A stretch of 64,000 nucleotides of DNA from Rhizophagus irregularis. Taxonomy: Eukaryota > Glomeromycota > Glomeromycetes > Glomerales > Glomeraceae. Below the pieces are notes generated by a model. The model was not told the origin of the DNA and did no database searches. It saw only the letters and a list, made by a program, of their open reading frames with translations. The stretch is from positions 3,524,501 through 3,588,500 of the forward strand of contig NC_089444.1 in assembly GCF_026210795.1 (NCBI RefSeq), in the 5' to 3' direction. The translations under genes and the position numbers were made by a program. This document shows, piece after piece, positions 1-64,000 of the stretch. Positions within the stretch are counted from its first letter, which is position 1, and each line of letters starts with the position of its first letter.

Positions 1-190
1 AAGATTCGGTAAGACCAATAAAACATATAGTATATAATATATCATATATATCATTTAACTTAATTAGCTTAAATAGAAATGCTTATAATAATAATTCATA
101 TAAATTTTTAAATTTGTGTAAACGAATATATTACCAATTAAAAAAGTCATATTAATGCTTTCTTTTTCGAACTTGTCAGCGTGGAACGAT

Positions 191-817
191 TCAACGTTTA
201 AGTAAATAATCAATTGTTTGTTCCAACATTCTAATATATTCTCGATCATTAAGTGCATGTGAGGGATTAAAATTTAAAGAATTTACTAGGGAAGTGTCAG
301 TTGAACCGACAGTAGGATGATTCACTCTATTACTATCAAGTTGAACTTCAACATGTTTTTTATTTTCTTTTTCTGTGCAAAAATCCATGTAATTGCTTTT
401 TTGTTTATTTTCAGCATAATCATTCATATGTTTATCTAGAACAATTTGAATGTTATTCTGCTTATAAATTGATTTCGCATCCTTAACTAGCGATTCATAA
501 AAATCTTTTACGTTTTTTGGTTCCATATTCCAAGAACTCTTAGCGATTTTGGAAACTTTACCCACAGGAGGTATTTTACACTTTTTAATACGATATTCTT
601 TCATTAACGCCATTCTATATACGATAAAAGCGTTTGGAACCAATTTTGGTTTATTATTTGTGTTGGAGTTTTTGATTAATTCATCAATCGTCAAGGTCGG
701 AGGGAAAGATGGCTTGATATCAATGAGATTATTGTTGTTGGGGTTGTCGATATTGTTTGCAAGGATTAATGAAGTAACGCGTTTGCGATTTTTTTGTTTT
801 AAAGAAGTTTTAGGCAT
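191..817 (-). CDS. MATA-HMG box protein (mating-type-like HMG)
   Basis: A single uninterrupted frame of 208 codons. Residues about 59-122 form an HMG box of the MATA type: it opens with PNAFIVYRMALMKEY, has a central SSWNMEP segment matching the usual helix-2 W/P region, and closes with a third helix rich in Lys (VKDFYESLVKDAKSIYK). The N-terminal 58 residues are Asn-rich and basic (KQKNRKR), possibly a nuclear signal. The C-terminus ends in REYIRMLEQTIDYLL, an amphipathic tail resembling that of other glomeromycete MATA-HMG proteins as I recall them. Family knowledge: these are sequence-specific nuclear DNA-binding proteins expanded in arbuscular mycorrhizal fungi, only some of which sit at a putative mating locus. 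No homeodomain gene pair is visible here, so a mating-locus role is not supported by context. No intron is needed. Confidence 0.85.
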   Translation of the reverse strand: MPKTSLKQKNRKRVTSLILANNIDNPNNNNLIDIKPSFPPTLTIDELIKNSNTNNKPKLVPNAFIVYRMALMKEYRIKKCKIPPVGKVSKIAKSSWNMEPKNVKDFYESLVKDAKSIYKQNNIQIVLDKHMNDYAENKQKSNYMDFCTEKENKKHVEVQLDSNRVNHPTVGSTDTSLVNSLNFNPSHALNDREYIRMLEQTIDYLLKR

Positions 818-1136
818 AATGTAATATAATAAAGAAAAATAGAGAATTTATCATATACATAAACATAAAAAAGAAATTGAAGTCTTGAAGTAATTGAAAC
901 GCGCTTTTATATTATAAGTTCTGAAGCCCAAAATTCAATTGAAAATTATAAATCCCGTCAGTCAGTAAAAGAAAGCTAACTTGTAACGTTACTCAAATTT
1001 ATTGTTTCAGAAACGAATTTTCATTTAAATATATATTATCGGAAAATTTTTTAAAATAACCAAATAAATTATATTATTGGATGGTCAAAATTATTGTACA
1101 ATTTGACATCACACATTGTGTTAATCTTTAAATTCA

Positions 1137-1336
1137 TGATTCGCCGACTATGGGATGTGGCTATGTAATGAAACAATCTGACGTTACCTTCTATTAAAAA
1201 TTTATATAAAGAGGAAGTGGCTGAAAATCACATACCAGATACTGTGTTTCCTAATGGGTCTAATTTTTCCCAAATTTTAATTAGTCTCGGCCCACATTAC
1301 ACTAGTCATTTTATGTCACTGATCGGCGAATCATGT
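1137..1336. repeat. Possible 200-bp inverted-repeat element
   Basis: The two ends carry the inverted 13-mer CATGATTCGCCGA / TCGGCGAATCATG with weaker similarity just inside. No convincing target-site duplication was found, so it may be a degraded MITE or a chance inverted repeat. Confidence 0.35.
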
Positions 1337-3169
1337 ATTAATACTTAACCAATAGGATCTTACCAACATTTATTTATAGTAATTAAATTAAGTAAAGAAA
1401 AGACATCATATTTTTTATTACCGCATGACATACAGGATACAGCCACATTTATTTTTAGAGGTAATGCAATAGGTAAAATTTATAATTATATATTATCAAT
1501 CTTTTTTTATTAAGATTATCATTTCATTTTTTTCTAAATGGATATTTGCGATAGAGTTCGTATTTGTTATCCACGGATATTCGGATATTCGGATATCCGG
1601 ATAGAACGGATACGAAATTTTGGATATCCGGATAAACCAGTGGCAGTAATTCGGGCCAATTTTTATAGTGCTGGCTGGAATAATGTTAAATTATGATTAT
1701 TATATTTAGTTGTGATGAGAGTGCTTCTTATATAATAAAATATATGATGATAAGTTTATAAAAGAAAAGAACTCTTTAGTTTCCTTAAAAACGGCTGTCT
1801 GTGAAACAGACAAAATTACGTAATATTACGCAGTTGCCTGACACCATTTTTACTGGATTTTAAATTCAGTTAATATTACTAGCTCATCCGTACCATTCCC
1901 TTTTAATTAATTTATGAATCTTATTAGTTAATTAGCAAAAAAAAAAATTGTTTTTTGAAATAGTTACCCTGCAAAATATTAAATCGTAGATCTCAATATT
2001 AATGTGATTCGATTGGTTTATCACAATTATTCACGTGCTCTCGCAGAAACAATGAATGTGATGTACAGTACATAAAACAATGCGAATTAAAAATAAACAC
2101 TTTCTAGAATTTTGAAAATCGCATTTATTTAATACCTTGCAGCATTCTGGAAATCTATTATTGGTCACATGCAAAGGAATAACCCGTGTCTTAATAAACT
2201 ATTTGGTAAACTATTATTAGTTTACTATTTTCAGCGAAAGTGACGTTATTTTACACTATCAAATAACCGCTTGGTTAATTTATATTAGATAACTAGAATA
2301 TGTGGCTTTTGGCTGACCCTAGACATAATATTTATTATTATAAATATATTTATTGTTCAAAAGAAAATTCTATTAAAAACTAATTAATTTAGAGTGTTTT
2401 CAAAGGTTTCAGTTACATAATATTTATTTTCTTCATCTCCTAAACAGTAAACACAATATATTGTATTTATAATTAAGAAACTATGATTAATATCATCGAA
2501 TTTAATTACAGTGTTGGCATTGGACTCATTTCAATTAACTTAATTAGACTTATTTGACAATTGGGCAATTGGATATAAACCAATTGCGTCCAATTGCCTA
2601 ATTAGTTCAATAAATGTTTATTAGATTTGGATTATAACTAAATCAACCATTGACATTTGGACTTGGTTCAATTCAACTAACTAATTAAATTTTGCATAAC
2701 ATATGAAACATATAATAAATTAATAAATTAATAATTTTTTTTTAAACGATCATTTTTAAGATTATGAATTTTTTTTATTAAAATGATGATATGATCTTAG
2801 TGGATACTTCTTAATGTTAGAAGAAGTCTAACAAGTACAAGTATAACAATTTCGTATTTTATCAAGATTATATTAGGGTTTTAAATCGGAAAGAAGTTAT
2901 GAAAACATATGTATACAACCATAAATTAAATTTTATTGAATTGAGATTTCCTCCATGTTTATACAATATGCATTACTATAAAGAAATGCATGTTGCTGTA
3001 AGGAAAAGTCCGATCAAAATTTCATCAATCGGAATGCACGTTAATCGTATATCACGCGTTCACCGTTACATAATTCAATTTACTGAACGTCAGAAGAATT
3101 TTTTTAATTATATAGATTACAAGAGATTATTCTTTTTTTTATTAGAAAATTAAAAGTCTATTAGAAAAT

Positions 3170-3231
3170 CATATCCGCCGATCTGCAGAATGCATGTGTG
3201 CGGTTTTATATCTGCAAATCGGCCGGATATG
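3170..3231. repeat. Short imperfect hairpin
   Basis: Arms CATATCC-GCCGATCTGCAGA and the reverse complement of TCTGCAAATCGGCCGGATATG pair with one gap and one mismatch around an approximately 20-nt loop. There is no adjacent gene to give it a role; it could be a minimal fold-back MITE. Confidence 0.45.
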
Positions 3232-3830
3232 TAGAAAAAATTGTTTCGATCATCATGTGGTCATACAAAGTCTCTGAGATAAATAACAGCACATCCCGTT
3301 TTTAGTCACATTATCTTATTGAAGTATGTTTAAATGCAATCAATTTTGTAGATCGACATCAATTGGTCCTACAAAATCGCCAATGTGAATAAGCCGAATA
3401 AGCCACAAAAAAATTTATTGTTGAGGAAGTCTCCATTCCACCTATATTTTAGCTAGCTTCGAATTTTCTATTCATGAATTTTATAAATTTTATGTTTTTT
3501 TTGCACCAAAAAATATATGATATATTTACTCTTAAATTAACAAAATAACACTTTATTTATTCATTTTTTTATTTGGCCATATTCTGGTTCTATCCTCTTG
3601 TGGAATACCTCAGGTAATGTAATAAATTTTCAGTGTGTTTATTTTACTGTAAAGTGTTTTTTAAGATTTTGCAAACACAACATATTAAAGCCCGAAAATG
3701 GATTGCCGACCATTTTGTACCGCTGAGTGGCGTGTCAGGTTGTCGGGTTTGTCGGTAGCCAATCAGTACGCTTTGGAACCAAAAAGGGTATCACGTGATA
3801 TAAATCATGTGTTCGTTATTTTTTAACAGG

Positions 3831-4013
3831 CAACTCTTGGCGTAAAAATTTGCCAAGTGTCTTGTACATTATGTAAATCAGCTGTAACTTGCCAATCACT
3901 CGGCGAAAATTTGCCAAGTGTCCCGTACATTATGGAATCAGCTATAACTTGCCAATTACTCTCGGCAAAAATTTGCCAAGTGTCCCGTACATTATGAAAT
4001 CAGCTGTAATAGG
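3831..4013. repeat. Three tandem copies of a 61-62 bp repeat
   Basis: The core TTTGCCAAGTGTC recurs at 3849, 3910 and 3972, each followed by a GTACATTATG block and AATCAGCTGTAACTTGCCAAT. Copies differ by a few substitutions. A TCACGTGA octamer lies about 40 bp upstream. Confidence 0.8.
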
Positions 4014-4167
4014 CAAAAAAAAAAATAAATAAATAATTTGGGCGGGTAAATATAAAAGTATGTAATTGTTTATTGATAATGAAAAATTAGATAGTAGATA
4101 TATCTAAAATAATTATTATATAACAACGATTACATCAACATATTTCTAATTTCACTTTGTTTTTAAT

Positions 4168-4893
4168 GGGTCTGGTTCATTTCACCAACAATTACTTCAC
4201 CGACAAACGTTTCACCGACATCTTAGACGGGTTAGTAGATAGAATAAGGGGATGGCCAGAAATGACGTAATTTAAATTTTAGGATTTCCCCCCCCCCCAT
4301 GTCATTATTCATTTTAGGAAATGTAAAATTAAAACACAATTCTGGCTAGAATTATATTAACTACAAGTGTCTAAAAATGGAAGGTGTGTAACATCATCAT
4401 GGTCTTAACCCTTAGGAAATGACGTCATTTCTGGCCATCCCCTAACATATAGTTATATATATGTTATTATAAATTTCATTAAAATAATAAAAACTAACAA
4501 AAATATATATATAAAATAAACTTTTTAGTTATTGATCACAACAAAACATTAATACATTTATTAAAAAAAAATAAACTATTGTAAAAAGTAGTAGTTTTTT
4601 TGTATTTATAAAATCTATCAAAGAAATACGTGTTACTAACAAAAAAAAATCCCCATTTCATATAAAGATATATGTAAAAATATTTATAAAATATTTATAT
4701 TTATTTTATATATATGTCGGTGAAACGTTTGTCGGTGAAATGACCCTGTCGGTAAAACGCTTGTCGGTGAAACGCTTGTCGGTGATATAACCCTGTCGGT
4801 GAAACGTTTGTCGGTGAAATAACCCTGTCGGTGAAACGCTTGTCGGTAAAACGTTTGTCGGTGAAGTAATTGTCGGTGAGTTAAACGCGACCC
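4168..4893. mobile_element. MITE-like element with ~53-bp TIRs (GGGTC...) and internal minisatellite
   Basis: The left end (4168-4220) and the right end (4841-4893) are inverted copies over about 53 bp with roughly nine mismatches; both begin GGGTC and share CAATTACTTCACCGACAAAC. Flanks read TTTTTAAT and TTTTTACA, a plausible imperfect 8-bp target duplication. Inside the right arm, a 15-16 bp unit TGTCGGTGAAACG(C/T)T repeats about nine times between 4718 and 4880, apparently a minisatellite grown from the terminal repeat. A 77-codon frame on the minus strand across it is a by-product of the repeat. The element is interrupted by a second MITE at 4248-4442. No transposase is encoded. Confidence 0.7.
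4248..4442. mobile_element. Nested 195-bp MITE, TAA target duplication (PIF/Harbinger-like)
   Basis: Terminal inverted repeats GGGGATGGCCAGAAATGACG at 4248 and its inverse ending at 4442 are perfect over 20 bp. Both ends are flanked by TAA (4245-4247 and 4443-4445), the TWA duplication typical of PIF/Harbinger (Tourist-type) elements. It lies inside the larger 4168-4893 element, hence inserted later. It carries a poly-C tract near 4290 and no coding capacity. Confidence 0.75.
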
Positions 4894-5071
4894 TTTTTAC
4901 AGTAATAACGCTCATACAAAATTTTTTTATAAAAAACAAATAAATAAGTTATTTCTCTTTTTTTAAAAAAAAAATAAAAAAAAATTAAAAAAATACAGAT
5001 ATCTATTTTTTCTTTAAATATGTAATAATAAGTACTATGCCGACAAAGATCACCCTAAATTGTGTAATTTA

Positions 5072-5338
5072 CAGCAAAATTCGACACTTGAAAATTTTTA
5101 TTGTCGGGATTGTCGGGTATTCGGGTTAGAAAAGATATCACGTGACATTTATATATATGATGGCGTAGTATAAAGTATAATTAAATTTTAATATAACATA
5201 ATTACATTATATAGTATATACAATTATACTTTATTAAAGTATACCTGTGTTATTTTCTTTCTAATAACCTGACTAGCCGAGTAACCCGAGTACCCGACAA
5301 TCCCGACAATAAAAATTTTCAAGTGTCGAATTTTGCTG
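5072..5338. mobile_element. 267-bp MITE with ~60-bp TIRs and TA duplication (Tc1/mariner-like)
   Basis: The ends starting CAGCAAAATTCGACACTTG are inverted copies over about 60 bp with a single mismatch visible, one of the cleanest TIR pairs in the window. TA dinucleotides flank both sides (5070-5071, 5339-5340). A TCACGTGA octamer lies inside. High TIR identity suggests recent activity. No ORF. Confidence 0.75.
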
Positions 5339-5340
5339 TA

Positions 5341-6883
5341 AATGGATAGCAATAATTTTATCATAAAAGAAGATAATACAACAATGAACTCAAAGTGATT
5401 ACTTTTTTCCCAGAAGATCCTTCAGTCCCAAAAATGGATTCCAGATTTTACGTTTGGAGATTTACAGTAAAATTTGCCCTCAATGAAGAAACCTCCTCAT
5501 GATAATATTTTGGAGATAATCCATAAGCATTAATTATAATTCTCACAAAAACAGAAGAATTTATTCTTGTCTATATCAATATTATGAAAAAAATTAAAAT
5601 CCAAAATTAAATTACTTAAAAAAAAATCGGTGATGGTTATTTGCATCGTGTAACATCATGTAACGTGTGACATGTCTGTGTCTGATCTATTTCGTATTGG
5701 TTTGCTATTGTGATTACATGTGCATGCTTATAGAATGTTTGTTGTTAATCCAATTCCGGCTAATGAAATTTTGATCGGATACTTTGTTTTGATAGTTTTT
5801 CTTATTAATCAGCCTCTCAGGATGATGGATCAGCTGCAGCAGATCAACATCACTGAAGCTACTTTTTATAAATATCTTTACCTGTTCTTATAGAGTATAG
5901 ACTGAATTTTTTTTTCTTTTTTTTTTTAATTATTTTTTTTTAATTCAATGCCGAAAAAAATTTTTTTTATATTCTAACTAAAAATTATTTTTTTTTTATT
6001 TTCAATAACTGATAAGGCTTAATATTTAATGATTTTCGATTTTCGAAATATTGATATTCATATCCTTTTCAGATACAAATCTTCATATATTCTCAAATTA
6101 AGTGAATAATAATTAACCTTTTAAATACACGCTTGAACGTGTGATAAGAACCTATTCGCAATAATTGGCTTTGCGGCAAGAGGGTGAATGAGGGTTAGCG
6201 AGCAACGAGTTTTTCAACTAAATCTTATTTAGTTTATCCAGCTCCATCTTCCTTTATTTGATTTTCAAAGCTGCTTTTGCCCTTCATGTTGATTTATTTC
6301 AGCGTGTATTCGCCATAACACTTCATACATATTTTCGACCACGAAAACTGGTTTGTCATCTCTAAATTCTCCAAAAACAAGTTCTCTAAAGATGAAAACG
6401 TTTTATTGCCCAATATAGGATATTTTTATCACAAATATGGATATTTGGGATCTAATGATTTTTATTTTAAAGGTCCAAATTTATTAAAGCTTTATCTCAT
6501 TTACATTCAGGTATTCTATTAAATTAGTTTATTTATTACAATAAAAGTTAAATATTTTATTAAGTACCGATATGTGTTAGATGATAACTAACGCACGTCA
6601 ATTGTCAATCGTGTAAACCGATAAGTGAAGCGCGTCGGGTGTCAATCATGTCAATCAACACACGACCCGCATCAACAGTTATCAATTATCAGTTTATCAC
6701 ACTTGAAGCCTCCTTCCTATTTGAGTATGCATAATTTAGCATAGCGGCCAATCACAAAACAAAAATGGTGATCACCTGATACTGTACATATCGCGAACTG
6801 AATTAAACTGTGCATGATATCGATTTATGATAGTATAATATATAATAGTTATTGGGCAATATCAAAAGATGGCCATCGGTCCT
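5341..6883. other. Non-coding AT-rich stretch
   Basis: Long poly-T/poly-A tracts (about 5910-6000) and no supportable gene. A GC-richer patch at 6590-6680 contains a short inverted pair (GCGTCGGGTGT / ACACGACCCGC), not enough to call an element. Confidence 0.6.
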
Positions 6884-6911
6884 AAAAAAGACGGACCGGT
6901 CCGTCTTTTTT
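6884..6911. repeat. Perfect 28-bp palindrome
   Basis: A6-GACGGACC/GGTCCGTC-T6, centred between 6897 and 6898. It resembles a bacterial terminator in shape, but nothing here is bacterial and no gene ends on it. It may be a remnant of a fold-back element or a binding site; role unknown. Confidence 0.6.
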
Positions 6912-6974
6912 TTTGCAAATAAAAATTTTTTTAGCTTTAAATTTAATATAAAAATCATTTAATATGTGAGTCTA

Positions 6975-7330
6975 CTGCGCCACAAAAAAATGCGCCGAAA
7001 ACATGACCGAATCCGAAAGTTCCGAAATCTGAAAAAAAAACTCTGGCTGAAACTTCCGAAACTATTTTATAATTCTGGCCAAATTTTTAGTGCTGGCCAG
7101 AACCATATATCACGTGACTTCGGATAGAAGTTTTGCCACCGGGAAGTAAAGACATTTTCATGAAATGTTGTGTTACATCAATGTTACACAATATTTACAA
7201 TGCGGGCCAACGTGCATAATACTGGCCAGAAAATTTCGGCCCAACTTTCGACTTTCGACTTTGGAATGATTGGCCGAAGGCCGAATCCTGAAATTATTTC
7301 AAAATTTCCGAGTTTCGGCAACATGTATAA
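6975..7330. repeat. Dispersed repeat fragment with CTGGCC, CCGAAA and CACGTG motifs
   Basis: The order CTGGCC ... TCACGTGAC ... GCCACCGGG ... TGTTACACAA ... GGCC (about 7070-7210) is shared with the interiors of the hAT copies near 20.52-20.64 kb and 62.45-62.6 kb. Ends are not defined. Overlapping frames of 67-73 codons on both strands here are chance products of the repeat. Confidence 0.5.
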
Positions 7331-7857
7331 TTTAACTACTATATCCAATAACTGTGTTATTATGCAGACTCCAAGATCATGTTCCATATAAAAAGTATAG
7401 TTATTTTACCTACAAAAATTAATATGTGTAATATTTAATCTAAATGACGTAATGCGTCAAAAATATCAAATATATTTTTTCGCAATAATAATTTATCTAA
7501 AAAATAAAATATCAGTATGTTAAAAACGACATGATCCTATTTGATTGCATAAAAAAACTTTTTAAAAATCCTTATATATCTCAAAGTTCACATTTGTATT
7601 AAGGTCTGAGAGTATGGATACACATAAATGTAAATGAAGTATCTGTATTGTATGTAACTATGCAAAGAGTCTATGTTAGTGTGTTCAGATACACAAAAAT
7701 GAATTTTCAGAGCTTAACTATTGACATTAACTTAGAAGTACTTGGTATGTTACCTATTTAATACTGATAACAGAATTTTAAGAATTTTAATAAAAAAATA
7801 AGAACATTATGTTATAAATAATAAATAAATAAATTGACAATGATAACTATAATTTTA

Positions 7858-10800
7858 CTATGGTGCTGCCAAATTCTGTCTTTCTCTATTCCCAGCAGAT
7901 AACTTATGACTCTCTCCACCAATTTCAGCATTACATTCTGGACATACACTCTTTTCCCATGCTCTTCCACATTCTCCGATCGTATACTAAAAAAATTTGT
8001 TAATATATATTATACATATACATATTTTAAAAGAAAATGCTACTAAATTACTTACTGGATGACCGTTAGGGCAATCATACCAATGACCTAATTAAATAAT
8101 AAAAATAAGAATTAAAAATTTACTTTAAAAAAAAAAACTTTTGGTATAATGATGATTAAACGCACCTGAACTTTTAAATTCAGTTTGCATGACCCGACGA
8201 ATTTCTAATTCTTCTTCAAAAGTTATAGTTTTGCTTACATCTTCAGCGTAAGTCTTAATTTCATCAAATTTTTTCTGTAAATCACTTAACTTTTTGAGGA
8301 TATAATCTTTAAATTCTTTCTTAATATCATTATCTGTACAGTATTTAATCATGTTTATAATGAATTTCTTTATATCTTCGCATTTTTCCATAGTACATGT
8401 TTGAAGTTTATTGTCAACAATTCCATTAGGTGGACATTTTAACTGAAGTTTAAGCATATTAGCATGTAATTCTATTAATTCTACATTAGCTGAAAGATAA
8501 TGCCTGATATGATGAGTTGATTCTGCTATCTGCCTTATCGTACATAGATGGTCTTGGATAGAAAGTTGTAAATTATCAGCAAATATTTTCCAAAGTTTTT
8601 TACATTTTTTATTTGTCTCTGCAAATATAAATAATACTACATTTTCAATTATGAATAAAACTTCGTGATATAGAATTTTTTGTATATTGATAATTTCAAA
8701 AAATACGTCTAAATAAATTTTCTGATCTATTTGTGGTATTGAGATTCCCATTTGTGAAAATGTTTCTTGGAAAGTTAATTGTGTTTCGGAAATTGCAGAA
8801 TCTAAAGAAGTGGAAGCTAAACTTGATGAACCACTTGATTTAGCTTGGTATCTAAAATAAAATTTCTTTGAATAAATAAAGTTAAAACAATCATCTCAGG
8901 AAATAACTCATTTTATACTTACAAACTCGAAACGGCGGCTTCGACTTTTTTATATGGCGCCATTTTTGTGTTATGAATAATTGAAGTTAATTTCTGATAG
9001 CAGCTTAATAAAATTTTAACATGATTAACCCAAATTTTGTTGATAGCTTTACTAAACCCATGATACCTTTCAATATTTTCAAAATAATCATAAGGTGTGA
9101 CTTCAGATGATTTTTTATTCACAGTATTATGATTTTCAAATGTTGCTACTTCCTTTAACATTGAGCCATACAAATTATTTATTAATTGAATTCTTCCATT
9201 TCTCATTTCTTCTTCGTGTATAATAACTTGCTTAGTGATTTCATTATGTTCATCACTATATTTTTTTAGAAATTTTATGTTTTGTATATCCAAAGTGTAT
9301 TTGTTGATTATTCTCCCATACCTCCTGATATTTTTAACTGGCGCTCTACATGCTGGACATTTTATTATATTCTTTGATGAGGTTGGAAGTGCTTTAATTG
9401 ATGTCCATCCTCCGTTAGTTGAACCTTCATAATATTCTTCCATTTTCACAAGCATGTCCATTGTTTCCATGGTATAAACATGACCACAAGATAGAACAAT
9501 CATTCTTTCTTCATTCCAGTCTATCTCACTAAACTTAGTACCCATTATTACATCTGGTACTATTTTTTTTAAAAAATAAATAGTAATTAAAGGTTAGAAA
9601 AAAATCCTAAAAATAAATTAATAAAAAATTTAACGTACCCTGATCCTTAACCTTCTCAGAAGCACAGTTGACACAAAAATTTTCTGAAGGACAAGTTTCA
9701 CCGCAAATTCCAGCACATCCGTGTCCACATTTCAATTTCTTGTCACATCTTTCATTACAAGGTAGTCTATAACAAGGTGCGCCACAGCTTAACTCACATT
9801 TTCCTTGATGCTCACATTTCCATAAGCATTTCTCTGCACATACATCACAAGGTTCAGCGCAATTTTTATTGCATGTTGCATGTTCACATGATACAGTACA
9901 TTTATTCTCACATGGTGGACAATCATTTTCTTCATGCATATGACAATATTGTTTACATATATGTCCACAAAATAATAATCTTTCACATATATGCTTACAT
10001 TCTCCATGCTGGTTTCGTTCAAGTTCATTTCTATTTTCGACTTTGCTTTCATTTTTAGAATTTTCAGGCAATATAGAATTTTTTTGACATTCAGAACACT
10101 CATTTAAACACTCATGTCCGCATTTCAATAGTTTTTTGCATTTATCCCTACACTTAACATTCTCAACGGACTCAGAACACTAAAACATGAAAATAAACAA
10201 TAGATATATTAGATTAAAAATATTATTAATAAAGTAACTACTGTACTCAACGAAAAATTACGTACTTGAATTTCTTTATAGTGTTCGCAGTTTAGTAATT
10301 TTTTTGTAACCAATTCAATACAATAGAGTCTTTCTTTATCTTGATTTTGCCAACATCTACCATTTTGTATCTCATGATCACAAGGTAATTTAACTTTGCT
10401 AATAGGATATTCACACCTTCCACAAGTTTCAAAGCATGGTTTTGGACATGTATGACCACAAACTGGTTGTGGTTTTCGACAAGGCTGAAAACATTTGATT
10501 TCAATATGTTTAGGATCGTCAGAATGACATTTATAAGTACATTCATGTCCACAATTAAGCATAACTTGACATTTTTTATGGCATCCTCCATCTGGACTAA
10601 ATTGTTTAAATTGTTCAGGTTCAGTAATAATATTCTTGTAATCAGGATGTTGATCACATACAATTGGCATACCAAAACCAATTTGTGGAGGGTTTCGTGT
10701 TTTTAACATTTTAATTACAGGATTCCATATATCTTCAGATTTCGTTGCCATCAATTCAGAATTACCAATGAGATACATTCCTTCACGAGCACGTGATAAT

Positions 10801-13800
10801 AAAACATTACTTCTATTTGAACTTTTGAGGAATCCGATAGAATCATAATCACCAGATTTAGAAACATTGCGAACTAACGAGACAATAACTATATTCGCTT
10901 CTTCACCTTGAAAATTATCAATTGTTCTTAAAGTTACTTGATGATTTAATGATTTTGTTGTAGCAGCATTTGTACTTTTAACAATATTATCTTTTCCTTT
11001 CTTATCATTATCATTTTCTTTTTGTTCCTCTTCCATTTCAATAATATCCTGTGCATCTCTTTCATCAATGATAACAACGAATGATTTAGCTAAAGCCTCT
11101 TTAATTTTCATCATTTGTCCTAGATAAGGAGTAAGTACAGTTATATCTTCTGGCTTAGTATATCCATTTCTAACAAAGTATTTTACCATCTCTACCACCA
11201 TTTTTACTTCATATGTATTCACATAAGATTGTATTGCCAAATCACTATCAGACTTATCTTCTGGATGCCTATGATCGATAAAATACACGTTATGTTGAGC
11301 CCCACGTATATTAGAATATTTAGCAGTATTTTCACCATCAATTAAATTGGGATAAAGTGTGTATCTAATTAGGTCAGAGATCTCCCCCTTTCTCATACGT
11401 CTCTGAGTTAAAAGTTGAGTTTTCTCAACCTTACTGGTTCTATCACTGTTAACTAATCTTTCAAATAATGATTTATCTAATTGATAATTTCTTCCTGTCT
11501 TTGAGTCCATACCAAGAGAAAAAGTTGAAATACGAGGTCGGAGTTGGTTGTGATCCCCAATTAATATTAAATGTTGAGTTGACGGAGTTAGTGCACCAAG
11601 AACATGGGCTTCCAAAATTTGTCCAGCTTCCTCACAAATAATTATTTCAGGCTTAATTGATCTAATTAAGTCTTGATATCTTGCCACCTCATTTGTTGTC
11701 GCACCAATAACATCGCTTTCTAAGAGTATTTGACGACTTGCTGAATCATAAATATTATTCATTTCTTTACGTTTTTCCTCATATCTTTTTTGTAATTTTG
11801 ATAATTTTTCTACAAACTCTTTATGGACCTTTGTACGCCAGTAATCGTGAAGTCTTTGTCTTTCTGATCTTGACATTTGCCAGATTGAATAATCATTTAA
11901 TAACAATGATAAAGGACGATCTGATTTTGGTTCATTGTAATTTTCAATCCATTGCGTTGTCTCATAATCAATTTGTAATTCGTCATAGCTCTCTCCATAT
12001 TCTAAAAATGAATTTTTACTTACAACTTTTTTACCTTTCTTATTATTATTTTGTACATTTAATAAAATTTCCTTTTGCTTCTTTATAGTGTTAATATCTT
12101 CACATTTTGCCCATTTCTCAAATATTGATGCATTTTTCTTCCTTCTATCTTGATGATTACTCCAAGATTCTTTCTCGCTATCATAAAAAATTTCATTGTA
12201 ACATAATTCTTTCATGTTAGTTCTTAAAACCCAACTAGGTAAATCATCGCTAGTCACGCAAATAAATTTTTCATAAAAACTGTTTTCTTTAATCATCAAA
12301 TATTCTTGTATATCATCCCATGTCATCCAACTTCTATAAAGCGTCATATCATTAACAGCATCTTCAATAGATTTTAATTCACGATTCAATACTGCCATTG
12401 AGTAAGGTATTTTCTTATTATGAGCACGATTTTCACTAAGAACTTCTAAATTAAAATCTTTAATCTTTTCAGATTGTGTTCCAGCACCTAATCTTACTAT
12501 ATTTTTTATATTTTCATCAAGTAAATGCTAAAAAAAAAAGGAGAATATGAATATTACCGAAAATAAATATTTAAATAAATGAATACATAATCAAAAGTTT
12601 ATAATTACCTCCAAAAATTTATCAAGAGCGTGATTAGTAAAACAAATTATGAGAATAGGACCACTTATTGTTTTACGATTTTCTTTGGCTAATAACACCT
12701 TCATTATTTCAATACCAACCGCAGTTTTACCGGTACCAGGTGGTCCTGTTAATTACGAAATGCGGTTACATTTTTTTTAAAAAAAAATTTTTGGTCTTAA
12801 AAAAAATACTTACCTTCGATTAATGCAATTTCATGTGTTAAAGCAATTATCAATGCCTTGGCTACAATTTTCAAACAAAGTCAATAATTATTTTTGAAAG
12901 GTTATTCGATTACCTTTAAGAACAAAAATTACGTTATACCTTGAGTTTCATCTAATTTACTATAATTAGTAACACTTTTCACTACTTCATCATGAGTTGA
13001 TTCATCGGCAACATTTAATTTTAAACTTTGTTCTTTGTTTTTACATAACACCGACAGGTCAAATTGAAATCCTGGTGCTCTAGTATAAAAAGGATTATTA
13101 ACCTTAATTTCGCTCTTGTTATTAGGTGTCAAATATTTTTTGAAAGGGAGAGAAAAAGGATTTGTACTCTGAAGAGCTTTAAGAGTATGAATATAAGTTT
13201 CTAAATAAACTCCAGTTGATTCTAACATAAACCTTTTTTCTAAAGACTTTTCAGTTATTTTATCATAATTTAAAATTTCGTCCAAGGCAATAGGATAAAT
13301 TGATGAATCAATAAAATTAATACCGATCGTAGCACGATCATAACCAGCTAAATCTTCTTCTTTTCTCGTTACAACGACACCAAAATAAAGTGAGTATAAA
13401 TCAGAATTACTTATATTACCATTAACAAAGTTATTTGATTGTGCTTGTATGATATCTTGGTTTGGCAATAAAAGAGTAACTAGGCTACCAATTTGTAATT
13501 TTTTGCATTTTCTCCAATATTCTATTCTACCTTCTAAATTACTTGCACTACGAATATTTGGAGGAGTAAATCTTAAAGTACAAGAAACCCCTTTTCTTTT
13601 ATCACAAGCAATATCAACAAATTGTATGCCAGTATATACTTGTAAATACCTAGTATTATCATATCTAAATCTACCTCCTTTTTCTTGTATGTTTTTTAAT
13701 TCTCTATTTTTATTAGAAGATGACCAATCATTCATTAATGCATTTATAAAGTTTGATATTCCACTACGGATCACATTTAACATATCTTCTCTTAAAAGTC

Positions 13801-15514
13801 GAAATTGTGTATCAAATAATCTTTCTATTTCATCAGGTAAAAAGTGAGGTGCGTTAGGGAGCGAAGAAGGTAAAAAAGGTTGACGATCACACATCACTTC
13901 TTCTTTTGTAGGAATAATTGATATTTCTGAAATTCTTTTAAAGTCATTATCGTGTCTTCTACCATTTTTTGATAGTTTACCAGGTGGATCATAAACCACA
14001 TTAGCTATATATAACATTTTATTCATGATATTCATTTCTTCTTCTAATAGCTCAAAAAAAAATTTTCTAGTTTCCAAATTATTAATTAATGGGTCTGTCG
14101 AGGTAGGTGATGGTTGTTGCTCAATTGATTGCTGATAGTCAATTTTTAACCGTTGTAAATCGCGAACAATGTTACACATTGTCTCATTGATAGTTTCTTC
14201 TTTGACGCGATGTAATAATTCTGTAAGAAGTCGCACAATTATTAGGAAAAATATTCCTAAACTAATTAATTAAAGGAATATTAGTTAAATGTACGCCACC
14301 AGGTTTTGTACATAATATGTGTTTGGTTACTTACGAAGTCGGAATAAATGAATATGGTTCTTCATCTACAAGCGAATTACGTTGCACCAACGTCTCCAAC
14401 ATTTTCATCACACCATTATAAAGAAAAGGGTCCTATTTATTTATTTAATTAATTAATTTTTCATGATATTAAAAAATCAACTGTTAACTTAAATTTATAG
14501 TATTAGTGTTATACTTACAAGGTTCGTATAAACAACCATAAAGATGTCATGAACGTAATTTTTCAAAGTACATTCAGTAATAGTAGTTCTAGTTAATACT
14601 CCCAATAAAGGTAGCACGACATATTGGAAGGATAATACCTGTTTATCAAGTCCTGCATCACACGACATAGAGCAAAAATTTATGATTTCCTCTAATTTCT
14701 TAAGACCATCAGGATTACCTAATTCTGTTACTAATTCATCTGCTCCAGAATCCGCTGCTGATAAAGCTGAACCAACAAAAATTCTAACGTCATTTTGATC
14801 CAAAGGACTCTTTTTACACAACACTGACTTCCAAGCGCTATTTTTAATCTCTTTTCCGTTAGTAATAAAAATTATTTTGTCACTACCTTTACATGTTAGT
14901 TCGGAAGAGCTAAAAATTTTGGAAATATTAACTGGTGGTGTACAATTCCTTTGTCTAGGCGATTGTGGAGAATAATTTCTTTGTGTAGGTTGCAAATAAT
15001 TACTTTGTCTAGGTGGCGAGTAATCCCTTTGTCTTGGTGGCGAGTGATTCCTTTTTCTAAATGACGAGAAATCCGTTTGTCTTGGTGGCGAGCAATTCCT
15101 TTTTCTAAATGACGAGAAATCTGTTTGTCTTGGTGGCGAGCAATTCCTTTTTCTAAATGACGAGAAATCCGTTTGTCTTGGTGGCGAGCAATTCCTTTTT
15201 CTAAATGACGAGAAATCCGTTTGTCTTGGTGGCGAGCAATTCCTTTTTCTAAATGACGAGAAATCCGTTTGTCTTGGTGGCGAGCAAGTCCTTTGTCTTG
15301 GCGGAGAGTTATTCCAATTCCTTTGTCTTGGTGGAGAATGATTCGTTCGTCTTTCTCTAAGATGTGGTGGCATATATTTTTCTTCCCCACGGTCAGATTT
15401 ATGATTCGTATCATGATAATTGTCAATAACATCGCTAACATTGAAATTATTGACACTGTCACTTGTTCCAGCATAACTACTATCATTATTATTGGTACCA
15501 GACCTTTTAAACAT
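7858..15514 (-). CDS. ZNFX1/NFX1-type zinc finger SF1 helicase with RING-like and RZ fingers (11 exons)
   Basis: Eleven exons by my reading: 15514-14519, 14432-14335, 14261-12940, 12861-12814, 12745-12609, 12527-10266, 10179-9639, 9559-8923, 8851-8166, 8087-8056, 7986-7858. They total 6888 nt, and phases match at every junction, giving 2295 aa plus TAG. Domains: residues ~60-200 Arg/Pro/Ser-rich with a 16-residue repeat; ~200-800 helical region like the ZNFX1 N-terminus; Walker A GPPGTGKT at ~822-829 (exon 5); Walker B-like IIICEEAGQ near 1160; helicase motifs QGEEANIVIVSLVRN and NVLLSRAREGMYLIGN near 1400-1440; Cys/His-rich NFX1 clusters ~1500-1790; a RING-like segment (LSCGHVYTMETMDM ... 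KCPACRAPV) near 1815-1865; coiled-coil-like region to 2200; RZ finger GHWYDCPNGHPYTIGECG at ~2242-2260. Family knowledge: UPF1-like RNA helicases; relatives act in RNAi (fission yeast Hrr1, nematode ZNFX-1) or antiviral sensing (vertebrate ZNFX1). Role here is inference. Confidence 0.9.
15028..15291 (-). repeat. 48-bp in-frame tandem repeat in exon 1 of the helicase gene
   Basis: The phrase TTTGTCTTGGTGGCGAG recurs at 15028, 15076, 15124, 15172, 15220 and 15268, exactly 48 bp apart. It encodes five or so copies of a 16-residue unit (NCSPPRQTDFSSFRKR). Near-identity at DNA level implies recent slippage or unequal exchange, so copy number probably varies between strains. The unit resembles SR/RP-type low-complexity segments. 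Confidence 0.9.
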
Positions 15515-17205
15515 AATGGTAAATTTCGAACAAAAGTATTTAATAAATGATATTTGTTCTTTAGTTTATAGAATCCTTGTAGCTTTTACTGTAAATCTGT
15601 TCGCTTTGTGATTTTAAAAATAAAAATAAAAATAAGTGATATTTGTTATTGTAAGTAATAATATAATATTGTTACTGTGACTTAAAAAGATATTTAAATT
15701 TTTTAAAAATAACAATAAAATATTTTTTTTTTCTTACTATCAAGGATTTCCTTGGGGGAAATGACGACCCTTTAAATAATTTTTTTTTTTCAAAATTTGT
15801 TTCTTAAATTTGTCTTTATTGTGTACCAATAACTATTAACAATTAAAATTAAAATGTTTCATTTTTTTTTATAAATGACTACTAATTGTTCCCAAATATA
15901 GTTAGGCATGATAGTATAATTAGTATTGATAAGTAGATCATTTTGTTTACCGGTTAAAGTAAGGACATGAAGGACATGAAAAAAAAAGTAGTCTATTTTT
16001 GGTAGTGAACGGCACTGCGCCATGAAAAACAAACGTTGAGACAAAAAAGTGTTTGAGAAGCTTGTTTCAAGGACTAAAGAAATCCAAAACCCTTTTCAAA
16101 AAATTTAAAATGTCAATTATTTAATTTTATATAAAACTCACCATTCTTGGGTGTATCAGTGTTAAGCCCGTTACCCCCCTTTGTGTGTCGTTAGTTTTTG
16201 TATCAGAAATATAAAAAAAATTCTTTATAAAAAATTTGTTACATGATCGGCAAAATATAAAGTAAAAGCCGAATAATTCCCAGGTAATAAATTCTATTTA
16301 TAAAAATAAACCGGGTTAATGTTTTGCATCTCTCAAATAATAAAATTGTAAAAGAAAAGAAAGAAAAAAAAAAATTTGTAAAAACTACAAATTATTACCG
16401 GGTCCGGATTTCCGGGTTTCCGGGTTCCGGTCCCGTTTGCAGGCCTCTAACGGTCTAGCCCTTATGACACTATAATATAAGATATTGTTAGTTTGTATAT
16501 ACAGTATATGAAAAAAAAATAAAATAAAAACAATATATCTCAATTAAACGATTTAAAATTTGCATAAAAACTACTCAGTAAACTTTATAAACTAGTTCTT
16601 TAATAATTTATTATACACGTATCATTCCGAAATTAAACAAACCTGGCCCGCATTATGGTATTTTGACCAGAATTATGACTACTTTGGCCGGAATTAAGTT
16701 CAAAAATGGTTGTTTAATTTCGGAATGGTACAGTAATTAGCAAAAGTAAGAAGTCCTTTTAGAAATTATTTTCTCAAGAAGGATTTATATTAATAAATTC
16801 TATTTATTATGCAAATATCATAAAATAAAAATAATTTAGAGAATTTTTGGTTCAGTTAGAAATTATTCATTATTATAATGAGATAATTAAAATGTTATTA
16901 ATACGTCAATATGTGTCATGAGAACCAAATTTACTAAGATGACTTATTAGGTTTGGTTTTATAGTCACAGTTAGTTAATGTTATCAATGGTATGTCATAA
17001 TAGTCAGTTGAAAATACTATAAATAAATATATATTAATAAAGAAAAATTCCCCAGGAAAAATTCCTCAACAAATAATCAAAATTGTTCAACATAAGAAAA
17101 AAATTCCTCAACATATAAAATTGCCTAATAAGAAAACTCTTCAAAAAATAATTAAAATTTTCTAATAAGGAAAATTCCATAACATTAACTATACATTAAC
17201 CTAAA
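15515..17205. other. Intergenic region with repeat debris
   Basis: Intergenic between divergent genes at 15.5 kb (minus) and 17.2 kb (plus). Contains GGGTCCGGATTTCCGGG-type repeats at 16398-16440 ending in TTTGCAGGCCTCTAA, likely one end of a TIR element whose partner I could not find, and a fold-back element at 16615-16734. Just upstream of the 17206 gene (17040-17190) is a run of imperfect AAAAATTCCTCAACA units. A 61-codon frame at 15859-16044 is not supported. Confidence 0.55.
16615..16734. mobile_element. 120-bp fold-back MITE
   Basis: Inverted ends GTATCATTCCGAAATTAAAC and GTTTAATTTCGGAATGGTAC match over at least 22 bp with one transition. The interior has CTGGCCCGC, GACCAGAATT and TTGGCCGGAATT motifs. 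Target duplication not resolved. Confidence 0.65.
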
Positions 17206-17655
17206 ATGATACTCTGTGGGGAAACTGTTATTCATATCTATCGGATCATGTGTTTGTTGCTTGTGGCGTTAAATTACGCGATTATTTTATTCAGTATATG
17301 TTATAACATATCAATTCTTGGTGAAAATGCTGAAAATTGGAAACACTGTACAGGAGGAAATTTTCTTCACAATATTACTGTCTTTGCTCTTATCACTGAT
17401 ATCATTGGTTTCATTTCAGCAAATAGTTTAAACGTTATAATGTCTATATTATATTGTGCTATGGGTTATAGCGCAATACAAGAAAAAAGTGGGAATTGTC
17501 AAATAACGGATCCTAAAAAATACGAATCAGTTCTGCTCAGCCAAATATTAATGATTACATTGCTTTGGATGTCGATTCCTTCATTGATTATGTTTATTGC
17601 TTGTGAAATACCAAGTGAAACATGCTGTGAAGGTCGTATAGATAATGAAGTTTAA
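17206..17655 (+). CDS. Small multi-spanning membrane protein, unknown function
   Basis: A 149-codon frame with sustained complexity, unlike the poly-A/T chance frames nearby. Hydrophobic segments are at residues ~9-34, ~54-72, ~75-89 and ~107-132, giving three or four membrane spans. Cysteines cluster in the loop after segment 1 (WKHCTGGN) and at the C-terminus (CEIPSETCCEGR), suggesting disulphides or lipid modification. A short hydrophilic tail follows. I do not recognise a family; topology recalls small tetraspan-like fungal proteins, but no diagnostic motif is present. The ATG follows an A-rich leader with repeated AAAAATTCC units. No intron required. Function unknown. Confidence 0.55.
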   Translation: MILCGETVIHIYRIMCLLLVALNYAIILFSICYNISILGENAENWKHCTGGNFLHNITVFALITDIIGFISANSLNVIMSILYCAMGYSAIQEKSGNCQITDPKKYESVLLSQILMITLLWMSIPSLIMFIACEIPSETCCEGRIDNEV

Positions 17656-17938
17656 ATGAATCAAAAGTTAATAAGAGTTAAATTATTCTATTTTGATTAA
17701 AAGAAAAGAGTTACAATCATAATAAAAATTGCAAGGGGTGGATCGTAATATGTTAAATGAGTGAAAATATTAAAGTAGATTAAATAAGAAATAAATCTTT
17801 ATGTATTATCTGTATGGCGTTATATTTCAGCTTGAAAAGTGTTAATAAATTATTCTTGCTTTATCGGTTAATAAATTTATTTTCAAATTTAATTAATCAA
17901 TTCGTTTTATTAATCAATTCGTTTACATGAAATATTTA

Positions 17939-19225
17939 TCAATAAGTACTGACTACATAAATAAATTGTAGTATAATAAATAAAATTTGATAAAGTATAA
18001 TTGGTTTTTTTCGAGTGGACCCTGAAATAGATTTGGTTTTAATTACTGAACCAAATCCATAACCATCTATTCCCAAAGTACCATTCGTTTTAATATAATA
18101 AAAATCTTTATCCAAAAATAAATCTTTAGCATTTTTTCTTTGAAGATAATATAATATTGCATTATTATCAATATTCGCCTTTTTAACAACTGTTCCACTT
18201 TTACTCAATCTATCTGCTTTACCAGTAATTCGAATTCTTGCTGTAAAAGGTGTCAAAATATTAACCTTATCTACAATTGTAGTTACTATTACTGAAGTGT
18301 GAAATGGGACGATAACTTTTTGTTGAATATGATATGAAACTGTATCTAATACAGTTTCACTGTTTGTTTCCCCTTCCGTTGAACTAAATTTTCCTTCAAT
18401 ACCTATATTATTTCCTACTTTCACATTTATTAAGTTGAAAATATTTATACCAATTTCAAAAGTCATATCTACATGTTTGCCAACTTCAAATGAATCAGCT
18501 TTTCTGATTTGCAAAGTAAAGACATTTGATTTTTCTTCTGTTCTATCAATTATTTGTTCTATAATAGCATTTGTTGGATTCTCAATTCTATTATTACCTC
18601 TTAAAAGGGTAGCGTTACTAGTCAACATTTGACCATAGTTAACATCTAAATTAAAATCTACTACTTTTGTAATTAATTTATAATTGGTGGGTTTAAATAA
18701 CCACTGTTGATAAGAATTATTTTTATTAGAAATGCTAATATAAACTAATTTTCCATTACTATCTATACTACCATCTAAACTTCGAGATTCATTTCTTACA
18801 TTAGCAATATTATATGTATTATTTTTGATTTTCATAAATATCCAATGTTGATAAGGATTAGTATTAGAATCATGATCAAGACTACTAACATATACTCCTT
18901 TACCGTTATTATCTAAATTTGTACCTGATCCTATATTTATGATATTATAAACATGATTATTTTTACCTTCAACCTTTCGTAATGACCAATGTTGATATGA
19001 ATTATTATCATCAGATACACCAACTTGAACATGATCACCAACACTAACTAAATTCTTTTCTGATACAAAATGTACAATGTTATATGTAATTCCTTCTAAT
19101 AAGCCAAAGTCTTTAGGATCATCGGTATTAACCCAATCATTTGGAATTAAAGAACAATAAGTTGAAATTATAAAAAGAAGGAGAAAACCTAAACAATTAA
19201 GAAATTCACTATTTCTTACTTTCAT
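17939..19225 (-). CDS. Secreted ricin-B-type lectin with aerolysin/ETX-MTX2-like domain, putative GPI anchor
   Basis: 428 codons, one exon. Residues 1-24 form a signal peptide (NCLGFLLLFIISTYC). Residues ~40-185 are a beta-trefoil of ricin B type: three repeats each ending in a QxW-like motif (YQHWSL, YQHWIF, YQQWLF). Residues ~190-395 resemble the aerolysin/ETX-MTX2 pore-forming fold: long Ser/Thr-alternating beta strands, an insertion-loop-like segment rich in Gly/Ser/Thr near 280-300, and a closing strand block. The C-terminus has a Ser-rich spacer and a hydrophobic tail (IILYQILFIILQFIYVV), compatible with GPI attachment. Family knowledge: lectin plus aerolysin architecture recurs in fungi and animals, with defence or membrane-permeabilising roles; whether this protein forms pores is not shown. 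A frameshifted paralogue lies 4.3 kb away on the same strand. The surface anchor would be unusual for a released pore-former. Confidence 0.75.
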   Translation of the reverse strand: MKVRNSEFLNCLGFLLLFIISTYCSLIPNDWVNTDDPKDFGLLEGITYNIVHFVSEKNLVSVGDHVQVGVSDDNNSYQHWSLRKVEGKNNHVYNIINIGSGTNLDNNGKGVYVSSLDHDSNTNPYQHWIFMKIKNNTYNIANVRNESRSLDGSIDSNGKLVYISISNKNNSYQQWLFKPTNYKLITKVVDFNLDVNYGQMLTSNATLLRGNNRIENPTNAIIEQIIDRTEEKSNVFTLQIRKADSFEVGKHVDMTFEIGINIFNLINVKVGNNIGIEGKFSSTEGETNSETVLDTVSYHIQQKVIVPFHTSVIVTTIVDKVNILTPFTARIRITGKADRLSKSGTVVKKANIDNNAILYYLQRKNAKDLFLDKDFYYIKTNGTLGIDGYGFGSVIKTKSISGSTRKKPIILYQILFIILQFIYVVSTY

Positions 19226-19499
19226 TATTTTAAATTTTTTTTTAAAAAAAACAGTGAATTAAGAATAGAGAAAAAAAAAATCATAATCCATATTATTATT
19301 ATATTGCGCCATGGAAAAAGTTTTGACGAAACGAAATTTGACCCAAATCTCTGATTAAAATACGTTATTAATTTTCTTTATTCAACGTTTCAAAACAATA
19401 ATTTTTCTTTTTTGGAAATATGCACAGCCATTTTACGAATAGTACCCATCAAAATATGTCACGAAAGTGGCAATGCTGTGTCATGTGGCTTGTCATAAA

Positions 19500-19668
19500 A
19501 AATAATTTAATCTCACTCCCTATAAAAAATTTTTATCCAAATATTTACATTAATTTACATTATTTCTCCGTGTCTTTCGTAAAAAATTCCGTGAAAATGA
19601 TACATTTACGGATAAAGATGAAAATTTCCATGATTTAAGCCATGAAAATGATACAATACACGGATCAA
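19500..19668. repeat. Dispersed repeat, inverted copy at 39.0 kb
   Basis: The block TTTATCCAAATATTT ... CTTTCGTAAAAAATTCCG ... GATGAAAATTTCCATGAT matches the reverse complement of 39020-39180 with moderate divergence. Probably a member of a TIR transposon family; ends are not clear here. Confidence 0.55.
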
Positions 19669-19785
19669 ATTTTTTCAGGGACTGTGCATGACTTGCACGA
19701 TTTTACTCTTTCAAGTATTCTGGGGCTAAGTTTTTTCATGCTTTTAGCTTGTGTACTTGTGTAAAAATTAAAAGGATGTTGGAAC

Positions 19786-20724
19786 TAGTACTTCGATCCG
19801 TATTCAAATTGATCCGGATCGATCCGGATATTTTTTATCCGGATTTTGCGGTTTTCATCCGGATTATAACCCGGATGAAAAATATCCGGTTTAAACTGGA
19901 AACCTTATTTTTTTTTACATAGCGCCGTAACTTTATATAATTAAGATTTATATATATATTTTTCATTAAAGTGCGACCATAGACAAACATATTAAATGCT
20001 GAAAAGTAAAAACGCTGAACACTTGCATCATATGTTGATCAACTGAAGTTTAAAATGTAATAATTTACTAAACAAAGAATCATTTTTTCACATTCAAACG
20101 TTCAAAAAAATAAAATCTTATTATTATACTTTTACAACGAAATAATATTTATTATTTTTAAATGAAAAATTATTTAGATCAAATTACAAAAAAATTGAGA
20201 TATTTATAAAATTTATATAATTATAACAACTTTTTTTAAAATATTAAAACCTTAGTGTTATATAACTTGATTCAAATGATTCTTTAATTTTTGAAAGAAG
20301 AAATAAATCTCTTTTTAACATTTTAAAAATTGTCTTACTAACTCATAGTAATCTTTAGCTGTATATAATAAAAATATCTTGTTTATTCAGAACTTCATAA
20401 TTAGTTAATTCAAAAAGAAATGTTAAACAATAGTCTGAGACAATGCTGAAATAATATGAAATCGTTTTTAAAAAAAAGTATTGAATAAAATTAAAATTAT
20501 GAAAATTTCGCAATCTTAGTCACGTGACACCAAAAAAAATAGCACCGGGTAAAAAATTGCTAAGCATAGTGGCCCGAAAATTTAATGTTACACAAATTTG
20601 TAATTCTGGCCGGCGTTATAAATTCTGGCCAGAATTATTGCCGATCGGATTATTTGACTCGGAAATAAAATCCGGATTTTTTTGTGTAACCCGGATGACG
20701 GTTTTCATCCGGATCGAAGCACTA
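19786..20724. mobile_element. Non-autonomous hAT element, 939 bp
   Basis: Starts TAGTACTTCGATCCG and ends CGGATCGAAGCACTA (15-bp TIRs, one mismatch). Flanks GTTGGAAC (19778-19785) and GTTGAAAC (20725-20732) match 7 of 8, an 8-bp target duplication as made by hAT transposases. Subterminal regions are packed with (A/G)TCCGGAT repeats, typical of transposase-binding arrays. The same family interrupts the polymerase gene at 61667-62744. Interior is AT-rich with no transposase; frames crossing its right end are spurious. Confidence 0.8.
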
Positions 20725-20732
20725 GTTGAAAC

Positions 20733-22182
20733 ACAAATGATTGATTTTGCCGACACTAGCCAAATACGAAAAAAAAAGTACTTTACGTAGCTATTGTTTA
20801 GGTTAAACGTAAAAAAATTCACTAAATCTATCACAAATTTAACTTATGCATAAAAATACCCGTTTTCTACAAGTTTTTATATTTCAAGTTATTTTATTGA
20901 AAGTACCGTAATACGAAAAAACATACTATTTTATTTCAATACGCTTGTTTTGAAAATTATCATGAGTAACTGCATATACTTCAGTAATTGTAATATTTTA
21001 CTATATGAAATGTGGTACAAAAATCAATTGGATATTCTGGCTATACGAATTACGAATGTCAATTATTGTACACGTGGAAGTTGTTGATCGATCGCAAAAA
21101 AAAAAAATCTTGACCACAGTCAGAAAATATAGAAATGAGGTGGATTAATATGGTGAAATATAGGGTACTTTTTAAATATTTACTATTTAGACTTTAGAGC
21201 AATCAGTGATTGTTTTTTGAACAGACGAATATAAATGGAAATATGTATGAAGGTGAGAATGTTTTAAGATAATTTTAAAGAATGATATTCTGTAATGGAA
21301 AATTAATTTACCCTTTCTAAATTAATTTTCTATTCCTAATTGGATAAAGAACTTTATAATAGTCGGTGTGATTTTTTTTTATTAGATGTTTTCGATTAAA
21401 GGAAGTATATCGGGACGTTTAGTCCTCGTGATAGAAACAAATTAATTATCGTGATGGTTAATGATATACAGTAAGTATATATCAGATAGCTTTCGTGAAA
21501 TGACTATTACTTATTTCACAATATTTTACGAAATAATTAGATAAAACAAGAAAATTCCCACAGTCAGATATTAAATATTGGCAAATACTAATACTAGAAT
21601 GTAAAAGGCTATAAAATTATTATTGTAAGGAATAAGTACAGTACGATGCATTGGATATTTTACAAATATGATTTATAAAATTTTATTTAAATTTATTATT
21701 TTTTAAATTTTAATTTTCATTAGCAAAGTTTCTTTTTTATGTTAAATAATGACAATTTAGACAAATTAAAAGGAAAAAAAAAATTTTAATTAAAAAATTT
21801 CTTTCACTGTTTCTCAAGAATATTATTTTTTAATGTGAGAGAAACCTAAAGTTCAAGTTAAAATGTTTCGTCTTTTATGTATAAATACCCTAAAGGTCAA
21901 TAATGAGCGAAATTTGTCGAAACTTTCGATACTCGGGAAATTCATTTATTGGATCATATGATTTAACGAAAACTATAATGTCACGCGACTTCAATCATCG
22001 ATCACGGTATTACATTTTTGTTTCATTTATCACTTTAAAAGATAATATAAATTATAATTTTATTTCCAAATTTAAATTATTTATTCTGAATACTATAGAA
22101 ACAATGACTTACTATAAAAAGTTACATTGAAAAAAATAATGAACATTTTAGAAATACTCAAGATCTCTCACGTAAAAAATAT
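20733..22182. other. Intergenic, nothing recognised
   Basis: AT-rich sequence without a supportable gene. A 75-codon frame at 21903-22130 has no domain and no codon-level signal that I can see. Confidence 0.55.
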
Positions 22183-23547
22183 TTAATCATAAATAAATTG
22201 TAACATAATTATTTGCAATAATGTGAGAATTATTTGATGAAACATAACCAGATTTTTCGGAGAAGACTCTGATGCCGCCTTCGGGGTGGACTCTGGCTTC
22301 TTTGGAGTGGACTCTGGCTTCTTTGGAGATAACGTGCCCTGGGATTCCAAAGTTTTTAATTGAGTATATGAATTATATCCATAGCCATTTATTGTTAGAG
22401 TGCCATTTGTCATGATATAAAAAAAATTTTCATCCATGACTTTAATTCCAGGATTCTCTCTTTGAACATAATATCTAATTGCATTAGCACCAACATTGGT
22501 CATTTCAATAACTTTTCCGCTCGTACTCAGTCTATCTGCTTCGCTTCACAATTGATTCGAATTTTTGCATTAAAAGGTACTACACAATTAATTTTACTTG
22601 TATTAGCAATAATTTGTATTGAATTGAAGGGTGGTACGCTAACTTTTTGTTGAATAAGGTAATGTACTTCATCTGTCACAGTTTCTTTATATATATCTCC
22701 GGTTGTTTTTTTAAATTCACCTTCAATCCCTCCACTAATACCTGCTTTTACAGGTAGTTCAAAAATAATAGCACCAATTTCAAAAGACATATCAATATAT
22801 CTACCAATTTTAAAAGACTCGGATTTTCTGATTTCCAAAGTATAAGTATTTAATTTTGTTTCTTCTTTTTTAAACCATCGTTTTATAGTCGCATTTGTTT
22901 GATTCTCAATTGTATCGTTACTACTTAAAATGTTAACTAATTTACGTTCCAGTTTATTTTCTTTAAAATTTAAATCAAAATCTATTACTTTTGTACTTAA
23001 TTTATAATTAATGGGTTCAAATAACCATTGTTGATAACGATTATTCTTATTAGAAATTTTGATATAAACTAGTTCACTATTACTGTCTATACTATCCAAA
23101 CTCAAAGATTCCATTCTCGCATTAGCAATATTATCAGTTATATGTACAACTTTGGATTTTTCTAAATGTCCAGTGTTGATACGGATTATTACTAGAATCA
23201 TGTTTAGGACTACTGACATACGCTCCTTTACCATTATTGTCTAAATTTCTACCTAATCCTATATTTATAATATTGTAAATATTACCTTCAACCCTTCGTA
23301 ATGACCATTGTTGATTAGGGTCAGATCTATTAGGTGCACCGACTTGAACTCTTTCACCAACATTAACCAAGTTCTTTTCTGACATAGAATGCACAATATT
23401 ATACGTAATTCCTTCTATTAGGTCAAAGTCATCAGGATCATCGGTATTAACCCAATCATTTGGAATTAAATAACAATAAGTTGAAATAATAAAGAAAAGG
23501 AGAAACCCTAAATAATGAAGAGATTTATTCGTATATCTTACTTTCAT
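22183..23547 (-). pseudogene. Frameshifted paralogue of the lectin/aerolysin-like gene
   Basis: Collinear with the intact gene at 17939-19225 from signal peptide to hydrophobic tail, but split into three frames: 23547-~23150 (signal peptide and first two trefoil repeats), ~23145-22527 (third repeat and most of the aerolysin-like region) and ~22550-22183 (end of domain and anchor). The first break near 23140-23150 introduces a stop just after the second QxW repeat. The second, at about 22541-22550, lies in a duplicated 5-nt word (GAAGC twice), suggesting slippage. The tail differs from the intact copy by a short repeated Pro-rich spacer (PKKPEST units) before the hydrophobic end. Divergence elsewhere is modest, so loss looks recent; assembly error is possible for one break but unlikely for both. 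Confidence 0.75.
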
Positions 23548-25040
23548 TATTTAAATTAGAAAGAAGATTAATGAAGAAAATATTAAATGTACATGTTCAT
23601 TCTGTATTTATTGACGTAAAGTTACGCCACAGAAAAAAAAAACTTCGTAGTTCGTACGGTAAGCCAACTCACCATAACAAAAATTTTATGACGTAATATA
23701 TCAAAAATCATGTTTTTATTAAAGTTATTTAACCGTTTCAAAACAATATACTTTTTTGGAAGTAAAAGGTTGGGGCTTAGTTATCCGCTTATCTAAGTTT
23801 TTCGATCTGAATCTAGAAACCGGATATTTCAGGATGATCATTTATATTTTTTTTCTTTTTTTATCCGGTTATTATGAAATATCCGTTTGTTCTATACATT
23901 ATTCGGATATAAAAAAAAAATTTTTTTTAATCATTTAAACTAATTATTAACTACTAGGATTATTGGTTTATTTATTCACAATAATTTTACACGCAATTTC
24001 ATAGTTGTAAAACTGTAGAGTTAGCGTTCTCGATTTGTCGATCATCTGGACCCGTGAAAGACTCTGTGATTAGCAATCAGGAATGTGGCGCGGCTAAAAT
24101 AATATAAAAAAAGTGTAATGATTAGCACAAAGCCACGATTTATTAGAAACATTTTGTTTTTTGAATATTACATACGTATATCCAATGTTACACATAATTT
24201 AAGATCTAACCGTGATCATGGATATGTAGATTGATATTCGAACCAGATTTTTCCGGATAGTTGATTATATTGGTTATATTTCTTTATTTCATTCACTAAT
24301 TTACTTAATACCGTATAACACTGCCTATAGATTTACAAGAAATATAATTGAATAATACTCGTTGTGGCAAATGGGCAAAATAAACCAAGTACTATACATG
24401 ATCTTATGATGCAAGAGACCTAATTTAAAGGGATACTATAATCGGTGGTACACGGTATTTCTCTACGTACGATTTGTTTATTGGATGTAATTAAAATATT
24501 TCAATACTTTTTAATGATGATATAAAAAAAAAATTTTTTTTAATACTTTAATAATGAAAATATCAAAATTTTATTAAATAATGTTTTTAAGTGGATTTAA
24601 ATTTAATAAATGAAAGTAACAAGTAAATACGGTATTTAAAATTAACGCAATTAATCAATTTTTAAATTAGTTTTGAATAAAAATTTTGATAAGGTTAAAT
24701 CATATAAATTTGTTTAAAAATACTAAAACCTTTTGTAAACTAAATTTTACTTTTTTTTTTGAAATTAGAAAATATAATATTTAAATGTTTATTCAATTCT
24801 TTAATAATAATAATTACGATTTATAATATCCGACGCTAATAACTTTAATTTAATTTAATGAAATTCTATTTCTAATATTTCTAATAAAAAAATTTTTTAT
24901 TTCTTTTCCCTTTTTTTCATTTTTCTGCTTTTAAAGAGTCTTCTTTCTCAAAAAAAAATCTACTTTTTATTTTCCTTTTTCTAACTTTTTTTTTTTAAAA
25001 AAAAAACCATCCCAAGAAAACAAGAAAAAGGTCAAATTTA
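23548..25040. other. Intergenic, low-complexity
   Basis: No gene seen. Contains CCGGATAT-rich debris at about 23756-23910 and long homopolymer tracts at 24880-25010. Confidence 0.55.
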
Positions 25041-25340
25041 TATCCAGCCCCTGTGATGCTTAGATCTCACTTTACCCAAAAAAGGAAATTATTTTATGCC
25101 GATCAGTTAATTCTGGCTAGAATTAAATAAATCACGTGATTTAACGAAAAAAAAAAATCGAAAAAAAGTTTTGTCAAATAAGTCAAAAATGACATTCAAA
25201 ACCATCTTTGATGCTTTAAGTAAACTTGCGGAGCAGGCAAAAATACACATACTATATAACTTTTAAAAAAGGTTTGTATATTAAGAATTTCTTTTTTACA
25301 AATTTTTGTTGGATTTAAGCATCATACGGGGGGCGAGATA
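25041..25340. mobile_element. 300-bp hAT-like MITE
   Basis: Ends TATCCAGCCCCTGT...GATGCTTAGATC and the inverse of GATTTAAGCATCAT...GGGGGGCGAGATA form imperfect TIRs of about 27 bp. Flanks CAAATTTA (25033-25040) and CACATTTA (25341-25348) agree at 7 of 8 positions, an 8-bp duplication. Inside are an AATTCTGGCTAGAATT palindrome and a TCACGTGA octamer. No coding capacity. Confidence 0.65.
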
Positions 25341-25440
25341 CACATTTATCCAATTTTTAATGTCATGTAAAATTATTTGACATGATCGGTATTGCTAAAT
25401 ATCTATTGGATGTTATAGGATTCTTTTAAAGGTAGGTAGT

Positions 25441-25617
25441 ATGGATTGGTGTAGGATTGTGGGTTTGATGCTGATGAATGATATTTCTTTTTTTTTAATT
25501 TTTTTGTTTTTGAAGCAATTTCGTACTTCAAGTAATGTCTTCAATAAAAGTGAAAAAATAAATAATTATGAAGCTGCTCTATCATTTCTAATATTTCCAA
25601 AGGTAGGTGGTTTCTGA
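25441..25617 (+). CDS. Possible 58-aa membrane-anchored small ORF
   Basis: ATG to TGA, 59 codons. A hydrophobic stretch (about residues 15-25, Phe/Leu-rich) is encoded partly by a poly-T run, which weakens the case. The downstream part (NKSEKINNYEAALSFLIF) is of ordinary complexity. A GGTAGGT donor-like sequence lies near the 3' end, so it could equally be an exon. No recognised family. Confidence 0.2.
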   Translation: MDWCRIVGLMLMNDISFFLIFLFLKQFRTSSNVFNKSEKINNYEAALSFLIFPKVGGF

Positions 25618-27086
25618 TTAGGGAATAATTTAAAACAAGCAAATATTGTGGTTTATTTTGTCTAATCTATACTTTACTTTCTCATACTTAATTTTCTCAA
25701 TATATAAATGAAATTAATTGTGCAATATAATATGTTCTAAGAATTTTGTGATATTTGTGCGATTGTATTTTTAATATCATTTATTTTAATATATTTTCAT
25801 ATATAAATTTCTTTTATTTAATAATGTTTATTGTAAAGAAATGTGATTACAAATAAATTAAAATAAATAAATAAACATAAAAATAAAAAATAAAACAAGT
25901 TTATATAATAATAACTAAAAATTAACTAAAAAAATAGGAATTGAGCAAAAATTAAACATTTTATTCAAAATAATGCAATATTTTCAACGAGATTTTTATC
26001 TGATAATTGACATTATACGTAAAAATGATGTAATGATGTAACACGAGAAAATTTTAAAGGACATTTCGATTAACGAATGTAAAAAGAAAAAAAAATATTA
26101 TAATACTTTTTACAACAAATGTTATAATGCACGATAATTTTTGATAATTTTTTTAATTTGCTGTATCTTTTTAATGTATGCATACAAAAAGAAAGTATTT
26201 TAAAACAAAATTATTCCTTTAATGTACATTATATACAATATATTAAATATGTTCACACGTAACATTTCCAATTTATTGTCTGACAAAAAGAAACGAATTT
26301 TTATATTTGTAATAAAACTTTACGCAGCTCGTCAAAAAGGTTTGGACAACGGTCCAGTTGTAAATAAAAAGTACTACTCTAATATTGGCATATAAAAATT
26401 TTTCGAATATTAATTTGATTTCACAATGAGAACACAGTTCTTAACAAAATACGCGTCGCAAGTTTCAACGAAAAAATATTTCATTTTAGAAAAAAACTAT
26501 GTAAAAGATTTTTTATTTTGATAATAAATTTCGCGCTGACTTTGATGGCTTTTCGTATTATAATGTGCATGATTTTAATCTTTATTAAACAGCTTAACTT
26601 TCGCTTTGCTTATTTTAAAATCTATGAATAAATCTGTTGAATAAGAATTACAAATACGATTTTTTGTAACGTTCTGATAAAAATATTGTACCATAAAATT
26701 TTATTTTAAATATTCAAAGTTAATAAATACATTACTTTTTTAAAAATATTAGTTTGGTAAATCTTTAAATTTAACTAGAAATAACACAATTTGCTGATTA
26801 TACTTACAATAGTGTATATTATGCCTACAGCAGAAAAGCTTTAAAAATAAATTCCTATTAGAAAATATTACTTTGCTTATTATGGTAGTATTTTGCTTGA
26901 GTTTTAAACCTTTTAGTTAATCAAGCCAGTTAGCTTAATTTGATAACAAGATCATGGCAATAAAAGCTCAAATTCAGCTTACATGAACATCATTTTGATA
27001 TTGTGAAATATTGTGTTAACATTTTATGAATATAAGGGGTGGAAAATTTTATTTTGCAGAATATAATCAACAAATTCACACATCTG
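25618..27086. other. Non-coding stretch containing repeat copy A
   Basis: AT-rich, no supportable gene. Positions 26018-26779 are a diverged direct copy of 36490-37356 (separate entry). Confidence 0.55.
26018..26779. repeat. Direct repeat copy A, 3' flank of kinase array 1
   Basis: Collinear with 36490-37356 over about 0.76 kb, including shared blocks such as TTTACGCAGCTCGTCAAAAA, AACATTTCCAATTTATTGTC and TGTTGAATAAGAATTACAAA. Copy B carries an extra insertion of about 80 bp after CTCTAATATTG. Both copies lie downstream (3') of a kinase array, in the same orientation, so they probably moved as part of one locus duplication. Confidence 0.75.
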
Positions 27087-27087
27087 A

Positions 27088-27322
27088 TAAAAAAAGAATG
27101 TCTGGAAATTGCCATAAAAAATGTCCAGAAAAATATCCGGGAGTCTGGAAAATGTCTTGAAAATTGCAATATTTTGGATACTGAGATTCCAGAAAATATC
27201 CAGGGGATTTCTAGGATGACTCAGGCCTGGTATCCAGAAAGTGTCCGGAATATTACAATTTTCTGGACATTTTTCACTTTCCAGACATTTTCAATGCCAA
27301 TTTCTGGACATTCTTTCTTTAT
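27088..27322. mobile_element. 235-bp fold-back MITE rich in TGTCCAGAAA
   Basis: Ends AAAGAATGTCTGGAAATTG and the inverse of CAATTTCTGGACATTCTTT are inverted copies; the similarity continues inward with TGTCCAGAAA / TTTCTGGACA words. TA flanks are possible on both sides. A 118-codon frame across it (27039-27395) is a by-product of the repeat. Confidence 0.6.
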
Positions 27323-27567
27323 GGGGGCATTGAAGAATTATTTCATTAAAGTGTTAATGTTACCAGCATTTGTCTATTACATCATAAAAAAATAAGAGAT
27401 TTAATGTCCAATTACAAACTGATTTATTCATGTAGAAAAAATTACATATTCATACACAGTGTTGGACAAAACTACATATAATTGTAAATTCCTATAAAAT
27501 AGCAGTTATGTATACAGTATATATTAAATGTCAAACAAAATTTTATTCTCCTATACTTCGTTGTGTA

Positions 27568-30500
27568 TCATTTGAAACTAATTGGAAGAGCACAATGATC
27601 CAAAGATTGAGAATTATAATCATCATCATTTTTTGGAAGATCTTTTGTAATAGGATTAAGTAATCGAGATGTATAAATAGCTTGTGGATGGGTAGCTGTT
27701 TGGTAATTTTCAATGGAAGTAAGATTTGCTTTTCTATATTCTTCTGCTTCCTCAAATTGTATTACAATTTCTTCATTTCCTACAATAACAAAATTCTCCA
27801 CATACAACTCATAAAATGATGTGATTAATTTATCTATCTCAAAAATATCTGGTCTATTATTTTTATCTAAATCCCAACACTTTTTCATTAAATCAATATA
27901 ATATCTTGGTGTTTCTGGCTCACTTATTTCAGGTCTAATTCCTTTGCAAATATCTAATGCAAGAAGATGATCATGTGCATGATTGCCAAAAGGTTGTTTT
28001 CCAGTTGCTACAAAATACATTATCATACCAAAACTATAGATATCTGCTGCTTGAGTATAAGGCTTTCCTCTTAATACTTCGGGAGCCATATAAGGCATAA
28101 CTTTATAAATTTTTGTTTCATCTAAACTATCAACTTCTCCACATAATCCCATATCTGAAATTAATACACAGTTACTAAAATAACTTATGAAATTTAAAAA
28201 TAATATATTTCCTGTATGAAAATCATGATGAACTAAATTTCTTTGATGTATTTCTTTAAGACCATTAACAATATTAAGTAATACAGATATTTTATCCTTC
28301 CAATTAAAATATTCATAGTTTTTATTTATCCAATGATTAAAATTGCCTTCTTCTGCATATTGGAGAACCATAATATATTCTTTTGTATCTGGATTTTGAG
28401 ATATTCCATATATATTAAGAATATTACTGCTTTTACTTATTGAGTACTTTTTAACCTATTAAAATACATTGATATATATCAAAAATCATTATTACATCAT
28501 GCTTAAATGAAAAATTACTATATTAAAGTGATTCTTAAAAAAGTTTCATACCTCATTTAGAAATTTATCAGTAATATTTTGGGAATTACACAAACATTTC
28601 AAAGCAATTACTCTATTTGGATTCCTAATGTAAATGTCTTCATTCACATCATATTCTAATGGACCATTCTTCCACTCTGCTGAATATACTGTAGAAAAAC
28701 CACCCTTACCTATTTCCTTAATATCATTGAACTGACTGTATGGTATCCATTCAAATACTATATCATCATAGCCATGGCCATTTATTTTTAATTGCATTTC
28801 TTGAATGAAATAATCAATTTTTCCATTTCCACTTGTCCACATAAGAACTAAAATATAATCTTCTGTATCCGGATTTTGAGATATTCCATACAATGCTTGA
28901 AATGCTTTATATTTTGTTGTATATTTTCTAGTCTAATTATAAATAAAAGAGATTGTAAATATATTAATTAAAAAAGGTATTTAAATATTTGAAGAAATTT
29001 TATACCTCGTTTATTAGAGATTCAATTGAATTTTGTGAGTTATTTAAATATTTTAAAGCAACTACTTTATTTAAATCTCTTGTATAATAGCTCTGCCTAT
29101 TCTTTTTGTATAATGGACCATCCTTCCATATTGCTGAATATACTTTTATAAGGCCATTTTTGCTTGTCTCTTTAATTTCATTAAACTGACTGTATGGTAT
29201 CCATTCTAACACTATATCATCATAATCATTTATTTTTAATTGCATTTCTTGAATGAAATAATCAATTTTTTCATTTCCACTTGTCCAGTTAAGAATTAAA
29301 AAATAATCTCCTGTATTTAGATTTTGAGATATACCATATAATACTTGAAGTAATTCTCTATGTACTGTTGGATATTTTCTAGCCTAATTATAAATAAAAG
29401 AAATTGTAAATATACCAATTAAAAAAAAAGTATTTAAATATTTAAAAAATTTCATACCTCATTTATTAAAGAATCAATGGATTCTTGTAAATTATGTAAA
29501 TATTTTAAAGCAACTTTTTTATTTGAATCTCTTGTATAATTACTCCTAATATACTCTTTATGTAATGGACCATCCTTCCATATTGCTGAATATACTGTTA
29601 TAAGGCCATTTTTGCCTGTCTCTTTAATTTCATTAAACTGGTTGTATGGTATCCATTCAAGCACTATATCACTATAGCTAATTATATTTAATTGCCTTTC
29701 TTGGATGAAATCATCAATTTTTTCGTTTCCACTTGTCCAGGTAAGAACTAAAATAAAATCTCCTGTATCTGGATTTTGAGATATACCATATAGTACTTGA
29801 AATGCTTTATATTTTATTGGATATTTTTTAGCCTAAATATAAATAAAGGAGATATGTAAATATTAATTAAAAAATTATATAAATATTTAAAGAAATTTAT
29901 ACCTCATTTATTAATGAATCAATAGATTTTTGTGTATTATGTAAACATTTTAAAGCAATTTTTTTATATAAATCTCTTGTATATTTTGTATACTGCTTGT
30001 TATAAAATAATGGACCATTCTTCCATATTGCTGAATATACTGTTATAAGGCCATTTTTGCCTGTCTCTTTAATTTCATTAAACTGATTGTATGGTATCCA
30101 TTCTAGCACTATATCATCATAGTTATTTATTTTTAATTGCCTTTCTCGAATGAAATAATCAATTTTTTCATTTCCACTGACCCAATTTACTAAGTTTATA
30201 AGATTATTTTGAACTAAAATATAATCTCCTGTATCTGGATTTTGAGATATTCCATACAATGCTTGAAATGCACCTTTATCTATTGAATATCTCTTAGCCT
30301 AAATATAAATAAAAGAGATTGTAAATATAGTAATTGAAAAAAGTATTTAAATATTTAAAGAAATTCATACCTCATTTATTAATGAATCAATGGATTCTTG
30401 TGAATTATGTAAGTATTTTAAAGCAACCCTTTCATTTAAACCTCTATTATAATTTTTATTATGCTTTTTATAACATAATGGACCATTTATCCATATTGCT

Positions 30501-32139
30501 GAATATACTGTTATAAAACCATTTTTGCCTGCTTCTTCAATTTTATTAAATTGATCGTATGGTATCCATTCAAGCACTATATTATTATAGTTATTAATTG
30601 TTAATAATTGTCTTTCTTGAATAAAATCATCAATTTTTTCATTGCCACTGTTCCAATTTACTAAGTTAATAAAATTATTTTGAACAAAAATATAATCTCC
30701 TGTATCTGGATTTTGAGATATTCCATATAATACTTGAAATGCATCTTCAATTGTTGAATATCTTTTAGCCTAAATATAAATAAAAGAGATTGTAAATATA
30801 GTAATTGAAAAAAGTATTTCAATATTTAAAGAAATTTCGTACCTCATTTATTAAAGAATCAATGGATTCTTGTAAATTATGTAAATATATTAAAGCAACT
30901 TCTTTATTTGAACCTCTTTTATAGTAATTTCTCCAACTATACTCTTTATGTAATGGTCCATCCTTCCATATTGCTGAATATACTGTTATAAGGCCATTTT
31001 TGCCTGTCTCTTTAATTTCATTAAACTGATTGTATGGTACCCATTCTAGCACTATATCATCATAGTTATTTATTTTTAATTGCCTTTCTCGAATGAAATA
31101 ATCAATTTTTTCATTTCCACTGACCCAATTTACTAAGTTTATAAGATTATTTTGAACAAAAATATAATCTCCTGTATCTGGATTTTGAGATATTCCATAT
31201 AATACTTGAAATGCATCTTCATCTGTTGAATATCTTTTAGCCTAAATATAAATAAAAGAGATTGTAGATATAGTAATTGAAAAAGTATTTAAATATTTAA
31301 AGAAATTTCGTACCTCATTTATTAAAGAATCAATGGATTCTTCTTGTAAATTATGTAAATATATTAAAGCAACTTCTTTATTTGAACCTCTTTTATAGTA
31401 ATTTCTCCAACTATACTCTTTATGTAATGGTCCATCCTTCCATATTGCTGAATATACTGTTATAGAATCATTTTTGCCTGTTTCTTTAATCTCATTAAAC
31501 TGATTGTATGGTATCCATTCTAGCACTATATCATTATAGTCATTTATTTTTAATTGCCTTTCTCGAATGAAATAATCAATTTTTTCATTTCCACTGACCC
31601 AATTTACTAAGTTTATAAGATTATTTTGAACTAAAATATAATCTCCTGTATCTGGATCTTGAGATATTCCATATAATACTTGAAAAGCATCTTTATCTGT
31701 TGAATATCTTTTAGCCTAAATATAAATAAAAGAGATTGTAAATATAGTAATTGAAAAAAGTATTTCAATATTTAAAGAAATTTCGTACCTCATTTATTAA
31801 AGAATCAACGGATTCTTGTAAATTATGTAAATATATTAAAGCAACTTCTTTAATTGAATATCTTTTATAATTTCTCCAACTATACTCTTTATGTAATGGA
31901 CCATCCTTCCATATTGCTGAATATACTGTTATAGAATCATTTTTGCCTGTCTCTCTGATTTTATTAAATTGTTTATATGGTATCCATTCAAATACTACAT
32001 CATTTTCATTATTGATTTTTAATTGCATTTCTTGAATGAAGTTATCAATTTTTTCATTTCCACTGGTCCAATTTGTAAAATCGTTTTTTAAATATTCCAG
32101 AATGTTAGGTATCTCTAAAGGTTTTTTTTTGAAAAACAT
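27568..32139 (-). CDS. TKL-like kinase gene with 8 tandem N-lobe exons plus catalytic exon (array 1)
   Basis: Exons in transcription order: 32139-31789, 31715-31314, 31241-30843, 30769-30371, 30298-29903, 29832-29458, 29383-29006, 28932-28552, 28455-27568. All lengths are multiples of three, all introns are 70-96 nt, phase 0, with donors GAG|GTAYRA and acceptors TAG|GYT (ACT in one). Spliced in full it gives 1322 aa. Each unit carries the end of alphaC, beta4-beta5 (YGISQNPDT-DYILV), a spacer, SGNEKID-FIQE, then beta1-beta3 (EWIPYNQFNEIKE ... VYSAIWK ... VALK) and alphaC up to its Glu (LINE). The last exon holds beta4 to the C-lobe: VHHDFHTGN catalytic loop (HHD for HRD), ISDMGLC for DFG, MAPEVL for APE. 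Only the final N-lobe has a normal loop (GKGGFSTV); the others read GKNG, SKNG or GKND. The beta3 Lys is replaced by Ile in the first three units. Family: glomeromycete TKL-like kinases. Full-length transcription is inferred, not shown. Confidence 0.7.
28552..32139 (-). repeat. Tandem exon-intron array 1 (8 units, ~445-475 bp period)
   Basis: Eight head-to-tail units, each one exon of 351-402 nt and one intron of about 70-96 nt. Intron sequences are themselves conserved (TATAAATAAAAGAGATTGTAAATATA-type blocks), so the duplicated unit is genomic, not retrocopied. The unit next to the catalytic exon is the most divergent and most kinase-like. Confidence 0.9.
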
Positions 32140-33624
32140 TTTGTAATGCTCAAAAAATTTCTTAATAATAGTACTATTCGAATGTAAGAAATTTGGGCGT
32201 TAATAAATTCCAAAAAGAAATTTTATGTAATACAGCTAGTAATATTGTTGCGCAGATCAGCATGTATGCAAAATTCGGCAAAAATTCGGCATACCGCTGA
32301 CATAATTGAAATGATCAACAATTTGTTGGTGTTTTGTATAACTTATACTTTGTATAACTTACACTCATTGCAAGTTATACTAAGTGTAAGTTATACGCGA
32401 TGAAGGATTAATATATAAGGTTTTAGTTTATTCATATTAAATATTGTAGATCGCCGATAGCGAGGTAGTAATATTGTTAATTTTATTTTGTTTGTGATTG
32501 CATTTTGGCATTTACTTTTCGTACTTATTGTTATACATTTATTATAAATTTAATAAGTATGCACTTTAATTTCCACACATGCACTTTAAATTTCAAACTA
32601 TTCGTTAAGGTGTATTTCTGTTACAATCACGTGACCTCGACGCAATATCAAAATCGATGTCAATCATGTTCTGTAGCACAAAAAAGTTACATATAAAAAA
32701 ATTCAAATCTTTATAGCTTTGTAGAATAATATTTAGATAAATACGCAATTTATATCATTTATAATGTGTTTATGAAGTTTTGTTAAAAAAAATTGGTACT
32801 TTTTACTCTTAGAAATCATAGCCAGAAGTCTTATCTCGAAAATCACATGATTTTGTAAGCGATCTGATCACGTGATCTAGTCAGCCAATAAAATTCTGAG
32901 ATTTGTAGATTTTTCGTGCATAAATATTTTCCTACTTTCTCAAAATCTTTCAAATCTTCTTTTATTTAATCATAAATCATTTCACTTCTAAGCCTCTATT
33001 CGATTTCAAACAACTCCACCATTTGTCCATTCTTCAATAATTTTATTATTCATCCATTTTTCATCTTCAACAGCCTTAATCCGAACATTGTGTCTGTAGC
33101 ATTCTTTTTTCTAGGTATCTTAATAATCTGCTCTTTGTTTTATATTACATTTGAAATAAATGGTTATTAGCCTATTCAAATAAGGATTTTCATTTATTAT
33201 GAATGTCAAAATTTTACTCATAATCGCTGTAAATTAATTTTGGACCATAATTTCAGCTCAAATTATGGAAAATTTCAGCCAATTAAATTGCTTTCACATG
33301 ATCGCAATTTTAAATGGTTATAACTTTTTGTGATAATTTTACGAAAAGTGATACAAATGTCCAGATATCCTAACTTTGACAGTTTCTAATAACAAAGGAT
33401 GCATTATGATCATCCAAATACTTAAATAACTCATGAGGCAAATTAAAAAAAAAAATCCTTGCGCTTCTCTTTTCTCTTCTATATTTTGTCAAGCATGATG
33501 GACTGAAGGTAAGGTATAACCAACTCTTCACACTGTAAAATGTACTTGAACGAATATAAAAACTGAGGTTAGATAGGGAAACCTGTGTATAATCCTAAAT
33601 GATAAGTATGATCGTATGGATATA
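32140..33624. other. Upstream region of array 1, no gene
   Basis: Presumed promoter side of the kinase gene. Holds a 14-bp inverted repeat at 32352-32396 and two TCACGTGA octamers (about 32627 and 32873). A 63-codon frame at 32505-32696 has no supportable features. Confidence 0.5.
32352..32396. promoter_or_regulatory. Perfect 14-bp inverted repeat upstream of kinase array 1
   Basis: GTATAACTTACACT and AGTGTAAGTTATAC are separated by 17 bp; two further partial copies of TATAACTTA precede it. It sits about 215 bp upstream of the first ATG of the kinase gene. It could be an operator-like site or a remnant transposon end; regulatory role is inference. Confidence 0.35.
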
Positions 33625-33774
33625 ATGAGAAAGTTTATTTTAAAAACAATTTCTTTATCGATTTTAATATCATGTTGCATAGGCAACGGAATTGTAGACG
33701 AATTATACTTAGCAGAAGCAACATATAATTTAATTACTGTAATTTATTTAATTCACTATAATAGAAAGAAATAG
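33625..33774 (+). CDS. Possible 49-aa secreted peptide
   Basis: ATG to TAG, 50 codons. Residues 1-22 look like a signal peptide: basic start (MRKFILK), hydrophobic core (SLSILIS) and a small-residue cleavage region (CCIGNG). The remaining ~27 residues are VDELYLAEATYNLI followed by a short hydrophobic run and a basic end (HYNRKK). A TATAAAAA box lies at about 33555, some 70 nt upstream, and AATAAA at about 33844 downstream. No family recognised. Small secreted proteins are common in mycorrhizal fungi, but at this length a chance frame is possible, or a first exon of a longer gene. Confidence 0.35.
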   Translation: MRKFILKTISLSILISCCIGNGIVDELYLAEATYNLITVIYLIHYNRKK

Positions 33775-36339
33775 TTATGATGAATATGTTGAAAATAACT
33801 GAAGTTACGGACTAGTTACGGTAGGATAAAAATATAATTATAAATAAAATTCTTTATTTCTAACCTTTATTGGTCAATAGTCATATAAACTCGTTTCAAC
33901 CCCTAAAATAATAAATTTTCAAGTTAATAACAGTACATAAACATTTAGAGTTATGCGTATTTTAACAATGCAGTCAAACTTCATACAATATATGTTTTCA
34001 ATGATGATTTTAATTCCCGTTTAAGAAAGTTTCTGACCAATTAATAAACCACAATTTCTTACTAAATGTAGATTTGGTAGCTTGTACTGTATTTTTTTTA
34101 GCGTAATGCAAGCCAAAATTAGATATATGACCAGCATTATAATCTACTAATAGGCATTATATACCAATGAGACATTTTTATACAAAGTTATTAATAGGTA
34201 TACAATAAAAAAACGTATTTTCATATAATATTAATTATCAAATATGACTAGAATTGAATATTCCATTTTTTATCAGTTAAGCTTTCAAAGTTCATAACCA
34301 TGTTAAATTATTTTTTTTCATGAAGTAACAAATTATTATAATCGTATAAGAACACGAAAAGAAAATAATATGGAATAAATAGTCAAACACATAAACATTA
34401 CAACGCACCATCAGAAAATTGTAAGTAAATATTATTAAATTTCGTAAAGCATTCGAAATAATTTCTATTAAATATAAATTAGTTATATAGTTTATTTAGT
34501 ATATAATATATTTGTTATTTGTTTGCAAGTGATATATTGACGTTTTAACTGTGGTGATGAATTTTCAGAATATTATAAAAAGCTTATATAATATAATTCC
34601 TTCATTTATTTTTCAAAGTAACTGATTTCATTCTAACTATTACGTCATGACTGAATAATAATTTTAAAAAATTTATTATGTGATATACGTCATATAACAA
34701 TAATTTTTGTTCAAAATTATAATATTTTTCTAAAATAGTCAAAATATCCAAAAATTTTAACGCAATTTATGATTGTTCTTATTTCTTTAATAATATATTT
34801 TTCATTCAGTTAATTTATCTAAAAGTAAAAAATTTACAAATTCCAAATTCAAAATGGTCCAAAAAAGAGTATGGTCAAGAATCTATAAATGATTACACGT
34901 CATCATCACATAATCGTATGAGAGGATAGACAACTAAAAAATAGATTTTTTTTTTATAATACAATATTGATATTATTTCATTTTATTTATTTAACCAAAT
35001 TCTCGAGTAACATATAAATGAAACTTATATAAGTAATAGAAGGTCCAGACCTGATTTATTTTTATTTGGGTTGTATTTACCCAGGTAATTCTTTCATGCT
35101 CATAGGGATGATTATAATTTGTTAATAATTTTATTATATATATATATATTTTTTAACGAAGTCAAATGTAATTACTTTATTTAGAAATAAGAAAAATTAC
35201 AAACTACACTATATAACATTTAGTAAAAGAACACAATGCACGTAAATAACGTGATATTATTTAACCAATAAAATACAAATCATGTGATCATAAATCATTA
35301 TTTAAGTTACTCCACCCGCAATTTTTAAAAAAGGGAAGTAAAAACATTTTTCTAGCTTAGAATTTTAAAACTAGCTGATTAAAATTGTTGATATATAAAA
35401 ATACTGTATAAATATTTTTACAATAAATTTTCTATTTAAAATTTACGCAATCACGTAAAAATAGCACATGGTTCATACATTATAAATATTTATAATCGAT
35501 AACAAGATAATTATTATTCGTATTTCAAAGAAATCGGTTCTTTAAAACCAAAAACCGAAAATAATATTAAATAATGATAATATCCCAAAAATGTGTTATG
35601 TTGACAAATTTTATTACTTTTATTTTTATACCTTTCTTAAATATTAATCAAATTTCTTGTTACTATGAAAGATTACTTAACATTTAATTTTTTTAAAAAA
35701 AAAAGTTTATTCATGTAATAATATCCACGCAAAAAAAAAGATATGTAAAAAAATGTTTAACAATTCTTTTGGTTTGTTTTATTTATGTCGCATGAGTTCT
35801 CCGACTTCTTTGATAAAAGTGTAATAATAGGAATCAATTGGAATAACAAAAATTTGTAATATACAGTTTTTACTACACCTACCACAAATGATACTAAATT
35901 TGATTAGATAGTCTTTAATTTTTTTTCTTGACATAAAAGATAAGACCGTTTCTAATTTTAGAAAATATTAGTATTACGCAACATTCTTTGTTAAAATCAT
36001 TTTTTCCGTAAACAAAAACGTCATTGTATATTAAATCTAAATTGGAAAGATCTTCAAGATAATGTAATACAATTGTTCATACAAGTTAACAAAATATTCT
36101 ATCCATCAAAAAAAAATTTCGAGGTAAATTACTTGTCAAGATATTACTACCTCACAGTGTCCCTTCATGATTTACAATTAATTGTCGCTCTTAGAATGTA
36201 TTAAACCTTCCCAAATTGTGTATGAAATGATCCAATAATTCTGATTCAAATTATAGATTAAATTGTTATCAATTCATGACCTCATTCAGTTGAAGATTTC
36301 CATAAATAAAATTTACGCACGAATTGTTTTTTAGACCGA

Positions 36340-38085
36340 CCATTCAATAAGTTATTTCTGGATGATATGAAGAAACAATCTGTTGATAAAGGCGTTGAAG
36401 CCGTGAGTGCTGCTATTATAATTGCCACCATGTTATTAATTATTCCAGAAAAGAGAAAAATAAATAATTTTTTTTTTTGAAATAAATTTTACGCGACGTA
36501 AAAATAATGTGATGTATTTTAAAGGACATTTTTTGACGATTAACGAATGTAAATAATGATTATAATTCTTTTTCAACAGATGTTATAATGCACGATAATT
36601 TTTGATAATTTTTTTAATTTTGCTGTACTGTATATTTTTAATGTATAATTATATAAAAAAAAGAAAGTATTTTAAACCGAAATTATTTCTTACTTTAATG
36701 TACATTATATATCAAATATGTTCCACACGTAACATTTCCAATTTATTGTCTGACAAGAATAGTGAATTTTTATATTTGTAAAAAAAACTTTACGCAGCTC
36801 GTCAAAAAAGGTTTGGACAACGGCCCAGTTGTAAAATGGATAAGTATTACTCTAATATTGACATATTGTCTTATTAATCAAATTGTGACTTTTTACTGCT
36901 ACGATGAATTTTTTTAATTTTTTCTTAATACTATGAAAAAAAATTAAAATTTTCGAATATTAGTTTGATTTCACAATGTGAACATAGTTCTTAATGTAAT
37001 GAAATACGCGGCACAGAGGTTTCAACGAAAAAATATTTTTATTATTTTATTTTTAAGAAAAAAATTATGTAAAAGATTTTTTTAATTTGATAATAAATTT
37101 CGTGTTGACTTTGAATACCTTTCGTAATGATGACTTTTCGTATTATAATGTGTATGATTTAATCTTTCTTAAATAGCTTAACTTTCGTTTTGTCTATTTT
37201 AAAGTCTATTAATAATTCTGTTGAATAAGAATTACAAATACGAACGTTCTGATAAAATATTATACCATAAAATTTTATTTTTAAATATTCAAAGGTAATA
37301 AATACATTACTTTTTTTAATTAAGAAAAAAATATTAGTTTGGTAAATCTTTAAAATTTAGATAATATAAATAATATGATTGTTTGAACACTTTTAAAATT
37401 ATTATGAAATATTCATATCAAGTTTTTAACATTCTTAATCTATTTAGTCATTGATTAGTTCATAAAATTCCAAAGGAATTTATAGTAAGTACTCAGTTAA
37501 ATTTTCAAAACATAGGGATAAAACAGTGTTATACCAAGATTCTAACATTTTATTTTAATAATTTAATATTGTTTCATATTCTAATCTCAGGAAATATTAA
37601 ATGTATTGTAGCTGCAAATTTACAAGTTATAGGACCGCACCTAGTACTGTAATCTCAACTGTTTCATCTTATAAAAATCCAGTTCATATTCAAGAAATTT
37701 CTGGTAAAATTATTAGTGATGCCGACGATGGTTTTTCCAGAATTAGAAAACCAACATTGTTAATCACTAAGATCTATCTACATATAATAGACTCTCGCTA
37801 TTTTTTTAATAATAAATTTAGCAATAAAAAATTATATAAAGATAAAATTACTATATTTTGCTATTTCTCTATAATGAAAACAATTTTGGACCGGAATGCA
37901 TTGTCATCGAATGAATATTATATACAGAGGTTAATTTATAAGTTTTAACAAACTACTATTAAACTTTATTATAGCTTTAGCAATCGCAACAACTGGCTAA
38001 AATTATTACTCTAAATGTTACAAATATTTTAAAGTTGGCTTCAGTTAACTATGAATCAATCAATAACATTATCGAGGTAAATTAC
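36340..38085 (+). pseudogene. Exon-like relics of an unrecognised gene
   Basis: Three stretches look exon-like on the plus strand. 36340-36479 follows a TTTTTTAG acceptor-like site and reads DMKKQSVDKGVEAVSAA then a hydrophobic run (IIIATMLLII). 37580-37948 follows TCTCAG; a 115-codon frame begins at 37601 but a second frame is equally plausible at its start. 37979-38074 reads QQLAKIITLNVTNILKLASV ... NNIIE and ends in GAG|GTAAATT, a good donor; a matching GAG|GTAAATTAC occurs at about 36121. I could not join them in a single frame, and repeat copy B lies between the first and second. They may be debris of one or two genes; no function can be named. Confidence 0.25.
36490..37356. repeat. Direct repeat copy B
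   Basis: Diverged direct copy of 26018-26779 with an internal insertion of about 80 bp. Located 3' of kinase array 2, as copy A is 3' of array 1. Confidence 0.75.
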
Positions 38086-39019
38086 ATAATAAACTACATA
38101 TGATAAATATACTACAAATAAAAATTGCACAATCTGGGCATTTAAATGAACTAAATTCCTTTTTAATTATTTTGATATTTAGCTTCTTTAGTATTTTATG
38201 TTATACACAACAAATGAACCTCGTAACCTACTTATAAGATTGTATAAAAAATATAAATTTTTTATTTCTTTTTAAATATAAGATATTTAAAGCTGTATGC
38301 ATAATTTAGCATCAAGTTTAACTAATGAGATGTAATAAATTTAATTAGAAAAGTAAAAGGCGGATTTATAAAATAATATAATAAGTGGAATACCTAAGTA
38401 TCTGAATGGAACTTAAGCTATTTTTAACAAACCAATTTAATTTCTACCATTAAATAATTATCTAATATACACAATAAGTAATTCTAAAGGACCTAGTAAT
38501 AAAAAATTGATTCAAATATACTTACAAAAAAAAGCTAATGAAAATGTCAATAAACTTCTTAAATTATCAATCTTTAAGGTTTAGAAAAACTCAGCTGGAC
38601 GATTAATTGTAGTTCTGGCCGGCACTAAACTTTTTTCGGTCAGTAAAATTACAAAAGGGTTTCGCTTTTTAATTAAAAAAATTTTTTGCATGATTATTCT
38701 AACTCAAGTCCAGGCTCTTAAAATTTTATAATAAATATCTTATTAGTATATCTGATATTATTCTGCTCAATCTACAATAAGAAGACTATTATATAATTAT
38801 GGATTTTTTTGAGGAACATGTACTATTATTATACTAGTATTGTACTAACAGCCAATGTAAATGGTATGATTGCATAATCTATGTTAAGAATCATGAAAAT
38901 ACGTAAATTATAATTTAAGGGATTAAATTTCGGATTAAGTAAGCTTTTAAAAGTTTAGAAACATAGTCACCAAAACATTTAATATTTTGGATTTTACATA
39001 TAAAAGTGTTTTATATTCC

Positions 39020-39180
39020 ACGTTTTTTCCATGAATGTATCGTTTCATGGAATTTATAGCCTTAAATCATGGAAATTTTCATCTCTCTAACACGGATATC
39101 CGCGAATGTATCATTTTTTTACGGAACTTTACGAAAGCCACGGAAATATTCGGATAAAACTTTTTTATAGTGATATCATA
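39020..39180. repeat. Dispersed repeat, inverted relative to 19.5 kb
   Basis: Shares TTCCATGA, AAATCATGGAAATTTTCATC and ACGAAAGCCACGGAAATATT blocks with the reverse complement of 19500-19668. The right edge reads TTTTTTATAGTG and the left edge near 38997 is a loose inverse of it, consistent with a TIR element. Confidence 0.5.
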
Positions 39181-39958
39181 AAAATTATTTTCACAATAAT
39201 ATTATTTAACTATAAACTTAGAGATAGTAAATTCATAAGTTTTTATACTTACGTGACATAAAATGTTATATTTATCTCATTATGGACAATTAACTACTTT
39301 CCAAGAAGTTGAATGAAACACCAACCTTCTTGAGGCTTAAGATTGTTGCTGAAATTGAAAATTGTATTATCAATCTGATTCCGGATGTCGAAGGTCATTA
39401 ATTTATTAAACCAAGCAAGATAATACCTATAATAGACTTTAAAATAATTTTTGCATCAAAATAAATAGTGAATTTTAATTCTCGTGATTAAAACAAAGTA
39501 ATTAACTAAATTATTCCTGGAAATTATTAGTGTCAGATTATATATATTTAGGTTTGTTAAACTTCTGCTCAATTACAAACTGATTTTATTTATGAAGTAA
39601 AAACTTACATATACTCTATAATCAGTGTAGAACAAAAACTAACTACATAATGTAAAAAAATATATAATTACTCTATCTAAAATGATTATCAATAATATTG
39701 ATAATTATAATTCAGATTACTAGTGTTAATAATAGAGAAAGAAGGCTGATTTTTTGATGCAGAAACATTATGAACAAACATCTATACATGATATTAAACA
39801 AATTCTATAATTGATGCAAAAATATTGTAATAAGGACAAAATATTACAATCATATATATATCTGTCTGCATTTTAAGTTTTCCATAGTAAGATATTAAAG
39901 AGTTTGGAAAATCTAATTGATGTATTGAAGATATTTGAAAGTTAATCTGAATATATTA

Positions 39959-42900
39959 TCATTTATCAAGGATTGCGCAACTTAAATATTCAGATTTTAG
40001 AAAATCTTCTGTAAAAAAATTGGGTACTAATTGAGATGTATAAATTGCTTGTGGATGTTTGATTTTTTTAAAAGAATCTGAAAGGTGTGATTTTCTGTAA
40101 ATTTCTGCTTCTATAAATTGCTTTCTAATTTCTATTGCATTTGAATCACCTTTTTTATATAAATTATAGAAATTAAAAAATGACTCAATTAATTCATGTA
40201 TTTCCGTAGTATTTGGTCTATTATCTGGATTTGAATCCCAACATCTTTTCATTAAGTCAACATAACATTTTGGCACTTCCAACTCACTTATTTCAGGTCT
40301 AATTCCTTCACATATTTCTAATATTAGATGATAATCATGTGCACGATTGACAAAAGGTTGTTTTCCAGTTGCTGTGAAATACATAATCATACCAAAGCTA
40401 TATACATCTGCTGCTTGGGTATAAGCTTCATTTCTTAACACCTCAGGAGCCATATAAGAAATAACTCCATAAGATTGTACCTCACTTGTATTATTTACGT
40501 CTTCACATAATCCCATATCAGATATAAATAATGATTTTCTATTAAAAGTATTTAAACTTTTTGTTAAAAATAATATATTCCCTGGATGTAAATCATGATG
40601 AACCTTCTTATTTTGATGAATCCCATTAAGACCTTCAATGATATATAGTAGTGTTTGTATTTTATTTTTCCAATCAAAATATTTATAATTATTATTTATC
40701 CAATTATTAAAACTTCCACCTTCTGCATATTCAAGAACTATGATAAAATTGTTTGTATCTGGATTTTGAGATATTCCATATACATTAAGAATATCACTCT
40801 TTTTATTAATTGAATATTCTTTAACCTATTTAAAAATATATATCATTAACTTTAAAAAGGTTTTTGATCAATTACACTATAAATTCATAAAAATTTTCAT
40901 ACCTCATTTAAGAATTTATCAATTAAATTTGATGAATTATTCAGACATTTTAAAGCAATTTTTTTGTTTGAAACTCTTGTATACGTTTTCTTATCAATAT
41001 CATATTTTAATGGACCATCTTTCCATATTGCTGAATATACTACAGCAAATCCACCTTTACCTATTTCCTTAATGTAATTGAATTGATCATATGGTATCCA
41101 TTCAAATACTATATTAAAACAAGAATCTATCCTTAATTGCATTTCTTGAATTAAATTAATAAATTTTTCATTTCCATTTGTCCATTTTATAAAATTATTT
41201 ATTTGACATAGTTTACACCACAAATATTTTATTTGAGTAAATTTTACTCCACAATTTTTACAGTATTTTTTACCATATTCCAAACAATATTCTTTTTGAA
41301 GAACTAAAATGTAATCTTTTTTATCTGAATTTTGAGATAATCCATATATTTTGAAGCTACTATCAAATTCTTTAACCTGTTAAATTAAAAATATATTATT
41401 AAATTAAAGAAAATTATATTAAAATAAAAATTATTTCATACCTTAACTAGAAGTTTTTGTGAGTCGTTATAACATAATAAAGTAACTTCATATTCCCATA
41501 TTGCTGAACATACTGTAACAAAATGACCTTTGCCTGTATTCCTAATTTTATTAAACTGATTGTATGGTATCCATTCAAACCTTAAATCACTTGGTTCATT
41601 AATTTTTAATTGAATTAATAAATTATCAATTTTATCATTTCCACTTTTCCAGCCCATAAATTTACATGGTTTACACCATTTATACTGGATATCTGTACAT
41701 ATTTCATCACATATGACACAATATTCTTCAGAAAATAAAGCCAATATATAGTCATTGGTATTTGGATTTTGAGATATTCCATACAATATAAGAAACTCAT
41801 CATATTTTTTAGCCTAAATATAAACAAAATAATGATATGTTAAAAAGCACATGTTATTAATTAAACCGTTTGTAAAAATATTATACCTTATTTATTACAG
41901 ATTCTATGGAATTTTGTGAATTATGCAAAAATTTTAATGCAACTTCTTTATTTGAATCTCTTGTATAATATTTATTATGGTAATTATAATGTAATGGACC
42001 ATTTTTCCATATTGCTGAATATACAGTTATAGAATTATTTTTACCTGTTTCTTTAATTTCATTAAACTGATTGTATGGTATCCATTCAAATACTACATTA
42101 TTATAGGAATTAATATTTAATTGTCTTTCTTGAATAAAATCATCAATTTTTTCATTTCCACTCAGAATAAGATAATTTTGAACTAAAATATAATCACTTG
42201 TAACTGGATTTTGAGATATTCCATATAACACAAGAAACATATCAAATTTTGTTGAATATTTTTTAGCCTAAAATCATAAGCAGAAAATTAACATTATATT
42301 AAAAAAATATAATAAATGTAATAATATTTATAGAAATTTATACCTCATTTATTAGAGAATCAACAGGATATTGTAAGTTATGCAAACATTTTAAAGCAAC
42401 TTCTTTATTTGAAACTCTTATATATTCATTTTCATTATATTGTAATGGGCCATTTTTCCATATTGCTGAATATACAGTTATAGAACCATTTTTGTCTGTT
42501 TCTTTAATTTCATTAAACTGATTGTATGGTATCCATTCAAACACTATATTATTTATATCATCATCATCATAGTCATTTATTTTTAATTGTCTTTCTTGAA
42601 TGAAATCATCAATTTTTTCATTTCCACTCAGGATAAGATAATTTTGAACTAAAATATAATCACTTGTAACTGGATTTTGTGATATTCCATACAATACAAG
42701 AAAATCATTATTTTTTGTTGAATATTTTTTAACCTAAAACCATAAACAGAAAATTAATAAAATATAATAATAAATGTAATAATATTTATAGAAATTTATA
42801 CCTCATTTATTAGAGAATCAACAGGATATTGTAAGTTATGCAAACATTTTAAAGCAACTTCTTTATTTGAAACTCTTATATATTCATTTTCATTATATTG

Positions 42901-45809
42901 TAATGGGCCATTTTTCCATATTGCTGAATATACAGTTATAGAACCATTTTTGTCTGTTTCTTTAATTTCATTAAACTGATTGTATGGTATCCATTCAAAC
43001 ACTATATTATTTATATCATCATCATCATAGTCATTTATTTTTAATTGTCTTTCTTGAATGAAATCATCAATTTTTTCATTTCCACTCAGGATAAGATAAT
43101 TTTGAACTAAAATATAATCACTTGTAACTGGATTCTGTGATATTCCATACAATACAAGAAACTCATTATTTTTTGTTGAATATTTTTTAACCTAAAACCA
43201 TGAACAGAAAATTAATAAAATATAATAATAAATGTAACAACATTTATAGAATTTTTTTACCTCATTTATTAGAGAATCAACAGGATTTTGCAAGTTATGC
43301 AAATATTTTAAAGCAACTTCTTTATTTGAATCTCTTGTATAATTCTTATCTTTCCAATGCTTTTTGTGTAATGGACCATTTTTCCATATTGCTGAATATA
43401 CAGTTATAGAACCATTTTTGCCTGTTTCTTTAATTTCATTAAACTGATTGTATGGTATCCATTCAAATACTACACAATTACTGTAATAGTAATAAATATT
43501 TAATTGTCTTTCTTGAATGAAATCATCAATATTCTCATTTCCACTCAGGATAAGATAATTTTGAACTAAAATATAATCACTTGTAACTGGATTTTGTGAT
43601 ATTCCATACAATACAAGAAAATCATTATTTTTTGTTGAATATTTTTTAACCTAAACCATAAACAGAAAATTAACATAATATGAAAAAAATAATAAATGTA
43701 TCAATATTTATAGAGTTTATACCTCATTTATTAGAGAATCAATAGGATTTTGTAAGTTATGCAAACATTTTAAAGCAACTTCTTTATTTGAATCTCTTGT
43801 ATAATTCTCATCTTTCCAATGCTTTTTGTGTAATGGACCATTTTTCCATATTGCTGAATATACAGTTATAGAACCATTTTTGCCTGTTTCTTCAATTTCA
43901 TTAAACTGATTGTATGGTATCCATTCAAATACTACATCAAAAGAATACTTAACTTCTAATTGTTTTTCTTGAATAAAATCATCAATTTTTTCATTTCCAC
44001 TAGTCCAGGTAACAACTAAAATATAATCACTTGTAACTGGATTTTGTGATATTCCATACAATACAAGAAAATCATTATTTTTTGTTGAATATTTTTTAAC
44101 CTAAAACCATAAACAGAAAATTAATAAAATATAATAATAAATGTAATAATATTTATAGAAATTTATACCTCATTTATTAGAGAATCAACAGGATATTGTA
44201 AGTTATGCAAACATTTTAAAGCAACTTCTTTATTTGAAACTCTTATATATTCATTTTCATTATATTGTAATGGGCCATTTTTCCATATTGCTGAATATAC
44301 AGTTATAGAACCATTTTTGTCTGTTTCTTTAATTTCATTAAACTGATTGTATGGTATCCATTCAAACACTATATTATTTATATCATCATCATCATAGTCA
44401 TTTATTTTTAATTGTCTTTCTTGAATGAAATCATCAATTTTTTCATTTCCACTCAGGATAAGATAATTTTGAACTAAAATATAATCACTTGTAACTGGAT
44501 TTTGTGATATTCCATATAATACAAGAAACTCATTATTTTTTATTGAATATTTTTTAACCTAAAACCATAAACAGAAAATTAATAAAATATAATTATAAAT
44601 GTAACAATATTTATAGAATTTATACCTCATTTATTAGAGAATCAACAGGATTTTGCAAGTTATGCAAATATTTTAAAGCAACTTCTTTATTTGAATCTCT
44701 TGTATAATAATTGCTCCGCCTATTCTCCTTGTGTAATGGGCCATTTTTCCATATTGCTGAATATACAGTTATAGAACCATTTTTGCCTGTTTCTTTAATT
44801 TCATTAAACTGATTGTATGGTATCCATTCAAATACTACACAATTACTGTAATAGTAATAAATATTTAATTGTCTTTCTTGAATGAAATCATCAATATTCT
44901 CATTTCCACTCAGGATAAGATAATTTTGAACTAAAATATAATCACTTGTAACTGGATTTTGTGATATTCCATACAATACAAGAAAATCATTATTTTTTGT
45001 TGAATATTTTTTAACCTAAAACCATAAACAGAAAATTAATAAAATATAATTATAAATGTAACAATATTTATAGAATTTATACCTCATTTATTAGAGAATC
45101 AACAGGATTTTGCAAGTTATGCAAATATTTTAAAGCAACTTCTTTATTTGAATCTCTTGTATAATTATTACTCCCCCTATCCTCTTTGTGTAATGGACCA
45201 TTATTCCATATTGCTGAATATACTGTTATAGCACCACTTCTACCTGTTTCTTTAATTTCATTAAACTGATTGTATGGTATCCATTCAAATTTTACATCAT
45301 CATTGGAATTAATTTTTAATTGTCTTTTTTGAACGAAATCATCAATATTTTCATTTCCACTCAAGATAAGATAATTTTGAACTAAAATATAATCACTTGT
45401 ATCTGGATTTTGTGATATTCCATATAATACAAGAAACTCATTATTTTTTATTGAATATTTTTTAACCTAAACCATAAACAGAAAATTAACAAAATATAAT
45501 AATAAATGTAACAATATTTATAGAAATTTATACCTCATTTATTAGATAATCAACAGGATTTTGCAAGTCATGCAAACATTTTAAAGCAACTTCTTTATTT
45601 GAATCTCTTATTGCATACCAACTATAATATAATGGGCCATTTTTCCATATTGCTGAATATACAGTCATAGAACCATTTTTGCCTGTTTCTTTAATTTCAT
45701 TAAACTGATTGTATGGTATCCATTCAAATACTACATTATTATAGGAATTAGCTTTTAATTGTCTTTCTTGAATGAAATTATTAATTTTTTCATTTCCGCT
45801 GGAAGACAT
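39959..45809 (-). CDS. TKL-like kinase gene with 11 tandem N-lobe exons plus catalytic exon (array 2)
   Basis: Exons in transcription order: 45809-45534, 45466-45083, 45015-44626, 44558-44169, 44100-43723, 43650-43261, 43191-42802, 42733-42344, 42267-41887, 41813-41442, 41376-40903, 40825-39959. Every exon is a multiple of three and every junction is phase 0; introns are 65-77 nt. Joined, they encode about 1693 aa. The start is MSSSGNEKINNF, an ATG fused directly to the module start. Unit composition is as in array 1. The penultimate exon (158 codons) has a normal loop (GKGGFAVV), IALK lysine and a Cys4 zinc-ribbon-like motif (YCKNCGVKF ... WCKLCQ); the one before it has a related CVICDE ... 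WCKPCK motif but no beta3 Lys. The last exon has VHHDLHPGN, ISDMGLC, MAPEVL and a C-terminal tail like that of array 1. Catalysis is plausible for the terminal domain. Whether all units are included in mRNA is unknown. Confidence 0.7.
40903..45809 (-). repeat. Tandem exon-intron array 2 (11 units, ~446-462 bp period for the recent ones)
   Basis: Units at 42344-42733, 42802-43191 and 44169-44558 are almost identical in DNA (their encoded modules are the same over the parts compared), and those at 43261-43650 and 44626-45015 are close to each other. The alternation implies higher-order duplication or gene conversion. Introns between them (TAAAACCATAAACAGAAAAT core) are equally conserved. Confidence 0.9.
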
Positions 45810-45841
45810 TTTTCAAAGTCCAAAAAATTGTTGAATGAAAT

Positions 45842-46075
45842 TCATTTATAATTATGACGATCGTTGTACGCCAATTCATGTGTTACTCGGAACAACATGA
45901 ATATTTGATAAGCAAATGATCTGCACGCCCGTGAGGCACGAGATCTTCCCCAGTAACACCACCAAATTTTGGGCTGATCTGACAAAATTGTCAGCGCTGA
46001 AGCGGCAGAGTCACAGGGTTGACCATATGATGTCATTTTGGCCAAAATGATTGGCATCATCAATCCCATATGCTA
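45842..46075. other. GC-richer island just upstream of array 2
   Basis: About 230 bp with clearly higher GC and several CpG sites, set between the AT-rich array and a T-rich tract, ending 33 bp before the kinase ATG. The minus strand has a 75-codon frame (46069-45842), but composition is unlike nearby genes and I cannot name a domain. It contains GGCCAAAATGA/TCATTTTGGCC palindrome-like words near 46035. It may be a SINE-like or other repeat captured as promoter or 5' leader. Confidence 0.35.
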
Positions 46076-46080
46076 AATTT

Positions 46081-49000
46081 TTATTAGAAAATTTTTTATA
46101 AAATAAATTTTTTGATAAAGAATTTTTTTTTTAATATAGGTAAAGCTTTTCTCTGATAGAATTTTTTCAGAAATTATTTTTAATAGAAAGATTTTTTTTT
46201 ATAAAACATTTCGTATGATAGGGGAATTTCTTTTAAAAGAGGAGAATTTTTTTTTTTTGATAAAGAATATCATTAAAGAATTTTGAATAGAGCTTTTCTT
46301 TATAAATAATTTCTTAATTTCTTTTAAGAATTTTTTCTTTAATAAGGGATATTTTTTGTTTGAGAATCTATTAGAGAATTTTTCTTTAATAGGGGAGTTT
46401 TTTTTTGATAACTTTGTTGGTTGAAAAATTTTTTATAGGTGATTCTTTTATTGGCGGAGAATTTTGTTTAGAAGTCTTTTAATAGAAAATGTTAAAATTA
46501 ATTTTTTTTTAATAAGGGTATTGAGAATTTTGGCTTGAAAATTTTTTTTTTTATTAAAGAATTTCGTTTAGACATCTTTCTTTTAATAAAGAATTTTATT
46601 GAAAATTATGGAAAATTTTTTGTTAAATTTTATAATTTTAAAAAATTTATAACTTATTTTTTTTTTTAATGAATATTATAAAATTGACTGTTGACTTGAA
46701 ACTTACCATTTACTTCGATACCGAAATTGAAAAATCTACAAAAAAGAAAATGGGTAATTAAGGAACAGTAGTAAAAAAAAACTTACCTTTAAAAGTCTAG
46801 CGCCTTTTCTTTTCTTCTTAAAGAACGTTAAAGGATGTTAAAAGACATTAAGAATGTTAAAGGTTGTATCTTGTATGATATTTAGGATTTTCTTAATTTT
46901 ATCTTGATCTTATTTATGTATTTTATTCTTAATATATCCACCTACAGTATTATTACCTTTAGCATAATTTCCTCCAAAGAGATTTAGGAAATGACGCAAT
47001 AAAAATTGATTTATGAATGACTTTGAAAACGGTAAGTTTCGTAACGAACATTACAAAACTTTGATATTTTGGAATTTCCTCTACATAACATTAATTGTGA
47101 CAGTACATTTTAGATATGGTTTCAGATTTTTTTTAATTTTTATTTTTTTTTATAATTCGATACTGTATTTTCTCTGTTTTACAGTATCTATAATTAATAT
47201 AATTAATATTCTTTTTTGATCTATATTAGCAGCATACTTTTTTAATATTTAATTTAATTTATCATTTTAGTATTTTTAAATTTTTATTATTTTTTTTTAT
47301 TATTAAAATTGCTCATTATAATAAATAATAAATAATAATAAATTAAAGAATGCTACAAAAAATCAAGAAAATTATATTAAATAGATAACGTTGATTGAAT
47401 AATTTTTTTTTATTTTTTTGCTCTTCAAAATCATTAATTTCGGCATCACGACAAAGTGAACAAAATTCTATATTAAATTTTGATATATCATTTATTAAAA
47501 ATCTAATCCTATGAATAAATAATTAATGTATAGTTTTTTAAAAAATATTAAAATTCTAATAACGAATGTGATTTGTATATACATTGAAAAGTTGAAAAGG
47601 AAGAAGAAACTACCCCGGAGGACTACTGTACAAAAAATTTTCAAAGTCACGAGGGCATTTCCCAATAAAATTGGATTATTATAATTACATGTAAACTCTA
47701 TCGCTCGAATATATCTCTCTCACACACAAGAACGTATTGATTTATCATTCCATGAAACATTTTTTCTTTAAACATTTTATTCTTTGTCTTTATTAAACTT
47801 CATAAGGTACTAAAGCTTCTGTTTCTGGAGTTTTTCTTTATATAAAAACATCTTTAAGGGCAAAATAAGTCGTGATTCTCCTAATGATTACGTTGCGATT
47901 ACTTACGAATTTAAAGTTAAGTTTTTATTATAAAGTTAGGTTCTGAACTTTTATTCATTAAAATATGTATATTTTGTTATTGTTTTTTATATATTTTTTT
48001 TATATTATTGTCATAACTTATTCTAGGAGTTTTGATTTTTTTTTAGGTAATAAAATATTTAAAAGTGGATTTATTTTATTTCATTTATCTAATATAATCT
48101 TGTTGTTAGCATGTAAGATTAGATATTTAATATTATTTATTAAAGAAAATTTTCAAGGTGTTTTAATTTTTTTTTTTAAACTGTTAACGAAAATTATAAT
48201 CTTATCATCTTATTAATGATTTATGCTTCTTAAGATAATTATTGAAATGAAAGGTCTTTATTTTTTTCTTTCGAAATTAAAGATTTTTTATTGTAAAGAT
48301 AAAAAAAAGGATTAATTGTCTTTTTTCGTGAAATTTGTTCTTTATAAAATCACGTGATCTGTTGATTGGCCGATCAATCATGCGATGTAAGTTGCCATCT
48401 TCATTTCTCTTTAGATTCCGGATTTGAATTCGAAAAAACTAACATTCGATCATAGAAATGCTCTTATTACGATGTTCATGCTTAAGGGCAGAGTTTATTC
48501 CATCGGAATTAGATCCTAATCAAAAAATTTTGACCATCTTTATAGATGATGAGTTGGGTACTCGTCAAATACATGTATACAGTATATGAAGAGTTCCATA
48601 AAGTTATGGAAATAAAAGGAATTAGATTATATAACCATGTAAAATATTGATAAGAGTATAAATGAGGGTGCACTTAATAAGAAATATTTCAACAGCTATT
48701 TACAAACTTCATTTATCTCATTTTATTTTTAGATATTTGATAATATTTTTCTACATCCCAAATACGTTGAGCAATCAATCAAAGTAATAAAGTTTCATTT
48801 GAAAATGACTATCCAAAGATTAACTTTAATATTTATTTATATATATTGGCAATGACTAATGATTACAAAAATTAGTGAAATTTTTAATTTTTTTGATTTA
48901 AATTCTTGCTTGCCACCAACGTAAAAATAATAAAAAAAAATTAACACTGTAAAAGATATTTTTTTTTTATCAAAGAATTTCACTCCATTGAAATAAAAAA

Positions 49001-49200
49001 AATATCCCAATTTTCGAAAAAAAAGAAAAAGCATTTACAAATTATATATTAAAATTAAATTGCTGTCGTATATCAAAATTATAAAATGAAATTATGTGAT
49101 ATATTGTAAATGAAAATTTTTAATAGCAACAAAAACTATAATTTTGTGATTTGCGTACGTTTTTATTTGCAGTATTTAAGTTTATTTGCTAGAGGTTAAA
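46081..49200. other. T-rich degenerate repeat tract and gene-poor sequence
   Basis: 46081-46680 is a T-rich tract of loosely repeated GAATTTT(C/T)TTTAATA(G)GGG words on the plus strand. From 46.7 to 49.2 kb there is no supportable gene; frames at 47013-47219, 47965-48216 and 48837-49034 are Phe/Ile/Tyr-rich products of poly-T. A TCACGTGA octamer lies at about 48350. Confidence 0.55.
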
Positions 49201-52200
49201 TAAGAATAATTCTAAGATATTTAATATTAATTAAATGACTTAAATAATGATTAGTCATTTGATTTTGAATGATGAAGTTGACATTTTATTTATCATTTCA
49301 AATCATTTACTAAATACTAATATAGAAATATTGAAAGAAAATCAGATGACTTTTATATTTAATTAATTATTTGTTAATTGAACTGGTTCAATTAACTTGA
49401 TTTTCAAACTGGTTATCTCTTTTAATTCATATTTATCTGGTTAAACTTACCGAATTCCAACCTTTAATAAATTATAAAATGAAAATACCATTTGGAAAAT
49501 TTTAATCAATTTTTTATTTCTAGAATAAATGTCAATAACATGCAAAAAAAGCTTCCAATAACCTTTTATCTTATGGAATTGGACCTTTCAATCCCTCTAA
49601 TTTAAACTGAATCCTTTCCAAAATTTCAATAATTTTTTCATTTATATTATTCCACAAATAATGTGCATAATAATATGAAACCTAATGTATTATTATTAAC
49701 CTCTAATGGAAATCCTATTAGAATTGGAATAAAAAAAAAATGTGAGTTTCCAATAGCTTTCAATACTTCAGTAAATATGTCTAAATTTATAGTAGTATAG
49801 AATTAGAAGAAAATATAAAAATATAACATCTATTAGTAAACATAATAGAAAGTATTACTATAGTTGGATTTATTGGATTAATAAAACCTTATAAAATTTG
49901 TGATAAAGAAAAAAATAATAATAAATTTGATAAATAAATTTCTTAAATTATAATTGATTAACAAAGTTATAATAACTTTTTTTAATCCTTTTCTTTTTAT
50001 TACTCATTATATTTATGTAATTCACTAATAATTTTACACTTTGGCCTTTATTATATAATTTGGTTTATAAATATTACTTATTTATAAATTCTTTTAAGAA
50101 TAGAATTTTTTTATTATTTAAAAAAATTTCAAAAATTAAAATCCATAAATGAAGAAAAATAAAATTATTTTACCATAATTTGATAATAATGATTCTGATG
50201 ATAAGATGTTAAATAAAAATGTGGACCAAAAATAGGTCAATAAACATGTTAAAATTAAAAAAATTTGTTATTACAAATTTATAATAATTAAAAATAATAT
50301 TTGAAGACAGGAAAATATGTCAAAGACAAATTATTTATATATTTTTAAAAAAATAAATTGCTAATTGATATTTAGAAGAGAAATTAATTTCCAGACTTCA
50401 TTGAAATGTATTTATTAGTTCTATATACTCAATTAAAAAGTAAGATAAGATAAATTATGTAGCCTTGCTTCATCAAATGTAAAAAAAAAATAAAATAGAA
50501 AAAATAATATAGAAAATAATCAAAAAAATAATACAAGAGGTATTAGAAAAAGAGATAATCTAAAAGAATGGATTAATAAAATACTTTTAGGACAAAAAAG
50601 TATTATAGGAGAAAATAAATAAAATTCAGAATATGATGTAATAAATTTAATATATAACTATGCAAAATGAATACAATTAGTAAGTCATACATGGTAATGG
50701 AATTATTAATATATTAACTATATTATATCATTGTATTATATAAGCAATTATATAATGATTTTACTCATATAAATATTCTAGTTATGACTTAGAAAAGTTT
50801 AAATTGAAATAAAATACTGTTTACTAATATCTATTTTTAAAACTTTAGACAATTATTCATAAAATAATTCTTTTAAAAGAAAATAATAATACCTAATATA
50901 TTAAAGATTTACAAAAATAGATATCTGTAATTGGCCATTACTTCCAATTGTGTCAAAATATCACAGAAGATGGCAATATCTTAAAATTAATTAATTATTT
51001 TTCTAAAAGAATTGTCAAAGTTAATTTATTTAGATAAATTAATATAAAATATTAATATAGTAAGAAATATGAATTCTACAAAGCCAAAATTTACTACTCC
51101 TATTTTTCAGTTATCATATGATCAATTTTGGCTTAAAAAGTTTAATAAAAAACCCTATAACATTAAGATTTCAATGAATGTATAATTTGAGTATTGAGCA
51201 AATGAGCTTTGTTGCAATCATTTGGAAGAGGTACAGATTCATACTTGTATCACATAATCATGAATAAAAAAATAAATCATAGAACAGGAGTTTTGAACCT
51301 TGAACAGCAAAAAGAAATAAAAATATTCCTCCAAAAATAATTGTATATTATGTCAAGAAAAAACATTCATAATTATTTAGAATGCAAAGCACTCAGGTGG
51401 AATAATATTTTTGGTTTCCTAAATGGATGTAACACTAAGACATTGAAGTATAAGATTAACTCAAGTCTCAATATAATCACCAATAACAAGAAAGATTGCA
51501 GGCATAAGAAAATACTGAAATTGCTCAATAAGTATAGAGAAGTGATTAAGAGCTTTTTCATTGTGAAATTTTTGGGTTATTTAAGACAAGGTTTATAAAA
51601 AACTTACATTAAAATACAATGATATTATTAACAAAATTAACCTGACTGCAAACTTACAAGAAAATGGGTAGAAAAACATTTGCATAAGTAGATTCACCAT
51701 CATTTATGGAAAATACAGAAAATACTATAAACAGCAGGACTGTTAATAGCAGGACTATCCTTGCTGGAATCATGTCAAAGGAGAGAAATATACATACATT
51801 CAACTCATTGAAATTATAGACAAAAACATCTTGTTTAAGAAAAGGTTACGAAACATTAAAAGTTATGAAAAGCAATGTACATCAAGAAGGAGTATAGTAA
51901 ATCCATAAACAGTATAATAATTCATTGTTTTTTAACTAAAAATAGTAGCAACTTAACTCCTTCTTTTTGTATTTAGTCTGATGATGACTTCATATCCATC
52001 CATTAACCAAAGTGGAAAATTTTATTGTTATCAAAGGTTCTGAATATGACAATAAAATTTTTTAATATAAAATATTGTCTTGAAATTTATGTGAGATTTA
52101 TATTTATAGAATAAGGAATTAACTGGTTCTAAGAAAGTTATATAGAATACTTTCTTATAGGATTTGTTACAGTGAATTCCTCTCAAAAATTTTTATTATT

Positions 52201-54648
52201 TTTTGTTTGAACAGGCCAAAATTATGAAGAGCATTCAATTATCATCACCATTGTAACAAAAGAACAGTAGGGTTCAATTTACTGTAAGGATTGGAAATGA
52301 AGTCTCCATCACTTTATTTTATAATGGAAAATAAAAGAAAAATGTTTAAATATAAAATCCCTTATTTTATTTAAGTTATTTTTATGGGTTAATAACCAAA
52401 GTTACATTCATATTTCTATAATATAAACTTATTTATACAAAGATACTATTTTACAATTACATAATTATTACTAATAATTAAACTATGCAAATAGCTATGT
52501 AAATATTCTAAAACTTTCTATAAACTTCTTTTACTAATGATTATTAATTATTAATAATAAATTTCCCTTATGATGTAATTGTACTCCTCTATCTAATGAC
52601 TTATGATAATGACTTACAATTAATTATACAGATCCCATCTTGACAATCATCTAATTTGCCCATGATGTAATTGTTCAATCATTTAATTTCCAAATTATCT
52701 AGCTGAACCACCTTTTTCTTTATCTTTTTTCTTTTTTAATTTAATATAATAATAAATATTAAAATTTTTAATATATTTATCATTTTAAATTAATACATAA
52801 AAGAAAATTCACCTACTGCATTTACAACTTTTTCATAATAATTAATCTTTATCACAAATCTCTGGTTATACCATGAGTAGTACCTAGAAGAACAATGGCA
52901 CTATCAAGCCATCATTATCAACTTCAGAAATGCAAGTTGAAAAGTGAATAGGTATTAAAATTATCAGAACCTGAGTTTAAAGGAACTGTAGGCACCAGAA
53001 AGGAAATCAAAAAAGTGCAAAGTCAGCAGAATTACCATCAAGTCCTAAAGCCTCTTCTAGCAACAAGCTTGAGACTGAAATGGTATTAAAGATGAGAATA
53101 AAAAGTTGAATTCAATATCAATACTATCATAAAGCAATAGGAAATATAACCCATAGTTAAGGTATATGATTTCTAATTTTTCAATTCTTGTTTTCTTTTC
53201 AGTTCTTTAGTGAATGTTGATAATATCAATGATTCACAAAGTTTCCACCAATATTAACAGATGGAAACTGATAAATTAAGGAATAATAATAAATTAAAAT
53301 GGAATAATACATTTGAGATACAGTAAGTATTGTTAGAAGTCTGAATGTAAAATTGCATTTCACTGGATTTATCTTTTATAATTCTATTTTAGGGCACTAT
53401 CATTAATTATTATACTTAATTCTCAATGTCCATATCCAAATTTTACAATACTAAAATGGCATAAAATTATTTAAACAAACCTGTATCAGCTTTAACAATT
53501 CATTATTTTCACAATCAATTACTGAAAAGGAAAATATGCTGTTGGTGAAGACAGTTACATGCATCTAAAAGATCTGAACTAAGCAGAATTGCTGCTCATA
53601 ACTTAATAATCTGTAAATTGTGCTTCATATTTGTAAAGACTATAAAGATAAGTCTTGCTTCAAAAGAATTAAGCTATTTACATCAATTTGGAAAATCGAT
53701 CTAATGAAGAGATACCCCAGAGGTAACAAATGGTGTGAATGATACTAATATGCAAGAGAATGAATTCCAATCAAAAAGAAATTCATCAGGATAAACTTTC
53801 CTAAGGATTACCTATATAAGAACAGGAAAAGTTTTAGGGCTTGCTTGTTGAGAGAATTATCTATGCCTGTTAAGGGAAAGTTTATTCAGGTCAATGATAA
53901 GAATGAAGAGTCTAAGGATTTGAACTTGCAAAGTTTAGCACTTTAGCCTAATTATTCTAAAAAGCAATTAAGGCCAAAAAAATGAATTACTTTAGCCTAC
54001 CAAAGGAGATTCAGTGTTAGTACTATTTGCCAAATTATATGTTGAAAAATAAGGATGAGACCTGTGTAGGTATTTTTTTGTGAAGTAATAAGCACTGAAC
54101 ATCAGAATGAAGAGAACAAAATCTATTGGAACATTTACCATGGCTCTGTATATATATACTAAGGACTCAATAGATTTGAATATAAAACAAAGTGAGATAC
54201 ATCCTGACAAAATCAATCAGATCATTGTTTTTATTAAGGGTTATAAAATGAAGGTTTGTATTATGATCATCCTGGATCGGAATGTATTTACTGGTTGAAG
54301 TGGGTCATGCTCCATAACAAGAACTGTTAGGGATTTAAGAATTGATTATAAACCTTCATTAAGTATTGATAAGTGTCTGGGTTAGTTTTTTTGGATAAAT
54401 TGGCTGGTAAGAGATATTGTATCACACCATTCCAAAAAATATATTTAGAATGGTCATGCCCAACTGACCAGTAGAATGATCTGAAATGACTAGTACTCAA
54501 ATGACCAATTATTTAAGTCATTTGAAAAATATTAAACATTCTGTTAATAATATCACATGATATATTAAAGAATTTTCAAAAAATAAGAACATTTGAAGCA
54601 CATGAGCACTTTATACAATATATTGTAATGAACTAATAATGCTTATAC
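49201..54648. other. CpG-depleted relic region
   Basis: In about 5.4 kb I count only about four CpG dinucleotides, against many per kb elsewhere. Coding-like fragments appear (for example 51341-51598, 85 codons, with readable but interrupted continuation to about 51900), yet frames are riddled with TGA/TAA/TAG. This pattern fits old transposon sequence decayed by deamination of methylated CpG. I cannot assign the source family. Confidence 0.55.
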
Positions 54649-54892
54649 TAAGGTTGCTTGCCGAAACCTAGGGGTTTAGGCAAGATGGCGTTTTGCCGAA
54701 AAGCGAAATTCTGCCAAAACTATATTAAAGTTATATTAAAAAACTGGCGAAACTTTGGAGAAAGGCGAAACTGCTGAAACTTATTATAAATGCCGAAACT
54801 GCCGAAACTCTGCTGAAACTATAATAAATCTATAGTAAAATTTTGATGAAACTAATCGTAGGATTTTGAGGAGGTTTAGACAAGCAACCTTA
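54649..54892. mobile_element. 244-bp hAT-like MITE
   Basis: Ends TAAGGTTGCTTGCCGAAACC and CAAGCAACCTTA form TIRs (12 bp perfect, about 20 with mismatches). Perfect 8-bp target duplication GCTTATAC at 54641-54648 and 54893-54900. The interior is built of GCCGAAACT repeats and is CpG-rich, contrasting with the CpG-poor DNA it landed in. No coding capacity. Confidence 0.85.
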
Positions 54893-54900
54893 GCTTATAC

Positions 54901-55459
54901 TATATTTAGTGCTTTACAAGATTTTTAAAGTTTCTACGTTTTGCAAGTATAAAGATTTTTTGATTTGTATCACTACACACAATTCTTGAAAAAAAAACTT
55001 ATATATTCCCTATAAAAAAATATTGTCCACTTTATGTATAGCAAATGTACAATGTATAATATTTATATAGTTGTTTGCTAAATATACATAATATATCCAT
55101 ATTTTGAGTACCAAATGTATAGAAAAATGGGCCCGATTTGAACAAATTATGGTTAAATTATGGCTAAAATAATGTTTACTATATGTTTACTATATGTACA
55201 AAGTATGTATACTAAATATCTTATATATATATTAAATGTATAAATATTGTAATATATTATGTATACTTTACATACAAATATTGTTTATTATACGTGTAGA
55301 TAACATGTTACAAGTTTAATAATAATCTAAGTTATTGCCTTAATTTTTGATTTCTTTCTTAATGACTGCTTCAGTTGATCTTAGCGGATTTAACATTTTT
55401 TTTTGAAGTGTTTGTTCTATTTTAACTGATTTAGTATTATTCCTCCCGCATCACATTAA
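54901..55459. other. AT-rich spacer
   Basis: Loose TATGTATA/TTTACTATATG repeats at about 55010-55290; no gene seen. Confidence 0.5.
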
Positions 55460-55467
55460 AACTGGAA

Positions 55468-56293
55468 TCTACAAAAAAGAACAAATGAAATGTTAGAGAA
55501 TGATCCATTAAAGGGAATGAATTCAAAAAAAATAGTTCCTAATTCTCTCACCGAGATCCAAAATCTGAAATCTATGTGTTTAGAAAAAAGAGAAAATAGA
55601 AGTTAAAAAAGTTTCTAAATTAATTAAATAAAATAAAAAAAAAATGATTACGCCACAGAACGTGCGAAACCTACATTTTAAGCATCTTTAATGTGAACTT
55701 GCAAAACTTATCATAGATATTTTGGCATTCTACCTGAAAAACTACAGGAAAGAAATAATGAAACGTCAATAGATGTTTTAATTAAAGAGAATTAATAAAA
55801 ATTAAAATTTTGCGACTAAAAGTTGGAAACTTACCATTTTGAAGTTTCTAATATCCTAACGCACATCAAAACCTAAAAAATTTTTAGAGAATCATTAATT
55901 AATGTTTCTATTAAATAAGATTTAAAAAAAAAATAAGTTTCATGTTGCAAAACTTACTTTAGAGTCCCAGTACCAAAGCCTACAAAAAAAAATATGTAAA
56001 TGTTAGTTAACATTTCTAATTAAATAAAACTAAAAAAATAATTAAGTTCGCAACACAAAACTTACCATTTCCAGAGTCCCAACGCGAAAGTCTACAAAAA
56101 ATAAATTTAGAAACGTTAGTTAACATTTCTAATTAGAAAAAAAATAAAAAAAAATTGTTTCGTAACAAATTTTACAAAACCTACCATCTAGTATCCCAAC
56201 TCCGAAACTACAAAAAAAATTAAGAAATGTTAATAAATGTATCCAATTTTAAATAAAAATTAAGGTTTCGCAACATCTGTTGCAAAACTTACT
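55468..56293 (-). repeat. Tandem array of micro-exon-like units
   Basis: On the minus strand, short GC-richer segments alternate with homologous intron-like spacers. Segments: one ending at 56293, then 56207-56185, 56091-56066, 55979-55958, 55872-55835, 55741-55675, 55571-55552 and one starting at 55468, so 20-67 nt long. Each is preceded by a T-rich tract and TAG and followed by GTAAGTTTTG, GTAGGTTT or GTGAG. Spacers are 83-103 nt and share an AATGTTAACTAACRTTTC block containing a CTAAC branch-point-like word. Three early segments can be read in a continuing frame as (F/R)xVGxLE-like repeats, then frame or stops break it. A related donor is at about 56944. Either a gene made of repeated micro-exons, now decaying, or a non-coding spliced transcript. 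Confidence 0.5.
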
Positions 56294-57255
56294 AATTCCC
56301 ATATCTCCGTTGAAAGTTATAGCTTCATGAAGTAGCACCCAAAACGCATAATATCGAACAGACGCGATGCATCAAGTACAAATAGGTCGTAATGGAAGAA
56401 AATCATTAAAAACTGCGGTTGCATTTAGTATTTCTTTGGAAAAAATGTGTAACATGTGAAGGATCTGATCGCAGGAAGTCATTACGATCTTAGATCTTTA
56501 TAGGCTAAGTGAATTTCCCAATCGAGAAGTCACATGTATCGATCATTTGGAGGGAGGATGCCGAATTTTCTTTTTGTTGGTTGAAGATTGATGCTGCTGC
56601 ACATTTGTGGAAATATTTTGTTAATAAATAATAAATTAAAAGATTAATCATCAGATTTTAACGCATAACCTGATGAAAAACTCTCCTAAAGAAAAAGAAA
56701 CAAAACAAGTTAATAAACACTATAAACAATTCAGAACATTCCCATCCTAACCAAAATCCATGTTGAAAAAACATAACATACTTATTATTGATTTCATGAT
56801 TTCACATATTTTTTTAAAAAAATTTTATTTTGAAATTTTATAGTCAATAGACTATGAAAAAAAATACATTTCGTCTAAAAAAAAAGAAACAATCAAACGT
56901 TAATTAACATTTCGTTAAATAAATCTAAAAAAAATTGATACCTACTAATTTTTCCACATCTTAAGAGACCCGTCATCTACTCTCATTGATATTTTACCTA
57001 TAAGATTTTTCTCTTTCCTTTGGATAAAAAGAAAATACAAAATGGAAGGAAAGAGGGGAGAGGATTTGGTTTTGGTACTTAGGTTTCAGAGACTCTTGAA
57101 ATGGAGGTGAGTCATTGGTTTTTTTTATTGCTTATTGTTTTTTTGTCTTTAATACTAATTTTTCTTTTTTTTTAAGTTTGTCCTCACCTTTCAGACGCGT
57201 GAGTTTTCAGTTGAAAGAAAAGAAAGGAAGTAGTATGAAAACCCCAATTCTGGCT
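56294..57255. other. Region between micro-exon array and Polinton
   Basis: May contain 5' exons of the micro-exon array (a candidate at 56994-56945 on the minus strand between an AG and a GTAGGTATC donor). No defined gene on either strand. Confidence 0.4.
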
Positions 57256-57470
57256 CACCTACTTATCTCATAATCTAAACCGTTTATTAATATTTTCACC
57301 TACTTATATGCTACATATTTTATAACCTAAATCACCTTTTTTATATTTTTACCTACTTATATCCTACTTATCTCATAATCTAAACCGTTTATTAATATTT
57401 TCACCTACTTATATCCTACTTATTTCATAATCTAAATCATTTATTAATATTTTCACCTACTTATTCCCAA
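57256..57470. repeat. Short tandem repeat at the Polinton flank
   Basis: CACCTACTTAT...CATAATCTAAA...TTATTAATATTTT recurs five times with spacing of roughly 41-53 bp (starts at about 57256, 57297, 57350, 57402, 57454). It may lie at or inside the left border of the Polinton; the border itself is not visible. Confidence 0.7.
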
Positions 57471-57546
57471 CCGAACAAGAAATAGGATTTCAAAGCCAAC
57501 GGAGCCAAAAAAGGTAAGGAATATTAACCCATTCAGGAAACCAGCC

Positions 57547-57612
57547 ATGGAGTCAATAGAGCGGAATAGCAAGGCAAGCAATTACCCTTATACCGAGAAA
57601 AAATGTAATTGA
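57547..57612 (+). other. 21-codon upstream ORF
   Basis: ATG to TGA; its last codons (EKKCN, stop) come from the repeated promoter-like motif. It precedes the 57659 start by 46 nt. Could be a leader ORF or chance. Confidence 0.2.
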
Positions 57613-57619
57613 ATAAAAG
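57597..57619 (+). promoter_or_regulatory. Repeated upstream motif, copy 1
   Basis: A 23-bp word with core AATGTAATTGAATAAAAG, identical to 58313-58335. Ends 39 nt before the ATG at 57659. The GAATAAAA part is TATA-like. Identity of 23 bp upstream of two Polinton genes suggests a shared promoter element. Confidence 0.55.
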
Positions 57620-57658
57620 GTAGGTACCAAGTAACTATACAGATAAATAGTACATAAC

Positions 57659-58219
57659 ATGGTATATACCGCAGAAAAGTTAGCAACAATCTTCGGCTGC
57701 ACAGTCTCTGATCTTATGGCTATCAATAGGGAGATCCTAAAAAGCTGTCAAACCCCGCACACAGTATCAGCAATCCCCGAACTTGTAGGCCATATCCTGG
57801 AATACATTCCAAGTAGCAATTTTGGACCACATCTTCTAGAAGTCAACCCAATCTGGAGAGCCGAAGCTGAACGAGTACTCTGGAAGCGGCGCATGCAAGC
57901 CGAAGAGGCATACGAACAGGTGGCAAATATATGTAAGAAAGCTGAAAGGGCTTTCTGGCGAGATTGTGCAGATGGTGGTATAAATTTTGATAAACTTGAC
58001 GATGAATCAACTAAAATTAGTCAAGAAAAGTATACCAGATTCGAAGAAATGGTAGTCATAGAACAAGCTATTCTCCATTGTAGTTTTATATCGGAAGAAA
58101 CTAATAAGGGAGAATACATCCGAATGATGCGCAATTTTGAGTTATTTAAGGATGGGGATACTCCTGATGAGGATGCGTTCGGTGACTCGGATGATGATGA
58201 CTCAGATGACGAAGAATAG
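57659..58219 (+). CDS. Polinton-associated protein with F-box-like motif and acidic tail
   Basis: 186 codons, intact. Residues ~40-75 read IPELVGHILEYIPSSN ... LLEVNPIWRAEAERVLWKR, which fits the spacing of a fungal F-box (proline-led first helix, then a Leu/Val block, conserved W and final LW). Residues ~76-165 are helical and charged with four Cys. The C-terminus is strongly acidic (GDSDDDDSDDEE). Family knowledge: F-box proteins recruit substrates to SCF ubiquitin ligases via Skp1. It is not one of the standard Polinton core genes I know, so it may be a captured host gene. It lies 138 nt upstream of the polymerase on the same strand and shares its upstream motif. Alternative: an uncharacterised structural or packaging protein with a chance resemblance. 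Confidence 0.6.
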   Translation: MVYTAEKLATIFGCTVSDLMAINREILKSCQTPHTVSAIPELVGHILEYIPSSNFGPHLLEVNPIWRAEAERVLWKRRMQAEEAYEQVANICKKAERAFWRDCADGGINFDKLDDESTKISQEKYTRFEEMVVIEQAILHCSFISEETNKGEYIRMMRNFELFKDGDTPDEDAFGDSDDDDSDDEE

Positions 58220-58312
58220 ATTATATCCAGATAAATTTTAGAAGGTGATATTAACCCGCCTTCATCTTTTTTTTATCCTTATAGGGTAGGCGAACAATTA
58301 ATTTTATTTTCA

Positions 58313-58335
58313 GAAAAAATGTAATTGAATAAAAG
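58313..58335 (+). promoter_or_regulatory. Repeated upstream motif, copy 2
   Basis: Identical 23-bp word to 57597-57619, ending 22 nt before the polymerase ATG at 58358 and preceded by TTTTATTTTCAG. Followed by GAGGAGTATAAAAAG, a TATA-like box. Confidence 0.55.
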
Positions 58336-58357
58336 AGGAGTATAAAAAGTTTACAAG

Positions 58358-61300
58358 ATGTCAACACATCAAGCAAGAAGTGCCCAACACAGACAAGTCA
58401 TCCGATCAGTTTTAGCTGAACTCAAGCAGGTACCTGTCAAATCCATCCTATATCCCCGCTCAAATGCAAAATTGCAGGAATATGAGGATGAGATCCGCCA
58501 AATCCGTGAAGCACAAGCGGCGGTAACCAATGAAGAGATAACCCGCATGATGCAAATTGACCCAGACCCACATTATGAGGTAGTCTTTGAACGTCGTGAT
58601 CAGGTACGTATAGGAAAGGAGTTAACAGACTCAAACTTTACGGCTGATATTGCTATAGGAACACCTGGAGAGCATGACTATGCTTCATTTCTTACAGCAC
58701 ACAGTCAAACAATCCAGAATATTCTTCGGGATGAAAGAAATCGATTGGGATCAATAAAAGTAAGAATTGGAATATTTGCCACAATAATACGTTTAGATTC
58801 TTACCTTGAGGGATTATTCGGAGATGGTAACTTTAGTGAAGATGATGGAGTAGAGTATATCTACAGATATAACATACCATTTAAAACTCGCAATATGCCA
58901 ATCCTACCATCAACAGATATTAATGGTACATTTAACTTTGCATTAGCAAGAATCATGCAGAAAGTAGAAGACTATGTAAATTACAGCTCAGGTTGGGAAT
59001 TCTATCGTGTAGAAAAAATATTTATAGAAATCTCGCAATTCCAACCACCCACAGGAGCAGGACATATACCACTCCCAAAAGATCTTGCCACGAAAAAGGG
59101 AGTAGTAAATCCAGCTAATGATGATGACAAATGCTTCCAGTGGGCAATCCTAGCAGCATTACATCCAGTAGAAAAGAACGCAGAAAGAATTTCCAAGTAT
59201 AAGGAGTATGTAAATGAGTTAAACTTTGAAGGTATCGAATTTCCAGTACAAGCTGATGAGGTAATTCTAAGAAGATTTGAGCGACAGAACCCAACTATTG
59301 CCCTCTGCATCTGTGAATGGCGTGACCACCGCCTATGTCCAATATATGTTACCGATAGGGATGATGCAGAGGGCCGTAAAATAATAGATTTAGTACTTAT
59401 CAGTAACGGGAAAAGCAGCACTATTGCTGGATTAAGAATATGAGCCGTTTAGTAAATAAACGTACAAAAGATGGACATGCAACATTTGTCTGCCGATGGT
59501 GTATCTCCCACTTCACACATCAACAAGAAATCCATGACAAACATGTAGCAATATGTCGAGGATTAAAGAAAACCCCACAAGCAGACCGAATGCCATCAGT
59601 AAAGAAAGGAAATGATATATATGAATTCAAGAACTGGAAACGCCACATGCAAGTCCCATATTACTTTGTTGCAGACTTTGAAGCCCTAGTAATGGACATA
59701 CCACCCACAGATGAAGACAAAGATAAGAAAACCAAGAAAGTACAAGAGCAAATCCCCTACTCATACTCGTATATTAAGGTAAGATATGATGGTGTAAGTG
59801 AATCACAGAAGATATTTACAGGAGAAAATGCAGCACAAAAATTTGTAATCGAAATGCTAAATGAGGCTGAAGCAATTCGCAATGAATTCAGAAACCCAAT
59901 GGAAATGATGCCATTAACAACCCAAGAGCAAGTAAGTTATGATAATGCAATAAACTGCTGGATATGTCGCAACCCCTTAGATGGAAATAAAGTAAGAGAC
60001 CACTGCCATATTACAGGAAGGTATCGAGGTGCAGCACATAGAGGATGTAATCTTGACTTATCCATAAAACCTCGTGAAATGCATATCCCAGTAATCTTTC
60101 ACAATTTATCAGGATATGATGGACACATAATTATGCAAGGAATTGGTGCAATGGAATGTGAGGATGATATTGATCCTATCCCTTATAACATGGAAAAGTA
60201 TATGGCATTCAAGTTAGGTCCCCTCTGATTTATAGATAGCCTACAATTCATGAAATCAAGTCTCGACAAATTAGCATCCAACCTAGGTGCAGAAAAATGT
60301 AGAGCACAAGAATGTAGTAATCCACAACACTTATGGCGAATTGATGCAGGTAGATGCTTTGCACATCCCGAAAACTTTAAGATAACACGAAGTCAAATAC
60401 CACCTGAATTACTCGAGATTTATCTTAAGAAAGGTGTCTACCCGTATGAATATATGGATGACTGGAAAAAGTTCGAGAAAACTAGTTTACCACCTAAAGG
60501 AGCATTCTATAGCAAACTTAATGAAACCCACATTAGTGATAAAGAATACGAATATGCACAGTATGTATGGGAAAAAGCAGGATGTAAAACAATGCAAGAT
60601 TATCATGACATTTATCTCAAAACTGACATCCTCCTACTAGCCGATATATTTCAGAATTTCCGAAAAATGGCCTTGAAAAAATATGGGTTAGATCCTCTCT
60701 GGTACTATTCAACACCAGGCTTCGCATGGGATGCACTATTCTTAATGACAGGGCAAAGATTGGATCTTATAACTGACCAGGACATGTACATGATGGTAGA
60801 ACAAGGATTACGTGGTGGAATCTCTATGGTAAGTAAACGATATGCTCGTGCAAATAATCCAGGTATGGGAGAAGGTAAATGGACCACAGATAAGCCCAAG
60901 TCATCTATTCTATACTTAGACGCAAATAACCTGTATGGATGGGCCATGTTGCAATACTTACCTACAGGTAACTTCCACTGGATAAAGGAGGAAAACGAGT
61001 TATCTAACATTCAAAGGCAAATAGAAAGTAATGAAATACCAGATGATTCTTCTGAGGGATATATCCTTAAAGTCAAACTGGAGTACCCTCAAGCCCTCCA
61101 TTCACAACACACAGATTACCCCCTTGCACCAGAACGAATGAAGGTTAAGAAGGAATGGCTTAGTAAAAAGCAGCAGGAAATAATAGCACGTTCAGGACAA
61201 CGATATACACCCACGGATAAGCTCATCCCTAACCTATTTGATAAGGATGAATATGTAGTTCATTATAGAAATCTCCAGTATTATGTTAGCCAGGGCTTAG

Positions 61301-63339
61301 TAATCAAGAAGGTCTATGAAGCTATAAAATTCGAGCAGGCTCCATGGATGAAACCATATATAGAATTTAACACTGCCGAACGTGCTAAGGCTAAGAATGA
61401 TTTTGAGAAGGACTTCTATAAACTCATGAATAATAGTGTATTTGGTAAAACTATGGAAAATCTCAGGAAACGTGTACGTGTCTCAGTAGTACAACCCCAA
61501 ACCCATCCCAAGAAATATAAAAAGCTTACCTCAGATCCTGCATTCAAGGGTCGTAAAATATTCTCAGAAAATCTTGTTGCAATCCACCGACGAAAAGTAG
61601 AGGTAATGCTTAACCGTCCAACATATGTGGGTATGAGTGTGCTTGACCTTTCAAAGCTCTGTATGTTAGTGCCTCGACCCGTATCCGGATCAATCCGGAT
61701 TGATCCGGATTTTTTTTTTTTCGGATATCCGGATTTTTACGGTTTTCATCCGGATTATAATCCAGATGAAAAATATCCGGTTTGACCCGGAATCCGGATG
61801 AAATTTTTATTATTTTTTTTTATTAATAATAATTTTGCTGATCCATAAAGATCTATATCTAAATGATATTATGGCTTAATTATTTTTGCGCCTAATACCA
61901 ATTTTTTTATTAAAATTTATTAAATTTATATTTGTTATATTAAACTTTTTAATACAGTAAGTTTAAGAAGATTTTTCAATTATAATTTATTTATTGAAGT
62001 TTGTATCAGATTTTATTTAAATTTATACATTAACAAATAACAAATAATTTTAGATTTCACATTCAAAAGTTCAAAAGAAAAAAAACTTTATATTATTTTG
62101 TTGTATTGTTTTAAATGAAAAATTGTTCAATATTATAAATTTATATAATTATAACAACTTTTTTTAAAAATTAAAACTAGTGTTATATAATTTGATTCAA
62201 ATGATTCTTTAATTTTTGAAAGAAGAAACAAATCCTTAAAAAATTGCCTTACTAACCAACACATCTATTTATAGTAATCTTTAGCTGTATATAAAAATAT
62301 CTTGTTTAAAATTTCATAATTAGTTAATTTACAAAGAAATGTTAAACAATAGTCTGAGACAATGCTGAAATAATATGAAATTGTTTTAAATAAAAATATT
62401 TAATGAAATTGGAATTATGTAAATTTCGTAGTCTTGGATAATTTTGGCCAAATTTGTAATTCTGGCCGAAATTAACATCACGTGACACCGGAAAAATAGT
62501 TTAGCCACCGGGCAAAAAATTTTTTATCGGCTGGCATGAAAATTTAATGTTACACAATTTGTAATTCTGGCCGGCGTTATGAATTCTGACCAGAATTATT
62601 GCCGACCATTTGTAAATCCAATCCGGTTTCCGGTTTCTATCCGGATTATCTGATCCGGATTCAAAATCCGGGTCAATCCGGATATAATCCGGATTATTTT
62701 TTTGTGTAATCCGGATGACGGTTTTCATCCGGGTCGAAGCACTACTGTATGTATCAATTCTACTATGATACTCTTAAAGTACGATATGGTGAAAAAATCC
62801 AGTTATGTTATACAGATACAGACTCACTTCTCGTACAAATCCAAACTGAGGATATCAATGCAGACCTCATAGATATGGCAGACCAATTTGACTTCAGTGA
62901 TTATCCTAAAGATCATCCTGTACGAAAAGCATTAGGTGATAAGACTGACATAAATATGAAAATCCCAGGGAAATTTAAGGATGAATGTAATGGAGCAGTT
63001 ATAGCAGAATTTATTGGCCTCCGTCCCAAAATGTACTCCATTCTCAAGGTAGGGGATGAGACCACCAATCCAAAACATGGTATCCGTAAGGCTAAAGGTG
63101 TCCCCTCAAAGGTAGTTAAAAAAGAGTTCCACCATGAGCGGTATAATAAGGCACTCTTTGATCCTAAACATAATGATACAGTCACCTTTAGAGCAATCTG
63201 ATCTGATAGACATGCTATAAATGTTATAGAAATGTCGAAGGTGGGGTTATCCCCTATGGATGATAAAAAATGGATTGCACAAGATAATATCACAATGTAT
63301 GCACATGGAGATTATAGGATACCACAACTTGAAAATTAA
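58358..63339 (+). pseudogene. Polinton protein-primed DNA polymerase B, disrupted
   Basis: Collinear with Polinton pPolB over its length but broken four times: a frameshift between 59408 and 59419, an in-frame TGA at 60226-60228, a hAT insertion at 61667-62744, and a TGA at 63199-63201; the last stop is TAA at 63337-63339. Landmarks: N-terminal region with IPLPKDLATKKGVVN and CFQWAILAALHP; a Cys/His finger (CRWCISHF); ExoI VADFEAL; an endonuclease-VII-like Cys/His block (CWICRNP ... VRDHCHITGRYRGAAH); ExoII FHNLSGYDGH; motif A YLDANNLYGWAM; motif B KLMNNSVFGKTMENL; motif C CYTDTDSLL, after the insertion. Family role: replicates the element from a terminal-protein primer. Both TGA codons sit where an Arg (CGA) would be expected, consistent with CpG deamination. 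It converges on the integrase with overlapping stop codons. Confidence 0.9.
61667..62744. mobile_element. Non-autonomous hAT element inside the polymerase gene, 1078 bp
   Basis: Ends TAGTGCCTCGACCCG and CGGGTCGAAGCACTA (one mismatch). A perfect 8-bp target duplication CTGTATGT flanks it (61659-61666, 62745-62752). The polymerase frame upstream and downstream is collinear across the duplication, which defines both the borders and the insertion order. Same family as 19786-20724: subterminal ATCCGGAT repeats, TCACGTGAC, and an AATTCTGGCC-type block near the right end. No transposase. Confidence 0.9.
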
Positions 63340-64000
63340 TATAATATATGAGTAGGAGGCAGCATAGTATTAGATGGCACAACTAATAATTCTTCTCGAG
63401 TAAATATTTTTTTAGGTCCATCAGATAACCTATATATAACCGGCTGCCCATCAACAACTGTGGAAGATTCAATTGTATAAACTTTAGTAGACCATATTGG
63501 ATCAGTTGCACGTCTCCTACCTTGGTAATCTGAGTTATCAAGTAAGTATCTCACAAGAGAACCAGCTGGTAAACGTATTTCTTCTGCACCTACAGGTCTA
63601 TCCTTCCGAATTTTTGAAGGTAGTGCATACACTTGATCTTTCTGGATTGCCTCAACTGGAGACATACCTAGCAGACTAGTATTAGAATTATTTAGCTCAT
63701 TCACAATATCAGAAAGGTTCTTAACCCAGGCAGTATTCACACCTTCTGTAAGGAGTTCCTTTGCATCCTGTATTTTGAAAAGTCTCTCTGCTAAAGTTCG
63801 ATTATACCGTTCAACAATAGCCTGACTCTTATGAGTAGTACCCACCCGAATACGCACACCTTTTTCATCCATTAATCGGATAACTTCATCCTTAAATTCT
63901 GATCCCCATCTACTTGTAAAACTCTTGGCCAAATAAGCGGGCAGTCTGCTTTACTATAAATCTTTTTAAATGCCTTAGCAACACGTGCAGAGCTGTGATC
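63336..64000 (-). pseudogene. Polinton integrase (rve type), frameshifted, 5' end beyond window
   Basis: Minus strand; C-terminal about 220 residues visible. The core DDE domain is represented by PRVLQVD (second Asp) and, after a frameshift in the C-run at 63904-63907, SEFKDEVIRLM, HKSQAIVERYNRTLAERL (catalytic Glu), then MSPVEAI. The C-terminal part (LPAGSLVRYLL ... RATDPIWSTKVYTI ... RLSDGPKKIFTREELLVV) is the SH3/chromo-like domain found in Polinton and related integrases. Stop TAA at 63338-63336 overlaps the polymerase stop on the other strand by two bases. The frameshift indicates loss of function unless the read is wrong. Confidence 0.85.

Follow-up and report, generated by a model that had tools for sequence, protein, structure and literature searches.

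Two Rhizophagus irregularis loci predicted to encode strings of kinase N-lobes ending in a single kinase C-lobe

Two genes, referred to here as A and B, were found on the minus strand of the window, the 64,000-nucleotide stretch of Rhizophagus irregularis DNA analyzed (contig NC_089444.1, positions 3,524,501 to 3,588,500). The contig that carries the window is chromosome-scale. Gene A runs from 32139 to 27568 and consists of 8 N-lobe exons followed by 1 C-lobe exon; gene B runs from 45809 to 39959, with 11 N-lobe exons and again 1 C-lobe exon at the end (Table 1). All 21 exons are open and have a length divisible by 3, GT donors and AG acceptors are present throughout, every junction is in phase 0, and the introns measure 65–96 nt (n = 19). 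This mapping of exons and splice sites confirmed an initial annotation that described 8- and 11-exon N-lobe arrays in phase 0, each ending in one C-lobe exon. Counted from the first in-frame ATG, the predicted joined products have 1322 (gene A) and 1693 (gene B) amino acids. The repeat array is thus real, but the equation of one exon with one N-lobe needed revision. A middle exon begins at the end of helix C and contains beta4-beta5 from the lobe before it, then a linker helix, then beta1-beta3 and helix C belonging to the lobe that follows. The lobes therefore span the exon junctions.

Table 1. Exons of genes A and B (positions in the window).
Feature	Position	Strand	Description
Gene A exon 1, from first in-frame ATG	31789..32139	-	Frame open from 32199; start, linker helix, lobe 1 beta1-beta3
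Gene A exon 2	31314..31715	-	N-lobe unit; beta3 Lys replaced, VALI
Gene A exon 3	30843..31241	-	N-lobe unit; VALI
Gene A exon 4	30371..30769	-	N-lobe unit
Gene A exon 5	29903..30298	-	N-lobe unit
Gene A exon 6	29458..29832	-	N-lobe unit
Gene A exon 7	29006..29383	-	N-lobe unit
Gene A exon 8	28552..28932	-	Catalytic-type N-lobe, intact loop IGKGGFSTV
Gene A exon 9	27568..28455	-	Helix C end, beta4-beta5, kinase C-lobe (HHDFHTGN, DMG, APE), stop codon; PF07714 114.5 bits
Gene B exon 1, from first in-frame ATG	45534..45809	-	Lobe 1
Gene B exon 2	45083..45466	-	N-lobe unit
Gene B exon 3	44626..45015	-	N-lobe unit
Gene B exon 4	44169..44558	-	N-lobe unit; near-identical to gene B exons 7, 8
Gene B exon 5	43723..44100	-	N-lobe unit
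Gene B exon 6	43261..43650	-	N-lobe unit; donor GTAAAA
Gene B exon 7	42802..43191	-	N-lobe unit
Gene B exon 8	42344..42733	-	N-lobe unit
Gene B exon 9	41887..42267	-	N-lobe unit
Gene B exon 10	41442..41813	-	Cys-rich linker (CxxC..WCxxC) and shortened N-lobe
Gene B exon 11	40903..41376	-	Cys-rich linker and catalytic-type N-lobe, loop IGKGGFAVV
Gene B exon 12	39959..40825	-	Helix C end, beta4-beta5, kinase C-lobe (HHDLHPGN, DMG, APE), stop codon; PF07714 113.5 bits

The C-lobe exons of both genes score above the PF07714 cut-off of 23.1 bits (Table 1), and none of the five unit exons tested reached the cut-off of the Pfam profiles. On reading, GKGGF, ALK, NE, HHDxHxGN, and SDMG are present in both genes within the C-lobe and the lobe joined to it. 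Judged by its residues, the terminal kinase of each gene carries the ATP loop, beta3 Lys, and helix-C Glu as well as the catalytic Asp, the Asn, and the metal-binding Asp, and is a predicted kinase. In the deposited annotation the two loci correspond to the models OCT59_008474 (P0009) and OCT59_008475 (P0033), which connect the same exons; the paper describing the annotation states that it drew on Illumina and Nanopore RNA reads. These models also omit some in-frame pieces, part of the C-lobe exon included, a point against reading each locus as one protein. Two of the omitted pieces start at a TTTG/GTATGA donor within the C-lobe exon.

The design is widespread among deposited proteins. The 173 relatives among the matches listed are proteins of R. 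irregularis, R. clarus, and Glomus cerebriforme: in 139 of them a run of N-lobes ends in one C-lobe, 34 have N-lobes only, and no other order was seen (an N-lobe after a C-lobe in 0 of 173). More than five lobes are joined in one model in 111 of 120 proteins among the matches listed, and unit number varies between deposited genes with near-identical tails. The 34 relatives without a C-lobe argue against the one-protein reading, as do the arrays at two fetched loci (L042 and L043), where no C-lobe lies within the stretch fetched. An AlphaFold2 model of a four-lobe relative (P0100; 46 alignment rows, mean pLDDT 79.7) predicts the series helix-beta1-beta2-beta3-helixC-beta4-beta5 four times over, followed by the C-lobe. 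Comparison of folds with the PDB matched kinases, with the VIA rows spanning model residues ∼397–756, which correspond to the last lobe plus the C-lobe and barely cover the upstream lobes. The top Foldseek rows by E-value were Janus kinase dimers, which at a query TM of 0.30 and an rmsd above 23 are not a meaningful whole-chain match. A single exon as the folding unit, in the form of a circularly permuted lobe, was also considered and found to be unsupported (AlphaFold2 mean pLDDT 51.6, from a shallow 15-row alignment).

Units were surveyed with a protein profile in the window from 27 to 46.5 kb and at ten fetched loci, with a multiple-of-3 length imposed by the script. Of 130 full-length internal units, 128 have AG and GT in phase close to their predicted boundaries and 2 do not. 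Stop codons were found in none of the 128 exons with splice sites, as compared to a mutation-only simulation at 3% per unit, in which 87 of the 128 units acquired stops on average and never fewer than 73 over 100 runs. Among genome matches, 1 of the 150 scored, out of 4351 candidates, has an internal stop. Three further units match in two different frames (two at L043, one at L046), which counts against the one-protein reading, and window unit B10 (gene B exon 10) is shortened. The initial annotation considered such frame retention unlikely without selection or very recent amplification. Its result is borne out by the stop count and by dN/dS, but frame retention by itself is an insufficient argument: copying a phase-0 exon preserves the frame, so that what goes beyond chance is the absence of stops at this divergence. 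The median dN/dS was 0.53 (6166 unit pairs, dS 0.2–0.5) and 0.55 by a tree-based count, versus medians of 1.16–1.28 in mutation-only runs, a baseline with an assumed base composition and a starting consensus that itself held a stop. In close pairs (dS 0.02–0.2) the median rose to 0.88, with values below 1 in 71% of 1118 pairs, and median divergence is equal in exons (0.127) and introns (0.123), which again speaks against one protein. The constraint is therefore moderate, not strong. Core positions of the unit alignment such as E59, W60, Q65, G88, and L109 showed zero amino-acid changes in the tree count. Gaps divisible by 3 (954 of 1714 in exons, 258 of 1396 in introns) are weak evidence; the low exon figure probably stems from the DNA aligner, because the exons were delimited with lengths divisible by 3. 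As for positive selection, 8 of 125 sites passed an uncorrected 0.05 test, about the chance level, and none is claimed.

These data bear on an alternative in which the arrays grew as non-coding tandem repeats, by slippage or unequal exchange, with transcription and use confined to the terminal N-lobe exon and the C-lobe exon. Amplification clearly occurs readily, as the nearest relative of 92 of 128 units lies within the same locus (12 by chance) and gene B holds near-identical units. The matching divergence of exons and introns and the arrays that lack a C-lobe would fit as well. We nevertheless regard non-coding growth as unlikely, given that at least 87 units would be expected to hold stops, that the N-lobe core is conserved position by position, that dN/dS is about half of the mutation-only level, and that R. 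clarus and G. cerebriforme share the design. A pure non-coding repeat in particular is disfavored by the stop count and the position-specific conservation.

Another possibility, raised in the initial annotation, is that the N-lobe exons are exchangeable, with splicing attaching a single selected N-lobe exon to the C-lobe, or skipping units such that lobe number varies. Every unit is indeed a phase-0 cassette with similar donors, and the in-frame omissions in the deposited models, with the two at the internal donor of the C-lobe exon, also count in its favor. The swap form does not agree with the motifs, however. Among the matches listed, the second ATP-loop Gly is present in 133 of 134 lobes adjoining the C-lobe but in only 61 of 1252 upstream lobes, and a swap would thus yield a kinase without an ATP loop. 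This residue is mostly Asn in the upstream lobes, where the core of the fold is retained and, in many cases, so are the beta3 Lys and helix-C Glu; all three residues occur together in 130 of 134 C-lobe-adjoining lobes versus 17 of 1252 upstream lobes (among the matches listed). The upstream exons are therefore not spare catalytic N-lobes, and exchangeable catalytic exons were rejected based on this split. More than five lobes are also joined per model in many proteins, and we consider the alternative as a whole quite unlikely, although skipping that alters lobe number alone may occur. That the arrays are an assembly artefact or the gene models wrong, the former having been named as a risk at the outset, is extremely unlikely even though tandem repeats are difficult to assemble and the deposited models of A and B deviate in detail from the exons: deposited proteins show the design in several assemblies and in three named species, and units of one array have a median difference of 9% from their nearest relative, a divergence not expected from collapsed or stuttered reads.

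We consider it probable that both loci are single genes, each encoding one long protein in which a string of N-lobes without an ATP loop, serving as docking or recognition repeats, controls one predicted kinase. We infer that the lobes are translated jointly. This reading fits the earlier proposal of giant proteins with N-lobe strings capped by one active kinase, the activity being a prediction. Each lobe would comprise a helical linker, beta1-beta3, helix C, and beta4-beta5, with the next lobe sitting where a kinase C-lobe would be, and the string would close with one catalytic-type N-lobe joined to the sole C-lobe. The upstream lobes probably derive from a kinase gene with two exons, of which they took the first exon plus the beginning of the second, growth having presumably occurred by tandem copying of a 0.44–0.48 kb exon-plus-intron unit. 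Contacts between N-lobes, or between N-lobes and partners, could then gather partners or control the single terminal kinase. Our guess, prompted by the repeat architecture, is that the upstream lobes act as polyvalent docking or recognition repeats.

The beta2-beta3 loop was parsed in 111 of 128 units, yielding 93 distinct loops. In 45 pairs with a core distance below 5%, dN and dS were 0.215 and 0.375 for the loop and 0.025 and 0.053 for the core; because both are raised, the loop values indicate indel or exchange turnover, or misalignment, and not an excess of dN over dS. In the proteins, loop similarity at 80–90% flank identity was 0.30 for upstream and 0.51 for last lobes, with the search pattern missing 581 of the 1252 upstream lobes and 70 of the 134 last ones. 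A bolder and doubtful proposal treats the strings as a new class of recognition repeat, in which the beta2-beta3 loop changes fast and unit exchange alters the number and order of lobes from isolate to isolate. Signals from self, a partner, or the plant would be sensed by these repeats and would trigger the one terminal kinase, so that the strings would be the fungal equivalent of immune or incompatibility receptors built from repeats.

A lone kinase lobe used as a tandem repeat would split N-lobe functions (helix-C docking and lobe-lobe contact) from catalysis, and an N-lobe string would be an additional class of protein repeat. The strings are part of the expansion of kinase genes in an arbuscular mycorrhizal fungus. 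In the accessible portions of the published accounts, PF07714 is the commonest motif among rapidly expanded R. irregularis genes (PMC6123716) and 2,533 expanded kinase genes are counted (PMC10234402); these portions treat gene number and not strings of N-lobes lacking C-lobes. Such strings may be missing from the accounts because the unit exons fall below the Pfam cut-off, and tallies of "kinase genes" for these genomes conceal the architecture because standard domain profiles miss the upstream lobes. The expanded PF07714 (tyrosine-kinase-like) families share with genes A and B the fungus, the C-lobe, and the ordinary N-lobe. A literature search for N-lobe strings, with subscription papers and preprints mostly outside its coverage, found no description.

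Several known systems invite comparison. Fungal incompatibility receptors of the HET-E WD40 type carry near-identical, number-variable repeats. They share with the N-lobe strings a repeat string plus one effector domain, variation in unit number, and concerted evolution, but differ in fold and effector, and a recognition role for the N-lobe strings is conjecture. In Dscam-type arrangements alternative exons supply the same part, one per transcript, whereas the upstream lobes here lack the ATP-loop Gly of the last lobe and the deposited models carry many units together. Pseudokinases have a complete fold with a lost motif; the upstream lobes lack both the ATP-loop Gly and a whole C-lobe. In tandem kinase-pseudokinases (for example, wheat Yr15/WTK1) and Janus kinases, whole two-lobed kinase domains are repeated. 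There, too, an altered kinase-like part precedes an active kinase in one chain, but the upstream repeats described here are N-lobes only, in strings of 4–18, and instead of at least two complete two-lobed domains the chain has one C-lobe, placed last. Among the relatives examined from Diversispora and Gigaspora, N-C and N-C-N-C layouts predominate, the N-C-N-C proteins (for example, P0181 and P0192) being full tandem kinases. Their lobes and linkers are homologous and they belong to the same family, but each N-lobe has its own C-lobe, unlike the strings that share a single one, and the N-C-N-C arrangement is a likely ancestral state.

The exon anatomy and splice sites of two minus-strand genes, gene A and gene B, bear out the initial description of 8 and 11 in-phase N-lobe exons, each series followed by a final exon with a kinase C-lobe. 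All of their exon lengths are multiples of 3 with phase 0 joins throughout, and the 19 introns (65–96 nt) have AG acceptors and GT donors of the types GTATGA, GTATAA and GTACGA, plus a single GTAAAA. Each middle exon opens where helix C ends ('..NE|AKRY'), continues through beta4-beta5 'LYGISQNPDTGDYILV' and the linker 'SGNEKIDDFIQERQL', and closes with the beta1-beta3 and helix C segments of the lobe that follows. In each gene the final exon encodes beta4-beta5 and an entire C-lobe in which HHDxHxGN, DMG and APE are present. A Cys-rich stretch (CxxC..WCxxC) is retained in exons 10 and 11 of gene B; it also precedes the lobe in ordinary family members and in the Glomus cerebriforme protein P0083. 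By sequence comparison, the two genes match OCT59_008474 and OCT59_008475, deposited as R. irregularis proteins. Both deposited models omit an in-frame part of the C-lobe exon, beginning at a donor-like site (TTTG|GTATGA) and reflecting either genuine alternative splicing or a prediction error. Further in-frame omissions affect exon 4 of gene A and exon 11 of gene B.

Positions in the window of the two genes, the pieces omitted from their deposited models and the nearby direct repeats
Feature	Position	Strand	Description
Gene A	32139->27568	-	9 exons, joined product 1322 aa
Gene B	45809->39959	-	12 exons, joined product 1693 aa
Omitted C-lobe-exon piece, gene A	27868-28029		in-frame
Omitted C-lobe-exon piece, gene B	40151-40393		in-frame
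Omitted piece, gene A exon 4	30578-30649		in-frame
Omitted piece, gene B exon 11	41062-41274		in-frame
Direct repeat, first copy	26254-26659		
Direct repeat, second copy	36724-37243		

As read from aligned lobes, the ATP loop is decided by the position of a lobe in its string, that is, in a run of N-lobes without C-lobes between them. The alignment was restricted to full-length matches from genes A and B (counted twice) and 173 best-listed proteins. In this best-listed set, the second Gly of the ATP loop was found in 133 of 134 lobes adjoining a C-lobe versus 61 of 1252 upstream lobes; the most frequent upstream residue at that position is Asn (700/1252; gaps in 54). The corresponding counts were 132/134 versus 1062/1252 for the beta3 Lys, 132/134 versus 898/1252 for the helix-C Glu, and 130/134 versus 17/1252 for all three residues together. 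By species, the second Gly was present in 87/87 adjoining and 33/878 upstream lobes of R. irregularis, 43/44 and 23/358 of R. clarus, and 3/3 and 5/16 of G. cerebriforme, which keeps it upstream more often. The initial annotation had offered either giant proteins or exchangeable N-lobe exons. Because the ATP loop is tied to string position, the split argues that the lobes would be used jointly and in order rather than swapped, leaving the giant-protein reading as the better of the two. A single long protein would then carry the entire string. The sequences show one catalytic-type lobe pair at its end and upstream lobes that have kept the core and lost the ATP loop. These upstream lobes may be docking or recognition repeats, which could bring partners to the terminal kinase or hold it in check.

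The uniform frame had been considered unlikely without selection or very recent amplification. Since exon copying alone preserves frame, decay was tested instead. A profile search of the window stretch and ten fetched loci yielded 130 full-length internal N-lobe exons (units), 128 of them with in-phase AG and GT near the expected ends; stop codons were found in 0 of these 128. Simulated mutation alone, with real units as parents and units treated as independent, placed stops in a mean of 87/128 units at 3% per unit (minimum 73, 100 runs) and in 122/128 at 8.5%, which is half of the median pairwise divergence, so that the lack of stops does go beyond chance. Median pairwise dN/dS was 0.88 at dS 0.02–0.2 (1118 pairs), 0.53 at 0.2–0.5 (6166 pairs) and 0.46 at 0.5–1.0 (831 pairs); a tree count gave 0.55, and mutation-only runs gave medians of 1.16–1.28. 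In the unit alignment, tree counting puts no amino-acid change at E59, W60, Q65, G16, G88 or L109, and the beta2-beta3 loop lies above the mean synonymous rate. Strong constraint is disfavored because overall divergence is similar in exons (0.127) and introns (0.123) and because three units of loci L043 and L046 each have matches in two frames. Altogether, the sequences show moderate selection on the units to stay open.

Most matches listed in a PF07714 genome search begin at about profile position 50–73 rather than position 1, which is what a frequent break between helix C and beta4 across this kinase family would produce. Given these starts and the exon anatomy, the string resembles an ordinary two-exon kinase after fusion of the exon 2 start to that of exon 1 and multiplication of the fused exon. 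The nearest relative lies within the same locus for 92/128 units, versus 12 by chance. Two R. irregularis proteins, P0021 with 8 lobes and P0025 (locus tag RhiirA1) with 6, show 98% identity across 264 aa of their C-terminal tails. Lobe by lobe, P0025 and its C-lobe correspond to P0021 lobes 1, 4, 5, 6, 7, 8 and C-lobe at 94–100%, which would fit gain or loss of lobes 2 and 3 as entire units. The tails of R. clarus P0019 and P0079 are 100% identical over 311 aa, with 14 versus 7 lobe matches. Such comparisons document apparent unit-wise gain and loss, and gene-model or assembly errors can mimic these differences in number. Downstream of both genes lie two short direct repeats, 81–91% alike and ~10.5 kb apart, hinting at an older whole-gene duplication.

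The genome searched comprises 146.7 Mb in 32 contigs (window, C16:3524501-3588500); the DAOM197198 assembly was published with 32 chromosomal scaffolds (PMC10234402). A unit protein gave at least 150 scored matches, one with a stop, a lower bound because only 150 of 4351 candidates were scored. They fall on at least contigs C2, C4, C5, C7, C9, C11, C12, C13, C16, C18, C20 and C28. Across the window and the ten loci there are 12 arrays, and the profile located a C-lobe in 8. The C-lobe exon of the L045 array starts at the edge of the fetched stretch, the L039 array runs past its end, and the L042 and L043 arrays have no profile-detected C-lobe within theirs. Beyond the L042 array (reverse strand, from about 5748) lies a long, unrelated frame that by eye resembles a trypsin-like protease; the final exon of the L043 array (from 6978) carries a GKGGF-type lobe, the rest of the stretch has no C-lobe match, and the gene may be cut off.

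Two protein searches gave 467 and 537 matches; the top 120 listed from each together make up the 173 different proteins, all named as R. irregularis, R. clarus or G. cerebriforme. Of these best-listed proteins, 139 have a string ending in one C-lobe and 34 have N-lobes only, with 4 to 18 lobes each (partial matches included) and an N-lobe after a C-lobe in 0/173. Using a distant relative on contig C25 (L006, which also has repeated lobes), a third search added 118 proteins among the matches listed; it admitted 287–911 aa only, so long strings were possibly missed. Among its 52 listed Diversispora matches, 40 have one N-lobe then C-lobe matches, 7 a C-lobe followed by a further lobe pair or fragment (NCNC, NcNC, NCnC), 4 at least two consecutive N matches and 1 CnC. 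The two listed Gigaspora matches are NC and NCNC, and listed R. irregularis matches also include NC and NCNC members. The few short Diversispora string candidates have upstream lobes with the ATP loop kept (P0204). Judged from this species spread, the predicted string form is known here from Rhizophagus and Glomus, plus those few candidates. In L006 and L005 (C25), distant 'YGISKDP'-type kinases likewise have repeated N-lobe exons before the C-lobe, with a GGF loop in the adjoining lobe that is absent from upstream lobes read by eye. P0279, filed under Mycoplasmataceae bacterium RV_VA103A, has a longer N-terminal part followed by one N-lobe and C-lobe of this fungal kinase type, through either contamination or transfer of the gene into an endobacterium.

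No closer description of the N-lobe-string architecture was found in the open-access literature, which does not prove that none exists. The kinase family itself is known, and the portions of PMC6123716, PMC8647823, PMC4771724 and PMC10234402 consulted treat expanded kinase gene families rather than N-lobe strings.
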